Shown piece by piece: positions 1-64,000 of a stretch of DNA of 64,000 nt (the stretch's first letter is position 1; every line of letters starts with the position of its first letter). The position numbers and the translations under genes are program-made. The stretch is from Phycisphaerae bacterium (lineage in GTDB: Bacteria > Planctomycetota > Phycisphaerae > UBA1845), in contig JAJVHU010000013.1 in NCBI GenBank assembly GCA_022072505.1, positions 62,001 through 126,000 on the forward strand, in the 5' to 3' direction. The notes under the pieces are model-generated. The model searched no databases, was not told the origin of the DNA, and was given only the letters and a program-made list of their open reading frames with translations.

Positions 1-20
1 AGGGACCGGCTCAGGAAAAT

Positions 21-48
21 GCAGAATGAAGAAGGCAGAATGAAGAAG
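21..48 (+). repeat. Two perfect tandem copies of GCAGAATGAAGAAG
   Basis: Direct reading of positions 21-34 and 35-48. Confidence 0.9.
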
Positions 49-74
49 GCAGAGTTCCGAAAGCAGCGTGCAGG

Positions 75-563
75 ATGAACACGGAACCTGAAAGCCTGTC
101 GGACTCGGCTCGGCGTTCGACGAAGTCGCCGGAGGCGGGCGGCGCGTCGGATCCGGCGTTCGCCCAGCGTTTCGCGCGGACTCGAGAGGACCACGCCAGC
201 GAGACGGCGGAGGACTACGTCGAACTGATCGACCAGCTTCACCGCGAGCAGGGCGAGGCCCGCGTCGTGGACATCGCCGCGCGGCTGGGCGTGTCGCACG
301 TGACGGCGAGCCGGACGATCGCGCGTCTGCAGAAGGACGGGCTGGTGACGGCGCGGAAGTACCGGGCGATCTTTCTGACGGAGTCGGGCGTTGCGCTGGC
401 GCGGGAAAGCCGGCGTCGTCACGCGGTGGTGCTCGAGTTTCTGCGAGCGCTGGGCGTCGGCGACTCGCAGGCCCATCTCGACGCCGAAGGCATCGAACAT
501 CACACCAGCCCGGAGACCCTCGCGGCGATGGAGCGGTTCCTGCGGGGGTCGCAGCCTCGCTGA
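75..563 (+). CDS. mntR: MntR/DtxR-family manganese-responsive transcriptional regulator
   Basis: EDYVELIDQLHREQGEARVVDIAARLGVS..TVxRxIxRLxxDGLV plus C-terminal DAEGIEHHTSPETL closely resemble MntR. Confidence 0.88.
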   Translation: MNTEPESLSDSARRSTKSPEAGGASDPAFAQRFARTREDHASETAEDYVELIDQLHREQGEARVVDIAARLGVSHVTASRTIARLQKDGLVTARKYRAIFLTESGVALARESRRRHAVVLEFLRALGVGDSQAHLDAEGIEHHTSPETLAAMERFLRGSQPR

Positions 564-619
564 CCCGGTGTTGTCGCTGCGTTTGTGCCCGTCCGGTCAG
601 GCTCGGATATGATGGTGGG

Positions 620-1729
620 GTGAGAACCGGGGTTGCAAACCAGAGCGGGGGCGGTCGGCCGGGCGGGAGCGGCGGGAGCGGCGGGAAGCGCGTCTCGTTG
701 TTGGGGAGCGTCGTTGACGCATTCCGGGTCTGGACCGTCGCGTTCGTTTTCGCGGGGGTAAGCGTCGCAGCCGCGGCGCCGGCGGTGTCCGGGGCGGCGC
801 CGGGGTGTGTTCCGGCTTCCGGTCGGGGAGGGGTTGCGTCGAAGGACGCGCCGGAACTTTGCATCGACGGCGCCGCGCTGATGCGGCATGTCGAGGCGCT
901 GGCCCGGCCGGAATTGAAAGGGCGGGACACGGGGTCGCCGGAGGAAAAGCTTGCGGCGGAGTACCTCGCGCGGGAGCTGACCGACGCCGGGCTGATGCCT
1001 CCGCCGGACTGGACGTCGCCGATCCAGCCCTTTGACTTCAAGGGCAATCCCGCGCGGAACGTCGTCGTGTGCCTTCGGGGGGATGACCCGGTCCTTCGTG
1101 AGGAGTGGATCGTCATCGGGGCGCATTTCGATCATCTGGGCGAACGCAAAGGCCAAGTGTATCCCGGCGCGGACGACAACGCCTCCGGCGTGGCGGGGGT
1201 GATCGAGACGGCAAGGGCGCTTCGGAAGTGCGCCCCGCCGCTGAAGCGGTCGATCTTTTTCTGCTTCTTCACGGGGGAGGAGCGTGGGTTTGTCGGGAGC
1301 CGGCATTTTCTGAACACGTCGCCGGTTCCGAAATCCCGGATCGTGGCGATGCTGAACGCGGACATGATCAGCCGGGACGACACGCGGACGATCCACGTCG
1401 TCGGGACGCAGACGTGCGACTCTTTTGCGGCGGTGGTGGAGGCCGGGGCGGCGAGGGTGGGGCTGAAAGCGGTGTTCGACCACCCGGAGTGGACCTACCA
1501 GAGCGATCATTACGTCTTTTTCTCGGAGAAGATTCCCTTCCTTTACTTCGGGGTCGAGGACCACCCGGACTATCACCGCCCGACGGACACCCCTGAGAAG
1601 ACGAACCGGGACCAGATGGAGCGCGTCTCCCGGCTCCTGCTGGTGGTGGCGCAGACCCTGGCGGATGCTCCGCGTCGCCCTGCGTGGCGGGAAGGCGGAG
1701 TCGAGGCGGCGGATAAACCGCGGGGATGA
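620..1729 (+). CDS. Secreted M28-family aminopeptidase-like metallopeptidase (GTG start)
   Basis: GAHFDHLG, GADDNASGVAGVIE, FFTGEERGFVGSRHF, LNADMI and YQSDHYVFF motifs typical of M28 peptidases; hydrophobic N-terminus. Confidence 0.88.
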   Translation: MRTGVANQSGGGRPGGSGGSGGKRVSLLGSVVDAFRVWTVAFVFAGVSVAAAAPAVSGAAPGCVPASGRGGVASKDAPELCIDGAALMRHVEALARPELKGRDTGSPEEKLAAEYLARELTDAGLMPPPDWTSPIQPFDFKGNPARNVVVCLRGDDPVLREEWIVIGAHFDHLGERKGQVYPGADDNASGVAGVIETARALRKCAPPLKRSIFFCFFTGEERGFVGSRHFLNTSPVPKSRIVAMLNADMISRDDTRTIHVVGTQTCDSFAAVVEAGAARVGLKAVFDHPEWTYQSDHYVFFSEKIPFLYFGVEDHPDYHRPTDTPEKTNRDQMERVSRLLLVVAQTLADAPRRPAWREGGVEAADKPRG

Positions 1730-2055
1730 CTCGGTTTCGTCGGAAGCGGGGAGGCGGGTTTCGAGGGGGCGCCCCAGCCGGAGCGGGGCGGGTTTTCCGG
1801 CGGGGGCGTCGGGGACGGCCGGAGATCGGCGGAAGTCGGGGGCGACAACGTCTTGCAAGTCGGCGCGCCGCGCAGTATACGATCCTTCCGGCGTGTCCAG
1901 GTCCGCGCGAGTCGCGGCGACGGATGCGGCAAGGGATACATTGATTCATCGGGTCGAGAGGCGCGCGTGAACGTTCCGGGGTCGGAACCGCCGGAGGGTC
2001 CGTCGGCAATCACGGGCGCGGGTGAGGGCTTCGTCGATTTTGCAGGAGTGAGTCC

Positions 2056-2949
2056 TTGAGCACGTTGACGAAAGTATTCGTGGTCATGCTGGCGATCGGA
2101 AGCATCGCCTTCACGACGGTGGCGGTGTCAATCAGCGCGCAGACGACCAACTGGCGTACGACGGCGGAGAGCTACCGGAATCAGCTTGCGGTGGCGGAGA
2201 CGACGCTGCGCGGGCTGACGGCGGCGCACGCGGCGCAAGTCGCGACGCAGCGGGACACGATCAACGGACAGTTGTCCCGGATCGCGGAGCTGGAAGGGCA
2301 GCTCGCCACGGCACGGCAGGACGTCGGTCAGAAGGATCTGGCGCTGAAGCAGGCGATCGCGGAGAAGGGCAACCAGGAGGCGATGAACCGCGGACTGCTG
2401 GGACAGCTCAGCGTCAGCCAGGCGAACGAGGAGTCGTTCCGCAAGCAGCGTGACGATCTGGAAAAGAGCAATCTCGATCTTCAGACGCGGAACATGCACC
2501 TGCTGGAGCGCGTGCATGATCAGACGTCGCAGATCGCGGTGCTGGTCGAGCAGCGTCGGCAGTTCGAGCAGCAGCTTGACATCCTGAAGCGCGAGAACAC
2601 GACGCTGTCGCGACAGGCAAGTCGTCCCGGCGCCGCCTCGACGCTCGAGGATCCGAAGGGCGCGGGACTCTCGCAGGTGACGGCGGTGACGCCGGTGGCG
2701 AGTTCGGCGGTGCGCGGGCGCGTGCTGCGCGTGGACGGGAACATCGTGACGTTGAGCGTGGGTTCCGCGGACGGCGTCGAGCGCGACATGGTGTTCGTCG
2801 TGCGCCGGGCGGGAGAGTACGTCGGCGACGTGACGATCAGCGTGGTGGAGCCGAATCAGTCGGCCGGTCGTCTGACGCGTCATCGGGTCGTGCCCGCGGC
2901 GGATGACGAGGTGATCGATCTGAGCCACCTGGCCTCTACTCAAGGATAG
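2056..2949 (+). CDS. Coiled-coil membrane-anchored protein with C-terminal MreC-like beta domain (TTG start)
   Basis: N-terminal TM, long coiled coil, C-terminal GRVLRVDGNIVTLSVGSADGVERDMVFVV; located upstream of mreB. Confidence 0.6.
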   Translation: MSTLTKVFVVMLAIGSIAFTTVAVSISAQTTNWRTTAESYRNQLAVAETTLRGLTAAHAAQVATQRDTINGQLSRIAELEGQLATARQDVGQKDLALKQAIAEKGNQEAMNRGLLGQLSVSQANEESFRKQRDDLEKSNLDLQTRNMHLLERVHDQTSQIAVLVEQRRQFEQQLDILKRENTTLSRQASRPGAASTLEDPKGAGLSQVTAVTPVASSAVRGRVLRVDGNIVTLSVGSADGVERDMVFVVRRAGEYVGDVTISVVEPNQSAGRLTRHRVVPAADDEVIDLSHLASTQG

Positions 2950-2953
2950 CCCG

Positions 2954-3106
2954 ATGAGCGATCGACCGACCTCATTTCGTCCGGAGAGCGACGTGTACAG
3001 CGTGCTGCTGATCGTCGCGACCGTCGTGGTTCTTTCGGGAACGGCGTTTCTCCTGATGCGCTGTCAGCAGCTTTTCGGGTCGCTGAATCCGTTCGGCGGG
3101 GCCTGA
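2954..3106 (+). CDS. Small (50 aa) single-TM membrane protein
   Basis: MSDRPTSFRPESDVYSVLLIVATVVVLSGTAFLLMRCQQLFGSLNPFGGA; 4 nt after the previous stop; below the ORF-track length cutoff. Confidence 0.6.
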   Translation: MSDRPTSFRPESDVYSVLLIVATVVVLSGTAFLLMRCQQLFGSLNPFGGA

Positions 3107-3276
3107 CGGGCGACCGGGGCGCCGCGCCGTCCGACCGGCAGATCGATCCTGTTGCGGACCGCAAGCGAGCCTGCGCGTGCGCCGTTGCGCGCCGGGTTGT
3201 GCGCGTTGCGGGAGGGGTGTGCGCCAAGGGGGGGCGGTCCGGACGGCGGCGTTCGAGGCGAGGGAAGGAGCTCCGT

Positions 3277-4329
3277 ATGATCGGGGACAGGTTGTGGGGT
3301 CTGTTCAGCATCGACATGGGCATCGACCTCGGAACCTGCAACACCCTGGTCTGCATCAAGGGCGAGGGGATCGTTCTGAATGAGCCTTCCGTCGTGGCGG
3401 TGCGCCGGGGCACGACGCAGGTGCTTCAGAACGGGAACGCCGTGGGTCTGGTCGCGAAGGAAATGCTCGGCAAGACGCCGGGCTCGATCGTGGCGATCCG
3501 CCCGCTGAAGGACGGGGTGATCGCGGATTTCGACATCACCGAGGCGATGCTCGGCTACTTCATCCGCAAGGTTCACGGTCGCCGGCGGATCGCCCGCCCT
3601 CGCGTGGTCATTGCGATCCCGTCGGGCATCACCGCGGTCGAGAAGCGCGCGGTGTACAACTCCGCGGAGCGCGCCGGGGCGCGGGAGGTGTACCTGCTCG
3701 AGGAACCGATGGCGGCGGGCATCGGCGCGGGGCTGCCGATCGGCGAGTCGACGGCGTCGATGATCGTGGACATCGGCGGCGGGACGACGGAAGTGGCGAT
3801 CATGTCGCTGGGCGACATCGCGGTGTGCGAGAGCATCCGGGTCGCGGGCGACGACCTCGACGAGTCGATCGTCAATTACATGCGGCGGACCTACAACCTG
3901 TGCATCGGTCCGCAGACGGCTGAGGCGATCAAGATCGAGATCGGCTCCGTCTCGGCCCTGGAGCAGGAGCTGACCCGCGAGGTTCGCGGACGCGACAACG
4001 TCAGCGGACTGCCGCGAGCCTGCACGATCACGAGCGAGGAGATCCGCGAGGCGCTGCGGGAGCCGGTGGACCAGGTCATCGAGTGCGTGATCCGCACGCT
4101 GGAGCGCGCCGAACCGGAGCTTTCGGCGGACCTGGTGTCCAACGGCATCCACCTCGCCGGAGGCGGCGCGCTGCTGCGTGGGCTGGACCGGGTCGTCTCG
4201 CAATCCACCGGACTGACGGTCCACGTGGCGGATGACCCGCTGACCTGCGTGGCAAGAGGCACCGCCGTGTACCTTGAGAACCTTGCGCAGTGGAAGACGA
4301 CGCTGGAGTCCGACGCCGACGGGTATTGA
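3277..4329 (+). CDS. mreB: Rod shape-determining protein MreB
   Basis: MGIDLGTCNTLVCIKGEGIVLNEPSVVAV, VIADFDITEAMLGYFI, IGGGTTEVAIMSLGDIA; ATG at 3277 preceded by AAGGAG. Confidence 0.92.
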   Translation: MIGDRLWGLFSIDMGIDLGTCNTLVCIKGEGIVLNEPSVVAVRRGTTQVLQNGNAVGLVAKEMLGKTPGSIVAIRPLKDGVIADFDITEAMLGYFIRKVHGRRRIARPRVVIAIPSGITAVEKRAVYNSAERAGAREVYLLEEPMAAGIGAGLPIGESTASMIVDIGGGTTEVAIMSLGDIAVCESIRVAGDDLDESIVNYMRRTYNLCIGPQTAEAIKIEIGSVSALEQELTREVRGRDNVSGLPRACTITSEEIREALREPVDQVIECVIRTLERAEPELSADLVSNGIHLAGGGALLRGLDRVVSQSTGLTVHVADDPLTCVARGTAVYLENLAQWKTTLESDADGY

Positions 4330-5077
4330 CGCCGGAACGGGCGACGACGCCATCGCGGCGAGCACGAGACGCGGCGTGACGCGGATCATCCTTGAGATCG
4401 CGGTGCAAAGCGCGAAGGACGCGGTCGCCGCGGCGACGGCGGGTGCGGATCGCGTCGAGCTTTCCGCCGACTTGGACTGCGGCGGCGTCACCCCCCTGAA
4501 CGAGACGGTCCGGGAAACGCGGGCCGGACTTGATGTTCCCCTCCTTGTGCTGCTCCGGCCTCGGCCGGGGGATTTCGTGTACTCGAGTGCGGAACTCGAC
4601 CGCATGATACGTGATCTCCAGACCGCGACCGAATGCGGCGCCGACGGACTGGTCTTCGGAGCGCTGACGCGCCGGCGACGCCTTGATGTGAAGGCGCTGG
4701 CGGCGTGCGTCGAGGCCTGCGGGTCGCGCTTGCCGGTGCTTCATCGGGCGTTTGACGAAGCCGCTGATCCTTTTGAGGCGCTGGAGACGGCGATCGGCCT
4801 CGGGTTTCGACGCATCCTGACTTCGGGTCGTCGCGTGTGCGCCGCGGAGCCCGAGGCGCTGGCGCTGTTGCGCGACCTGATCGAGCGCGCCGCAGGCCGG
4901 ATCGAGATCCTTCCGGGCGGCGGCGTGCGGCCGCACAACGTGCGGGCGGTGCTGGCGGGAAGCGGGTGCGACCAGGTTCACAGCGCGTGCCGTGTCGGGA
5001 TTTCCGGGAGCGCCTCAACGTTCCACGCGGACCTTGTCAGGGGGCTGCGCTCGGAAGCGGATGCGGCAGCGCGATGA
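4274..5077 (+). CDS. cutC: CutC-family copper homeostasis protein (true start probably downstream of the ORF start)
   Basis: AGADRVELSADLDCGGVTP, LLRPRPGDFVYSSAELDRMIRD, GFRRILTSG, ILPGGGVRPHNV. Confidence 0.88.
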   Translation: MRTLRSGRRRWSPTPTGIDAGTGDDAIAASTRRGVTRIILEIAVQSAKDAVAAATAGADRVELSADLDCGGVTPLNETVRETRAGLDVPLLVLLRPRPGDFVYSSAELDRMIRDLQTATECGADGLVFGALTRRRRLDVKALAACVEACGSRLPVLHRAFDEAADPFEALETAIGLGFRRILTSGRRVCAAEPEALALLRDLIERAAGRIEILPGGGVRPHNVRAVLAGSGCDQVHSACRVGISGSASTFHADLVRGLRSEADAAAR

Positions 5078-5119
5078 ACCGGGAAGAATCGTGCTTCATG
5101 ACCCGGCGGTGATGCGGGT

Positions 5120-5743
5120 TCAGGAGTTTTGATCCAGGAGATCCTTGAATTCCGACCGCAAGTCGTCGGCAAAGCGCTGCAGGCCCGTCTGTATGCGCTG
5201 GTTGCAGCGGTTCAGGTGGAGCCTTCGGGCGATCTCCGGGAGCACGTCCCGCTCCAGTATGTCGCTCGCCCGAGGACTCTTATTATAAAGCGCGTGCAAG
5301 GCTTCCTTCGGCGAGGACATCCCGACCGGCGGGGGAACCGGGTGATTCCCGGGCAGCTTCAGCATTTCGCGCACGGCCGCCGGATCGTCGATCAACCACG
5401 CTTCAAAATGCGGTATTGCACAACCCAGCGCGGCGGGCATCGGGGCGTTGTTCCGGCGATGGGCTTCCCGCCCTGCCTTCAAGGCGTCGAGCCGCTCGCC
5501 GTCGTGCTGATCATCGTCAATGATCGCCACGACGCCCTGCAGGCCGTCGGCGGACGCCCGGGCGAGCGCAAACATGAGCTTCCTCCCGAGCTTGGACAGA
5601 CCTTTCTGATGAAACCTTTGAATTGAAGGCGACGACCACGCAGTGAACGTGGTGATGATCTCAAGGCCCAGCAGGTTCTCCACCAGGGGCGGCGCTGCGG
5701 CTTCGTCTCGAGATCCTTCACCGAGGAACTGAATTCGGATCAT
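5120..5743 (-). CDS. DUF4276-like protein (TOPRIM-related fold), partner of the ABC-type ATPase
   Basis: N-terminal GEGxxD, VVAIIDDDQHDGERLDAL (DxD), IPHFEAWLIDDPAAVREML; ATGA overlap with upstream ATPase. Confidence 0.7.
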   Translation of the reverse strand: MIRIQFLGEGSRDEAAAPPLVENLLGLEIITTFTAWSSPSIQRFHQKGLSKLGRKLMFALARASADGLQGVVAIIDDDQHDGERLDALKAGREAHRRNNAPMPAALGCAIPHFEAWLIDDPAAVREMLKLPGNHPVPPPVGMSSPKEALHALYNKSPRASDILERDVLPEIARRLHLNRCNQRIQTGLQRFADDLRSEFKDLLDQNS

Positions 5744-6693
5744 GAGGGCGGTCTGATGAGTCCTTCCTCGGATTCGTTGTACCAGATTTCGCCGAGGAGG
5801 AATTCCTTCGTGAAATGCTTGAGGCGTTCGCGGTTGACGGGCTGCGCCGTGCGGCTGCCGTCGTCGTTGCGTGAGAAGACGAGAACCTCGTCCTCGTCGA
5901 GGTTGATGCAGTCGAGGAGGTAAGGCGAATGCGTCGTCAGGATCACCTGCGACGGCGGCGCGCCGAACTCGCCCTTCGTCAGCGAGCGCAGGAGTCCGAC
6001 GACGTCTTTCAGGCGCTTCGGGTGCAAACCGTTCTCCGGCTCCTCAATGAGGATGAACCGGGGGGCATGAGGATGTTGAGCGAGAGCTACGAAGAAGAGC
6101 AAATACTGCACACCCACGGAAAGCTGGTTTGTCGGCAGCACAAGGTTGTTCTCCAGTTTGAACTCAATTCGGCGAGAGGAGGCGGTCGGAGTCCCAATAT
6201 CGAGATCGACCAGCCCCTCAACGTGCCGTTTCATCGTTTCAACAAGCTTGTCGCGGCGTTGGCGATCTCGGCGAAGAAAGTAATCCAGGATCGTAGGAAT
6301 GTTCGCACCGTCAGTCGCGATCGCCGGAGGGCGGATGGCTGAGTCGGCTACGCCCTCCGATTGAGCTGGGATTCCGCCGGACGGCAACATGAATCTGGCC
6401 ACCTCGCAGACATTTCGAACTTCGACACCACGTCCATCGTGCCGGCGCGTGTCGAGAATCAAGGATGTCTGGTTATCTTGTCTTCCAAGAATTCGAACTA
6501 CTGAGTCAACGCTCAAGCCCCAACGCTCAGTTTGATCGATATTGTGACTCCCAGCGGTAAGGAGGCACTGAATCGCGCGGAGGAAGCACGATTTTCCCGT
6601 GTTGTTCGGCCCGATGAGGACGGTCAGGGGCTTGAGCGGCACGTCGACGTGTTTGAAGCAGGCGAAGTTCTCGATCGTCAGTTGTTCGATCAC
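5740..6693 (-). CDS. AAA/ABC-type ATPase (OLD/RecF-like, AAA_21-type)
   Basis: Walker A GPNNTGKS, signature-like LSVGVQ, Walker B FILIEEPENGLHP, switch TTHSPYLLD. Confidence 0.85.
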   Translation of the reverse strand: MIEQLTIENFACFKHVDVPLKPLTVLIGPNNTGKSCFLRAIQCLLTAGSHNIDQTERWGLSVDSVVRILGRQDNQTSLILDTRRHDGRGVEVRNVCEVARFMLPSGGIPAQSEGVADSAIRPPAIATDGANIPTILDYFLRRDRQRRDKLVETMKRHVEGLVDLDIGTPTASSRRIEFKLENNLVLPTNQLSVGVQYLLFFVALAQHPHAPRFILIEEPENGLHPKRLKDVVGLLRSLTKGEFGAPPSQVILTTHSPYLLDCINLDEDEVLVFSRNDDGSRTAQPVNRERLKHFTKEFLLGEIWYNESEEGLIRPPS

Positions 6694-6780
6694 CCGCGGA
6701 CTCCTGCAAGCCGTGACCTCAACCGTGTGCGGGCTTGCCCGTCGGATTGTACCCGGTCTCAGGCGTCGGGCGAGAGGCGC

Positions 6781-7953
6781 TCAGCCCCTCGCCAGGGCGC
6801 GGAGGAGACGACGGGACTGGGCTCGGATCCACCCGAGAGCGCCGGGCCCCGCCGCGCCCGGCTGAAGGTGTTCGCGCCCCGGGAACACGTGCATGCGCAG
6901 GTACGCTGCGCGATCGCGCACCCCCGGAAGGCAGAGCAGGTCAACGAGGACGTGGCGGAGCGGGCGGACCGCGTCGTGCGGCGCCTGATGAATCGCGATC
7001 CGGTCCTTGAGCGAGGGGCGTAACGCCGGGGCCGGCTGAAGCAGGCCCGCGAACGCCGCGAAGCGCTTCGGAAACACCTCCTCGATCCGGCGCACGGCGA
7101 GGGACATCGGGTAGGTCAGCCGCCACGTGGAGGAGAGCCGGCTCACACGGCCGAAATCGATCCGCCCGGCGTAGTGCTCGCAGAACCGCACGACGTCGTG
7201 CAGCCAGCGAAGCTGGGACAAGCCGTGACCGGCGGCGTGGACGCAGAGGTGGATCAGCGTCTCCTCGATCGAGGGCGTCCACGCAGGTTCATCGGCGACG
7301 ATGATCCGGCGCGGCGCCAGCCACATCGCCTCGGGGGGGACGGTCCGGCGGTAATGAACCGGCCTGAAAGGGCGAACGTGCAAGTCAAGCCGCAGCGCGG
7401 GCCGGTCCGACGTCAGGTACGGGCGCTCGTAGTAGAACCGCGGGAAAAGCCCCTCGTGCAGGGGTTCGCTTTCGCGGCGACACCCGAGCGAGTTGAGGAT
7501 CCGGTCCGCGCGGCCCGAGTCCTCCTGTCGGATGAGCAGGTCGACGTCGGACATGCCGCGAAGGTCGTCGTCGGCGTACACCGTGGCGTTCAAGGCCGCG
7601 CCTTTCAGCAGCAGCGTCGGGACGTCCGCTTCGTGCAGCGCCCGGAGGATCGGACGCAGGCACGCGGACCGTCGTCGGTTGGAGGCGCCGAGGTGACGCC
7701 GATGCTCGTTGAGAATGATCCGCGCGGATGCCGGAAGTCGGACGCTTCGAGCGCGAAGCGCCTCATCCAGCGGGCCTCCGACGCTGAGTTCACAGGCTTC
7801 ACAAAGGGCGCGTTCGATCAGGCCGCTCGCGCACCAGCGCTCGACGACGGGCGCGGGATCGCTGTCGAGGCATCGCGCCAAGCCGTGTTGGAGCGACTCC
7901 GGCGAACGCTCCCGGATCGCGTCGTTCCAGCGGTGACGGAGCGAGCGTGTCAC
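6781..7953 (-). CDS. NTP_transf_5-type nucleotidyltransferase family protein (GTG start, GTGA overlap with upstream gene)
   Basis: LLKGAALNATVYADDDLRGMSDVDLLIRQED, plus DLHVRPF and LIHLCVHAAGHG further on. Confidence 0.82.
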   Translation of the reverse strand: MTRSLRHRWNDAIRERSPESLQHGLARCLDSDPAPVVERWCASGLIERALCEACELSVGGPLDEALRARSVRLPASARIILNEHRRHLGASNRRRSACLRPILRALHEADVPTLLLKGAALNATVYADDDLRGMSDVDLLIRQEDSGRADRILNSLGCRRESEPLHEGLFPRFYYERPYLTSDRPALRLDLHVRPFRPVHYRRTVPPEAMWLAPRRIIVADEPAWTPSIEETLIHLCVHAAGHGLSQLRWLHDVVRFCEHYAGRIDFGRVSRLSSTWRLTYPMSLAVRRIEEVFPKRFAAFAGLLQPAPALRPSLKDRIAIHQAPHDAVRPLRHVLVDLLCLPGVRDRAAYLRMHVFPGREHLQPGAAGPGALGWIRAQSRRLLRALARG

Positions 7954-8984
7954 GCGGCTTCGACTCCGGGGCGGACAGGCTCCTTCGGGCAAGTGAGATC
8001 GGCTGCGTCGGGTCGCCCGGATGCCGGGACGTGCGCCTGCCACGCCGCTTCGAGGACGTCGCAGGTGGCGTCGATCTCGCCGGATTCCAGTTGAAAACAA
8101 GCGGCTCTTTCGACGACGCCGCCGAGCACGTCGAGCGTCGCGGCGCGGTAGCGTCCGAAGGTGAAGCAGACGCCGAGGAGCTGAAAGAGCGCCCGCGCCC
8201 GTGAGAGCGGATGCAAAGCCGGCGCGGGTCGGGCCACGTAGCGCGGAAACACAATCATCCCGACGGGAACCGCCCAGGGCGTCCGGTGCGGACGTAGTGC
8301 CTGCGGATCGATCAGGCGGACCCGTCCTTTCCAGCTCTTTTCGTAGGACGGCAGCGCGCCGGCGGCGGGGCAGAAAGCGTCAACGATCTCAAAGGATCCC
8401 TCCTTGATGCACAGGGCCTTCGGATACGGGTCGAGACAGAGCGTGTCCGGGGCGATCAGGGCGAACTCATCGGAGAGGTAGCTCCAGCCGCGGGAGATCA
8501 ACCGCGCGGTGAGCGTGGACTTGCCGCACTGCGGCTGCGCCGGCAGGACGAGGGCGAACCCGTCGCGGGCGACGACCCCGGCGTGAAGCTGGTGATACCG
8601 CGGCAGGGTTGCGGCGACGGCGGCGTTGATCGCCCACTCCACGTGCGGCAGGACCGCCTGCGGCTTGCGCAGAAGGAAGCGCTCCTCCCCGTCCACGCAG
8701 ACGCGGAAGCAGCGTCCGAGCGGTCGCGCGCGGAACACGCGATCCACGCGGATGTGAACCGCGGAAGGCGCCGGACCGGTGACGAAGCGGCGTTGATAAA
8801 GGCGGTGAAAAGGCTCCCGGAAGCGAGCCTCCTCACAGTGCAGGCAGACCGTCACGGCGCCGATCCGGTAGCACGCGGGAGATTCAAGGCCGGGCGGCGT
8901 CGCGCGGGAGGCGCACCGTGCCGAAGCGCATCCCTCCCGAGCGCGTCCGACTTCACGTTCGCCGGTCGTCGATGCCGTGCTCAT
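7950..8984 (-). CDS. HPr kinase/phosphorylase-related protein (HprK-related kinase type)
   Basis: LVLPAQPQCGKSTLTARLISRGWSYLSDEFALIAPDT (P-loop and SDE motif); ATGA overlap with PqqD-like gene. Confidence 0.8.
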   Translation of the reverse strand: MSTASTTGEREVGRAREGCASARCASRATPPGLESPACYRIGAVTVCLHCEEARFREPFHRLYQRRFVTGPAPSAVHIRVDRVFRARPLGRCFRVCVDGEERFLLRKPQAVLPHVEWAINAAVAATLPRYHQLHAGVVARDGFALVLPAQPQCGKSTLTARLISRGWSYLSDEFALIAPDTLCLDPYPKALCIKEGSFEIVDAFCPAAGALPSYEKSWKGRVRLIDPQALRPHRTPWAVPVGMIVFPRYVARPAPALHPLSRARALFQLLGVCFTFGRYRAATLDVLGGVVERAACFQLESGEIDATCDVLEAAWQAHVPASGRPDAADLTCPKEPVRPGVEAA

Positions 8985-9370
8985 GAAACTTCGCCCGCCG
9001 TGACGTTCCGCGCGATCCAGCCGTGCCGCCGCATCGCGGCGAGAACCGGCGCGACACATGATGCAACGTCGTCCGTCGGTTCGCCGTGTTCATGCGCCAG
9101 CGTTTCAAAGATCGCCGCATCGTCGCGCGTGCCGTCCAGGTGTTTGAAGACCTTCAAGGCGTCGGCATCGAGATACAGAACCTCGTGGGCTCCCGGATCG
9201 TACACGACGGCCTCGGCGCCGATGCGGTGAACGACGGCCTCCCTGCAGATCCGCCAGCTTGCGGATACCTGCGCGCGGATCGCTGAAGATCCTGCGGACG
9301 CCTGCGTCGGCGAAGTGGAGAGGCGGCGCTCTTCTGACGCCTGTTCAGGATGAAACCTGGCTTGCGGCAT
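8981..9370 (-). CDS. PqqD-family peptide chaperone-like protein
   Basis: VVHRIGAEAVVYDPGAHEVLYLDADALKVFKHLDGTRDDAAIFETL...AAMRRHGWI fits the PqqD fold pattern. Confidence 0.78.
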   Translation of the reverse strand: MPQARFHPEQASEERRLSTSPTQASAGSSAIRAQVSASWRICREAVVHRIGAEAVVYDPGAHEVLYLDADALKVFKHLDGTRDDAAIFETLAHEHGEPTDDVASCVAPVLAAMRRHGWIARNVTAGEVS

Positions 9371-9548
9371 ACGTCGACTGCGGTTGCAGAAGCAGAATGA
9401 CCGGGACCGTCTTGAGCGCGGTTTTCCCGATCGTGGTCATCAGGGTGCGGCGCGTGGTTCCAGACCGGTTGCCGGCGCCGTCGTTAACCTCCGAAGCGAC
9501 CCGAGTGTCCGGATCGTGGAAGTTTGCAGGATCAGGGAAAGCTGACAT
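9345..9548 (-). CDS. 67-aa putative small/precursor peptide
   Basis: MSAFPDPANFHDPDTRVASEVNDGAGNRSGTTRRTLMTTIGKTALKTVPVILLLQPQSTYAASQVSS; GGAG about 8 nt upstream of ATG; overlaps the PqqD-like start by 26 nt. Confidence 0.6.
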   Translation of the reverse strand: MSAFPDPANFHDPDTRVASEVNDGAGNRSGTTRRTLMTTIGKTALKTVPVILLLQPQSTYAASQVSS

Positions 9549-9752
9549 CGGCGGCTCCGGTGTACGCGCGCCGGGGGACCACCCCGATCCGGCGATGCGG
9601 TTTTATCGGCGGGAACAAAGGGGGAGTCCGAATTCGCGGTGGGCAGTTCTATTTTCTGCGGGACAAGTTAAATTTTATCGTTAAAAAGTAATTTTAAGTT
9701 TCAATTTCACTTCAGAAAAGGCCTCGGAGCTTGCGTTTTTACGGTTCTCCTC

Positions 9753-9781
9753 TTGCAACCGGCAGGTCAAGGCCTTATATT
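9753..9781 (+). promoter_or_regulatory. Putative sigma-70 promoter of the PEP-CTERM gene
   Basis: TTGCAA-N17-TATATT. Confidence 0.55.
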
Positions 9782-9933
9782 ACGTCCTCTCAAAGTGCTG
9801 AGAGATGGGTTCGCTCATCCTTCGGCTGCGAGTCTCGCCCGTGGTGGAGAGCGGGCGATCAGGAGGTGGAGAAAGTCACGCAATCATTGTAGATTCGTCG
9901 TGCGTCATTTTCGGGAGGAGGCGGGGTTCAGAC

Positions 9934-10626
9934 ATGCGTAGTATGAAACTGATGGGTGCGGCGCTGCTTGCGGGGGTTGCCGCCCCGGCGATGGCGGGGG
10001 TGATCGTTCAGACCAAGACGGCCACGTTCCAGAGCGACCTGAACAATGACGTGGTCCTGACGTTCGACTCGTTCGACACGCAGGGCGGAACGCTGATTCT
10101 TCAGGGGGTTCGCGTGGATATTCGTCACGCCGGCGGCGCGATTCTTCGCGCCGACAATGACGACACGTTCCAGGGCGCGACGGTGAACGGCCGCGTCATC
10201 CGGGCGTGGTCGCTGACCGGGCCGGATGCGTTCGCCGCGGACAGCGAAACCATCATGACGCCGACGGTCGATCTGACGGCGGATGACGGCGACGGAGCGG
10301 CGTTCGACGCGACGCCTCCGGACGGCACGGACTTCGGGTCGGTCTCCTACGGGCCGGATTTCTCGGCCACACTGAACCCGAATTCCGCCCTGTATGCGAC
10401 GAACGGCGCGGGCACGGTGGATTTCACGACGGATGTGCTCCTGATGGTCAATGACCTTCAGTTCGTGGTCGAGCCGGACGTCTGGCAGCTTGAGGTTCAG
10501 GCGCCGTACCTCGACGTCGAGGTGACGCTGACCTACGAGTTCACGGTCGTTCCGGTTCCGGCTGGCGTCTGGTTGGCCGCCTTCGGGCTTGGCGTCGCCG
10601 GTTGGATTCGCAAGCGCGTCGCCTGA
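9934..10626 (+). CDS. Secreted protein with VPxPA-type PEP-CTERM sorting signal
   Basis: Signal peptide MKLMGAALLAGVAAPAMA; C-terminus VPVPAGVWLAAFGLGVAGWIRKRVA. Confidence 0.75.
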   Translation: MRSMKLMGAALLAGVAAPAMAGVIVQTKTATFQSDLNNDVVLTFDSFDTQGGTLILQGVRVDIRHAGGAILRADNDDTFQGATVNGRVIRAWSLTGPDAFAADSETIMTPTVDLTADDGDGAAFDATPPDGTDFGSVSYGPDFSATLNPNSALYATNGAGTVDFTTDVLLMVNDLQFVVEPDVWQLEVQAPYLDVEVTLTYEFTVVPVPAGVWLAAFGLGVAGWIRKRVA

Positions 10627-10684
10627 GCCGGGGCGCTCTCGGGGTCCGTCCGAAAGGTGGGCGCCGGATCAATGAGTACGTTCA

Positions 10685-10712
10685 GACCGCGGGGGTTCTC
10701 CGCGGTCTTTTC
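10685..10712 (+). terminator. Intrinsic terminator
   Basis: GACCGCGG-ggttctt-type loop-CCGCGGTC followed by TTTT. Confidence 0.75.
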
Positions 10713-10775
10713 ATTTGCTGCGGGCGAGGGCGGGTTGCGGATGCAATCCGGCGCGGCGCGGATACACTTCGGCTC

Positions 10776-11474
10776 ATGAAGTCGCAAACAAAGCGTGGGT
10801 GGTTCCTGCTGCTGGCGGCAGGCGTTTTCGGAAGTGCGACCGGCTGCGGGCGCGACGCCCGCCTCGCCGGAAAGCAGGTTCGTGATGTTCAGGTGCGCGC
10901 CGTCGAGCACTTCGGAATCCGACTCGACGCCGCCGCGAGCGCCGAGCAGGTGGTTGAGGTGCTGGTGCGGGCCTTGCACGCGGACGTGAACGCGCCGACC
11001 CGCGCGGACCGCGATGCGGCGATCGACATTCAGCTCGATGTTTGCGCGGCGGAAACGCTCAGCCGGAGCAAGCACGCCGGGCGGACGCGCGAGGAGTGGT
11101 TGTACCAAGGGGTGTCGTCGTGGGCGCCGGCGGTGGCGCACTACCTGCGGGGCGATGAATCCCGCCTGTCAGCGGTGCTGGGCTCCGTGGTCGCGGTCGA
11201 GCATGAGGATGGCGGCGAACCTGTCGCGGAGGCGCGACTGACGCTTTCGGATCCGGCGGATCCGAGCGGGGGCGTGTACGCGATTGTGCGGCTGGTGCGT
11301 GAGATCGCTGCCGGCGGCTCCGGCTCGGAGGCCGCGAAGTTCTGGCGTGTCTCGGGGGTCTACTTTCAGCCCGGACGCCGCCCGGCGCCTGCGCCGCAGA
11401 GCAACACGGCGCACGACGTCGCTTCCGAAGCCCGCCCTGCAAACGCATCGGCGCCGACACAACAAGGCCGGTGA
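10776..11474 (+). CDS. Hypothetical lipoprotein
   Basis: MKSQTKRGWFLLLAAGVFGSATGCGRD lipobox-like signal. Confidence 0.6.
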   Translation: MKSQTKRGWFLLLAAGVFGSATGCGRDARLAGKQVRDVQVRAVEHFGIRLDAAASAEQVVEVLVRALHADVNAPTRADRDAAIDIQLDVCAAETLSRSKHAGRTREEWLYQGVSSWAPAVAHYLRGDESRLSAVLGSVVAVEHEDGGEPVAEARLTLSDPADPSGGVYAIVRLVREIAAGGSGSEAAKFWRVSGVYFQPGRRPAPAPQSNTAHDVASEARPANASAPTQQGR

Positions 11475-11635
11475 TCCGCGAAAGCACCTCGCCGGGGACG
11501 CCCGGACGCCGAAGACACGGGCCGGGATTGCAGGTTGCGCCTTGCGACACGCCGTGATGCCGCAGACGGTCGATGCGTCGCGGCGTCCGGAGGGTGCGGC
11601 CGCGGGTCGGAGGGGGGCACCCGGGTTGCGATCGC

Positions 11636-12037
11636 TCAATGCCCCGGGACGATCGCCAGCCCTCCCGAAGCCCAGGTGAACTTTCGCGGCGAGCCCTTCG
11701 GGTAATCCACCTTGAGTCGTCGGCGATTGCGGCCGAGTTCCTCGATCTGCCTGAGATCCACCGCCTCGCCCTGGCGGGCCAGGTTCTCCGCTTCCGCCGA
11801 GGTCAGCGGGAGGCGGTCCCAGTATTGCGGGTCGTCGCCGTCGATCCAGTCGACGAACTCGGTGAAGATCGAGACGAACATCTGGCGACAATCCGGACAA
11901 CGAAAAAGCGTGACGCCGAAGTGCGAGTCGTCCACGAGGCAGTCGCAAGGCTCAAGCTTGTGATTCCACGCGGCTTCGGGATCCGGTCCGAAGCATCGCG
12001 GACATCCGAACTCGCCCGTCATCCGCGGCCCTGACAT
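11636..12037 (-). CDS. Small CxxC-containing hypothetical protein
   Basis: FGCPRCFGPD...CDCLVDDSHFGVTLFRCPDCRQMF. Confidence 0.55.
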   Translation of the reverse strand: MSGPRMTGEFGCPRCFGPDPEAAWNHKLEPCDCLVDDSHFGVTLFRCPDCRQMFVSIFTEFVDWIDGDDPQYWDRLPLTSAEAENLARQGEAVDLRQIEELGRNRRRLKVDYPKGSPRKFTWASGGLAIVPGH

Positions 12038-12094
12038 CCGGGGCTTCCTTCGTGGTTTCGTTGTCGCAACCGGATCATTGCGCCGCGGCGCGCG

Positions 12095-12763
12095 TCATGC
12101 GGTTCGCGTCCGACGGAGCATTGCCGCCGCCAGCGCCAGCATCGCCAACGTCGCCGGTTCGGGCGTCAGCACGACGGTATCCAGCCCGTTTACCTGATTG
12201 CCGCCGCGGTAATCCCCGCGCAACATGAGTTCCTCCAGCCCGCCCAGCACGAAGCGCATATCCGCCTCCGTTGCAGGAAGCCCGGTCTGCTCGTTTTTCC
12301 AGCCGGCGGTGTCGCGCAGGATCACCTCGTAGGAGGTCCACGACTCGTTCGGCGTCTTCGAGTCATCAAAGGAAAGCGTCAACGCACCTCGCGTCAGCAG
12401 GACATCCTGCTGCGTCAAAAACATGTCGTTGACCGGCATCCCCTCACCGGGCAGTGAAATCAGGTCGAAGGACAGCGATCCGCCGTAAGCGGGGGATACG
12501 TCGCCGAGGAAGGCGTCCGGCGCTGTCCAGAACCACCGCTGCCCGCCGATCCGCTGATCGACGCCGGAAATGTATCCTCCCGGGTTCCCCCCGCTGTTGA
12601 GATGCTGCGGAACGAAGATGTCCCCGCGGAAGGAAATCCGCCACCCCTCGTCCGTCTCATCGAACGTGCTCGTCGCGATTACGTCCGCCTGAGCGACCCC
12701 CTCCGATGTCGTCCCCGCCGCCAGCGCGCAACCCAGCGCGCAGACCCACCCGCGATCCTTCAT
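12095..12763 (-). CDS. Laminin-B-like secreted protein with PEP-CTERM sorting signal
   Basis: STFDETDEGW...; C-terminal LTPEPATLAMLALAAAMLRRTRTA; ATG at 12763. Confidence 0.75.
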   Translation of the reverse strand: MKDRGWVCALGCALAAGTTSEGVAQADVIATSTFDETDEGWRISFRGDIFVPQHLNSGGNPGGYISGVDQRIGGQRWFWTAPDAFLGDVSPAYGGSLSFDLISLPGEGMPVNDMFLTQQDVLLTRGALTLSFDDSKTPNESWTSYEVILRDTAGWKNEQTGLPATEADMRFVLGGLEELMLRGDYRGGNQVNGLDTVVLTPEPATLAMLALAAAMLRRTRTA

Positions 12764-13012
12764 CGTTTCCGCCTCCGGTGGATCCGGTTCGACTGCGCCG
12801 ACGCAACCCGCCCCCGACCTTGCGCGCATTCACTCCGCGCGCAAAGCCGCCGGCGCCGATCCGTCTCCTTGTAAGAAAGATCGGTCCGACCGGAGTCCGG
12901 CATTCAGCGGATTCTTAAAGGATTTTCACCGGACGGCTGTGAGTTTTTCGGCAGGAGGCGGCGTTCGCTGTCTTCAAGCTTCAGCCGGGCAGTGAATTGC
13001 GCTCGATCGGCG

Positions 13013-13759
13013 TCAGCACGGTGGAATTCGTCGCTCATGCAGCAACCGGTAGACGGAGGTCGCCTCCTCCAGCAGCGCCCGGTACTGAACCGGAAGCGCC
13101 TCCGTTCTTGGGCGGTACGTTTCGAACCCGGTGGATTTCTCAACCGCCGCGTACCAGTGCTTCGCCCAGATGCCGTCCGTCGGGCGCGGTCCGGCGGGCC
13201 ACGCCAGCATCTCCTCCACAAACGCGACGCCAAGCCGGTCGCACAGCGCCGACAGCATCTCCCTGGGATGTTCCAGCACGTCCCGGGCATCGAGAATCGG
13301 CGGGGTCTGCCCGGTGCGTTGCTCCTGCCGACGCATGATTCCGATCTGCTGGACCAGCCCCGTGTCCGCCAAGGTGACGTGCGGCGTCACCTTGATCAGC
13401 GAAAGCAGCATTTCCCGCGGGTCACGGATGAGGAATGCGTGCGTCAATTGATCAAGCCAGGCGTCGTCCATCCCCGGCAGGAGGTGATGCGCCATGTGTT
13501 TCTGGAAAAAGATCGTTTTGCCTTGGGGGATGGGCCCTGTCAGCCAGGCGACGACCTTGCGCCAGTCCGTTTCGTGATGAGTGACGACCTCGTCTCGCCC
13601 GGGATGAGGCAATCCGGTGATCGCGAGGTAATGCGCATAAAGGGGCTCGTCGCAGACGAACGTGTCAGGGCGATTCCCCCAGGCGCGCATCATCGCGGTC
13701 GAGATGTTGCGCGGTCCGGACCACATCGCGAGGCGCAGGTTTCCAGGCTCGTTGGACAC
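13013..13759 (-). CDS. Sulfotransferase-like family protein (GTG start)
   Basis: LAMWSGPRNISTAMMRAWGNRPDTFVCDEPLYAHYL resembles the PAPS-binding N-terminus of sulfotransferase-like proteins. Confidence 0.65.
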   Translation of the reverse strand: MSNEPGNLRLAMWSGPRNISTAMMRAWGNRPDTFVCDEPLYAHYLAITGLPHPGRDEVVTHHETDWRKVVAWLTGPIPQGKTIFFQKHMAHHLLPGMDDAWLDQLTHAFLIRDPREMLLSLIKVTPHVTLADTGLVQQIGIMRRQEQRTGQTPPILDARDVLEHPREMLSALCDRLGVAFVEEMLAWPAGPRPTDGIWAKHWYAAVEKSTGFETYRPRTEALPVQYRALLEEATSVYRLLHERRIPPC

Positions 13760-13911
13760 GGGGGCAGCATGTCGGGGACGGGGGTCGCCGGCAAGTCCTC
13801 TAACGGCAGGGGTCAGAGGGCTTTGCGTCCTGTGATCCGATTCTGGTGTTCGCACGTCTGAAACGGGGTCAATTCGGACGTTCGATCCGATCCGGGACGG
13901 AATTCTGAAGG

Positions 13912-13941
13912 ATTGACGCCGCCGGTATCACTGCGGTATAA
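13912..13941 (+). promoter_or_regulatory. Putative sigma-70 promoter
   Basis: TTGACG-N18-TATAAT upstream of the protease-like gene. Confidence 0.6.
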
Positions 13942-14052
13942 TCCACGATGTCGTGTTTCGGGCCGGTGTGACCGCAGTGGGGACGCGGTCTTCTCCTACC
14001 CCGCCGGTCCGGGGGCATCTTCGGGGTCTTCTGTTCAGCGAGGAGAGGTACA

Positions 14053-15408
14053 ATGAGGCATTGGGTAAAAGGGATGGCGCTGCTTGTGGCGGCGTTGGCG
14101 ACGGGCGCAGGGATGGCGAGGGCGGATGAACTGTATCATCCTACGGCGCCCATGCCGTTCGACGACGTCGAGTATCGTCTGGATTCCGGCAAGCAAGGCA
14201 ACCCGGACGACGAAGTGAAGATGGTTTGGTCGCACATCGTCAACCTTCCGGATTACGTGTCGTTGAGGTTGCACTTCGGGATGGTTTCCCTGGAGCCGGG
14301 AAGCGTGGTCCGCGTGGCTTCGGCGTTCGACAACGATGACCAGGTGTTTGACGGCGAACTCTTCACCGAATGGTTCAACACGACGGCGTATTTCAACGGT
14401 GACACCCTGTCGATCGAGTTGTGGGCCGCCCCTGGAACGACGAGCAATCGAATCGTACTGGATCATGTTGAAGCCGGGTTGCCGCCGCATCCGGTTGATG
14501 ACGGCATCATCACCGGCTCGTCGGGACAATGCGGTATCTGCGGAGGTACGGACGATCGGACGCCGTCCAGCATGGACTGGTCGGGGCGCATCATGAGCAT
14601 CGGATGCACGGGCTCCGTCTACAACACGGAGTCATGCGTCGTTTCGGCGGGCCACTGCCGCGTGACCGGCGTCATTCAGTTCCGGGTTCCGAACTCGAAC
14701 AGCAATTGCTCGACGAACAATCCCCCCGCCGCCGATCAGTTCCCGATCAGCGGGGGCCAGTCCCGCAACGGCGGGGTCGGCGCGGACTGGTGGGTGGCGA
14801 CGACCGGGACCAACAGCATGGGGCAACGTCCCTACGATCGGTACGGCGTGTTCATGCCCATCGCCAGCGCTCCGGCGAACGCCGGCGACACGGGAACCTT
14901 GTGGGGCTACGGCGTGGACCAGACCTGCTCGCGCAGCCAGACGCAGCAGACCCACAGCGGGGCGATCAATCAAAGATTGGCGGATCACTATCGGTACAGC
15001 ATCGACCTCCGCGGAGGCAATTCGGGGTCCGGTTTGATCGTTAACAACGCCATTGCGGGAATCGTGACGCATTGCCCGTGTCCGAATTACGCGACCCGTC
15101 ACGACAACGCGGACTTCGCGGCGGCGCGGGACGCGGTGTGTCCGGACAGCGGCGGCGTCGAGTGCTCGAACGTGAAGCGTCTGAAGGCCCGCTGCCGCGA
15201 CAACGGCGCGATCAAGGGGACGGTCATCTTGCTGGACAACAGCAATGACGGCGACACGGTGACGGTCAGCATCGACAACACGCTGGACCTCGTCATCACG
15301 GTGGTGGACAACAAGGCGAAGTTCAACGTCTGCTGCTACTCCGGGACGCATAACGTGTCCTTGAAGGATCCGTCCAACTGCGCGTCGACGAACGTGAGCT
15401 GCCCGTAA
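14053..15408 (+). CDS. Secreted trypsin-like serine protease
   Basis: CTGSVYNTESCVVSAGHC (His) and DLRGGNSGSGLIVNNAIAGIVTHC (Ser); signal peptide. Confidence 0.7.
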   Translation: MRHWVKGMALLVAALATGAGMARADELYHPTAPMPFDDVEYRLDSGKQGNPDDEVKMVWSHIVNLPDYVSLRLHFGMVSLEPGSVVRVASAFDNDDQVFDGELFTEWFNTTAYFNGDTLSIELWAAPGTTSNRIVLDHVEAGLPPHPVDDGIITGSSGQCGICGGTDDRTPSSMDWSGRIMSIGCTGSVYNTESCVVSAGHCRVTGVIQFRVPNSNSNCSTNNPPAADQFPISGGQSRNGGVGADWWVATTGTNSMGQRPYDRYGVFMPIASAPANAGDTGTLWGYGVDQTCSRSQTQQTHSGAINQRLADHYRYSIDLRGGNSGSGLIVNNAIAGIVTHCPCPNYATRHDNADFAAARDAVCPDSGGVECSNVKRLKARCRDNGAIKGTVILLDNSNDGDTVTVSIDNTLDLVITVVDNKAKFNVCCYSGTHNVSLKDPSNCASTNVSCP

Positions 15409-15454
15409 CGCGGGAACGCACGACGTTCGCCTGACGAGGGCGGTCTGAAAAAAC

Positions 15455-15489
15455 GCGGCCCGGCTGATCTTCGTGTCGGCCGGGCCGCT
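15455..15489 (+). terminator. Intrinsic terminator-like hairpin
   Basis: GCGGCCCGGC ... GCCGGGCCGC stem followed by a short T-rich stretch. Confidence 0.6.
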
Positions 15490-15539
15490 CTTGTTCGTTC
15501 CTGACGCCTCGTGTTTCACCGTCCGGTCGGAGCATTGAT

Positions 15540-15818
15540 GTGCCGGTCGCCCGTTTCACGCCGCACCTTCACCGCTACTTTCCCACCCTTCCGCGCGAGG
15601 GGTTGAGAGTCGAAGGAACGACGGTGCGCGAGGTTCTGACGAAGATCGAGGAGCGCTTTGAGGGGATTTCCGACTATATCGTGGATGAGGCCGGCGCTGT
15701 AAGGAAGCACGTCAACGTTTTCGTCGGGACCGAGCTGATCCGCGATCGCGCCGCGCTTTCGGATCCGGTTTCAGACGCCTCGGAGGTCTACTTTTTCCAG
15801 GCTTTGTCCGGGGGTTAA
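15540..15818 (+). CDS. MoaD/ThiS-family ubiquitin-like sulfur-carrier protein (GTG start)
   Basis: 92 aa; TVREVLTKIEERFEGISDYIVDEAGAVRKHVNVFVG...EVYFFQALSGG ending in Gly-Gly. Confidence 0.8.
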   Translation: MPVARFTPHLHRYFPTLPREGLRVEGTTVREVLTKIEERFEGISDYIVDEAGAVRKHVNVFVGTELIRDRAALSDPVSDASEVYFFQALSGG

Positions 15819-15849
15819 GGACCAAGTCGACGCGCGGGCTGCAACGTCT

Positions 15850-17115
15850 TCAGGTTTTGACGCGGCGGATGTCGGCGCCGACGGCGCGGAGCTTCTCCTC
15901 GATGCGTTCGTAGCCGCGGTCGATGTGGTAGACGCGCTGGACGACGGTGCGCCCCCTGGCGATCAGACCGGCGAGGACGAGGGCGGCGGAGGCGCGGAGG
16001 TCGGACGCCATCACCGGCGCGCCGACGAGCTGTTTGACGCCTTCGATGATGACGGTCGGTCCTTCCTTGCGGAGCTGCGCGCCCATCCGGTTCAGCTCGG
16101 CGACGTGAAGGAAGCGGTCGGGGTAGATCTTCTCCGTGAGGATGCTGTTGCCGTCGGCGAGGGCGAGGAGCGCCATCATCTGGGCCTGAAGGTCCGTCGG
16201 GAATCCGGGGTAGGGCTGGGTCGTGATCTCGATCGGTTCGAGGCGGCGGGCGGCGGAGACATTGACGCCGGTCGCGGTCCGCTTCACGAGGACGCCGACG
16301 CGGCGCAGGGCGTCCACGGCGGCGACCAGGTGATCGAGGCGGGCGCCGGCGAGTTCGAGTTCTCCGTTGGTGATGGCGGCGGCGATCATGAACGTTCCGG
16401 CTTCGATGCGGTCGGGGATGATCGTGTGCTCGACGCCGCGGAGGGCGTCCACGCCTTCGATGACGATGCGCGGCGTGCCGTGTCCGCTGATGCGGGCGCC
16501 GCAGGCGTTGAGGTAGACGGCGAGGTCGGCGACTTCGGGCTCGCAGGCGGCGGATTCGATCACGGTGGCGCCGTCGGCGAGGACGGCGGCCATCATGACG
16601 TTGGCGGTGGCGGTGACGGACGAGCCGAAGGGTCCCCCGAGGAAGACTTCGGTTCCGGCGAGCCGCTTGGTCTTGAGGACGACGTCGCCGTTGGCGAGGT
16701 CATAATCGGCGCCGAGCGCCTGGCAGCCGCGGACGTGCAGGTCGATCGGGCGGAAGCCGATGGCGCATCCGCCGGGCATCGCGACGCGCGCGGTCTTTCG
16801 TTTGCCCAGCAGGGGACCGAGGACGCAGACGCTGGCGCGCATCTGGCTCACCAGTTCATAACGGGCGTGGCTGTTGCTCTCATCTTCGACCTTGAGGCGC
16901 AGGATGCCGGGTTCGACGCGCCGGACGGAGACGCCGAGCTGCGCGAGCAGTTCGCCCATCAACTCGACATCCTTGAGGTCCGGGACGTTCCGGAGGATTG
17001 TTTCGCCTTCGGTGAGCAGCGCCGCCGCCATCAGGGGGAGCGCCGCGTTCTTGGATCCGCCGATCTGGATGGTTCCGCGAAGCCGATTGCCGCCGTGGAT
17101 TTCGAAGACGTCCAT
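15850..17115 (-). CDS. murA: UDP-N-acetylglucosamine 1-carboxyvinyltransferase
   Basis: GGNRLRGTIQIGGSKNAALPLMAAALLTEG, MPGGCAIGFRPIDLH, FPTDLQAQMMAL. Confidence 0.95.
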   Translation of the reverse strand: MDVFEIHGGNRLRGTIQIGGSKNAALPLMAAALLTEGETILRNVPDLKDVELMGELLAQLGVSVRRVEPGILRLKVEDESNSHARYELVSQMRASVCVLGPLLGKRKTARVAMPGGCAIGFRPIDLHVRGCQALGADYDLANGDVVLKTKRLAGTEVFLGGPFGSSVTATANVMMAAVLADGATVIESAACEPEVADLAVYLNACGARISGHGTPRIVIEGVDALRGVEHTIIPDRIEAGTFMIAAAITNGELELAGARLDHLVAAVDALRRVGVLVKRTATGVNVSAARRLEPIEITTQPYPGFPTDLQAQMMALLALADGNSILTEKIYPDRFLHVAELNRMGAQLRKEGPTVIIEGVKQLVGAPVMASDLRASAALVLAGLIARGRTVVQRVYHIDRGYERIEEKLRAVGADIRRVKT

Positions 17116-17236
17116 GTCCGCGCTCCGGGAGAAAGACAGGGTCGCGGCGCGGGCCGCGCAACGCCGATCGCCTCGCGCGCTTCACCCTCCGCGAGGGTGC
17201 GCGCCCGCCGCGCGCGTGCCGATCGCATCGCCCCTC

Positions 17237-18142
17237 TTACTTACGCTCGTCGATGACGAAATGCAAGACGCGCTCGCGTCCGGTGGTGCGATCGCGTCCC
17301 GAGGCGACACGGCGGAACCCGGCGGTCGTGAAGATGTCCGCGACCGCGTCGGCCTGATGATCGCCGATCTCGAGGAAGATCGCGCCGCGATCGGCGAGGA
17401 CGGCTCGCGCGCCGGCGGCGGTGCGGCGGTAGAAATCCAGCCCGTCCGCGCCGTCGGTCAGCGCCGGGCGAGGCTCAAAGTCACGGATGCCGGGAGCCAG
17501 TTCCGCCACGGCGGCGGCGGCGATGTAAGGCGGGTTGGCGACGACCAGGTCAAACCCTCCCGGGGGGATGAGTTCGGGCGGGAGCGCCAGCCAGTCCGCG
17601 ACGGCGGCGGTCAAGCGGTCGCTGACGCCGAGTCGTCGGGCGTTTTCCTGGGCTACGACGACGGCTGCGGGACTGATATCGATGCCCACGCCGGTCGCGG
17701 CGGGCAGTTGCTTCAGAATGCTGATGATGATGCATCCGCTGCCGACGCCGAGTTCCAGGATGCGGGGGTTCGGGTGGGAGGCGCGGGCGCGGTCGTCCAA
17801 GACGGATTCGACGAGCAGTTCTGTCTCCGGTCTGGGGATGAGGACGTCGGGGGTGACGTGGAATTCGAGGGAGAAGAACTCGCGTCGTCCGGTCAGATAA
17901 GCGACAGGCTCGGCCGCCGCCGCCCGTTTGACCAGCTCGCGGAGGCGGGATCGCTGGTCGTCGTCGGGAACGCGGTCGAACCGGGCGTAAAGCTCGATCC
18001 TGCGGCACCGGAGGACGTGGGCGAGGAGGACTTCGGCGCAGAGGCGGGCGTCGTCGACTCCTCTTTCGGCGAGGAAATCGCGGGACGAGGTGAGAAGCCG
18101 CTGGACGGTCCAAGGCGTGGCGAGATCGGGCGAGGAAGACAT
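17237..18142 (-). CDS. prmC: Release factor glutamine N5-methyltransferase
   Basis: VLIPRPETELLVE, ILELGVGSGCIIISI, DLVVANPPYI. Confidence 0.93.
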   Translation of the reverse strand: MSSSPDLATPWTVQRLLTSSRDFLAERGVDDARLCAEVLLAHVLRCRRIELYARFDRVPDDDQRSRLRELVKRAAAAEPVAYLTGRREFFSLEFHVTPDVLIPRPETELLVESVLDDRARASHPNPRILELGVGSGCIIISILKQLPAATGVGIDISPAAVVVAQENARRLGVSDRLTAAVADWLALPPELIPPGGFDLVVANPPYIAAAAVAELAPGIRDFEPRPALTDGADGLDFYRRTAAGARAVLADRGAIFLEIGDHQADAVADIFTTAGFRRVASGRDRTTGRERVLHFVIDERK

Positions 18143-18375
18143 TAAGGCAATCTAGCGGATCGAGGCGTAGAGGCAAACGAAGGGGCGGTCTGGGGTTTGT
18201 TGAGGAATCTGGCGCATCGACAGCGGGGGCGACGGCGGAGAGGCCGGTTTGCGTGTATATTTCACAAACGTTTATTATGAAATAACTTACGTATTTTTTC
18301 CTGGAACAAGTTTGCGCTGTTTTGGATTCTCGGGTCGAGGGATGGGACTGCGGCGGCGTGGGGGCGTGGGATGGT

Positions 18376-18403
18376 TTGACAGGGCGTCGTGGGGCTTTAT
18401 AAT
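18376..18403 (+). promoter_or_regulatory. Near-consensus sigma-70 promoter for the nusA operon
   Basis: TTGACA-N16-TATAAT. Confidence 0.75.
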
Positions 18404-18697
18404 CCAGCTTGCCGGAATGTGGGGTTCCGACCGATAGAAGTGCGGTCGGGTTGGATTATTGGACGCGGCGTCGGCGGGTTGGGTCGGCATGCGGTGATCG
18501 CGTGCGCCGAGCCGGGGCGCGGGGCGTGCAGGGCAGGAACATGTACGCGACGTGTGTGGGATGTGGAGTGGTTAACCGTGCGAGTTGATCGTTCGGATCT
18601 TCGCGCGTGGTTTTGCGCCGGTCGGGTTCCACACCAGGAACGGGGGGAAGGCACCATGTAGGCTGCGCCGGGACATGGTGAGAGCGGTCGCGTTCAA

Positions 18698-18736
18698 GTG
18701 GGCCTGCGGCGACGCCGCCCACTTTTTTTGTTTTTT
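18698..18736 (+). terminator. Intrinsic terminator/attenuator in nusA leader
   Basis: GTGGGC...GCCCAC stem followed by TTTTTTTGTTTTTT, 32 nt before the nusA ATG. Confidence 0.7.
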
Positions 18737-18768
18737 GGCGGTCGACGGAGTCGGCCGGTGGGATCGAC

Positions 18769-20172
18769 ATGAGTTCAGACCTGCTGCACATGGTGGATGC
18801 GATCAGCCGGGAGAAGAACATCGATAAAGAGAACATCTTTATCGACATCGAGACGGGGATTGCGTCGGCGATGCGCCGGGCCTACGGCGAGGCGCAGGAG
18901 ATCGTCGTGAAGATCCAGCGCGGGTCGGGGAAGATCGAGGCGACGCTGGACGGTCGTCCGGTTTCGATGGTTGAGCTGGGGCGGATCGCGGCGCAGACGT
19001 TCAAGCAGGTGATGATCCAGAAGCTGCGCGAGGATGAGCGCAGCTCGTTGTTCGACGAGTATTCGAAGCGGGTGGGGACGCTGATCACGGGGGTGGCGTC
19101 GCGGATGGAGGGGGGGACGCTGGTGGTGAACCTCGGGCGCGGGGAGGCGATCATCCCGCGCAGCGAGCAGCTCCCCGGCGAGACGCATCATCCGGGCGAC
19201 CGGGTGCGGGCGATGATCCTCGACGTGCGCGAGTCGGCGAGCCAGATCCGCATCGTGCTGTCGCGGACGCATCCGGATTTCATCAAACGTTTGTTCGAGG
19301 CGGAGGTTCCCGAGGTGGCGGAGCGGATCATTGAGATCCGGGCGCTGGCGCGGGAGCCGGGGTACCGGACGAAAGTGGCGGTGTCGTCGATCGACATGAA
19401 GGTGGACGCGGTCGGGGCGTGCGTGGGGGTGCGCGGGAGCCGGATCAAGAACATCGTCGAGGAGATCAACAACGAGAAGATCGACATCGTGCGGTGGAAC
19501 GAGTCGTCGCAGATTCTGATTACGAACGCGCTGAAGCCCGCGGAGATCAAGGAGGTTTTCCTGTGCTTTGAGCTGGGTCACGCGGTGGTGGTGGTGGCGG
19601 ACGACCAGTTGTCGCTGGCGATCGGGAAGCGCGGGCAAAACGTGCGGCTGGCGTCGCGGCTGACGGGGTGGGACATCGACATTCTGACGCCGGCGGAATA
19701 CGACCGGTCGCTGGATCTGATGGAGAGCACGTTGCGGGCGGTCGCGGGGGTGGACGACGTGCTGCTGGATAAGATTCTGGCGATCGGAATCATCTCGGTC
19801 GGGGATTTGGCGCTGGTGGGCGCGGATCCGCTGGTGCAGGAGTTGGAAGTTCCGCAGGATCTGGCGGAGCGGATCGTGGCGGCGGCTGAGGAGGCGGCGA
19901 AGCGGGCGGCGGTGACGGAGGCGGCGCGTCTGGCGTCGCAGGACGGCGCGGTCGCGGCGGAGGCGGTCGCGGCGGCGGCGGCATCCGGGGATATCGACGG
20001 TTCCCTGCTGGGGGAGGCGATCAGCGACGGCCGATCCGGTCTTTCCGCGGGCGGGGGGCTGGGCGGGGTGGACCGCGAGGAGGTTCCGGAAGGGACGACG
20101 ACCGACGGCGCGCCGGCGGCGAGCGGCGCCGCGGAAGAGTCCCCTGAGGGACAGAACGTGCGCATCGAGTAA
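18769..20172 (+). CDS. nusA: Transcription termination/antitermination factor NusA
   Basis: ENIFIDIETGIASAMRRAYG, DAVGACVGVRGSRIKNIVEEINNEKIDIVRW, LAIGKRGQNVRLASRLTGWDIDI. Confidence 0.95.
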   Translation: MSSDLLHMVDAISREKNIDKENIFIDIETGIASAMRRAYGEAQEIVVKIQRGSGKIEATLDGRPVSMVELGRIAAQTFKQVMIQKLREDERSSLFDEYSKRVGTLITGVASRMEGGTLVVNLGRGEAIIPRSEQLPGETHHPGDRVRAMILDVRESASQIRIVLSRTHPDFIKRLFEAEVPEVAERIIEIRALAREPGYRTKVAVSSIDMKVDAVGACVGVRGSRIKNIVEEINNEKIDIVRWNESSQILITNALKPAEIKEVFLCFELGHAVVVVADDQLSLAIGKRGQNVRLASRLTGWDIDILTPAEYDRSLDLMESTLRAVAGVDDVLLDKILAIGIISVGDLALVGADPLVQELEVPQDLAERIVAAAEEAAKRAAVTEAARLASQDGAVAAEAVAAAAASGDIDGSLLGEAISDGRSGLSAGGGLGGVDREEVPEGTTTDGAPAASGAAEESPEGQNVRIE

Positions 20173-20237
20173 CAATGAGGACGGTTCGGGGGACGTAGAA
20201 CCGGTCGCGGCAAGGGGAGGCAGCTTTTTTGGAGAAG

Positions 20238-23024
20238 ATGCGGGTACACATCCTGGCGAACGAACTTTCCGTGACCAGCAAGGCCATCCTCGAGAAATGC
20301 CGGGCGGAGGGGCTGGGCGACGTGGTGAAGAACCACATGTCGACGCTCAGCGCCGGTCTGGAGGCGACGATCCGGGAGTGGTTTTCCGGAGCGCACAGCG
20401 ACACGGCGGTGGAGACGGCGGAGCAGATCGACCTGAACAAGGTGCGGGTGCGTCGTCGGAGGCGGAAGGAGGAGTCCGAAGGGGACGGCGGCGGGGTGGC
20501 GGTCGGCGTTGAGGAGGAGACGGTCGAGGCACCGGGCGAGGCGGATGAGGTTGATCTGCCGGCCGTGGAATCTCCGGTGATCCCGGCGGCGGCGGAGTCG
20601 GCGCCTGTCGCGGAAGTTGCGGTTCCGGCGTCGGCATTGCCTCCCGCGCGGACCGTGGAGGAGCATTCCGCGCCGAGGTCGGCGTTGGAGCCGGCGGCGG
20701 CGGTTGCCGAGGAATCGCCCCCGGTCATCCCCGCGGAATCGTCGGAATCGTCGCGTCCGGTCGTTGTTCCTGCTCCGCCGGTTGCCCCTGCTCCGGCGGT
20801 TGCGCCGCCTGAGGCGCCGTCGAAGGCGGAGCCCGCACCGGGCGCAGGTCGCGCGGCGGCTGAGTCGCCGAAGCCGGTGACGCCGATCGGACCGCAGAAC
20901 GTGCCTGCGCCGGCGCGGATCACGGGGCCTCGGGTCGTGCGTTACGAGGCGCCGGAGCGTGAGGCGTATACGCCTCGGCCGCGGTCCGCGCCGCCCGGTC
21001 GAGACGCGGGAACCGCACCCGCGGATCCGAGTCGACCGCGACCGGCGCGACGGACGGACCGCGCGGAGGAAGCGGCGCGAGTCCGGCAGAACGCGCGTCG
21101 ATCGACGCGGGTGGACTCGTCGACGAGCGAGAAGCTTCAGGAGTGGCGTGACCAGGATCTTGCGGAGCGGCGCGAGCGGCTTCGGGTGGCGACGGGCCGG
21201 AAGATTCATCGTCGCCGGGGCGAGGACGAGAACCGGCCGACGGCGGGCGGACCGAAACTGACGGCGAAGCTGCACGAGCCCGCGACGGTCCGTGACTTCT
21301 GCGCGGCGACGGGGATCAATCAGATTCTGGTGTGCAAGACGCTGCTCCAGAAGCTGGAGATTCTTGCGAACATCAACACGACGCTGACCGCGGAGACCGC
21401 GCAACTTCTGGGTCTGGAGTTCGGTCTGGAGGTCGAAGTGATGCCGGCGAAGACGTCGCTGGATGTGCTGGAGGAGGAGTTCGCGGCGCGACCGCGTCCG
21501 AACCCGGCGCCGCGGCCTCCGGTGGTGACGATCATGGGTCACGTGGACCACGGGAAGACGAGCCTCCTGGACCGGATTCGGCGTGCGCGGGTGGTGGACG
21601 TGGAAGACGGAGGCATCACGCAGCACATCGGGTCTTATCACTTTGAGCGTGACCACGTGAAGGTGACCTTCCTGGACACGCCGGGCCACGCGGCGTTCAC
21701 GTCGATGCGTGAGCGCGGGGCGAACCTGACGGATCTCGTGGTGCTGGTGGTGGCGGCGAACGACGGGGTGATGCCTCAGACGCTGGAGGCGCTGAACCAC
21801 GCGAAGGCGGCGGAAGTTCCGATCCTGGTGGCGCTGAACAAGATCGACATGGGGCGGGACAACGTGCTGCGGATTTACGGTCAACTGGCGGAGCACGGTC
21901 TTTCGCCGGTGGCGTGGGGCGGCGAGACGGAAGTGGTGGAGACGTCGGCGACGACGGGGGAGGGGATCGACCGCCTGCTGGAGACGATCATGACGATGGC
22001 GGAACTGATGGATCTGAAGGCGGATCCGACGGTTCCGGCAGCGGGGACGGTGGTGGAGGCGGAGACGAAGCCGGGCGTCGGGGCGGTGGTTCGGACGCTG
22101 GTGCAGGAGGGGACGCTGAAGGTCGGCGACGTGGTGTTGTGCGGGACGGCGAGCGGGAAAGTCCGGGCGCTGATGAACGACGTGGGGAAGAAGGTCGCGG
22201 CGGTCGGACCGGGCCTGCCGGTGGAGATCTGGGGTCTGGACGAAGCCCCGCAGGCGGGGGACCGGTTGTACCGTCTGGATTCGGCGGCGCGGGCGAAGCA
22301 GATCGCGGAGGAAGTGCGTCAGACGCGGATCCGGGAAGCGCGGACGAGCATCCGGAAGGCGCGTTCGCTGGCGGAGATCTTCGCGCGGCGTGACGCGGAG
22401 GAGGTTCCGGAGCTGAACGTCATTCTTCGGGCGGACGTTCAGGGAAGCGTGGACGCGCTGCACCACCTGCTGGGCGAGCTACCGACGGAGAAGGTGAAGC
22501 TGTCGATCCGTCACTCGGGCATCGGCGCGGTGACGGAGAACGACGTTCTGCTGGCGGCGGCGTCGGACGCGGTGATCATCGGGTTCCGGGTGGAGCCGAC
22601 GGCGGGCGCGAAGCGGCTGATCGACGAGAAAGGGGTGGACGTCCGGACGCACCGGGTGATTTACGAGGTGGGGGACGAGATCCGGCGTGCGATGGAGGGG
22701 CTGCTGACGCCGGAGGAGCACCTGGAGTCGCGGGGCACGGTGGAGGTCCGCAACCTGTTCCGGATTACGAAGGTGGGTCTGGTGGCGGGGTGCTACGTGA
22801 CGAGCGGGGTGGTGGCGCGGAATCACCGGATCAAGGTGGTGCGGGACGGGGTGGTGATCCGCGAGGGGTGTCCGATCGAGTCGCTGAAGCACTTCAAAGA
22901 TGACGTCAAGGAGGTCCGGGCGGGCAAGGAATGCGGGTTGATGTTGGAGGGATTCACGGACCTTCACGTGGGGGACATCCTCGAGACGTTCGATCTCGTG
23001 CAGGTTGCGCAGACCCTCACGTAA
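20238..23024 (+). CDS. infB: Translation initiation factor IF-2
   Basis: N-terminal IF-2N, low-complexity Pro/Ala region, [36 protein letters not shown]. Confidence 0.95.
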
Positions 23025-23042
23025 CCGGGAGCTGCGTCGGAA

Positions 23043-24164
23043 ATGATCGAGTTCAAATCCCCCTGCGGTCATACGGTGCGTGCCCGGGATGAGGATGCGG
23101 GCCGCGACGTCAAGTGCAACTACTGCGGCAAGGAGGTTCGCGTCCCGTCGGATCGCGCTGATGACCTGGACTTCCTGATGTCGGAGGTTGGCGCGGCGTC
23201 CGCCCCGGCTTCCCCGGCGCGGAAGGCGCGGGGCGGCGGTCCTTTTTCGGGGGGTCGTCGCACGGCGGAATCCGGTCCGCGCGACATTATTTTGAAACTG
23301 ACCTACGCGGCGGCGGCGATCACGGCGGTGGTGATCGTGACTCGGAATTACGTGCTTCCGGCGCTGGCGCCCGGGGAAGCGCCGGAGGAGGCGTCGGCGG
23401 CGCATCAGCCGCCCCCGGAACCGAGGCCTCGGCGGGCGACTTTCGGGCTGACCGACCTGAGCGGCGAGGGTGGATTGTACGTCTCGGCGATTCCGCCCGG
23501 GGCGGACATCTACATCGTGGAGGAGAAATCCTGGACGATGGGTCAGCGGATCGTGGCGGCGTCGGGATCGAAGCGGGTGGGGTCGGGGGAGACGTTCTGC
23601 GGGACGGAGGGCGTCTTCATCGTTGAGGCGGTGCTGCCGTGGAACGACAAGAGCCTGAAGGCGTACCCGGATTACAACTCGACGTTCCGGCGGGCGCTGG
23701 AGTCGGCTGAGAAAGGCGAGGCGAGCAACGCGCTGGCGCGCCAGTACTTCCTGCCGGACGGAGCGACGTCGGTGTTCGTCACGAAAGAGACGGATCAGAC
23801 GTACGTGGTGCGTCAGTACAAGGTTCAATTGCGGAAGGACGGGTGGGAGTCTGTGACGGCGTTCTTCGTGCCGGCGAGCCTGAAGGTCGGCGATCTGGTG
23901 ACGCGCTATCTTCCGTCGGAGTTGCGGTTCGGATTCGATGAGGAGCACGTGCGCGGGGAGCTGGAGTACTACGGCGTGCCCCTGCACGACCGCACGTACG
24001 TGATGGACGCGCTGACGCGGATCGGGGCGGTGCCTTACGACACGTCGGGCGGAAGCGGCGAGACCGCGACCCGCGTGGTGCGGATGTTCCGGATCGACGC
24101 GGGGACGGGGCAGTTCCGGACACAGGTTCTCAGCAGCGGCGGGGGATCGTCGGGGGGACACTAG
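23043..24164 (+). CDS. Hypothetical zinc-ribbon protein with one TM segment
   Basis: FKSPCGHTVRARDEDAGRDVKCNYCGKEVRVP N-terminal ribbon; TM at about residues 80-105. Confidence 0.6.
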   Translation: MIEFKSPCGHTVRARDEDAGRDVKCNYCGKEVRVPSDRADDLDFLMSEVGAASAPASPARKARGGGPFSGGRRTAESGPRDIILKLTYAAAAITAVVIVTRNYVLPALAPGEAPEEASAAHQPPPEPRPRRATFGLTDLSGEGGLYVSAIPPGADIYIVEEKSWTMGQRIVAASGSKRVGSGETFCGTEGVFIVEAVLPWNDKSLKAYPDYNSTFRRALESAEKGEASNALARQYFLPDGATSVFVTKETDQTYVVRQYKVQLRKDGWESVTAFFVPASLKVGDLVTRYLPSELRFGFDEEHVRGELEYYGVPLHDRTYVMDALTRIGAVPYDTSGGSGETATRVVRMFRIDAGTGQFRTQVLSSGGGSSGGH

Positions 24165-24223
24165 CGTGGCGCGCTGCAAAGTGCTCGCGTTTGAACCGGA
24201 GCGCGGAGTTTTGCGGGGTACGA

Positions 24224-24283
24224 GCGGACCGGAGGTTCGCGGTTCGGAGTTGTGTGCGGAGCGGAGGTTCGCGCGGTTCGGAG
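24224..24283. repeat. GC-rich dispersed repeat, copy A
   Basis: GCGGACCGGAGGTTCGCG...GTGCGGAGCGGAGGTTCGCGCG; related to copy B at about 49939-50010. Confidence 0.5.
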
Positions 24284-24341
24284 GCGACGATGAACTTGCA
24301 ACGGAGGCATCGAGGGGGTTGCGCTTGACGGTGGAGGGCGG

Positions 24342-24773
24342 GTGAATCCGTATCGACGTGAAAAGATGGCGAGCACGATCCGGACGGTGCTGGCGGGGGC
24401 GATCGGACAGCTCAATGATCCGCGGATTGAACCGCTGACGTCGGTGACGCGGGTGGAGGTGAGCGCGGACCTTCTTGCGGCGCGAGTCTACGTGGTGGTC
24501 CACGGATCGCGCGGGACGGTGACGCGGACGCTGGCGGGGCTGCGCAGCGCGTCGGGGCATCTTCAACGGGTGCTGGCGTCCGAGCTTCAGGTGCGGCAGT
24601 GCCCTCGGGTGTCGTTCGAGTTGGACGAGGCGTTCGTGGAAGCGCAGGAGACGCTGCGTCTGATCGCATCAAATGAGGCCGGGGGAGAGGAAGGAGCGCC
24701 CGACAAGGCGGGCGGCGAGCTGATCGCGGGGGCGGAGGCGGACGATCCTTCAACGGAGGGTTCGAGCGCATGA
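24342..24773 (+). CDS. rbfA: Ribosome-binding factor A (GTG start)
   Basis: REKMASTIRTVLAGAIGQLNDPRIEPLTSVTRVEVSADLLAARVYV; position after infB. Confidence 0.88.
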   Translation: MNPYRREKMASTIRTVLAGAIGQLNDPRIEPLTSVTRVEVSADLLAARVYVVVHGSRGTVTRTLAGLRSASGHLQRVLASELQVRQCPRVSFELDEAFVEAQETLRLIASNEAGGEEGAPDKAGGELIAGAEADDPSTEGSSA

Positions 24774-25582
24774 AGAACGGCAGCGTCTACGCCGATCGGG
24801 TTCGGAAGGCGTATCTTCGGCTGGCGAAGACCCACCGGAAGCCTGACGCGGCGTCCCCGATGGATCCTCTGCGTCAGGCTGCGGCGGCGGTGCTGGGGCG
24901 GCATGACGGGTTGGGGGCGGGGACGGCGGCGCTGGATCGGATTTTCAAGCGGGTGGTGGACTGGAACGAGGTTCGGGTCTCGACGGCGGAGGAGCTTTCG
25001 ACGTGGGTGGGGGGATTGCTGAAGCATCCGCACGCGTCTTGTGAGGATCTGATCCGGATGCTCAACGGCGTGTTTCGGCGTGAGAACGCAATGAGCCTGG
25101 ACCGCCTGACGCAGGGGAAGGTGAAAGACGCCCGGAAGTATCTCGAGGGCCTTCCGGGGTTCGACGCTTATGTCACGGCGTCGGTGTTGCTGTGGAGCCT
25201 GGGCGCGCACGCGATTCCGGTGAACGACCGCCTGCTGGAGCGGATGCGGCGCGAGGGGTGGGTGTCGCCGGAGGCGGAGCGTGAGGAGGTTCAGGGATTC
25301 CTCGAGCGGCACGTGAAGGCTCAGGAGGCGCGGGCGTTCGCGCAGGTGATGGAGTCGGCCTCGCTTCAGCGCTTCGTGGGTCCGTCGCGGTCGAGTGTCG
25401 CGCCTGCGGCGAAGTCCGCGGTCAAACCTGCGGCGAAGACCGCGGTCAAGCCTGAGGCGAAGGCGGACGGGAAGCCTTCCTCGTCGTCGGCGCGTTCCGC
25501 GCCACGGATCGGTCGGGCTTCGAAGCCGAAGCCGGCAGGTGCAAGATCGAAGTCGTCGGTCCGGAACAAGGCACGCAAGTGA
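24770..25582 (+). CDS. Helix-hairpin-helix (endonuclease III-like) protein with Lys/Ala-rich C-terminal tail
   Basis: DPLRQAAAAVLGRHDG...ARKYLEGLPGFDAYVTASVLLWSLGAHAIPVNDRL; tail PAAKSAVKPAAKTAVKPEAK. Confidence 0.6.
   Translation: MKNGSVYADRVRKAYLRLAKTHRKPDAASPMDPLRQAAAAVLGRHDGLGAGTAALDRIFKRVVDWNEVRVSTAEELSTWVGGLLKHPHASCEDLIRMLNGVFRRENAMSLDRLTQGKVKDARKYLEGLPGFDAYVTASVLLWSLGAHAIPVNDRLLERMRREGWVSPEAEREEVQGFLERHVKAQEARAFAQVMESASLQRFVGPSRSSVAPAAKSAVKPAAKTAVKPEAKADGKPSSSSARSAPRIGRASKPKPAGARSKSSVRNKARK
25403..25474 (+). repeat. 24-nt x3 intragenic tandem repeat encoding PxAKxxxK
   Basis: CCTGCGGCGAAGTCCGCGGTCAAA / CCTGCGGCGAAGACCGCGGTCAAG / CCTGAGGCGAAGGCGGACGGGAAG. Confidence 0.85.
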
Positions 25583-28500
25583 CGTACAAGCAAGATACGG
25601 CCGGGCGATCGGATCGTTCAATCCGCCGGGCGTTGAGAGGGGCGGCGTCGGTGGATCGCGGCACGGGGATCGTTATTGCGGTGTTGGCGGCGGCGCTCCT
25701 GTTTGAGGGCGGATGCGCACGAAGCGGCGGACTGTCGCGCGGCGGACCGGCGGAGGGCGTCGATCGGCAGAAGGCGTACCTGACGCTTTCGGAAGTTCCT
25801 CCTCCTTTTTCGTTCCCCACGTTGTCGCCGGCGCGAGCTTTGTCGTCGCGGGCGGCGGAGTCCCTCGTCCGCTCGGACAAGTTGTCGAAACAACAGCGTT
25901 ACACGGAAGCCTTGCTCGAGCTTGAGCGCGGGCTGCGCTACGATCCGAAGCACCCGGCGCTGCTGGAGCGGCAGGCGGTGCTTCACGAACTGGCGGGCAA
26001 TTCGGAGCGTGCCTGCACGTCGGCTCGGCAGGCGCTGGAAGGCGACGCGGGACTGGGGTCGATGCACGGCATTCTGGGACGGGCGGCGCTGGGTCAGGGC
26101 CGGTTGGCGGAGGGGGTGGAGCACCTTCGGCTGGCGGTGCTGCTTGCGGCGCATCGCGGGGATCGCGCCGCGGCGTCGGATCGACATCTTCTGGCGGGCG
26201 CGCTGACTCAGCTCGGGTATCTGACGGCGGCGCTGGAGCAATATGACGCCTTGGCGCAGGACGCGGATGCGGAGGCGGTGTTGCGTGAGGATGACGTGGG
26301 CGTCAGCGGGCGTGCGGCGGAGATTCTTGAGCGCCTCGGGCGTCCGGATGAAGCGCTGAAGCGGCTGGAGGCGACGTCGAAGCGCGGGACGGCGACCTCG
26401 GCGGAGCGGGGGCGACATGTGCGGTTGCTTCTGAAGGCGGGTCGCGGCGAGGAGGCGCGGCGTCTTGCGTCGGGCTTGTCGCTCGAGGATCCGGGCACGC
26501 TTCCGCTGCTGGAGGAGCTTTATCAGAGCCTGGGTCATCCGGAAGGGGTGGTCGCGGATCTGCGGAACCGGCTTGCGGATCGTCCGACCGATGTTGCGGC
26601 GGCGACGGCGTTGGCGGAGATCTGCGCGCGTCAGGGGCGGATCGAATCCTGTTTTGACGTGTTGCGGGAGTTCGTGCTGCGCGTGCCCGAGGCGGGAGGC
26701 GTGCGTGACCGGTTGCTCTCGGCGCTGCTGACGGCTCGGCGTTACGAGGAGTCGGTAGCGCTTTGTTCTGCCGTGGCGGAGCGTGATCCGAGCTTGCTGG
26801 GGTTGTTGTCGGGCGCGTTCGAGTCGCTGGGCGCCGCGGGGATCGAGGGAGTGCTGGCGACGCGCCAGAAGCTGCGGTCGGCGGAGGCGTCGTATTTCCG
26901 GGCGGTGGCGGCGCTGGCGGGGGGGCGTCCTGCGACGGCGCGGGCGGAGCTCGCCGAACACGCTGGATTTGTCGAGGCGCATGCGGCGGCGCGGCGCGTG
27001 ATCGGGCGTGCGGCGCTTGCGGAATATCGGTGGACGGAGGCGCGTGAGGCGGCGAAGCGGCGGAATCCGGATGTCGCGGAGGACGGGGGGCTGGAGCGGA
27101 TCAGCGCCGAGGCCGCGCTGGGGCTGGATGATCTCGCGGCGGCTGAGCTTCATTTCAAGGCGGCGCTGCAGCTTGACCGTCGGGACGAGCAGGCGTTGCT
27201 GGGCCTGGCGCGGGTGTACGCGCGGACGGATCGTCGTCTTCAGTATGAGCAGCAGCTTCAGGCGGCGCTGGAGGTCAATGCGCTGAACGTGGAGGCGCGT
27301 GAGCTTCTGACGCTGGAGTATCTGCGGACGGGCCGGGTTGACGAGGTGGCGCGGCAGCTCAAGGAGTTCGACGCGATTGCTCCGGCGTCGTCGGCGTTGG
27401 CGCGATGCGTGGCGGAGGTTCAGCGGCGGCAGCAGGGCGACGTTGCGGGGTTTCGAAAAATCCTCGAGCAGGCGGCGGAGCGGAACGGGCCGGATGCGCG
27501 GACGCTTGTGCTGCTGGGGGACGCGTGCGCCGTCGCGGAGGACTACGCGGGGGCGCGATCGCGATATGAGGAGGCGCTGTCGCTGGACGGATCCAACGAG
27601 GAGGCGTTCCTGAGGCTGGTCGGGCTGGACGCGCTTGAGCTTGCGTTCGAGCGAGCGCTGGAGCGGATGCAGCCGTGGCTGGAGCGTTACCCGAACCGAC
27701 ATGCGTGGCGGCTGGAACGCGTGCAGGCGTTGACGGTAGTGCAGCGGTTCGAGGACGCGCTGTCGGCGGCGGAGACGGAGGAGGCGCGTGCGGATCTGGA
27801 CGTGCTGACGCGCGGCGCCTACCGGGAAAGGATTCTCGAACTGCTGGATCTGCTGCACCGGGATGAGGAGCGCCTGCGGCGGCTGGAGGGGTGGGCGTCA
27901 GGCGAGGCGGACGGGGGTCCGTGGACGCGGCGGCTGATCGAGGAACACCTGTCCGCGGACCGTGCAAGGGAGGCGGCGGAGCTGGCGCGTCGGGTGTTCG
28001 AGGCGACGGGGGACCGGTTGATCGGGGAGATGTACGTGAACGCGCTGGCGGCGGTCGGGGAGTCGGACGCCGCGCTGCGGATCGTTCTGGACTGGCTGGA
28101 GGAAGACCCGGCCAGCGACATGTATGCGATCGTTCTGGCGGGAAAGCTGAATCTTGTAGATCGTCCGGAGGATGCGCTGGAGGTTCTTCGGAATCTTCTG
28201 GAAGTCACGACGGAACGTGATCTGGTGCGGGAGCGGATCAGCAGCGTCCTGCGCCGGTCGGAGCGGCACGACGAGTACATCCGCTTCGTGGAGTCGTGGA
28301 TCGACGAGGTGACGGAGGCGGCGCGCGAGGCGGAGGGGCGACCGGGGGCGAGGCTCGAGCGGATTGAGGCGGTGGTGTCGTCGCGGCTGCACGAGCTTCA
28401 GGTGATGATCGTGCAGGAGCTTCTGCTGGCGAAGCGGTATTCGGACGCCGTGGCGCGGGTTCAATTGTTGCTGGAGGGGACGCTGGACGCGGGTCGGCAG

Positions 28501-29046
28501 GGCGAGCTGCTGATGCTGGCGTACCAGGTGTATCACTTTGCGGGGCGCGAGGCGGAGGCGCTGGAGGCGCTGGAGCGGTGTTATGCGATGCAGCCGTTTG
28601 ATGCGGGGATCAACAACGATCTGGGATACCTGCTGACGGAGCGCGGGGAGCGGCTGGAGCAGGCGCTGAAGATGACGCGGTTCGCGGTGGCGCAGTCGCC
28701 GCGGAACCCGGCGTATCTCGACAGTTACGGCTGGGCGTTATACAAGTCCGGCGACTTCGAGGGCGCATACACGTGGATGCTGCGTTCGACGCGCGCCGAG
28801 CGCCGGGACGACGAGGTGGTTCTGGATCACCTCGGGGACGCGGCGTGGCGCACGGGTCGCAAAGAGGAGGCGGTGCAGGCGTGGACGCGGGCGGTGACGG
28901 CGGCGGATCGGGCGCTGGCGGGCGCGCCGGATGACGCGGATGCGCGCAAAGTGCGGGCGTCTGCGGCGGAGAAGTCGCAAGCGGCAGGCGCCGGGAGGGA
29001 GCCCAACGTTGCGGATGTCGCTGCGCTGGAACGACGACGGACGTAA
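25579..29046 (+). CDS. Large tetratricopeptide-repeat protein
   Basis: 1155 aa with recurrent TPR-like helices; ALLELERGLRYDPKHPALLERQAVLHELAGNSERA and AINNDLGYLLTERGERLEQAL-type units. Confidence 0.85.
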   Translation: MTYKQDTAGRSDRSIRRALRGAASVDRGTGIVIAVLAAALLFEGGCARSGGLSRGGPAEGVDRQKAYLTLSEVPPPFSFPTLSPARALSSRAAESLVRSDKLSKQQRYTEALLELERGLRYDPKHPALLERQAVLHELAGNSERACTSARQALEGDAGLGSMHGILGRAALGQGRLAEGVEHLRLAVLLAAHRGDRAAASDRHLLAGALTQLGYLTAALEQYDALAQDADAEAVLREDDVGVSGRAAEILERLGRPDEALKRLEATSKRGTATSAERGRHVRLLLKAGRGEEARRLASGLSLEDPGTLPLLEELYQSLGHPEGVVADLRNRLADRPTDVAAATALAEICARQGRIESCFDVLREFVLRVPEAGGVRDRLLSALLTARRYEESVALCSAVAERDPSLLGLLSGAFESLGAAGIEGVLATRQKLRSAEASYFRAVAALAGGRPATARAELAEHAGFVEAHAAARRVIGRAALAEYRWTEAREAAKRRNPDVAEDGGLERISAEAALGLDDLAAAELHFKAALQLDRRDEQALLGLARVYARTDRRLQYEQQLQAALEVNALNVEARELLTLEYLRTGRVDEVARQLKEFDAIAPASSALARCVAEVQRRQQGDVAGFRKILEQAAERNGPDARTLVLLGDACAVAEDYAGARSRYEEALSLDGSNEEAFLRLVGLDALELAFERALERMQPWLERYPNRHAWRLERVQALTVVQRFEDALSAAETEEARADLDVLTRGAYRERILELLDLLHRDEERLRRLEGWASGEADGGPWTRRLIEEHLSADRAREAAELARRVFEATGDRLIGEMYVNALAAVGESDAALRIVLDWLEEDPASDMYAIVLAGKLNLVDRPEDALEVLRNLLEVTTERDLVRERISSVLRRSERHDEYIRFVESWIDEVTEAAREAEGRPGARLERIEAVVSSRLHELQVMIVQELLLAKRYSDAVARVQLLLEGTLDAGRQGELLMLAYQVYHFAGREAEALEALERCYAMQPFDAGINNDLGYLLTERGERLEQALKMTRFAVAQSPRNPAYLDSYGWALYKSGDFEGAYTWMLRSTRAERRDDEVVLDHLGDAAWRTGRKEEAVQAWTRAVTAADRALAGAPDDADARKVRASAAEKSQAAGAGREPNVADVAALERRRT

Positions 29047-29097
29047 GCAGGCGGGCGGTCTGGCGGGCGAGGGCGGCGGAGTTCGGGGGGTTGCAAC

Positions 29098-29847
29098 GTG
29101 GCGGGACATTCACGCTGGGCGAACATCAAACACAAGAAGGCGGCGTCGGACGCGAAGCGCGGGCGGTTGTGGAGCAAGGCGTGCCGCGACGTCATGATGG
29201 CGGCGCGAGGCGGGGGAAACCCGGATGAGAACGCGCGGCTGCGGATCGCGATCGACAAAGCGAAGGCGGTCAACGTTCCGAAGGACACGATCGACCGCGC
29301 GATCAAGAAGGGGACCGGAGAACTGGAAGGCGAGTCGTACGAGGAAGTGACGTACGAGGGATACGGGCCCGGCGGCGTGGCGATCCTGTGCCGGGCGCTG
29401 ACGGACAACCGCACCCGCACCGCCCCGGAGATCAAGAAGATTTTCGAGCGCGGCGGAGGGAACCTGGGCACGCCGAACTGCGTCGCGTGGATGTTCTCGC
29501 TGAAGGGGATCATCTGCCTCGAGGGCGGAAAAGTCGGCGAGGAGCGGTTGATGGAGGTCGCCCTCGAGGCGGGGGCCGACGACGTGGTGGAGGCGGACGG
29601 CGGATTCGAGGTGACGACGTCGCCGGCGGCGTACGAAAACGTGAAGTCGGCGATCGAAGCTTCCGGGATTCCGGTGGCGTCGTCGGACCTGGGCATGACC
29701 GCGGCGACGCCCGTCCGGCTGGACCTGGAGTCGGCCCGGAAGGCGATCAAGCTGCTTGAGGATCTTGAGGAGCACGACGACATTCAGAGCGTGGCGTCGA
29801 ATCTCGATGTTCCCGAGGAAATGATGCGCGAGATCGCGTCGGCGTAG
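29098..29847 (+). CDS. YebC/PmpR-family (TACO1) protein
   Basis: MAGHSRWANIKHKKAASDAKRGRLWSK, YEGYGPGGVAILCRALTDNRTRTAPEIKKIF. Confidence 0.95.
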   Translation: MAGHSRWANIKHKKAASDAKRGRLWSKACRDVMMAARGGGNPDENARLRIAIDKAKAVNVPKDTIDRAIKKGTGELEGESYEEVTYEGYGPGGVAILCRALTDNRTRTAPEIKKIFERGGGNLGTPNCVAWMFSLKGIICLEGGKVGEERLMEVALEAGADDVVEADGGFEVTTSPAAYENVKSAIEASGIPVASSDLGMTAATPVRLDLESARKAIKLLEDLEEHDDIQSVASNLDVPEEMMREIASA

Positions 29848-29875
29848 GCGCGGTCTCGGGAGCGGAGCCGGCGCG

Positions 29876-32800
29876 TCAGGAACCGCCGGTCCCCAGCGGT
29901 TCGATGATCGTGCCCACTTGGTTGACCAGATCCCAGGACAGACGACGGGCGGTGAGTCTCTGCGGGATCGATCCCGGGCGACGGAAGAACAATTCCGCGC
30001 CGCGGGGCGCCGCGCCTTCGAGCAGAAGCTGCTGAGAAGGGCGGTTGTACGCGAGATCGTCGGCGGTGAGGATCAACTGCGCGTCGTTGAGGCGGACGGC
30101 GCCTTTCGCGCGGAACTGCCGGATCCGCCGCGCGTCCATCCCGGCTGGGGCGCCCGGACGGGCAGGCTCTTCCGCGGCTCCGCTTGCGAAGTCGACGATC
30201 ATGAGGTCGCAATCCAGCGTCGTCTCGCGCCCTTCGTCCTCCGCGGCGTCATCGCGGCGCAGACCGAGTTCGTCCGCAAGCACCAGGTAACGCCCGGTGA
30301 GATACTGCAGTTCGACGGCGCCGGCGAACGTCGCCCGGTTCTGGTCGAGGTCGTAGACGAGGTTTTTTCGCCAGGTGATGAGCGTCTGCGAGCGATCGTC
30401 AGACGCATCGACGGCGAGGAAGCGGTCGCCCGCGGCGGGGGGGGGCGCGGCGGCGGCTTCATAATCCTCAAGGGACAACGTTCCCTCGCCTTCGATCGAC
30501 AACTGACGCGGACCGCTTTCCCGCAGGTCGAGCGTAAGAACCGATCCGGCGAGCCGCGAACGACTGAGCAGTTTTGTTCCGCTGTCGTCGTAGTTGGCCA
30601 GGACCGCGGCGACGCGGCCGGTCGCGGAAAGAAATATCGGTTGCTTGCGTCGGTTGCGGTCGGTCAGACGGTCCGCGTTTCGAGCGGCGGGCCGCTCGAC
30701 GAGGTCGGAGAGAATCCACCAGTTGCGCGGCGGCGCGGCGGCGCCTTCCGACGGCGGCGCGTCGCGGAAGTCGATCGACAAATCCTGCGCGTCAAACAGG
30801 TGCCTTCCGCTTTCCGCGTGAACGCCGCCGCTGAACTCAGCGCGGTTGCGCTCGCCGACAAAACGCATCGATGTCTTCCAGGCGACGATCATCGGCGTCG
30901 GTTCGGACAGGTCGCGGCCGTCGAGGTCGCGGAGGGACAGGAACGTCATGCGTCCCGGCGCGTCCACGCGGGCGCTTTCCTGGATCACATCCACGAAGAT
31001 CGAGGGGCCTTCGATCGTGAGATCCTCGATCGTGACCCGCGCCCAGGTTTCCGCGCTGCCGTCGACGGTCGCGGCGACAAGCTGCGAATCCGCGTCGAGG
31101 ACGCACGTGAGGGAATTCGCATGAAGATCAAGCCCCCGGCGATCATCTTTCGCGATGACGCCGCGGCGGGCGGTGAGGCTTTGAAGGTATACGTGCGTCT
31201 CCGTGCGGTTCCGCGCGGCGCCGGCACGGCGGAGCGCTTCCCAGTCCAGGGTGGACGGGTCCACCCCCGCCCGGCGGGCTTCGAGGCAGGCGTCGAGCGG
31301 ATCGAACCCGCTGACGACCCGGGTTTCCTTCGCGAACGTGAACGTGACGTGATCCTCGGCGGCGAGCGTGCCCGAGCCGTGCGACGCGACGACGTTGCCG
31401 AAGGCGCGGGCTTCGACCGGCTCGATGCGTCCGGCGGAAGGGTTGAAATTCACTTCGAGTCGTTCGCAGGTGATCGATCTTGCCGCATCCGCGCCGAGGC
31501 GCGCGTCCACCGCGGCGTCCGCGCGAAGGCTGCGGACGCGCAGCTCCCGGGCGTCCGGGTCGAAGAGGACCGTCATCGCGTTGGCGGCGACGCGGTTGTC
31601 GGCGTCGGTCATCCGGGTGTTTCCGAAGAAGCGGGCTTCGACCGGAACGACCTTGTCCTCGGTGACGGTTTGAAGCGAGGCGACATCGTAACGGGTGAAG
31701 GCGCGGCGCGCCAGGTCGAGTTCGAGCCGGTCGGAAAATTCGATCGTGCCTGGCGGAACCACATCGTCCGCGGAGGATGCGCCCCCCGTCGGCGAGGCTT
31801 CGGCGTCGCGCGGCGGCGGATGCACTTCGACGAGTTTTCCGGGACCGCTGAAGATCGCCGTGTGACGATCGCCTTCGGCGCTGGTGGAAAGCGCAACGGC
31901 CTCGATGCGACCCTGCTCGGCGTTGTCGAGAATGATCGGGGACGACGCGGAGCCTTCAAGCCGAATCCTGCGCGCCTCACGTTCGAAGAAGAGGCGGTCG
32001 CAACGGGCCTCGCCGGTGGGATCCGCGATGATGACCGGCGCGCCGGCCGCCGTGACGTGCAGGCGGTCCGCGGCGTCCTGCGGCTGCGAGAGCGGATCGA
32101 CGGCTTCGACTTTCAGAGGCCCGGTCCAGGTCACGGTCAGCGTGTCGGTGGAGGGGGCCGGGGAGGCGCCGGGTTGAGCGTCCCGCTGCGGCGGCGCTGC
32201 GACGCCGCCGCGAACAAAGTCGCGCAGGATCGTCAGCAGTCCGGATTCGAGCCGGCCGATCTCCGCGCCGTCGCGTTCGTGCGCGACGCGGACGTTCTGC
32301 TCGAAGTGAACCTGATAGGTGGTCGTGCGGGCGGGGGCGGATGCTTCGTTGCGCGACGACGAACCCTGAAGGACCAGCGCTCCTTCCTCGTCGAACTTCG
32401 GCGCGTCGGCAGCCGGCGTCGGTTCAACGGGCTTTGCGGACCGCGGCGCGGTTTGCCCGGGACCGGTCGCGGCCAGTCCCGAGCGCAGCGCTTCGAGCCA
32501 GGACGTTCGTCGGGCGGCGGATCCCGCGGACTGAAGTTCGGCTAGTGAAAACGCGTCGGCGCTGCCGCGCACGACGAGCTTTCGGCCGTGCGCGAGGGAC
32601 AAAGACTCGACGATCTCGCCGCCCGGATCGAGGCGGACTTCCAGATCGGCGCCTTCGAGATCGACGTCTTGCGAGGTCAAGGAGAACGGTCCGTCGATGC
32701 GGACGTGATTGTACTCGAGGTCGAAGGCGATGCTCTCGAGCTGGAGCGTCACGAGGCGCCACGGGGCGAGCAGATCCCGCTCGGTGGCGGGAAGGGCTTC

Positions 32801-33370
32801 GCGTTCCTTGTCGGTGAGACGGTCGATCTGGACGGTGACGCTTCCGGTCAGCGTGCCGCGGCGCCACTCAGGGCGCTTTCCGCTGCCGGTGATGATCCAG
32901 TTGATCTCGATCACGCCTTCGTCGCTGCGGACGTTCACGCGCTGCCCGGAGCGAGCGCGGAGTCGGATCAGCGGCTTGATGAGCTTGTACTCCTCGCCGC
33001 CTTCGCGGACGGGGAACCAGTCCTGCGCCTCGACCTCGGCGATCGCCTGGTCGCCGGTGGGCGGGTAGATCGAGAGGACGGCGCCCGCGCCGCGTCCGAT
33101 GCGGACGTTGGGCGCGAGTTCGACCGCGCCGCCGGGCGGAGGAGGATCGTCCGGCGCCGCGCCGTTCAGGGCCGCGGGCTCGATCGGAGCGGCTTGGACG
33201 GAGGGCTGGCGCGGCGTCCGTGGTTTCTGCGCCGACTGATAGATGGCGAAAACGACCATCAACGTCGTCAACGTTGCGGTGGCGACGACGAGCGTGCGCA
33301 GCAGGCTGGAGGCGCGGCGCGTGCGCGACGGGCGGGAGGTCTGGAACGCAGCAGGTGTCGTCGTGTTCAT
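29876..33370 (-). CDS. Very large LptC/OstA-like (LPS transport type) single-pass membrane protein
   Basis: N-terminal TM then repeated beta-rich segments (FSLTSQDVDLEGADLEVRLDPGGEIVESLSLAHGRKLVVRG, EFSGGVHAESGRHLFDAQDLSIDF, RYLVLADELGLR); ATGA overlap with kdsC. Confidence 0.55.
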   Translation of the reverse strand: MNTTTPAAFQTSRPSRTRRASSLLRTLVVATATLTTLMVVFAIYQSAQKPRTPRQPSVQAAPIEPAALNGAAPDDPPPPGGAVELAPNVRIGRGAGAVLSIYPPTGDQAIAEVEAQDWFPVREGGEEYKLIKPLIRLRARSGQRVNVRSDEGVIEINWIITGSGKRPEWRRGTLTGSVTVQIDRLTDKEREALPATERDLLAPWRLVTLQLESIAFDLEYNHVRIDGPFSLTSQDVDLEGADLEVRLDPGGEIVESLSLAHGRKLVVRGSADAFSLAELQSAGSAARRTSWLEALRSGLAATGPGQTAPRSAKPVEPTPAADAPKFDEEGALVLQGSSSRNEASAPARTTTYQVHFEQNVRVAHERDGAEIGRLESGLLTILRDFVRGGVAAPPQRDAQPGASPAPSTDTLTVTWTGPLKVEAVDPLSQPQDAADRLHVTAAGAPVIIADPTGEARCDRLFFEREARRIRLEGSASSPIILDNAEQGRIEAVALSTSAEGDRHTAIFSGPGKLVEVHPPPRDAEASPTGGASSADDVVPPGTIEFSDRLELDLARRAFTRYDVASLQTVTEDKVVPVEARFFGNTRMTDADNRVAANAMTVLFDPDARELRVRSLRADAAVDARLGADAARSITCERLEVNFNPSAGRIEPVEARAFGNVVASHGSGTLAAEDHVTFTFAKETRVVSGFDPLDACLEARRAGVDPSTLDWEALRRAGAARNRTETHVYLQSLTARRGVIAKDDRRGLDLHANSLTCVLDADSQLVAATVDGSAETWARVTIEDLTIEGPSIFVDVIQESARVDAPGRMTFLSLRDLDGRDLSEPTPMIVAWKTSMRFVGERNRAEFSGGVHAESGRHLFDAQDLSIDFRDAPPSEGAAAPPRNWWILSDLVERPAARNADRLTDRNRRKQPIFLSATGRVAAVLANYDDSGTKLLSRSRLAGSVLTLDLRESGPRQLSIEGEGTLSLEDYEAAAAPPPAAGDRFLAVDASDDRSQTLITWRKNLVYDLDQNRATFAGAVELQYLTGRYLVLADELGLRRDDAAEDEGRETTLDCDLMIVDFASGAAEEPARPGAPAGMDARRIRQFRAKGAVRLNDAQLILTADDLAYNRPSQQLLLEGAAPRGAELFFRRPGSIPQRLTARRLSWDLVNQVGTIIEPLGTGGS

Positions 33371-33870
33371 CAGGCGTGTCTCGCGCCGGTCGTTTCCTGA
33401 AGCAAAAAATCAATCACTTCCGCGACTGCGCCGTGTCCGCCGGATCTGCGCGTCACGTAGTTCGCCGCCCGCTTGACCGGAGGCGCCGCGTCGGCGACCG
33501 CGACGGCGAATCCGCACCGCGCCATCGCGGGGAGGTCCGGAAGGTCGTCGCCGATGTAACATGCGTCGCTCGCCTCGACGCCGGATTCGGCGAGGAGTCC
33601 TTCCAGCGCGACGCCTTTCTCGTCCGCTGGGACGCCCTGCCGGATTCGGGCAATGCCCAGTTCGGCGGCGCGGGCCGCGACCGCATCACTGCTCCGTCCG
33701 GAGAGGATCGCCACGGTCCCGCCGGATGCCCGCCACCGCTGGATCGCCGCTCCGTCATGAACGTGAAACGTCTTGCACGGCTCCTTGCCCTCCCGATCCA
33801 GCGTCAACCGCCCGTCGGTGAGCACACCGTCCACGTCGAGAATCAGAAAGCGGATCGCTGCCCGTGTCAT
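33370..33870 (-). CDS. kdsC: 3-deoxy-D-manno-octulosonate 8-phosphate phosphatase (HAD-IIIA)
   Basis: LILDVDGVLTDGRL, GAAIQRWRASGGTVAILSGR, CYIGDDLPDLPAMARCGFAVAVADA. Confidence 0.9.
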   Translation of the reverse strand: MTRAAIRFLILDVDGVLTDGRLTLDREGKEPCKTFHVHDGAAIQRWRASGGTVAILSGRSSDAVAARAAELGIARIRQGVPADEKGVALEGLLAESGVEASDACYIGDDLPDLPAMARCGFAVAVADAAPPVKRAANYVTRRSGGHGAVAEVIDFLLQETTGARHA

Positions 33871-33974
33871 GAGGATCCGGCGACTCCGAGGAGTGCGGAC
33901 AAGGCAGTATCCCGTCTCCCGGCGGTCGGGTCAAGACGGGTAGACGCCTTCCGGCCGGGCCGCTACGTTCAGGC

Positions 33975-35678
33975 ATGATGGATCGCCTGACTCCCCACGA
34001 CATTTTTGTGGTGCTTCTGAGCCTGGCAACCCTTCTGCTGGTCGCCCGAGGCGCTGGGGAGCTTGCCCGGCGCGTGAATCAGCCCGCGGTGCTCGGAGAA
34101 ATCGTCGCCGGGATTCTTCTGGGACCGACGCTGCTGGGGAGGCTGGCGCCGGAAGCCTACGTCTTCCTGTTTCCGCAGACCGGACACGCCGCGATCGTGC
34201 TTCAGGGGTTGTCGGCGGTCGGCGTCATATTGTTCCTGCTCGTGGCGGGGCTCGAGGTGGATCTGTCGATGATCTGGCGTCAGGGCCGATCAGCCGCGAC
34301 GGTCAGCATCACGGGCATTGCGGTTCCGTTTCTGCTCGGGCTGATCGCGGCTTGGACGGCGGCTGACGCTTTCGGTCGGGAGGCGGGGGCGGATCCGTGG
34401 TTGTTCGCGCTTTTTTTTGCGACCGCGCTTTCGATCTCAGCGCTCCCGGTGATCGCGCGAACGTTGATGGACCTCGACTTGTACCGGACGGACTTCGGGA
34501 TGGTGGTCATCGCCGCGGCGGTGGTGAACGACCTGCTGGGCTGGCTGATCTTTGCGGTGCTGCTGGCGATGATGGGCGGTCCGTCGGCCCAGGCGGGCGT
34601 CGGGTGGACGATCGTGCTGACGCTCGCGTTTGCGACGTTCGTGCTGACCGCCGGGCGGTGGATGATGGACCGCGTGCTGCCGTGGCTGCAGGCGCACACG
34701 AGTTGGCCGGGAGGGGTGCTGGGGTTTGCGTTGTCCGCGGCGCTTTTCGGGGCGGCGGCGACGGAGTGGATCGGGGTGCATGCGGTTTTCGGGTCGTTCC
34801 TGGTGGGCGTGGCGCTGGGCGACTCGATCCACCTGAGGGAGCAGACGCGGGCGACGATCGATCGCTTCGTGGGGTCGTTCTTTGCGCCGCTGTTCTTCGC
34901 GACGATCGGTTTGAACGTGGATTTCGTGGCGAACTTCGACCCGATGCTGTCGCTGCTGGTGCTGGCGATCGCATGCACGGGGAAGGTGCTGGGATGCGCC
35001 GCGGGGGCGCGGGCGGCGCGGATCAGTTCGCGCGAGGCGTGGGCGATGGGCGTGTCGCTGAACGCGCGGGGCGCGATGGAGATCATCCTCGGACTGCTGG
35101 CGCTTCAGAACGGGATCATCGGAGCGCGTTTGTTCGTCGCGCTGGTCTTCATGGCGCTGGTCACGTCGATTGCGCCGGGACCGTGCATCCAGCGGATTCT
35201 CGGTCGGCGGCGCGTGCGGCGCTTCGTGGACTACCTTGTGCCGAAGGCGTTCATTCCCCGCCTCGCCTCGACGGACCGGCGCGAAGTCATTTCCGAGCTT
35301 TGCCGGACAATTGCTCCGGCGACCGGGCGAAGCGCGCAGCTCCTTGAAGACGCGGTCTGGAACCGGGAGCAGACGATGTCCACCGGGCTGGAGCAGGGGC
35401 TGGCGATTCCGCACGCGCGGATACCGGGTCTGGCCGCGCCGCTGGTGGGACTCGGGTTGTCCTTCGGCGGCGTGGATTTTGACGCCTACGACGGCGAGCC
35501 GGCGCGGATCATCGTGCTGATTCTCACCCCGGAGGACGATCGCGGCGTGCAGGTCAACCTGCTGGCCGACATCGCCCGGACCTTGAAGGATCCGGAGTTG
35601 CGGACGAAAGTGCTCCACGTCACGAACGCGACGGAACTGCTCGCCCTGATCCGGACGGAGGCGCCCCCGCCGGCGTAG
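33975..35678 (+). CDS. Cation:proton antiporter (CPA2/Kef type) with C-terminal PTS EIIA (type 2) domain
   Basis: Multi-TM N-terminus with QPAVLGEIVAGILLGPTLLG; C-terminal STGLEQGLAIPHARIPGLAAPLVGLG with EIIA active-site His context. Confidence 0.85.
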   Translation: MMDRLTPHDIFVVLLSLATLLLVARGAGELARRVNQPAVLGEIVAGILLGPTLLGRLAPEAYVFLFPQTGHAAIVLQGLSAVGVILFLLVAGLEVDLSMIWRQGRSAATVSITGIAVPFLLGLIAAWTAADAFGREAGADPWLFALFFATALSISALPVIARTLMDLDLYRTDFGMVVIAAAVVNDLLGWLIFAVLLAMMGGPSAQAGVGWTIVLTLAFATFVLTAGRWMMDRVLPWLQAHTSWPGGVLGFALSAALFGAAATEWIGVHAVFGSFLVGVALGDSIHLREQTRATIDRFVGSFFAPLFFATIGLNVDFVANFDPMLSLLVLAIACTGKVLGCAAGARAARISSREAWAMGVSLNARGAMEIILGLLALQNGIIGARLFVALVFMALVTSIAPGPCIQRILGRRRVRRFVDYLVPKAFIPRLASTDRREVISELCRTIAPATGRSAQLLEDAVWNREQTMSTGLEQGLAIPHARIPGLAAPLVGLGLSFGGVDFDAYDGEPARIIVLILTPEDDRGVQVNLLADIARTLKDPELRTKVLHVTNATELLALIRTEAPPPA

Positions 35679-35727
35679 GACCGATCGAGCACCGACGCGC
35701 GGCGGTCGCCCGCCGGGTGCCTCCGCG

Positions 35728-37197
35728 TCAAGCGCCGCGCATCGTCGCAAGCGCCTCGTCAGCGCCGACCGGCAGCGCGTCGCTGAGCGCTTCCGGACCG
35801 CCCGCCTCCTTCGTGCGGACATGCACGGTCTGCTCGAGGCGGACGCCGCCGAAGCGACGCGCCAGAAGCGCTTCAACCTCCGGCAGGTTCACTACGTCGC
35901 GGAAAGGCGCGACCAGGTCCGACCGCTTCCAGATCGCCGGACTCAGGTAAACTCCGGGCTCGATCGTCACACACATCCCGGATTCGAGATCCCGATCAAG
36001 ACGGAGGAACTTCGAGCCGAACTCCGTCGGACGCTGCCGACCGGGGGCGTAGCCCGCCAGGTCGCCGAAGTCCTCCATGTCATGCACGTCCAGCCCGATC
36101 AGGTGTCCGACGCCGTGCGTGAAGAAAAGGGTGTGCGCGCGACGGTCAGCCAGCGCGGCCGGATCGCCCTTCAGAAGCTCCGCGGCGACGAGACCCTCGC
36201 AGAGAACTCTCGCCGTCAGGAAATGCACGTCGCGGTAGCGCGTGCCGACGGTGCAGGCGGCGACGCCGGCGCTCATTGCGCGGTGGACGGCGTCGTAGAC
36301 CGCGCGCTGCTCCGGCGTGAACCGACCCGACACGGGGTACACGCGCGTCACGTCGCAGGCGTAACCGCCCGGCTCCTCGGATCCGGCGTCGATCAGCAGC
36401 AGCGCGCCGTCGTCGAGGTGGTTCGGATAGCCGCTGCAATGCAGAACCTCGCCGCGGACGCTGATGATCGGGTTGAACGAGGGCTGATGCTGGTGGGCGG
36501 CGAGGACGGCATGAAACGCGGCAGCGACATCGGCTTCGACCCGTCCGGGACGGATCGCCCGGGCGGCTGCGGCGTGGGCCTCGATCGTGACTCTCGCGGC
36601 GCGGCGCATTGCGGCAAGTTCATGCTCGTCCTTGCGCAATCGCAGGAGGATGATCGGCAGGAGGTCGTCCGACGCCGCATCCGCGATGCCGCAGCGTCGC
36701 GCGGTTTCACGGGCGCGGGGGCATACGACCGGCGCGAACACCGCCCCTCGTCCGGACACCGACGTCATGAGCTTGTCCGGATCGCGGACGGCGGAGACGA
36801 GCAACCCGGAATACCCGGCGAGGTCCGCGTCCGTCGGCGTCGGCCCCAGCCAGACTTCGTCGTCCGGTCCCGCCGGTTCGCAGAAGAGCACGCAACCGCT
36901 CTCGCCGTCGTTGCCCGGCTCGATCAGCATCGCCGCGCCCTCGATCGGCGGACCCCCGAAGTAAAGGTAGGTGCTGGCGGCCCGGAAGACGTAGGTGTTG
37001 GCCGGGTAGTTGCGCGGCGCCGCCGATCCGGAGAAGATCGTCATCGGCCTGCGCAGCGACGCTCCGAGTCGGCGGCGGCGGTCGCGGTACACGTTCGGCG
37101 GGGCGGTTGCGGTCAGCAGATTCGCACTCATCGTCGGCCTCCTCTCACGTAGACGAACTCGTTCGGGAAAGCATACCCGCCGGTCGGATGCGCGCAC
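35728..37197 (-). CDS. pepP: M24-family Xaa-Pro aminopeptidase (PepP-like)
   Basis: DDGALLLIDAGSEEPGGYACDVTRVYPVSGRF, FFTHGVGHLIGLDVHD, MCVTIEPGVYL. Confidence 0.88.
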   Translation of the reverse strand: MRASDRRVCFPERVRLRERRPTMSANLLTATAPPNVYRDRRRRLGASLRRPMTIFSGSAAPRNYPANTYVFRAASTYLYFGGPPIEGAAMLIEPGNDGESGCVLFCEPAGPDDEVWLGPTPTDADLAGYSGLLVSAVRDPDKLMTSVSGRGAVFAPVVCPRARETARRCGIADAASDDLLPIILLRLRKDEHELAAMRRAARVTIEAHAAAARAIRPGRVEADVAAAFHAVLAAHQHQPSFNPIISVRGEVLHCSGYPNHLDDGALLLIDAGSEEPGGYACDVTRVYPVSGRFTPEQRAVYDAVHRAMSAGVAACTVGTRYRDVHFLTARVLCEGLVAAELLKGDPAALADRRAHTLFFTHGVGHLIGLDVHDMEDFGDLAGYAPGRQRPTEFGSKFLRLDRDLESGMCVTIEPGVYLSPAIWKRSDLVAPFRDVVNLPEVEALLARRFGGVRLEQTVHVRTKEAGGPEALSDALPVGADEALATMRGA

Positions 37198-37204
37198 ACA
37201 CGGG

Positions 37205-39262
37205 TCATTCAGCGGGGGGCGGGAAATGCAGCACGAGGCGGGCGGCGAATTCGTCCGGCGGGGCCGTCCACGTCGAAAACGAGGCGAACTCGACGCCCGC
37301 GCCGACCTGAATCATGTTGCGCATCGCGGGAATCGCGCGATCCAGCCCGGTGGCGGCCTGCGACGGCGTGATCGCAAGCTCCACGTCCGTGATCACGCCG
37401 TCGCGCAGGACGCGGAGGATCGGTCCGACCGCGCGCCGTGAATGAAGCAGCTTGCGACGCAGGTCGTCAACCGGTTCTTCAAGACTGAGCACCTGTCCGT
37501 CCACGGCGAGGACGGAGTCGCCCTCGAGCAGCCGCGAGGCGGCCGGACCCGTCGGCTCGACTTCGACGACTCTTGCCTGTCCGGGAAACTGCTCCGAAGC
37601 GACGCTGGCGCCGATCCGCGCGAGGCGGGCGCGGGTGCGGCTGCCGATCCACGCGCTGGGGTCGAAAGGGGAGGCGCGTCCGGCCTGGTACTCGTTGATC
37701 CACCTCGCCAGGACGGCGGCCGCCAGCGCCGGTTGCGCGACGGCGAGCGACGTCGATCGGATCGGCCGCCCGGCGCCGGCGTTCATCGGCGGCGCCGCGC
37801 CAAGCGCGGGACGCAGATCGTGATAGGCTTCGATCAGAGCGCGAAGATGCTCGGACGACAGCGCGATGACCAGCCAGCGGTCGAGCGGGGCGAAGCAGGG
37901 GGCGAGTTGGATCGGGTCCGCGTCCGGATCGCCCGCTCCGTCATCGGACGCGATCCGCCAGCGCACGCCGGTGACGGGGACGCCGAAATGATCCGTCGTG
38001 GAAACATCGGCGCGAAGCGCCGCGACGGTCGCCGAGGCGTCGTCCGTATTCAGGCCCCGGGGGGCCTCTTCCGCGTGCGCCTGCAGGATCGTCGAGAGCG
38101 AGGCCGCGACAACCGCGGCGTCGTCGCATTCGAGAAACGCGGCGAACTGCGGAAAGGACGGCTGCTCCGCCTCGGGGCGCCCCCACACCAGAACCACCGG
38201 GGGCCGCGTCTGCGAGATCACCTCCGTCAGCGCGGCGCGCAGCGGCAGCGCGATTTCGATCCGCTGCATCATGACGCTGGACGGATCCGCGTCCACCAGT
38301 TCAAGCAATCCCTGAACGTTCTCGCGCCAGTCCGACGTCATCGCCCACGCCGCCAGGGTCGTCGCCGGGAGACGCCGGATCAGGTCGTGCGCCGCACGCG
38401 AAGACGGAGCGTGCGACTGAGGATCGGGCATCTTCGCCCGAAGGTCGATCTCCAGCGCGGCGCCCGACTCATGCACGGAAACCACCGCCATCTCGAAGCC
38501 GAACTCCACCCGCATCGGTTCGACCGCGCCGACCGGCTGAGCCGCGGTCCGGCGAAGCCCCACGCGCAGCAACGTCGGCGCCTTGAGCGGACCGGCAAGA
38601 CGCCGGAACACCGGATCCGCGGACCACCCCGCCTCCCTGCGGCTGCGCAACTGCGTCACGACGCCGTCAAACAGCGCCTGCGGGGCGGTGTTGCGAACGA
38701 CCGCGACCAGATTCTCGCGCGTCGCGACGCGGAAACGTCCGCTGTCGAAGACGAGGGTTCGCTCTTCCCGCGTCACTTTCGTGCGCCGTGACGGTGGGAA
38801 CCACGCCGTCAGGAGTTCGTCGCCGGGAATCCGCAGGAGGATCACGGCTCCGTCGAGTTCGCGCCACGACGGCGCCGCCCAGATCGCCGGGCACGACAGG
38901 ATCCGATCCAGCAGCTTTGCCTCCGTCACCCCCAGCAGCGCTCCCACGCTTCGGGACAGATCCGCCCCGGGCGCCACCTGAGCGCCGCGCCCCGCGAAAA
39001 ACGAGATCGCGTTCATCACGCGCGTCCGGCGAAGCGCCGTGTCCAGCGACGAAAGCCGGGACGTCTCGATGAAAAACTCCGCCGTCGCGGGAACCCACCC
39101 CGACAGTGTCGCGTCAGGAGTCGGCCCGGATTGCGCCGGAACAGGCGACGCAAGTCCGCCAGACCCCGCGGGATCGGCGCCAAGCAAAAGATGCATTAGG
39201 ATGTTGACGCAAACCGCGGTCACGACAGGCATTGTAACCGATGATCCGACGGCAGCCTTCAC
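37205..39262 (-). CDS. Secreted hypothetical protein with C-terminal PDZ domain
   Basis: Signal/TM N-terminus; C-terminal ARVVEVEPTGPAASRLLEGDSVLAVDGQVLSLEEPVDDLRRKL. Confidence 0.6.
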   Translation of the reverse strand: MKAAVGSSVTMPVVTAVCVNILMHLLLGADPAGSGGLASPVPAQSGPTPDATLSGWVPATAEFFIETSRLSSLDTALRRTRVMNAISFFAGRGAQVAPGADLSRSVGALLGVTEAKLLDRILSCPAIWAAPSWRELDGAVILLRIPGDELLTAWFPPSRRTKVTREERTLVFDSGRFRVATRENLVAVVRNTAPQALFDGVVTQLRSRREAGWSADPVFRRLAGPLKAPTLLRVGLRRTAAQPVGAVEPMRVEFGFEMAVVSVHESGAALEIDLRAKMPDPQSHAPSSRAAHDLIRRLPATTLAAWAMTSDWRENVQGLLELVDADPSSVMMQRIEIALPLRAALTEVISQTRPPVVLVWGRPEAEQPSFPQFAAFLECDDAAVVAASLSTILQAHAEEAPRGLNTDDASATVAALRADVSTTDHFGVPVTGVRWRIASDDGAGDPDADPIQLAPCFAPLDRWLVIALSSEHLRALIEAYHDLRPALGAAPPMNAGAGRPIRSTSLAVAQPALAAAVLARWINEYQAGRASPFDPSAWIGSRTRARLARIGASVASEQFPGQARVVEVEPTGPAASRLLEGDSVLAVDGQVLSLEEPVDDLRRKLLHSRRAVGPILRVLRDGVITDVELAITPSQAATGLDRAIPAMRNMIQVGAGVEFASFSTWTAPPDEFAARLVLHFPPPAE

Positions 39263-39264
39263 GG

Positions 39265-39530
39265 CCGAGCGTCGTCGTCCCGTGAGGATCCTCCGAGCGT
39301 CTTTGACGCGGTTTCAAAACCGAGCCGCGCCCGTCAGGAAGCGTTCTTTTTCCCGTCTGCACCGGTGGTTTTGCAACAGCGTCGTCGCTCCCGAAGATTG
39401 TCCGAGCGTCGTTGCCCCGTGAGGATCGTCCGAGCGTCTCAGCCCCGGCAGGGGCGCTGGAAAACAGCCCAGCACGCCAGTGCTGGGAAACCGTCGCCGA
39501 TGACCCGAAAGTCCCGGAGGGACGACAGAA
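39265..39530. repeat. Mosaic of degenerate intergenic repeats
   Basis: CCGAGCGTCGTCGTCCCGTGAGGATCCT at 39265 recurs as CCGAGCGTCGTTGCCCCGTGAGGATCGT at about 39402, further partial copies between; hairpin CCCAGCA-CGCCAG-TGCTGGG at 39468-39487. Confidence 0.7.
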
Positions 39531-39696
39531 GTTCGGGAGCAAGGGAAACCGCCGCGCCGCCGATCGCCGTCCCTCCCAGGCATCATCGCACGTCGCGTCA
39601 CAACGACCGAATATCCGGAACGCAGAGCGCCGGAGTCCGTCGGAGACTCGGGAACGCCGGAAAGGTCCGCCTCGGTCGGGCCCGCAGCACGGACCG

Positions 39697-40284
39697 TCAG
39701 CGAGTGCCGTCCGCCGCGGAATCCGGAACCGCCGCGGGCGCGTCAGGGGGAGGAGAAAACTCGTTGAACAACTCGCGGGCCGTGCCCTCGATCCCCTCGC
39801 GAAGCGGACTCGTGCCCCAGCGGGTCTTCTGCCACTCCGCATAAATGTCGTCGAGCGTCTTCTGCCACGCGTCAACCGGATCCTCGGGTTCCAGCGGGGC
39901 GGAATCGAGATCATCCGGAACGGGTTCACCGGGCACAACGACGCCGGCGACGACGTGAGCTTTGCCGCGCCCCCACGGACCGTAAACGAGGAACGCAAGC
40001 GCCGCCGCCGCGGCAAGCGCCGCCGTCAGCACCAGCGTCCGGCGCCGCCGGGATCGCGGAGCAGCCGGCAGGCACGCCATCAAACGATCCGTGAAGTCGT
40101 CGCAAAGCGGCTCGGGCTCATCAATTTCCGAAACAAGGACATGCTCGACCACCTCGAGAAGGGCAAGCTGCCGGCGGCAATCCTCGCACTCGATGCGGTG
40201 GGCCGCCAACTCGGTCGCCAAGCCGGGCGGCAGATCGCCGTCCAGATGAGCGTCAAAAAGATGCTGAGCTTGCTCGCAGTTCAT
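39697..40284 (-). CDS. Zinc-finger anti-sigma factor
   Basis: MNCEQAQHLFDAHLDGDLPPGLATELAAHRIECEDCRRQL (zf-HC2 type) plus one TM; downstream of ECF sigma. Confidence 0.8.
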   Translation of the reverse strand: MNCEQAQHLFDAHLDGDLPPGLATELAAHRIECEDCRRQLALLEVVEHVLVSEIDEPEPLCDDFTDRLMACLPAAPRSRRRRTLVLTAALAAAAALAFLVYGPWGRGKAHVVAGVVVPGEPVPDDLDSAPLEPEDPVDAWQKTLDDIYAEWQKTRWGTSPLREGIEGTARELFNEFSPPPDAPAAVPDSAADGTR

Positions 40285-40391
40285 TCCTGACTCACACCTC
40301 GCGCTTCGACCTGTCGCGCCGCCCAGCCGGCCGCGGCGCCGCGGCGATCCGTCGAACGCTCGCGCGAGGCGTCGCCCGCGTGCGTCCGGCG

Positions 40392-41018
40392 TCACCCGGC
40401 GGCGATCCGCATCCGACCTGAAGCGGCCGCTTCCTGTCCGAATTTCCCCGCCAGCAGATCCTTCAACCGCGCTCGAGCGCGGTGCAGATGGCTTTTCACC
40501 GTCGCCACCGGAACCTGCATGATTTCCGCGATTTCCTGACAATTCTGATCCTGCCGGTAAAACAGCAGCACCGCCGCCTTCTGTGGCGTCGTCAACCCGT
40601 CGACCGCCTCCCAGACTGCGTGACGGGCTTCACGAGCGGCTTCGGACTCGGCCAACTGCTCCTCCGGCCCGTCGTCCACGCTGCCCAGCGTGTTGAACTC
40701 CAGTTCCGTCGTCACCGTCTTGCGGCGACGCAGCGTATTCAGGCAGACCCGGTATGCGATCGTGAACAACCACGTGCTGAACCGATACTGCGTCGAAAAC
40801 GTGTCCAGCGCCGAGAACGCCCGGAGGAACGCCTCCTGACACACCTCCTCGGAGTCGTGATGATGCCCCATCACCCGGTGAACGAAAGCGTAAAGGCGAT
40901 CCTTGTGCAGATCCACCAACACGCGCGTCGCCCGGCGATCGCCGCGTCGAGTCTTCTCGACCAGCGCCGCCTCTTCCGCCCGACTCATCCCTTTCGAGGC
41001 CTCGGTGAACGTTGTCAT
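40392..41018 (-). CDS. ECF-type RNA polymerase sigma factor
   Basis: YAFVHRVMGHHHDSEEVCQEAFLRAFSALDTFSTQYRFSTWLFTIAYRVCLN; QNCQEIAEIMQVPVATVKSHLHRARARLK. Confidence 0.93.
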   Translation of the reverse strand: MTTFTEASKGMSRAEEAALVEKTRRGDRRATRVLVDLHKDRLYAFVHRVMGHHHDSEEVCQEAFLRAFSALDTFSTQYRFSTWLFTIAYRVCLNTLRRRKTVTTELEFNTLGSVDDGPEEQLAESEAAREARHAVWEAVDGLTTPQKAAVLLFYRQDQNCQEIAEIMQVPVATVKSHLHRARARLKDLLAGKFGQEAAASGRMRIAAG

Positions 41019-41168
41019 CTCACCATCCTCACCTTATTATACCAGTCCCCCGGACGCGCGCCGCAGGCGGAGGCTCATCCTGACATCCGCCAGGCTTGCT
41101 CCGGCGGACCCGATCGTCCGCGCGATCGTTCGCAGGACCGCACTCAACCCTTTGTCAGTCAACGTTTT

Positions 41169-41639
41169 ATGTCGAAAAAACCGGAATCGCCGTCGGCGGT
41201 TTGCCGCAACCGGAACGCGGCGTTCAAATTCGAGATCCTCGAAAAAACCGAGTGCGGCATCATGCTCCTGGGCAGCGAGGTCAAGTCGCTGCGAACCGGC
41301 CGGGCGTCGCTCGACGAGGCTTTCGCCCGTTTCCGGGAAGGCGCGCTCTGGCTTTTTGCCTTCCACATCCCCCCGTATGAGCAGGCCGGTCCGGCGAATC
41401 ACGAGCCCGCCCGTCCCCGCAAACTTCTTCTTAAACGATCGGAACTGCTCCGTATTGAGGCGAAACTCCAGCAAAAAGGACTGACCCTCATTCCGACGGC
41501 CGCGTACTTCAACGATCGCGGTCTGCTCAAGATCACCCTGGGACTTGCCCGGGGGAAAAAGCTGCACGACCGCCGCCAGTCCCTCCGAGAACGCGACGAC
41601 CGTCGCCAGATGCAGCGCGCCGAACGTCGTGGACGCTGA
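41169..41639 (+). CDS. smpB: SsrA-binding protein SmpB
   Basis: RNRNAAFKFEILEKTECGIMLLGSEVKSLRTGRASLDEAFARF; KKLHDRRQSLRERDDRRQMQRA. Confidence 0.93.
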   Translation: MSKKPESPSAVCRNRNAAFKFEILEKTECGIMLLGSEVKSLRTGRASLDEAFARFREGALWLFAFHIPPYEQAGPANHEPARPRKLLLKRSELLRIEAKLQQKGLTLIPTAAYFNDRGLLKITLGLARGKKLHDRRQSLRERDDRRQMQRAERRGR

Positions 41640-41671
41640 TTCCCCACCTTTATTATCGGTTGTCAGGAAAA

Positions 41672-41703
41672 GGGGCGTCCAGCAAGATCGGCCGGAACGC
41701 CCC
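41672..41703. terminator. Bidirectional intrinsic terminator between convergent genes
   Basis: GGGGCGT...ACGCCCC stem; AAAA on the left flank (T-run on minus strand) and GTTTCT on the right. Confidence 0.65.
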
Positions 41704-41744
41704 GTTTCTAACGATCCCTGTGCTCTGCGAACCGCGACCGCCCG

Positions 41745-43598
41745 TTACGGGTGGGTCTTCGACTCCGGGGACGCCTTCGTTTCCGGCGAAGCCTTCGCGT
41801 CGCCGGGCTTGGCGCCGTTGGCGGCAGCCGCCTTGGTGTCCGCGCCGGGCTTCGCGCCGTCCGCCGGAGGCGCGGGCTTGTCCGCACCCGTCTTCGGCGC
41901 CGACGCCGTGGTGGAAAGCCCCAGCAACTGGTCGAGCGTCTTCTTCATGTCGCCTTCGAGCGTTCCGGCGTTGCCGAGAATGCACTTCTCAACATTGCCG
42001 GTCTTGCCGAGCACGAAGAGCGCCGGGTAACTCTGGACCTTGAACTCCTTCGCGGCCTTGTTCTCCAGGTCGATGACGAGTTCGGCGTTGAGGTTGTTCG
42101 CCTTGACGAACTCCTTGATTTCGTCCTCGGTGAACGCCTTGGCGCGCTTCGAGGCGACGTTGACCCAGCGGACGTTCTTGCCCGAATACTGCTCGTGCAG
42201 CTTCTCGAGGCGCGGCATCTGAAGCTTGCAGAAACCGCAGTCGGCCGCCCAGAAGTTGAGCACGATCGGGCCTTCGGCGGACTTGAGCGTGTCGTTCGAC
42301 ACCGGCTTGCCGTCCGTGGAGACCAGCGAGAACGACGGTGCGGGCTTTCCGACGAGCTTTTCCGGCTCGCGGAGCGGCGGCTTCGGCGGCGCCTTGATCG
42401 GAATCATCAGCGTGGGCTGCTCCTTGTCGTCGGTCTTGAGCGTCAGGGCGATGTCGCTCTCCTCGGGCACGACGAACTCGGACGGGAACTCGACCTCGAT
42501 GGTGTAGATCTTCCCGGGCGAGGTTTCGGTCACCTTGGCGGTGATGCGTTCGTCGTTGATCGAGGCTTCCGTGACCTTGACGGGCGTCTCGCCGTTGTTG
42601 GTGAGGCGGACCGGGTACTTCGGAAGGCGGGAGTTGTACACGATGCTCGGCGGACGAAGCGCGAGGCGGGGCGGGACGACGGCGTTGATCCGGACCGGAA
42701 TCTCCTTCTTGTCCTCGAAGTTGGTGGCGAGCTTGACCTCGCCGTTGAGCGTGCCTTCCTTCAGCGGCGGCACGGTGACGACGCGCAGCTCGTAGACCTT
42801 GCCCGGTTCCTTTTCGACCAGTTCGGTCTTGTAAGGAAGTTCCTCGTTGACGCCGGTCAGCTTCAGCTCCAGCGGTTTCTCATCGTTGTTCTTGATCGTG
42901 ATCGTCTTCTCAACCGAGTCGGTGGACTTGAGGCTGCCGAAGCTGATGCTCGGCGTGCTCAGCTCGATGCGCTGCTTGGCGACGCCCTGAAGGGTCAGCT
43001 TGATTTTGCTGTTGTCCTTCTCGTTCGTCGTGACGTCGATGCTCTTCGAGAACTTTCCGTTCAGCGTCTCGCTCTTGAGACTGAAAGGGAACTCGCCGGT
43101 TTCGCCGGGCTTGATGACCTTGGGCGACTCGCCGGCGGCGGTGCATCCACATGCGGGCTTGACGCCGCGGATTTCGAGCGGTTCGGTGCCCTGGTTGGTG
43201 ATCTTGAAGGCGTGCTTCAGGAGCGGTCCCGCCCAGACCTCGCCGAAGTCGTAGGTCATGGCATCGACGACGGCCTTGACGTTCGACGAAAGCGGACCCG
43301 CGGGGGCGGTCTCTTTTCCGGCGCCGACGGTGGCGGGCTTGTCCGCCTTGGGTTCCTTGTCCCCGGCGGCGCGAGCCTCCTCTCGCTCCTTCTTCTTCTT
43401 GGCTTTTTCAGCCGGATCCTGCTGGGCCTTAGCCGGCGCCGCGTGGTCATGCCCGGCGTGGTCATGCCCGGCGTGGTCGTCCTGCGCCTGAGCACGGACG
43501 GGCGACCCCAGGAAAAGAGCGCCGACGATCGCGGCGACGATCCCCCCTCGTTTCAAAATCATCCCCGTGCGGGTTTTCGCAATAAGCTCCCTCGCCAT
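41745..43598 (-). CDS. DUF1573-repeat protein with C-terminal thioredoxin/TlpA-like domain and His-rich N-terminus
   Basis: YDFGEVWAGPLLKHAFKITNQGTEPLEIRGVKPACGCTAA; VLNFWAADCGFCKLQMPRLEKL; DDHAGHDHAGHDHAAPA. Confidence 0.85.
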   Translation of the reverse strand: MARELIAKTRTGMILKRGGIVAAIVGALFLGSPVRAQAQDDHAGHDHAGHDHAAPAKAQQDPAEKAKKKKEREEARAAGDKEPKADKPATVGAGKETAPAGPLSSNVKAVVDAMTYDFGEVWAGPLLKHAFKITNQGTEPLEIRGVKPACGCTAAGESPKVIKPGETGEFPFSLKSETLNGKFSKSIDVTTNEKDNSKIKLTLQGVAKQRIELSTPSISFGSLKSTDSVEKTITIKNNDEKPLELKLTGVNEELPYKTELVEKEPGKVYELRVVTVPPLKEGTLNGEVKLATNFEDKKEIPVRINAVVPPRLALRPPSIVYNSRLPKYPVRLTNNGETPVKVTEASINDERITAKVTETSPGKIYTIEVEFPSEFVVPEESDIALTLKTDDKEQPTLMIPIKAPPKPPLREPEKLVGKPAPSFSLVSTDGKPVSNDTLKSAEGPIVLNFWAADCGFCKLQMPRLEKLHEQYSGKNVRWVNVASKRAKAFTEDEIKEFVKANNLNAELVIDLENKAAKEFKVQSYPALFVLGKTGNVEKCILGNAGTLEGDMKKTLDQLLGLSTTASAPKTGADKPAPPADGAKPGADTKAAAANGAKPGDAKASPETKASPESKTHP

Positions 43599-43870
43599 CT
43601 TCTGCCTTGCCTTTCAGTTAACCTTTTGAACTAGAATAACTTGTACCGATCACGCCGGGTGGACGACCTGCCTCCCGAGCTGAATATCCACCGGCTTCCG
43701 GTCTTGACCGCAACCGAAGGTGTACCGGAGTTGTATCGGTGGATGAGGCGTCATTTCAACCCCGAAGCGGGTCATGTTGCGCCCGCGTTACGCGCCGCCC
43801 GGGCGCCCGCCCCGCCGCCCGCTTCGCAACATCCTGACCTGCCTCAGGTTCGGTGCAGTCTCCGGGCGGA

Positions 43871-43898
43871 TTGCATCCGAAGGGGATCTTGTTATGAT
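43871..43898 (+). promoter_or_regulatory. Putative sigma-70 promoter upstream of rpmH
   Basis: TTGCAT-N16-TATGAT. Confidence 0.5.
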
Positions 43899-43962
43899 GC
43901 CCGGCTCGCTCGCCGGAAGGCGTGGAGCCGGATCGGCGAGGGCGACGCATGAGGTCGAGGTT

Positions 43963-44109
43963 ATGCATTATCCAAGGCGCAACAGCAGGATCAAGCGGAA
44001 GAGGACGCACGGGTTCCGGGCGAGGATGCGGACGTCGAAGGGGCGCAAGCTGATCAACCGGAAACGTCGTCACGGTTTTCACAGCGTAGGCGTTTCCTCT
44101 AAGGGCTGA
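43963..44109 (+). CDS. rpmH: 50S ribosomal protein bL34
   Basis: 48 aa MHYPRRNSRIKRKRTHGFRARMRTSKGRKLINRKRRHGFHSVGVSSKG; KRKRTHGFRARM...GRKLINRKRRHG is the L34 core. Confidence 0.88.
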   Translation: MHYPRRNSRIKRKRTHGFRARMRTSKGRKLINRKRRHGFHSVGVSSKG

Positions 44110-44372
44110 CGCCCGCGCTTCGAGTCGGGTGAATCCGGATTCGGCGGGCGAAGTCGGCGCGTCTGGATCTGCACATATCAGAACCGGCGTGTGCAAGTAA
44201 AGCGGCATTTCGGATTTCAGGGCTGTCACGGCGCGGAACAGAAGCGGGCGCCGATCGACGGCGGATCAGCAGCGCTTCTGAAGACCCTCCACGGCGGCGG
44301 TTTCTTCCCGGACCCGCCTCCTCCTCCGCGAACACGGCGACCTCGCGGAACTTCAAAGACATCAGGGCGAAC

Positions 44373-46118
44373 ATGGTTGACTTCAATCTCATCAACGATC
44401 TTGACAAGGGCAGCGACGATCTGGACGCCCAGCTTCGATCCATCTTCGGCGGTGACGACTCGGACAACTCGGTCGGGACGCTGACGTGTCCGGCGGAGAC
44501 GGAGTTCCGCCCCGGAACGATCCTGACCGGGCGCGTCGTCGGCCGGGCGGGCGACGACATCGTGGTGGACGTCGGGCTTAAGAGCGAGGGCATCGTCCCG
44601 GCGACGGAGTGGGACGACGCGCGGTCGGTCGAGCCCGGAGCGGAGGTCCAGGTCTGGCTGGAGGCGGTGGAGTCCGAGTCGGACGGTCACATCGTCCTGT
44701 CGAAGCGCAAAGCGGACCGGATCATCAACTGGCAGCGGATCGTGGACACCAAGCATGAGGGCGACCTCGTCGAGGGCACGGTCATGCGGAAGATCAAAGG
44801 CGGGTTGCTGGTGGACATCGGCTACCCGGTGTTCCTGCCGGCGTCGCAGGTGGACATCCGTCGCCCGGGCGACATCGGCGAATTGATCGGGCAGCGGGTC
44901 GAGGCGGTCATTCTGAAGGTGGACGTCGAGCGTCGCAACATCGTGATCTCCCGCCGCAAGCTGATCGAGGAGAGCCGGAACGCGGCGAAGGAGGCGTTGT
45001 TCTCCAGCCTGGTCGAAGGACAGGTCCGCAAGGGCATCGTCAAGAACATCGCGGATTTCGGGGCGTTCGTGGATCTGGGCGGGATCGACGGTCTGCTGCA
45101 CATCACGGACATGAGCTGGGACCGCATCGGTCACCCGAGCGAGCTGCTGCGGATCGACGACGAGATCGAGGTGAAGGTTCTGAACATCGACCGGGACCGG
45201 GAGAAGATCGCGCTGGGCCTCAAGCAGCTCGCGGCGAATCCGTGGGACCAGATCGAGCAGAACTACCCGGTGGGGCGGCGAATCAAGGGCGAAGTGGTCA
45301 ACATCATGAACTACGGCGCCTTCGTGAAGCTGGAGCCGGGGGTCGAGGGGCTGGTGCATATCAGCGAGATGAGCTGGACGCGGCGGATCAATCACCCGTC
45401 GGAAGTGCTCAACGCGGGGGACGTGATCGACGTGGTGGTGCTGGAGATCAACAAGGACAAGCAGGAGATCTCGCTGGGCATCAAGCAGACGCAGGTCAAC
45501 CCGTGGACGCAGGTGGCGCAGAAGTATCCGCCGAACACGCGGGTCAAGGGGCGCGTCCGGAACATCACAAACTACGGCGCGTTCATCGAGATCGAGGAGG
45601 GGGTGGACGGGCTGCTGCACGTTTCGGACCTGAGCTGGACCAAGAAGATCACGCATCCGTCCGAGATTCTCAAGAAGGGCGAGGAGATCGAATGCGTGGT
45701 CCTCAAAGTGGACGAGGACAACCAGCGGATCGCGCTGGGCCTCAAGCAGCTTCACGAGGATCCGTGGGTCCGCGCCGTGCCCGAAAACTACATTCCCGGG
45801 CAGATCGTCGAGGGCACGGTCACGAAGATCACCAACTTCGGGGTCTTCGTCGAACTGGAAGAGGACCTTGAAGGACTGTTGCACGTCAGCGAACTGGCCG
45901 ATCATAAGGTCGAAGACCCGCATCAGGAGGTGAAGCTCGGCGACCGTCTGCAGGTGAAGATCCTGCGGGTGGATCCGGTGGACCGGAAGATCGGTCTGTC
46001 GAAGAAGCGCGCCGAGTGGAGCGCGGATCAGGACCAGGAAAGCGTTCAGGAGCGTCGTCCGAAGCCGCGTCGCGGCGGTCTGCACACGGACGGCGACCAG
46101 CAGATGGGCCTGATCTAA
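44373..46118 (+). CDS. rpsA: 30S ribosomal protein S1
   Basis: Five or more S1 repeats (VKGRVRNITNYGAFIEIEEGVDGLLHVSDLSWTKKITHPSEI). Confidence 0.93.
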   Translation: MVDFNLINDLDKGSDDLDAQLRSIFGGDDSDNSVGTLTCPAETEFRPGTILTGRVVGRAGDDIVVDVGLKSEGIVPATEWDDARSVEPGAEVQVWLEAVESESDGHIVLSKRKADRIINWQRIVDTKHEGDLVEGTVMRKIKGGLLVDIGYPVFLPASQVDIRRPGDIGELIGQRVEAVILKVDVERRNIVISRRKLIEESRNAAKEALFSSLVEGQVRKGIVKNIADFGAFVDLGGIDGLLHITDMSWDRIGHPSELLRIDDEIEVKVLNIDRDREKIALGLKQLAANPWDQIEQNYPVGRRIKGEVVNIMNYGAFVKLEPGVEGLVHISEMSWTRRINHPSEVLNAGDVIDVVVLEINKDKQEISLGIKQTQVNPWTQVAQKYPPNTRVKGRVRNITNYGAFIEIEEGVDGLLHVSDLSWTKKITHPSEILKKGEEIECVVLKVDEDNQRIALGLKQLHEDPWVRAVPENYIPGQIVEGTVTKITNFGVFVELEEDLEGLLHVSELADHKVEDPHQEVKLGDRLQVKILRVDPVDRKIGLSKKRAEWSADQDQESVQERRPKPRRGGLHTDGDQQMGLI

Positions 46119-46327
46119 GACGGCGCGTTCGCCGCGGGTCAAGAGCGACGAAACCCGGAACGATTCCGGCCGGGGCGGGTTCGCGCCCTGATCGAAGATC
46201 ATCGGTTCGTGTTTTCGGCAAATTCGCCTCAACTGATCCGCCCGAGGAGGTCGATCCGACGTGGGGGTTCCAGTGACTTCGTATTGCCTGCGCGGCGGCG
46301 CGCCGCCCGCGCCGGTCGAGGGCGCCC

Positions 46328-47203
46328 ATGATCGTCGATTCCGGTCTCCAGACGTATCTGAAACAGATCAATCAGTCGTACCTGCTCTCCCCTGAGGAGG
46401 AGCGGGGGCTCGCGGAGCAGGTTCGGTATGCGCGGACCGCGGCGGAGCGTTTCCGCAGCGGAGAGATTTCGCTGGTCGAACGTGACGAAGCGGAGCATCA
46501 GGCCAACGTCGCGCGGGAGAGGATGGTGCGGGCGAACCTGCGCCTGGTGGTCAACATCGCGAAGAAATACGCGAAGCGCGGCATGCCGCTGGCGGACGTG
46601 ATCAATGAGGGGAACCTCGGTCTGATCCGGGCGGTCGAGGGTTATGACCCGGACCAGAACACGCGTTTCAGCACCTACGCCTCGTGGTGGATCAAGCAGG
46701 CGATCAAGCGCAGCCTGATCAACGGCGACAAAGCGGTGCATATCCCGGCGTACATGGTCGAACTGATTTCCCGGTACCGGCGGGCGGTCGAGTCGTTCCG
46801 CGATCGGGAAAAGCGTCAGCCGACGACGGCGGAGCTGGCGGAGTTCCTGAAGATGCCGGAGCGGAAGATCCGGCACATTCAGAACGCGGTGAAGGCGGTG
46901 AGCATCACGGCGGGGGACGGGGATGATCCGAATCATCCGTCGCTGACGGACTCGCTGGCGGACCCGAACGCGTACGCGCCGCAGGACGCGATGGCGCTTG
47001 AGGGAGATGCGACGCGGTTGACGGCGCTGCTGGATCAGCTTGACGAGCGCGAGGTCGAGATTCTCAAGTACCGTTACGGTCTCGACGGGTCCGCGCCGCT
47101 GACGCTGAAGCAGATCGGGGCGCGGATCGGACTGACGCGTGAGCGCGTGCGTCAGATCGAGCGGGACGCCCTGCGGAAACTGGCGATCCAGTACGAAGCG
47201 TGA
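46328..47203 (+). CDS. Sigma-70 family RNA polymerase sigma factor (group 1/2-like, short N-terminus)
   Basis: LLSPEEERGLAEQV, ANLRLVVNIAKKYAKRGMPLADVINEGNLGLIRAVEGYDPDQNTRFSTYASWWIKQAI, TLKQIGARIGLTRERVRQIERDALRKL. Confidence 0.92.
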   Translation: MIVDSGLQTYLKQINQSYLLSPEEERGLAEQVRYARTAAERFRSGEISLVERDEAEHQANVARERMVRANLRLVVNIAKKYAKRGMPLADVINEGNLGLIRAVEGYDPDQNTRFSTYASWWIKQAIKRSLINGDKAVHIPAYMVELISRYRRAVESFRDREKRQPTTAELAEFLKMPERKIRHIQNAVKAVSITAGDGDDPNHPSLTDSLADPNAYAPQDAMALEGDATRLTALLDQLDEREVEILKYRYGLDGSAPLTLKQIGARIGLTRERVRQIERDALRKLAIQYEA

Positions 47204-47269
47204 CCGTGCCGGGATCCGCACCCGCGCCGGGGTGCGCGCCGGCGGGGGGACGGTCGCCGCCCCGCCGTC

Positions 47270-47800
47270 TCAACGGCGCCACTCGTAGCGGACGAGGGTC
47301 TGCGGAGCCGGATGCGGCGCGAAATGATGCACCTCCTCGCCGACGAACTCGAACCCGGCGCGCTCGTAGCATCGCCGCGCGGGCGGATTGTCGCGGTAGA
47401 CGATCAACGACAGGCGGTTGGCGCGGTGGCGCAGGATCGCCAGGTCGCGGAGCCGGGCGACGAGGGCGTGTCCCAGGCCGCTGCCGCGATGCTCCGGGGC
47501 GACGACGATGTGCCCCACCCACCAGTGCCGCGGGTCGTTGCGCATCGGGTTCAGTTCACCGTATCCGACCGGTGTCCCGTCATCGCCGGAGATCATGACG
47601 AAGGCCCGGGTGTGAGGCTTGATCCAGTCGAGCACTTTCTGCGGCGTAAGCGGCGGGAAGGTTCCCGGCGCCAGCCGGCGAAGCGCGGCGTCATCCGGCG
47701 CCCAGGCGGCGATCGTCGAGGCGTGGGCGGGCTGGAAAGGCTGAAGGCGCCAGGGCGTCCGCCTCGCCGGCGCCTGCGGGGTTGCGATGAAGGAGGACAT
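47270..47800 (-). CDS. GNAT-family N-acetyltransferase
   Basis: GELNPMRNDPRHWWVGHIVVAPEHRGSGLGHALVARL...YRDNPPARRCYERAGFEFVGEE. Confidence 0.88.
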   Translation of the reverse strand: MSSFIATPQAPARRTPWRLQPFQPAHASTIAAWAPDDAALRRLAPGTFPPLTPQKVLDWIKPHTRAFVMISGDDGTPVGYGELNPMRNDPRHWWVGHIVVAPEHRGSGLGHALVARLRDLAILRHRANRLSLIVYRDNPPARRCYERAGFEFVGEEVHHFAPHPAPQTLVRYEWRR

Positions 47801-47919
47801 CGTAGCACCTGAACCGGACGGGCCGGTCCGGCGGACACGCGCCGCGCGGACGGCCGGTATTCTCATCGGAAACCGGGAGTATCATACTTCGGATTTCTTC
47901 GGAATCGACGGGGGCGCGG

Positions 47920-49026
47920 GTGAACGAACGCGTGGACGTGGATGTCTGGGTGGATGCGAAACCGGCGCTGCGGGTGCGGGCGCGGGCGAACTGGCTTTAT
48001 GTGCGGGCGGTTTTTCACCGGTTCCGCCTGCGGTTCCTGATCCTGCTGGTGGTGCTCGCCGGGGGCGGGGCGCTGTTTTCGGCGCTGTCGCCGCCGGACC
48101 AGGAGGTCACGTTTTTCCGTGGTCTGTATTACACGTGGTGCCTGATTTTCTTCGAGCCGCAGGTGGAGTTTCCGGACAACCTTGTGTTGGACGTGATGTT
48201 CTTCGTCGTGCCCTTGATGGGGTTGATGATCCTGGTGGAGACGTTCCTTGAGCTGTCGATCATGCTGCGGGACCGTCGGCACAATGAAAGGGAGTGGTCG
48301 CGGATGATCGCCTCGGAGATGTCGAAGCACGTGGTGCTGGTGGGGTGCGGGCGGCTGGGGCTGCGGACGCTGGGGCATCTTCTGAAGATGCGCATGCCGG
48401 TGGTGGTGATCGAGTCGGACGAGAAGAACGCTTTTCTGGAGCAGGTGCGCGGACAGCGGATCCCGATCCTGGTGGGAAACGGGCGCGATGACCGGATGTT
48501 GATCGATGCGAACGTGGCGAAGGCCAAGTCGATCATCTGCTGCACGAACGACGACCTGGCGAACCTCGAGATCGCGCTGGACGCGCGGCGTCTGAACGCG
48601 GGCATCCGCGTCGTGCTGCGCTTGTTTGATCAGAACCTCGCCAACAAGATCCGCGACGGATTCAACATTCACGTGGCGTTCAGCACCGCGGCGATGGCGG
48701 CGCCGTCGTTCGCGGCGGCCGCGACGGATCCGAGCATCAAGACGTCCTTCATGGTGGACGGGCAGCTCGTCGTGGTCAGCCGGGTGCAGGTGCAGGCGGG
48801 GGCGGAGCTTGCAAACCGGTCGATCACCGAGATCAGCGGCGACCTGCCGATGCACGTCGTCGCGCATCACCCGGCGGGCGCCGCGGAGACGCGGACGTTT
48901 CCACCGCCGGACACCGTCCTGCGCCCGAAGGATCAACTCCTGGTTCAACTGCGGTTTGAGGATCTTGCGCGGCTTCGTGAATTGAACGCGGTGGGGGGGC
49001 GAAAGCACGAGGCGGCGGCGACCTAG
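47920..49026 (+). CDS. Potassium channel-like protein with RCK (TrkA-N/C) domains
   Basis: TM segments, KHVVLVGCGRLGLRTLGHLLKMRMPVVVIESDEKNAFLEQVR; C-terminal TrkA-C-like region. Confidence 0.82.
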   Translation: MNERVDVDVWVDAKPALRVRARANWLYVRAVFHRFRLRFLILLVVLAGGGALFSALSPPDQEVTFFRGLYYTWCLIFFEPQVEFPDNLVLDVMFFVVPLMGLMILVETFLELSIMLRDRRHNEREWSRMIASEMSKHVVLVGCGRLGLRTLGHLLKMRMPVVVIESDEKNAFLEQVRGQRIPILVGNGRDDRMLIDANVAKAKSIICCTNDDLANLEIALDARRLNAGIRVVLRLFDQNLANKIRDGFNIHVAFSTAAMAAPSFAAAATDPSIKTSFMVDGQLVVVSRVQVQAGAELANRSITEISGDLPMHVVAHHPAGAAETRTFPPPDTVLRPKDQLLVQLRFEDLARLRELNAVGGRKHEAAAT

Positions 49027-49041
49027 GTCCGTCGGCGCACG

Positions 49042-49848
49042 TCAGGTGCGAAAGTCCTGAATCAACGCCTCGTGCAGTCGCGGAGCGGCGGCCAGCGACG
49101 GGAGATTGCGGTCGGGGGCGTCGCCGGGCTGCCAGGGGAAAAGGGCGGCGCCGTCGAGGGCGGTCATGCGGCCGCCGGCTTCGAAGACCAGCAGCGCCCC
49201 CGCGGCGATGTCCCAGATTTTGCACTGGAAGCCGTAAGCGGCGTTCAGCGCTCCTGACGCGACCAGGGCAAGGTGATACGCCGCGGAGCCGGTGTTGCGG
49301 AGGATGAGGTCGTCCCGGCGGAACCAGCCGGCGACGACGCGCTGAGTGACCGCGTCCATGCTGGTCGGGATGCCGACCAGTTTCTTGCGGAACCCCTCGC
49401 CCTCGCTGACGCGGACGGGGCGGCCGTCGAGCGTGACGCCGCCGCCGAGGCGGGCGCTGAAGACCTGTCCGGAGACGTGCTCCGCGACCACGCCGACGAC
49501 GGGCGAGCCGTCTTCCAGCAGGGCGATCGAGGTGGCGAAGCAGGGGAAGCCGACCGCGTAGTTGCGCGTGCCGTCGATCGGGTCGACGACCCAGGCGTAG
49601 CCCGGCAGACGCGGTGGGAGACGGGCGGCGGACTCGTCCTCCTCGCCGACGAGGGCGTGATCGGGGAATTCCGCGCTGAGGGCGTTGAATACGCGCTGCT
49701 GCACGGCCAGGTCCACCTCGGTGACGACGGTGCGATCCGGTTTGATCGACACTCGAGCGGATGACAGGCCTTCGAGGACCGGCGCGCGGCAGGCGCGCGC
49801 GATGCTCTCCGCGGCGTGCTGGAAACGTTCATGATCGGCGGATGACAC
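49042..49848 (-). CDS. Inositol monophosphatase/CysQ-family phosphatase
   Basis: LVGEEDES, YAWVVDPIDGTRNYAVGFPCFATSIAL, KIWDIAAGALLVFEAGG. Confidence 0.88.
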   Translation of the reverse strand: MSSADHERFQHAAESIARACRAPVLEGLSSARVSIKPDRTVVTEVDLAVQQRVFNALSAEFPDHALVGEEDESAARLPPRLPGYAWVVDPIDGTRNYAVGFPCFATSIALLEDGSPVVGVVAEHVSGQVFSARLGGGVTLDGRPVRVSEGEGFRKKLVGIPTSMDAVTQRVVAGWFRRDDLILRNTGSAAYHLALVASGALNAAYGFQCKIWDIAAGALLVFEAGGRMTALDGAALFPWQPGDAPDRNLPSLAAAPRLHEALIQDFRT

Positions 49849-49938
49849 GGACGTATCATCGCGGCGTTGCGCTGCGATGCAAACCTGAGAGCGGTCCGCG
49901 TTCCGGCGGAGCGCCGCGAGTTCGTCGCGTTCGAGGTG

Positions 49939-50010
49939 GAGCGCGCAACTCCGCTCCGCACGCGCGGAACAGAGCTCCGCTCGGGCGGACCGGAGGTCCG
50001 CGATCCGGAA
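49939..50010. repeat. GC-rich dispersed repeat, copy B
   Basis: GAGCGCGCAACTCCGCTCCGCACGCGCGGAACAGAGCTCCGCTCGGGCGGACCGGAGGTCCGCG; shares one module directly and one inverted with copy A. Confidence 0.5.
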
Positions 50011-50035
50011 AGCGGCGGACTCGAACTCAGGATCC

Positions 50036-50521
50036 TCAGGTTTTCGGCTTGAACAGGGGTCGGCGGATTTTCTCGTCCTGCGAGGGACAGGTGAACGAGT
50101 ACCGGTACACGTCGGGGCTTCCCCGGTAAGGAACGAACTCGAAGTCGTATTTCGCCCCCTTTTTCAGCACCGCAACCAGAAAGAACTCGGGCGTTCCGGC
50201 CTTGATGTCCTTACCGGGGATGACCGAACTGCCCATCTCGCGCTTCAGCGGGACGGGGTTTCCGGAAGCGTCGGTCAGTTGAAAGTGATTCTGCACCCAC
50301 TCATCCCAGTACGTCGTCCCGGTTTTGAGGTCGACGCGCGGCGGATCCCTGCGGATGGTCAGGCCGAAGATGACCGTGTGCATTTCGATCGCGTCACCGT
50401 CGGCATTGCCGAAGGCGAGTCCGAAGTTCTGCCCGGGATCCTCCGAGGCCTTGAAGGTGACGTAGTAGACGGCGCTGAAGATCAGCAGGCCGATCACGAA
50501 AAGGACAATCAGGTTCTTCAT
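50036..50521 (-). CDS. Hypothetical membrane-anchored/secreted protein
   Basis: MKNLIVLFVIGLLIFSAVYYVTFKA N-terminal anchor. Confidence 0.55.
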   Translation of the reverse strand: MKNLIVLFVIGLLIFSAVYYVTFKASEDPGQNFGLAFGNADGDAIEMHTVIFGLTIRRDPPRVDLKTGTTYWDEWVQNHFQLTDASGNPVPLKREMGSSVIPGKDIKAGTPEFFLVAVLKKGAKYDFEFVPYRGSPDVYRYSFTCPSQDEKIRRPLFKPKT

Positions 50522-50738
50522 GCGGGGCTCCTTGATAAAGGAGGCGAACGCGGTCCGTCCTGCACAAACCGTCGTGGGAAGTATGCCGAAACGAGGCGGC
50601 GCTTGTCAAGAAGGAGTGCAACTCGGCCGGGCATTATTCACTTGTTCAGGGGCGCGTAAGCCGGGTATTGTCTTCGCGCTGCGGTGATCCGAAGCCCGTG
50701 AGACGAGCGGGCGGTCAAAGAGATGAACCGGGCATGAC

Positions 50739-52157
50739 GTGGAGCCGGGTAAAATGAGAGACAAAGGACGGACAAAGCAGGGGTCTATCTCGACAGTGAA
50801 CGTCGGTGTCCTGGCGGGGGTCGCGTCAGCGTTTCTTGTCGCTTCGGCGGCGTCTCCCGCACGGGCGGAGACGCCGGTGAAGGCGAGCCACCGGGCGGAG
50901 CTTTCCGGTGCGGTCGAGTCGTTCATCAGTTCGCGGCTGGAGGCGTGGCTGGAGCTTTATGCCGACCTGCACGCGAATCCGGAGTTGTCGCTTCAGGAAT
51001 TCGAATCCGCGCGGAAGATGGCGGAGCGGTTCGAGGCGGTCGGGTACACCGTGACTCGAGGGGTCGGCGGGACGGGGGTGGTCGGGGTGCTGAAGAACGG
51101 CGAGGGTCCGACGCTGCTGATCCGGGGCGACATGGACGCACTGCCGATCGTTGAGGAGACGGGTTTGCCTTATGCCAGCCGGGTGATGGCAAAAGGACCG
51201 GACGGAACCGTCGTCGGCGTGATGCACGCTTGCGGTCATGACGCACATCAGACGTGTCTCGTGGGCGTCGCGGAGGCGCTGGTCGCGCTGAAGGATCGGT
51301 GGTCGGGGACGCTGGTGCTCGTTGCGCAGCCGGCTGAGGAGATCGGCAAGGGCGCGAAGATGATGATCGAGGACGGGTTGTTCGAGCGTTTTCCGCGTCC
51401 GGATTACTGCCTCGCGCTGCATGTGACGGGCAGCATTCCGGTGGGGACGGTGTCGTACACGTCGGGATGGGCGCTGGCGAACGTGGACTCGGTGGACATT
51501 ACGATCCACGGCCGGGGCGGGCACGGATCGCGCCCGCACGAGGCCGCGGACCCGGTGGTCGCCGCGTCGCAGACGATCGTCGCGCTTCAGACGGTGGTGA
51601 GCCGTCGGCTGGACCCGACGCAGCCGGGGGTGATCACGGTGGGTTCGATCCACGCGGGGACGAAGCACAACATCATTCCGGGCGAGGCGAAGCTGCAAGT
51701 GACGGTGCGGTCGTTCACGGACGAGGCGCGGCGAACGCTGCTGGACGGGATCCGCGAGGTGACGACGCACACCTGCCGGGCGCACGGATGCCCGCGCGAT
51801 CCGGAGATTTCGGTGATCGAGGATGAGTTCACTCCTGCTTTGTACAACGATCCGGGATTGACGGCGGCGGCGGCGGAGGTGTTCCGGCAGGTGCTGGGGG
51901 CGGAGCGCGTGCTGGAAATCACGGGTCAGATGGGCGGCGAGGATTTCGGGCGGTATTCGCGGCACCTGAAGGTTCCGGGGTTGATGTTCTGGCTGGGATC
52001 GGCGGACCCGAAGGTGTTCGCGGCGTCGAAGGCGCCGGGGGGCGAGCCGATTCCGTCAACGCATTCAAGCCGGTTTGCGCCCGAACCCCGCGGGACAATT
52101 CAGGTCGGCGTGCGGTGCATGACGTCGTTGGCGCTGTCGCTGCTGTCGGCGCAGTGA
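50739..52157 (+). CDS. Secreted M20-family amidohydrolase/carboxypeptidase
   Basis: LHANPELSLQEFESA, RGDMDALPIVEETGLPY, GVMHACGHDAHQTCLVGVA, GRGGHGSRPHEAADPVVAA, GGEDFGRYS. Confidence 0.92.
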   Translation: MEPGKMRDKGRTKQGSISTVNVGVLAGVASAFLVASAASPARAETPVKASHRAELSGAVESFISSRLEAWLELYADLHANPELSLQEFESARKMAERFEAVGYTVTRGVGGTGVVGVLKNGEGPTLLIRGDMDALPIVEETGLPYASRVMAKGPDGTVVGVMHACGHDAHQTCLVGVAEALVALKDRWSGTLVLVAQPAEEIGKGAKMMIEDGLFERFPRPDYCLALHVTGSIPVGTVSYTSGWALANVDSVDITIHGRGGHGSRPHEAADPVVAASQTIVALQTVVSRRLDPTQPGVITVGSIHAGTKHNIIPGEAKLQVTVRSFTDEARRTLLDGIREVTTHTCRAHGCPRDPEISVIEDEFTPALYNDPGLTAAAAEVFRQVLGAERVLEITGQMGGEDFGRYSRHLKVPGLMFWLGSADPKVFAASKAPGGEPIPSTHSSRFAPEPRGTIQVGVRCMTSLALSLLSAQ

Positions 52158-52184
52158 AACGACGGTCGAGAAGGGAGGTCGGGC

Positions 52185-53483
52185 GTGCCGGCGGTACTGG
52201 TGATCGGCGCGGGAACGATGGGGGCGGGGATCGCGCAGGTCGCGGCGACGTGCGGGTGGGACGTCGTGCTTCAGGATGCGGCGACCGGCGCGGTGGAGCG
52301 CGGCGTGGCGGGGATTCGTGCGCAGCTTGGTCGGCTGGTTGAGAAGGGGAAGATGACTGACGAAGCCCTGGCGGCGGCGCTGGGGCGTCTGCGGACGGCG
52401 GGGACGCCGGAGGACGCGGCGGGGATGATCGCCGACTCACAGAGTCGGCGGACCGAGGGCAGGTCGGAGACCTGCCCCACCTCGGAGGCCTGCCCTGCCT
52501 TGGAGGCTTGTTCCCCGCTCGTCATCGAGGCCGTGGTTGAGCGGCTGGAGGTGAAACGCGATATCTTCCGGCGGCTGGAGACGTTGCTGCCGGGTTCGGC
52601 GGTGCTGGCGACGAACACGTCGTCGCTGTCGGTGAGCGCGATCGCGGAAGGGATGCGCGACCCGTCGCGCGTGATCGGGATGCACTTCTTCAACCCTGCC
52701 CCGCTGATGCCGCTGGTCGAGGTGATTGCCGGGCAGGCCAGCGCGACGGAGGCGGTGACCTTCGGGATGGAGACGGCGCGGGCGTGGGGCAAGACGGCGG
52801 TGCGGGCGAAGGACACACCGGGTTTCATCGTCAACCGGGTGGCGCGGGGGTATTACCTCGAGGCGCTGCGGTTGCTCGGGGAGGAAATCTCGACGGTTGA
52901 GAAGATCGACCGGGTGATGAAGGAGTTGGGGGCCTTCCGGATGGGGCCTTTTGAATTGATGGACTTGGTCGGACTGGACGTGAATCTTGCGGTAAGCACG
53001 TCAGTCTGGGAGCAGATGAACCGTCACGCTCGCTTCACGCCGCATGAGATTCAGCGGAACCTCGTGGCGGAGGGGCGACTCGGGCGCAAGACCGGCTGCG
53101 GGTTCTACGCCTACGACGGTCCGTCGCCGACGCCCGCCGTGCCCGGTCGGAAAGGCGACCTGGCGATGACCGCTGATCTGCGGCGGGCCGTGCATGCGTT
53201 CGCGGATGCGGCGGGGGTCGAGGATCGTCACGACGCATGCCGGTTGATCTTCACTCGCGTGCTGTGCGCGATTCTCAATGAGGGGGCGCTGGCGCTGGAG
53301 GAGGGCGTCGCGTCGGAGGCGGACATCGACACGGCGATGAAGCTGGGGACGAACTACCCGCACGGTCCGCTGAAGTGGGCGCGGCGGATCGGAGTCTCGG
53401 TCGTCGGGGACGCACTGCGCGCGTTGAACACCGCGGCCGGCGACGATCGTTATCGCCCGGCGAAGTTGTTCGCCGCACTGTGA
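52185..53483 (+). CDS. 3-hydroxyacyl-CoA dehydrogenase with an unusual ~26-aa insertion
   Basis: VIGAGTMGAGIAQVAA, ILATNTSSLSVSAIAEGMRDPSRVIGMHFFNPAPLMPLVEVI; insertion SQSRRTEGRSETCPTSEACPALEACS before VIEAVVE. Confidence 0.9.
   Translation: MPAVLVIGAGTMGAGIAQVAATCGWDVVLQDAATGAVERGVAGIRAQLGRLVEKGKMTDEALAAALGRLRTAGTPEDAAGMIADSQSRRTEGRSETCPTSEACPALEACSPLVIEAVVERLEVKRDIFRRLETLLPGSAVLATNTSSLSVSAIAEGMRDPSRVIGMHFFNPAPLMPLVEVIAGQASATEAVTFGMETARAWGKTAVRAKDTPGFIVNRVARGYYLEALRLLGEEISTVEKIDRVMKELGAFRMGPFELMDLVGLDVNLAVSTSVWEQMNRHARFTPHEIQRNLVAEGRLGRKTGCGFYAYDGPSPTPAVPGRKGDLAMTADLRRAVHAFADAAGVEDRHDACRLIFTRVLCAILNEGALALEEGVASEADIDTAMKLGTNYPHGPLKWARRIGVSVVGDALRALNTAAGDDRYRPAKLFAAL
52431..52515 (+). repeat. 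In-frame palindromic/tandem repeat inside the dehydrogenase CDS
   Basis: GCCGACTC-ACA-GAGTCGGC (52431-52449), GGGCAGGTC-GGA-GACCTGCCC (52457-52477), then 18-nt units GGTCGGAGACCTGCCCCA / CCTCGGAGGCCTGCCCTG / CCTTGGAGGCTTGTTCC. Confidence 0.85.
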
Positions 53484-54577
53484 TCGGGCGGTGCGGGCGG
53501 CGCTGCAAGGAGGCCGGCGTCGCGGAGGCGTCGAAGATCGTCCCCGACGATCCGCGAGAAGCGTCGCGCGCCGTCGGCGTTCAGGTGCAGAAGGTCAAAG
53601 AAAAGCGGCGCGGGGTCATGCGCGTCGAGGTCGGCGGCGTCGTAACGCAGCACCGGCAGACCGAGTTCTTCCCCCAGCGCGTCGATCCGGGCGCGAAAGG
53701 CGTCCAGCGCCGACATCAATCCCTCCGCTTCAAGTCGGTCGAGCAGCGCCGGATGCAGCGGGGCGTCGACGATCGCCAGCGGCGCGCCCGTGGTCCGCAG
53801 CGTCCGCACGTCCGCGGCGGTCCGCGACCAGCGCACGCCGTCCACGCACGGGGCGTTGAACCAGGTCCGCATCAGCCGCGCCAACTCCTTCTCGATCCGC
53901 GCCGCGGAGGTCGCGCCGTTGAAGGACGGATCAAGCGGAACAAAACCGGCTTCGCCGAGCACTTCGGGCGGGAGCGGTTTGCGCAGCGGCAGCGTCCAAC
54001 GCTCGACGAGCGAGCGCTCGGTCAGAAAGGGCGTCAGCACCGCTCGTCGGAGTCCAACCAGATTTTGCCGCTCGGCGAAGTTCAGCGAGGCGAGGAGCTC
54101 GTCACCGAGCGGATCCGGGTTCGCGTCGTTGACGCTCCAGAAGGAGATGCTCAGCAGGATCGTCGGCGGAGCGCTCAGTCGCGGCTGAACGTCGCGGTAC
54201 AACGCGAGCGCGGCGGGCACGTCGCAGTGATCGCCCGCGAGGTTCGCCGCCGCCGCTGAGGGGACGCCGAGCGCGTCCGCGATGATCACGGGAGCCAAGT
54301 CGTACGTGCCGCGCGAGTCGCCGAGGACCAGCAGGCGCACGTCGCCGTGCGTCAGGAGTCGCTCCGCCTTCTGCGCCAGCAGCGGTCTGGGCAGCGGGTG
54401 CGGCAGGAGCCGGACCGCGACCAGGTGAAGCACGATCGTCAACGCGCCCGCCAGCACGACGGCGCGCGGCGCATTCCGCCAGGCATGCGCGACGCCGACC
54501 GCAACTGCGCGGATGCGGCGCGTGCGCGGCACGAGGCTGTGCGCGTCAGAACTGAAAGTAAACGAAAGGTCGCTCAA
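53450..54577 (-). CDS. SGNH-hydrolase-like membrane-anchored protein, likely partner of MBOAT acyltransferase
   Basis: LLVLGDSRGTYDLAPVIIADALG (GDS motif), N-terminal TM, C-terminal DLDAHDPAPLFFDLLHLNADGARRFS (DxxH). Confidence 0.65.
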   Translation of the reverse strand: MSDLSFTFSSDAHSLVPRTRRIRAVAVGVAHAWRNAPRAVVLAGALTIVLHLVAVRLLPHPLPRPLLAQKAERLLTHGDVRLLVLGDSRGTYDLAPVIIADALGVPSAAAANLAGDHCDVPAALALYRDVQPRLSAPPTILLSISFWSVNDANPDPLGDELLASLNFAERQNLVGLRRAVLTPFLTERSLVERWTLPLRKPLPPEVLGEAGFVPLDPSFNGATSAARIEKELARLMRTWFNAPCVDGVRWSRTAADVRTLRTTGAPLAIVDAPLHPALLDRLEAEGLMSALDAFRARIDALGEELGLPVLRYDAADLDAHDPAPLFFDLLHLNADGARRFSRIVGDDLRRLRDAGLLAAPPAPPDHSAANNFAGR

Positions 54578-56033
54578 TCATGACTCCGAAGGCGGCCAGC
54601 ACAATGAACATGACCGAATACGCCGCCGCGCGGACCGCGACAGGCAGGCCCGCCAGCGCACCGTCCTCTCCGCCGCGCCGCGAGAGCTGGAGCCCCAGCA
54701 GGAGGACCGCCGCGCCGGAGACGATCCAGATCCCGGACGGAGCGCCCACCGCGCCGACGATCCACCAGTACGCCCAGGGCGACAGGATGCGATCCAGCAA
54801 CGAGGAAACCTGTCCGACCGACTCCGCGCGGAACATCAGCCAGCCGAGGCAGACAAGCTGGAAGAACGCGATCGTACACGTGGCGCGCCACGCCCGCCCT
54901 CCGCGCTGGTCCAACCTCCGCGCGATCGGCATCCACCACGGTTGCACGGCCTTGTATGCAACGAGCAGCGTCCCCTGGTACGCCCCCCAGAGAACGAAGG
55001 TCCACGCCGCGCCGTGCCAGAGTCCGCCGAGGATCATCGTCAACATCAGGTTGATCGCGGTGCGCCGCGGACCGCGCCGGCTGCCGCCGAGGGGGATGTA
55101 AAGATAGTCGCGCAGCCAGGTGGACAGCGTGATGTGCCAGCGTCGCCAGAACTCGACCGGATTCGTCGCCAGGTAGGGAAGGTTGAAGTTCAGCGGGAGT
55201 TCGATCCCGAGCAGCTTCGAGCAGCCTCGCGCCATGTCGGTGTACCCCGAGAAATCGCAGTAGATCTGCAAGGCGAAGGCGTAAACGCCGACGAGGACCG
55301 CGCCGCCGTGATGCGTCGCGCCGGGCTCGAAGATGCGGTCCGCGATCAAGGCGAGGTTGTCGGCGAGGACGAGCTTCTTGAACAAACCCCAGAACAGGAG
55401 CCGCCCTCCGTCGTAAGTCTGCCGGAGCGAAAGGGTGCGCGGCCGGGCGATCTGCGGAAGCAGGTCCGTCGCGCGCACGATCGGACCGGCGACGAGTTGC
55501 GGGAAAAAGGACACAAAGAGCGCGAACTCGACGAAGCTGCGGTGCGCCGGCAGATCCCCACGGTAAACGTCGATCGTGTAACTGAGCGTCTGAAAGGTGT
55601 AGAAGGAAATCCCGACGGGCAGCAGCACGCCGAGGGTCATCGGCGACGCCTGAACGCCCAGCGCGGTCAGCGCCTCCGCGAGGCTGTCCGCGAAGAAGTC
55701 GTAATACTTGAAGACGCCCAGAACGCCGAGGTTGACGAAGACCGAGATCAGGAGGACTCGGCGGCGCGCCGTCGGCGGGCGCCGCAGCGGCGCGGCCGCG
55801 AGGTTGACGGAACCCGGCGGCGCGACGCGCGGGTCGATCCACCGGGCGCAGGCGTAGTCCACGACGGTCGAACCCAGCAGCAGCCCGAGGAACCGCCAGT
55901 CCCACCAGCCGTAAAAGACGTAGCTGGCGACGAGCAGCATCGCGTTCTGCGCGCGCAGGCGGCGCATCGTCAACACGTACAACACGTAGACGATCAGCAG
56001 AAAGATAGCGAATTCGACGCTGTTGAAGAGCAC
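54546..56033 (-). CDS. MBOAT-family O-acyltransferase (AlgI-like)
   Basis: MLFNSVEFAIFLLIVYVLY, NFNLPYLATNPVEFWRRWHITLSTWLRDYLYIPLGGSRRG, MTMILGGLWHGAAWTFVLWGAYQG. Confidence 0.95.
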   Translation of the reverse strand: MLFNSVEFAIFLLIVYVLYVLTMRRLRAQNAMLLVASYVFYGWWDWRFLGLLLGSTVVDYACARWIDPRVAPPGSVNLAAAPLRRPPTARRRVLLISVFVNLGVLGVFKYYDFFADSLAEALTALGVQASPMTLGVLLPVGISFYTFQTLSYTIDVYRGDLPAHRSFVEFALFVSFFPQLVAGPIVRATDLLPQIARPRTLSLRQTYDGGRLLFWGLFKKLVLADNLALIADRIFEPGATHHGGAVLVGVYAFALQIYCDFSGYTDMARGCSKLLGIELPLNFNLPYLATNPVEFWRRWHITLSTWLRDYLYIPLGGSRRGPRRTAINLMLTMILGGLWHGAAWTFVLWGAYQGTLLVAYKAVQPWWMPIARRLDQRGGRAWRATCTIAFFQLVCLGWLMFRAESVGQVSSLLDRILSPWAYWWIVGAVGAPSGIWIVSGAAVLLLGLQLSRRGGEDGALAGLPVAVRAAAYSVMFIVLAAFGVMIERPFVYFQF

Positions 56034-56066
56034 GTCGCGTTTGTCCGCTCCGCCGCATCGGCGAAA

Positions 56067-57731
56067 TCAGCCGACCCGGTCTTGTATCGGACGTTCGCCC
56101 GGGGGAGTGAAGACCGGCGCTCGATCCAGGTTGTGCGCGACCGTGCGCGCGAGGCGGCGCGCGATCAGCGCGAGACAGGTCGCCGCGAGCGCCGCATCCG
56201 TCGCCGTCCAGACCGCTTGAAAGCGAGCGACGGCGTCAAGACTGGATCCCGTCAGACCGACGAGGAGGGCGTCGGCGATGCAACCGGCGGCAAGCAGCGC
56301 CAGCGGTTTCCGGTGCGCGCCGAGCAGCCAGCATCCGGCCAGCGCCAGCGGCGGGAGCAGGAACCGCCCCGGCATCCGCAGGAATTGCAGAACGCCCTCC
56401 GTCAAAGGATGCATGACGACGTATCTCAGCGTTGTGAGCGGCTCGCAGGATGCGCATGCCGCCCGCTGTTCCTCGAGGGATCGGAGCCGGGTGCTCAGCG
56501 CGATCGCGTCGGCGCAAGTCCGGTGCGGCAGCGCCCACGCGAGATACCAGGGATCGCCGGCCGACGGCGCGGTCTTCGCGGGCGGCGCCGCAATCATCGG
56601 AAGACGCTCGACATCCGGCAGCGCGGCCTCGATCCGGGCGGACGGGAGCCGCGCCAGATGCGCCGCGGACAGGATCGCCGTCGTTTTCAGATAGGATCCG
56701 AGGTTGGCGCGAATTCCCTCGAGCGCCGCGTCGCGGAAAGCTTCGTCGGCGTTCCACTCCGAGAGGCGGGCGTCGGCGATCGCCCGATGCCGCGCGACCC
56801 AGACGTCCAGCGGATGCGCGCGGAAGGCGTCCTCAGCGCTTCGTTCGGGGAGCAGCGCGGCGCAGCGGGCGGCGGCGGGGGCCTCGGGCGCGCCCTGACC
56901 CTCCAGCGCCCGCGTCCGCATCAGCAGCATCGGGCCGAGCGTGCCGGTGCAGGGGCGGAACTCGCCCGCTCCCGCGAAATTAAGGCCGCACTCGAAGGCG
57001 AACGCCGCGGCGGCGGGAATCATCAACGCGGCGCATGCATGCAGCGCGCGCCACGGCGTGCGCCGCAGCGACACCAGCGCCGCGAAGACGGTTGCAACCA
57101 GGATCGCCGTGGCGGAGGATCGGGTCAGCCACGCCAGCGCCAGCAGCGCTCCCGCACCCCACCACGCCGGCGCCGCTTTCGCCTCGCCGCGCAGCGCCTG
57201 CAATCCGCAGAGCAGTCCTCCCGTCATCAGAACCGCGTACAACGTCTCAGACATGATGCGGTCCGCCCAGACGAGTTCACCGACCGCGGCAACCGTCATC
57301 AAACCGGCCGCCCACGCTCCGCCGCGCCCCGTTCCGAGGGTTCTTGCGCCGAGGTACGCCAGCAGGGCGAGCGCCGCGTGCATCACGTGCTGAACGAGGA
57401 CGATCTTCCACCCTTCAGGACCGACCCCCGCCGAAATTCCCGCAAGAAAGAAGGCGTATCCGGGCTTGCGGAAGGCGAAGACCGGGCTGCTTTCTCCAGT
57501 GAGGATTGCGTTCGCACCGTCAAGGTATTGCATCGAATCCGCGCAGACGATCGCTCGTCCGTGTCTGACGGCGAAGCGCCCTCCCTCGACGGCAAGTGCG
57601 ATCGCGGCAAGCGGGACGAGGTCGAAGAAGAAGCCCGCGCCGCGCTGCGCCTTCGGGTCGGAATGCGTGTCAGAGACGTTCACGGTCGGGTTACCCGGAA
57701 CTGTCCGCCGATCGACCGAGGCGCGGCGCAA
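56067..57731 (-). CDS. GT39-like multi-pass membrane glycosyltransferase
   Basis: DSMQYLDGANAILTGESSPVFAFRKPGYAFFLAG and repeated TM helices. Confidence 0.65.
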   Translation of the reverse strand: MRRASVDRRTVPGNPTVNVSDTHSDPKAQRGAGFFFDLVPLAAIALAVEGGRFAVRHGRAIVCADSMQYLDGANAILTGESSPVFAFRKPGYAFFLAGISAGVGPEGWKIVLVQHVMHAALALLAYLGARTLGTGRGGAWAAGLMTVAAVGELVWADRIMSETLYAVLMTGGLLCGLQALRGEAKAAPAWWGAGALLALAWLTRSSATAILVATVFAALVSLRRTPWRALHACAALMIPAAAAFAFECGLNFAGAGEFRPCTGTLGPMLLMRTRALEGQGAPEAPAAARCAALLPERSAEDAFRAHPLDVWVARHRAIADARLSEWNADEAFRDAALEGIRANLGSYLKTTAILSAAHLARLPSARIEAALPDVERLPMIAAPPAKTAPSAGDPWYLAWALPHRTCADAIALSTRLRSLEEQRAACASCEPLTTLRYVVMHPLTEGVLQFLRMPGRFLLPPLALAGCWLLGAHRKPLALLAAGCIADALLVGLTGSSLDAVARFQAVWTATDAALAATCLALIARRLARTVAHNLDRAPVFTPPGERPIQDRVG

Positions 57732-59256
57732 AGCACCAGGCGTCGGCCGTTCCGCTTGTGACGTGTTGAAGCAGCGCTGCGTGGCGCTCCGCCAGGGCGC
57801 GCCATCGGACGCGCTCCTCTCCGAAAGGATGCGTCATCAGGAACCAGACCCGGCGGTTTCGTTCGAGAAGGTCGGCGAAACGGGCCTCGAAGCGGTCGTC
57901 CAGCCCGCGGTCGCTTCGGGGTTGCACGAGCGCTTCCACCTCCGGGTCCGGCCAGTAATACGCGAAGGCGTCGTCCGTGGCGTAGTAGACGAAAAGCGCG
58001 TCGCCGGGTTGAAGCTGCGGGCGCACTTCCGCCAGAACCGGTCGGAGGTGTTCATCCGGCGTCAGCGTCGCCGCCGCGCGGACCGCCCGGACCGCGGGAA
58101 CCACCAGCAGCGCCCCGATCACCAGCACTCGCGCCGGCGCGACCGGCAACCCCCGGATGAGTTCGACGATTCCGCAGCCGACGTACACCGCTGCAAGCGG
58201 GGCGAGGTACGTGTTGTTTCGGAACGCGCCGTAAGGCCACTGCCGCGCGAATCCGGCGATGACGGCGATCAGCAGCAGCGTCGCGGTGAAGATCACGAAC
58301 CCCCGCCACCGGCGCCACAGCACGCTCGCGCCGACGATGAAGGCCAGCAGACCCAACGTCGCAAGCACCGTCGCCAGCGGCTCCCAGACCGCGCTCACGC
58401 CGAAGACGTACCGCGCCAACGCCCAGGTCCGATCCGCCAGCCACGCCGCGGACTCGACCGGATGAAACGGCGGCGGCCAGGCCCGCTCGGTCGTCGTGAA
58501 GTATTGCATGATGCCTTGACGAAACCGGCAGCCGGACCACCAGAGGTACAGCGACACGGCCAACCCGGCGAGCACGATCCCGGCAAGGATGTAGCGCCGT
58601 GTCAATCCCGGGTCGTCGCGCCGCGCGGAGCGAAGGCTCCACCACGCCGCCGGTCCCCACGCCGCCACCACCAGAACCGGTGCGAAGCCGAAGCACATCG
58701 CGCCGATCGACGCGGCCGTGAAGAACCGCAGCGCGGTCCGGCTGGGGCGCTCGATCAGCGCCGATCCCGCCCACGCCAACACCACCGTCAGCAGCATCTC
58801 GTAGCCGAATTCCTTCACGACGCGGGAGTAGACGATCGCCTGCGGGTGAAACGCCAGACATGCCGCCGCCGCGACGCCCGCCGCCCGTCCGAGGCGGCGC
58901 GACATGAACCAGGCCAGCAAAACCACCGCGCCCAGTCCGCACACGGCGCTGGGGAGGCGCACAAGAAGTTCGGACGAGCCCAGCAGGTGCTGCAACGCCC
59001 ACGACACCGCCATCTGACCCGGCGGAAACCACCGGCGCATGTCAAGGTCTCCCGCGCGCATGCCGTTGACGCGCCAAGCCTCGTCATGCGTCAGGCTCGC
59101 GTCCGCGAGGTGGTGAAAGCGCAGCGCCGCGGCCAGCAGGACGATCAACACTCCCGCGACCGCAATGAGTCGCGGACGCGCACCTACGTCCGTCCGTCCG
59201 GCGAGGACGCGCGGGGGCTGACACGGGAGCACGGATTGAACCGAGGCGGCGGTCAT
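57691..59256 (-). CDS. GT39/ArnT-like multi-pass membrane glycosyltransferase
   Basis: ALRFHHLADASLTHDEAWRVNG..., SELLVRLPSAVCGLGAVVLLAW, many TM helices. Confidence 0.75.
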   Translation of the reverse strand: MTAASVQSVLPCQPPRVLAGRTDVGARPRLIAVAGVLIVLLAAALRFHHLADASLTHDEAWRVNGMRAGDLDMRRWFPPGQMAVSWALQHLLGSSELLVRLPSAVCGLGAVVLLAWFMSRRLGRAAGVAAAACLAFHPQAIVYSRVVKEFGYEMLLTVVLAWAGSALIERPSRTALRFFTAASIGAMCFGFAPVLVVAAWGPAAWWSLRSARRDDPGLTRRYILAGIVLAGLAVSLYLWWSGCRFRQGIMQYFTTTERAWPPPFHPVESAAWLADRTWALARYVFGVSAVWEPLATVLATLGLLAFIVGASVLWRRWRGFVIFTATLLLIAVIAGFARQWPYGAFRNNTYLAPLAAVYVGCGIVELIRGLPVAPARVLVIGALLVVPAVRAVRAAATLTPDEHLRPVLAEVRPQLQPGDALFVYYATDDAFAYYWPDPEVEALVQPRSDRGLDDRFEARFADLLERNRRVWFLMTHPFGEERVRWRALAERHAALLQHVTSGTADAWCFAPRLGRSADSSG

Positions 59257-59406
59257 CTCGGGTCTTATCGGACAGCGGATCGTGCGAGTCGAATTGCGAC
59301 CGCCCGCCGGATCGGCAAGAACCGGGACGCGGGCGCGACGGGTCCGCTTGCGGGTCGGGGTGTGCCGGATACGCTTGCGGCGTCACCGGGACGGATCGAC
59401 TCCGAG

Positions 59407-60768
59407 ATGGCGAGCACAACCCGTATTCGCGGCGCGACGGTCGGCCTCTCCGGTCCTGCGCGGACGGTCCTCGGGTTCGCCCTCGCCGCCTTGCTGGGCG
59501 GATTGCTGCTTTCGATGTCCTTCTCCGGTCGCGCCGAGCACGTTCCCTTTATTGACGCTTTGTTCACCTCAACCTCCGCCGTGTGCGTCACCGGGTTGTC
59601 CACGATCGACGTGGGGCAGCGTCTGACGCCCGCGGGGCAGGGGATCTTGCTGGGGCTTATTCAACTCGGCGGCCTGGGCATCACGACGGTCTCGACGTTC
59701 CTGCTCCTGACCGCCGGACGGGCGACGCTGGGGCACGCCCTCGGCGCGGGGGAGTCGCTAGCGGCAGTCCGGGTGCAGCCGTTGCGCCTGATCTGGTGGG
59801 TTGTCGGCTCGACGCTGGCGATCGAGGCGTGCGGGGCGGTGCTGCTGCTGTGGCGCTTCGAGGGCGACGGCGCGGCGTGGTCGGCGGTGTTTCACAGCGT
59901 CTCCGCGTTCTGCAACGCCGGGTTCTCCCTTAACTCAGACAATCTGACGGGATACCGCTCGGATCCGGTGGTGCTGACGACGGTGAGCGTCCTGATCATG
60001 ACCGGAGGGATCGGGTTCATTGTCCTGCGGCAGGTCGCGTTGTGGGGCTGGTCGCTTCTCCGCGGGCGGCGGTTCCCGCTTTTTCTGCATTCGCGCGTCG
60101 TCCTCCTGGCGAACGCGATGCTCTGGCTGCTGGGCGGCGCGATGTTCCTCGGTCTTGAGCGGAACGCCCTGCTCTCCGACGAGTCGTTCCTCGTGGCGGC
60201 GGGCAATGCGATGTTTCACTCGATCAGCGCCCGCACCGCGGGGTTCAACTCGGTGGATCTCGCGTTCGCGCGGGAGCCGACGCTGTTTCTGATGATGTTC
60301 CTGATGTTGATCGGGGCGTCGCCGGGAAGCTGCGGCGGCGGGATGAAGGTGACGACCGTCTCGGTGATCCTTGCGACGATGTTCGCGCGACTCCGGGGCG
60401 TCGAGACGGTGACGCTGCTGCGCCGGACCGTCCCGCCGGCGACGGTGCAGCGGTCGTTCCTGCTGCTGTCGATCGTGCTGGCGTTGCTGACGCTGATTGT
60501 GACGGGTCTGTTGTTCGCGGAGGAGGCGGCGCCGGCGGCGGTCCGGGCGGACCGGCTGACGGTGCTGTCCTTTGAAGCGGTCTCCGCATTCGGAACGGTC
60601 GGACTGTCGGCCGGAGTGACGCCGACCTTGACGACCGCCGGGAAGCTCCTGATCATCGTGGCGATGTTCGTCGGCCGCGTGGGTCCGCTGGTCGTGGCGC
60701 TGGCGATCCTGCGTCCGCGCAGTCATCCGTCCTTTGCATACCCGCTGGAAGAGCTGGCGATCGGTTGA
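59407..60768 (+). CDS. trkH: TrkH/KtrB-family potassium uptake protein
   Basis: FIDALFTSTSAVCVTGLSTIDVGQRLTPAGQGILLGLIQLGGLGITTVSTF; SVLIMTGGIGFIVLRQ; SARTAGFNSVDL. Confidence 0.9.
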   Translation: MASTTRIRGATVGLSGPARTVLGFALAALLGGLLLSMSFSGRAEHVPFIDALFTSTSAVCVTGLSTIDVGQRLTPAGQGILLGLIQLGGLGITTVSTFLLLTAGRATLGHALGAGESLAAVRVQPLRLIWWVVGSTLAIEACGAVLLLWRFEGDGAAWSAVFHSVSAFCNAGFSLNSDNLTGYRSDPVVLTTVSVLIMTGGIGFIVLRQVALWGWSLLRGRRFPLFLHSRVVLLANAMLWLLGGAMFLGLERNALLSDESFLVAAGNAMFHSISARTAGFNSVDLAFAREPTLFLMMFLMLIGASPGSCGGGMKVTTVSVILATMFARLRGVETVTLLRRTVPPATVQRSFLLLSIVLALLTLIVTGLLFAEEAAPAAVRADRLTVLSFEAVSAFGTVGLSAGVTPTLTTAGKLLIIVAMFVGRVGPLVVALAILRPRSHPSFAYPLEELAIG

Positions 60769-60773
60769 CGTAC

Positions 60774-61442
60774 ATGAAGAGCTTCGCCGTCATCGGGCTG
60801 GGTCGGTTCGGGCAATGCATGTTGGAGGCGCTGTGCGAGCGGCGGCGCAACGTCGTGGTCATCGACCGCGACGAGCAGAAGATCCAGCGCGTGCGGGATC
60901 TGGCGTCGACGGCGGTCAAGGCCGACGCCTTGAATTTTGAGTTGCTCAAAGAACTCCTGCCGGACGAGGTGGACTGCGCGGTCGTGGACCTCGGGCAGGT
61001 CATCGGACAGAGCATTCTCGTCACGAACTACCTTCAGAAACTGGGCGTGCCGCACATCGTGGTCGAGGCGGTGGACGCGGAGCACGCCGAGATCCTGCGC
61101 ATCGTCGGGGCGACGCGGGTGGTTTTTCCCGAGCGCGAGGCGGCGGAGCGCCTCGCGGGGATGCTCGCCGGCGGGAGCGTGCTGGATTTCTTCTCGGTCA
61201 GCGAGGGGTTCTCGATGATCGAGATCCCGGTGCCCAGAAAGTGGGTGGGGAAGACCACGGCGCAACTGCTGCTGCGTCAGAAGGCGAGCATCGAGGTCGT
61301 CGCGGTGCGCCGTCCGGCCTCGTCCGCCTCGCACGAGAACTGGAGCCTCGCCGACGCGCACCGCCCCTTCGAGGCCAGCGACATCGTCCTGGTGGCCGGC
61401 AACGCCGAGAACATCGACAGGCTCGCCAACGGGCGCGGCTGA
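60774..61442 (+). CDS. trkA: TrkA/KtrA-family NAD-binding potassium uptake regulator
   Basis: MKSFAVIGLGRFGQCMLEALCERRRNVVVIDRDEQKIQRVRDLAS. Confidence 0.9.
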   Translation: MKSFAVIGLGRFGQCMLEALCERRRNVVVIDRDEQKIQRVRDLASTAVKADALNFELLKELLPDEVDCAVVDLGQVIGQSILVTNYLQKLGVPHIVVEAVDAEHAEILRIVGATRVVFPEREAAERLAGMLAGGSVLDFFSVSEGFSMIEIPVPRKWVGKTTAQLLLRQKASIEVVAVRRPASSASHENWSLADAHRPFEASDIVLVAGNAENIDRLANGRG

Positions 61443-61452
61443 AGGACGACGC

Positions 61453-63525
61453 TCACGGAATCGCGAGGCGAAGCTCCGCGAAGATCAGTCGCGGCGTCTC
61501 CCCCGCGTCGATGAAGGCGCTGGTGCCTTCGAGGTGTCCGCCGTCGAGCAGGTTCTTCACGCCGAAGGTGAGCGTCGCGCGGTCCTTCCGGAGATCGGTC
61601 TCGACCAGCACGTCCAGCCGGAAATAAGGCGCGATCGACGCGGGCAGGATGAAGAGGCGCGGATCCCACGCTTTCGTGGCGTCCACCCAGTACAGGTGTC
61701 CGGAGAGGCGCCAGTCGTCCGCCAGATCGTAACGCGCGCCGATCATCCCCTTGTGCTTCGGAGGCGAGGCGATGTCCTTCTGATACAGCGTCGAGTCGCC
61801 GGAGTCCCACGCGAATTCCTGGTAGGTGTAGTTCGACAGCAGCGTGAGGCGGTCCGTGGCGCGATACCGGGCGTCCCACTCCACGCCGTAAAGCGTCGCG
61901 TCGGCGCGGTTGTCCACGTCCATCCGCAGCAGCGTGGGGGGGGCCAACTGCGGCTGCAGCGTCGTGATGTCGTGGACGTTGTGCCAGAACGGCGTCACGT
62001 TCATCTCGAGGCGTTCGGTAAGGCGCGTCCGGTATCCGAGTTCGTACGCCACGACGCTTTCGACGTCGAGGTCACGGTCGCCCTTGACGCGGGAGAGCCC
62101 GCCGAAAAGCGGGAAATCCGTGAAACGCAGCCCCACCGACGGCATCTGAAACGCCCGGGATATTGAGGCGTAGACCAGCGAGGTCTCGTTCAGCTCGTAC
62201 GACAGGGCCGCGCGCCCGCTCGGCTGAAAGCCGCCGTAAAACTCGTAGTCCACGCGCCCGCCGAGGCTGAGCATCCACGACGGCGCGAAGCGCCACTGAT
62301 CCTCGAGGTAAGCGCCGATGATGGCGGAGGACATGAAATCCTTCGTCGTCAGCATCGGGTCGGAGTTGCTCGTGTCCAGAAGGTCCGTGCGGCTGTCCAC
62401 GCCCCAGGTGACGGTGTGCTCGGCGCTGACGACGGTGGTCTGCCCCCACTGCGCGGCGAACTGCTGATATCGGTAGTCCGCCGTGTTGACGCCCGGCGAC
62501 GCCTGAAAGTCGTTGACGTAAAGCGTCAGATCCCAGTGATCGCCGGGCGCCGGGTGTCCGCTCCACCGGCCCAGGATGAACGACGCCTGCGACCCGGGAT
62601 TGCGCTTCGCGGAAAGCCCGCGCAGGGGCGTCGCAGGGAAGCCCCCGTCCACCAGCGCGCTGCCGGCTTGCAGGGTGAAAGATTCGCCCTCGGTCTTCAG
62701 GTCCGCGACGGCGCTGAGACGCACGCGCCCGGCGCGGTAGTCGTCATCGAGAGAACCGGCGAACGAACCGCCGTGGACGAACCCGTCGTGCGACTCCTGC
62801 TCCAGCGAGAATCGCCAGCGCAACGCCGCCTCGCGCCGGGCGTAGGAAACGTGCTCGCGGTTCCACCCGCGCGACCCGCCGCCGAGCGTCAGGCGCAGAC
62901 CCGGGTCATCGACCGGATCCCGCGTGATAATATTGATGACGCCGCACATCGCGTTGGCGCCCCAGGTCACGCCCGCCGGTCCGCGGATCACCTCGATCCG
63001 CTCCACGTCCTCGAGACTGATCGGCCAGTGATGCCAGAGCGTCCCGCCGAAGAACGAGTCAAAAAGCTGCCTCCCGTCGACGAGAACAAGCACTTCACGG
63101 TTGACGAAGGCGTGAAAGGCGCGCGGCGAGATCGCGGACGCGCCGCTGGCAAGCTCGGCCACGTCGACGCCGGGCGCCAGGCGGAGCGCGTCGCCGATGT
63201 TGCGCGCCCCGCTGCGCCGGATGTCCTCGCGGGTGATGACGCTGACGGCGTGGGCGACCGCGCTGAGCGCCTGCTCGTGACGACCGGCCGTAACGACGAC
63301 CGGAATGTCAAGCTCCATCAGCGCCAGCGGATCCTCGCCGGCGCCGCCGCTTTCGAGGGGGTCCGTGTCGTCGAAACCGTGATCCGCGAAACCGAAGTCG
63401 CTGCGCGCGGAACCCCGCGCGTCGGCGGATTCCTGCTCCGTCTGCGGCGCAATTCGGCGCGCCGTCGCCGGCGCACTCGACGCCGCAACACCCAGCATGA
63501 CCCCGATGATGAGGTGAAGTTTCAC
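61453..63525 (-). CDS. TonB-dependent outer-membrane receptor
   Basis: PVVVTAGRHEQALSAVAHAVSVITREDIRRSGARNIGDALRLAPGVDV plug; RGPAGVTWGANAMCGVINIITR; C-terminal beta-barrel. Confidence 0.9.
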   Translation of the reverse strand: MKLHLIIGVMLGVAASSAPATARRIAPQTEQESADARGSARSDFGFADHGFDDTDPLESGGAGEDPLALMELDIPVVVTAGRHEQALSAVAHAVSVITREDIRRSGARNIGDALRLAPGVDVAELASGASAISPRAFHAFVNREVLVLVDGRQLFDSFFGGTLWHHWPISLEDVERIEVIRGPAGVTWGANAMCGVINIITRDPVDDPGLRLTLGGGSRGWNREHVSYARREAALRWRFSLEQESHDGFVHGGSFAGSLDDDYRAGRVRLSAVADLKTEGESFTLQAGSALVDGGFPATPLRGLSAKRNPGSQASFILGRWSGHPAPGDHWDLTLYVNDFQASPGVNTADYRYQQFAAQWGQTTVVSAEHTVTWGVDSRTDLLDTSNSDPMLTTKDFMSSAIIGAYLEDQWRFAPSWMLSLGGRVDYEFYGGFQPSGRAALSYELNETSLVYASISRAFQMPSVGLRFTDFPLFGGLSRVKGDRDLDVESVVAYELGYRTRLTERLEMNVTPFWHNVHDITTLQPQLAPPTLLRMDVDNRADATLYGVEWDARYRATDRLTLLSNYTYQEFAWDSGDSTLYQKDIASPPKHKGMIGARYDLADDWRLSGHLYWVDATKAWDPRLFILPASIAPYFRLDVLVETDLRKDRATLTFGVKNLLDGGHLEGTSAFIDAGETPRLIFAELRLAIP

Positions 63526-64000
63526 GGTTCGTCTCCGTACTTGATGACGTCGCCGGACAGGAAGGCGTCGGCGACGCGCTTGCCGATGATGTCGGACGTG
63601 TGCAGGTTGGCCGCGCGACGCGCCAGGGCGGCGTACTCAAACGGCGAAGGCGGATCCGCTTGCGGGTCCAGCATGTGCATGACGAGGTCCGCCGTCTGCG
63701 CCGCGATCCGCCGATCATCGAAGAAGGCGCCCGCGTACGCCCCCGCCTTGACGACGTTGGCCGAGAATCCCCAGATCGGCGTCGATCGCCGGGCTCCCCA
63801 GGTCAGCAGGCTGCGGATCGCGGCGCTGTCGTAAACCTGCGGATCAGGAATCATCAGCACGGCGTCATGAGCGGTATTTTCCAGCCGGGTCAGCGCGTCA
63901 AGGAACCGCTTCTGATCCGCCGACACGAGGATGACATCGATGCCGAGCGCCTTGCCCGCCTCCCGGATCGACTCCGCGGTGCGCGCCGTCGACGGACTGT
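63522..64000 (-). CDS. ABC-transporter substrate-binding-like protein, truncated by window edge
   Basis: LENTAHDAVLMIPDPQVYDSAAIRSLLTWGARRSTPIWGFSANVVKAGAYAGAFFDDR; frame stays open to 64000; GTGA overlap with the TonB receptor. Confidence 0.65.
   Translation of the reverse strand, partial: SPSTARTAESIREAGKALGIDVILVSADQKRFLDALTRLENTAHDAVLMIPDPQVYDSAAIRSLLTWGARRSTPIWGFSANVVKAGAYAGAFFDDRRIAAQTADLVMHMLDPQADPPSPFEYAALARRAANLHTSDIIGKRVADAFLSGDVIKYGDEP

Follow-up and report, generated by a model that had tools for sequence, protein, structure and literature searches.

Among the described systems closest to the locus analysed here are the linear polyphosphorylated peptides (LPP), whose production involves an RRE, an HprK-like kinase, an NTP transferase, an SpI-like peptidase, and an exporter, and which were stated by their discoverers to be restricted to Bacillota (Popov et al., 2026, PMC13381572). 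The precursor LppA has Tyr at position -16, Pro at -13, and Val at -11, its leader is cut after -1, and the kinase phosphorylates S3 of the core, with up to four phosphates per peptide; LppN had no detectable effect, and in the solved LppB-LppA complex Asp70 holds the leader Tyr-16 (PMC13381572). The lasso peptides paeninodin and pseudomycoidin are modified by their kinase at the C-terminal Ser; in pseudomycoidin, PsmN, annotated as a nucleotidyltransferase, adds hexoses to the phospho-Ser (PMC9266682, a review). A further cassette, HPr-rel-A, is named in NCBIfam through its kinase (TIGR04352) and its PqqD family chaperone (TIGR04353) but is given no precursor model there; the open-access literature searched yielded no paper on TIGR04352/HPr-rel-A or on a PqqD-containing planctomycete RiPP.

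We analysed a 64,000-nucleotide stretch of DNA (the window) that sits in a 4.7-Mb draft genome of a Phycisphaerae bacterium. Direct reading of the ORFs reveals a putative minus-strand operon running from 9548 to 6781 and composed of four overlapping ORFs. The first encodes a 67-aa peptide, the second a PqqD-like RRE, the third an HprK-related kinase, and the fourth an NTP_transf_5 protein. Its features are as follows.

9555..9558, minus strand: Shine-Dalgarno-like GGAG, 6 nt before the peptide ATG (9548), by direct sequence reading
9345..9548, minus strand: 67-aa precursor peptide, MSAFPDPANFHDPDTRVASEVNDGAGNRSGTTRRTLMTTIGKTALKTVPVILLLQPQSTYAASQVSS, an ORF recovered by a leave-genus-out HMM, with its family in most related loci
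9366..9452, minus strand: predicted leader/Tat-like signal, R33-A61, from comparison of 72 Pro-anchored peptides and control Tat signals
9348..9365, minus strand: predicted core/tail ASQVSS, from the sequence, with Ser at +2, +5, and +6 and codons overlapping the PqqD ORF start
8981..9370, minus strand: PqqD-like discrete RRE, 129 aa when counted from its first ATG, PF05402 E 1.5e-6
7950..8984, minus strand: HprK-related kinase of 344 aa when counted from the ATGA start, in a reading frame that is open as far as 9059, TIGR04352 E 1.7e-51
6781..7953, minus strand: NTP_transf_5 protein, 390 aa from the GTG start at 7953, PF14907 E 3.8e-39

The initial annotation had described a cassette of four coupled minus-strand ORFs with overlapping ends, and this cassette is real, with the 26-nt, ATGA, and GTGA junctions all visible in the sequence. 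The peptide and PqqD ORFs overlap at 9370-9345, so that the final residues of the peptide share DNA with the start of the PqqD ORF. The PqqD/HprK junction is ATGA, with the HprK start at 8984, and the HprK/NTP_transf_5 junction is GTGA, with the NTP_transf_5 start at 7953. HMM searches bore out the domain assignments made from the letters (PF05402, the HprK-related TIGR04352, and PF14907).

The kinase catalytic residues, whose degeneracy the initial annotation had named as something that would speak against its own idea, are intact. The catalytic His, GK(S/T)T, and DE motifs are invariant across 27 sequences; where lasso kinases have Asp-Asp, these have Asp-Glu. The kinase family profile matches HPr kinases in the PDB, and the AF2 model (pLDDT 86) adopts the fold of the PEPCK/HprK superfamily. 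The KG...R...DxD motif of the NTP_transf_5 protein is also invariant, and its AF2 model (pLDDT 92) finds its closest solved fold in ANT(2'')-Ia and, more weakly, in FKRP; single-sequence PDB searches with the kinase or NTP_transf_5 gave no match.

HPr-rel-A shares its three enzyme families and their order with the window: PqqD-like, HprK-related, and nucleotidyltransferase genes follow one another in the window, an arrangement repeated in L092 and L093. The window kinase scores 175 bits against TIGR04352 (HprK_rel_A), under the curated cut-off of 200, and the PqqD-like protein scores 26.5 bits against TIGR04353, with a cut-off of 35; the window proteins are thus HPr-rel-A kin that fall below the curated cut-offs. 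Kinases of the close kin G014, G050, and G025 reach at least 200 bits for TIGR04352. At a canonical TIGR04352 locus from the window's class (L216, 361 bits), a precursor with the RR...P-x9-AxA pattern lies just upstream, RRAFLRTSVVVGVPLIITFSSRSAWA followed by GKRKKSGG, and proteobacterial HPr-rel-A loci likewise have a protein with an RR leader just upstream of PqqD. Pro-x9-AxA-like spacing was found in 11 of 15 sequences from HPr-rel-A loci (the proteobacterial ones plus L174); sphingomonad precursors have neither Pro-13 nor this spacing. SynChlorMet (ScmC/ScmD, TIGR04249/TIGR04248) shows a weak likeness in the kinase P-loop region and the PqqD domain, but the scores are far under the cut-offs and no further Scm genes were seen.

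The small ORF at the head of the operon is more than a chance reading frame: an HMM built without the window's genus recovered the window peptide at E 4.5e-7, compared with E 0.24 for the runner-up among 1140 window ORFs. The peptide is conserved within the genus, with dN 0.075 and dS 0.177 against L033, figures that derive from few sites. Neither NCBIfam nor Pfam has an entry that matches the window peptide itself; the peptide family has no NCBIfam model and only weak Pfam matches, mostly to the Cys tails.

Among 100 related genomes of Phycisphaerae, HprK_rel_A was detected in 67 (E<=0.001) and was full-length in 63; it occurs in most genomes of the same family and is patchy outside the family in the class-wide sample. 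We retrieved the loci around 60 further kinase matches and recovered the cassette in most of them. Counting the window, the peptide HMM matches 51 of 61 loci, in all but one of these on the same strand and upstream of PqqD, and several of the ten loci without a peptide end at contig edges. Across the 100 genomes, kinase and peptide occur together in 60, the kinase alone in 3, the peptide alone in 2, and neither in 35 (raw counts, uncorrected for kinship). In five loci (L041, L047, L051, L054, and L063), spread over five genera but forming a single clade in the kinase tree, the kinase reading frame continues at its C-terminal end into the peptide. The kinase locus of genome G011 (L036) lacks a peptide, and this genome has an array of five Cys-rich precursor genes (AGSNHSCY...) in tandem some 330 kb away from the cassette (L207:5394-7995).

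These data support the proposal of the initial annotation that the small ORF is the substrate of a peptide-modifying cassette with neither cyclase nor peptidase. Upstream conservation, genome co-occurrence, fusions in five genera, and intact kinase residues all argue for it. We considered that the kinase might instead act on HPr or another cytosolic protein, the small ORF being an unrelated exported peptide. The host genome encodes HPr, and a search of it for the canonical HprK C-terminal domain gave no protein, so the kinase could stand in; however, the in-frame fusions, the RRE in the same operon, and the genome-wide co-occurrence bind the peptide to the kinase, and the RRE belongs to the leader-binding lasso type. 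We regard this target as very unlikely.

The peptides of the family are built alike: an RRx[FVL][LVM]... motif comes first, followed in most cases by [Y/F]xxP; nine residues then lead to AxA, after which comes a tail that is either short and Ser-rich or cystine-rich. We aligned 72 non-redundant peptides on the Pro, the position of which is therefore fixed by the anchoring. Tyr, Phe, or Trp occupies -16 in 63 of the 72, a count to be read with the small bonus given to aromatics at -16 where several Pro were possible. Position -11 is Val, Ile, or Leu in 70 peptides, Ala occupies -3 in 54 peptides and -1 in 62, and a Ser lies within +1 to +3 in 62, its exact position being variable. In the control set of generic Tat signals from 11 genomes, the aromatic-xxP-x9-AxA-like pattern appeared in 1 of 30. 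The window leader has the RR motif, K-16, P-13, I-11, and T-Y-A at -3 to -1 of the predicted cleavage site. The Tat-like leader and the RRE-binding motif had both been overlooked in the initial annotation.

Two types of tail were distinguished. The short tails, to which that of the window belongs, have approximately 5-12 residues and are Ser-rich, and the second type is Cys-rich with a knottin-like C..C..CC..C..C spacing. In many Cys-rich loci, the peptide and RRE genes are separated by one for a VKOR-DsbA protein, which would be the source of the disulfides. In L059, two genes with B12-binding/radical-SAM-like starts, one of them confirmed by Pfam (E 2.9e-19), lie between peptide and RRE, hinting at an extra modification. 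The label of a minimal system in the initial annotation is fair, but VKOR-DsbA or radical SAM genes extend the cassette elsewhere in the family. GT2/GT4 genes recur downstream of NTP_transf_5 in the Cys-rich cassettes L050, L056, L061, L064, L068, and L085. Two degenerate second precursor-like ORFs were also noted (L091:-3674 and L035:-3629, relative to HprK); with the Pro-13 region and the Cys residues eroded, they are possible pseudogenes.

The tails bear on which Ser would be modified. By analogy with paeninodin, the kinase could target the Ser that ends the tail instead of the one beside the cleavage site: PadeK acts on a C-terminal Ser (PMC9266682), and Ser ends 19 of the 28 short tails, including ASQVSS of the window. 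However, the Cys-rich sister tails have no terminal Ser, whereas both types of tail carry a Ser early on (the same 62 of 72), and the cassette lacks the cyclase and the B2 peptidase of the paeninodin type, which makes a paeninodin-like target unlikely.

The cassette does resemble the paeninodin and pseudomycoidin systems in its HprK-like Ser kinase, its homologue of the hexose-adding nucleotidyltransferase, and its PqqD-like RRE; it differs in having no macrolactam cyclase within the cassette itself. Profile comparison of the RRE family with known RREs gave E-values of 3e-10 for TfuB1, 7e-10 for TbiB1, 2e-8 for PqqD, 4e-6 for the paeninodin RRE PbaB1, and 1e-5 for the LPP RRE LppB, so that the lasso-type RREs TfuB1 and TbiB1 outscore PqqD as the best matches. 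Such an RRE, and the co-occurrence of kinase and nucleotidyltransferase in paeninodin clusters (PMC9266682), would suit a lasso or other cyclic peptide with its cyclase encoded elsewhere. The short tails, however, offer no conserved acceptor for a lasso ring, and the lasso B2 peptidase family (PF13471) is absent from the host genome; the lasso reading was dropped on the latter ground, and a cyclic product of any kind is extremely improbable.

The LPP system provides a further parallel, with a precursor, a discrete RRE, an HprK-like kinase, and an NTP transferase, and, as in our cassette, no macrolactam cyclase. Related cyclase-free cassettes had been mentioned in the initial annotation, and in Bacillota the same enzyme set indeed makes linear phosphopeptides (PMC13381572). 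The family's spacing of Tyr/Phe-16, Pro-13, Val/Ile/Leu-11, and an early Ser is that of LppA, with Lys-16 in the window. There are also clear differences. LPP loci encode a local SpI-like peptidase, LppS, whereas no S26 homologue was found in the window cassette or the collected loci by phmmer with the genome's own SPase I as the query. LPP loci have an MsbA-like exporter, but the cassette has none, and none was seen among the scanned window neighbours or, by eye, in 18 mapped loci. The LPP leader motif YxxPxVLxHQxIxFETxxS is not Tat-like, whereas leaders of our family follow the RR-hydrophobic-AxA pattern and leave its HQxIxFET part unmatched. Finally, the reported LPP hosts are Bacillota, and the hosts of the cassette family are Planctomycetota and Proteobacteria. 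The cassette thus looks like an export-linked relative of the linear phosphopeptides.

The RRE contact seen in the LppB-LppA complex was traced through our family by locating the column equivalent to Asp70 from TfuB1/TbiB1 alignments together with the D,+4,+8,+13 spacing. Asp fills this column in 28 of the 39 loci that have Tyr-16 but in 0 of the 14 that have Phe-16, the strongest association of any column (Fisher 2e-6 on raw counts); it is not significant when kinship is counted, because the Tyr/Phe state switches only about twice on the tree. We treat the covariation as suggestive and not as proof. In the window clade, -16 is Lys and the RRE column that would hold Asp contains Cys or Arg (Cys in the window itself), which indicates that the Tyr pocket is not kept there; Pro-13 and Ile-11 are retained in the window leader, and docking may proceed in a modified mode.

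Based on these comparisons, the cassette is probably an LPP-like linear phosphopeptide RiPP system in which the Tat-like signal of the precursor doubles as the RRE-binding leader. Gene set, architecture, conservation, fusions, and intact catalytic residues can be read from the sequences, and from them we infer the chemical steps, export route, and cleavage as follows. The PqqD-like RRE would grip the leader, normally via the [Y/F]xxP that lies within the signal's hydrophobic stretch, and the HprK-related kinase would phosphorylate a Ser among the first few residues past AxA (within ASQVSS in the window), both steps being suggested by the named families of these proteins. NTP_transf_5 would then add a further group, sugar or nucleotide, onto the phosphate, a step for which the hexose transfer by PsmN speaks. 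The peptide would be exported by Tat and trimmed by the housekeeping signal peptidase I, TatC and SPase I both being encoded in the host genome. The product would be a peptide that is very short and rich in Ser; sister loci would give a mini-protein rich in disulfides instead.

The identity of the NTP_transf_5 reaction, given that LppN was without effect in LPP, and Tat export are the weakest points of this proposal. Lys-16 in the window clade, the sphingomonad precursors without Pro-13, and the shifting position of the early Ser also speak against it. PF10518 matches 1 of 27 peptides; the RRx[FL][LVM] motif, a hydrophobic stretch, and AxA are present, with the RR located 30-60 residues in. 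In the five kinase-peptide fusions, the RR-hydrophobic-AxA segment lies near residue 330, inside a 400-aa protein, and cannot be an ordinary N-terminal Tat signal there. The long N-terminal region before the RR and the fusions with the kinase would suit another arrangement, in which the RR-hydrophobic segment is an uncleaved membrane anchor that holds the decorated tail outside, perhaps as the acceptor for a glycan made by neighbouring glycosyltransferases. GT2 and GT4 genes adjoin many Cys-rich loci, and LPP loci are located within capsule loci (PMC13381572). However, AxA stands at a fixed spacing from the Pro in most peptides, as a cleavage site would predict, and no glycosyltransferase adjoins the window cassette among the genes examined. 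We give the anchor a low probability. An extension of the preferred reading, of a Tat signal that doubles as leader, is that the family forms a separate and widespread RiPP branch in which the RRE serves as a Tat proofreading chaperone until the peptide is phosphorylated and capped; we put this forward tentatively and consider it rather doubtful.

The genes flanking the operon were also inspected. A divergent choice-of-anchor E protein (9805-10626, plus strand) ends in a VPLPA/PEP-CTERM-like tail, VPVPAGVWLAAFGLGVAGWIRKRVA. The initial annotation had suggested a possible link between the cassette and this gene: the gene is conserved beside the cassette only in the same-genus loci L032 and L033 and in none of the other loci, which leaves the link unsupported. 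On the other side (5120-6693, minus strand), an AAA/OLD-type ATPase (E 4.6e-35) and a DUF4276-like protein (E 6e-4) resemble a candidate defence pair of the HEC-01/AriA type. This pair is missing beside the cassette in L032 and L033 and thus looks like an insertion.

With these assignments, the present work supplies the probable missing substrate for the named HPr-rel-A cassette, which was undescribed in the literature searched, and would carry the biosynthesis of linear phosphopeptides outside Bacillota. Because kinase and substrate are fused in nature and the cores are very short, both the kinase and the puzzling NTP_transf_5 are directly testable. The leaders of the family suggest that one sequence can serve both as a signal peptide and as a RiPP leader. 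If the separate branch is true, it would span Planctomycetota and Proteobacteria and would yield both tiny Ser-rich phosphopeptides and knottin-like disulfide-rich peptides.
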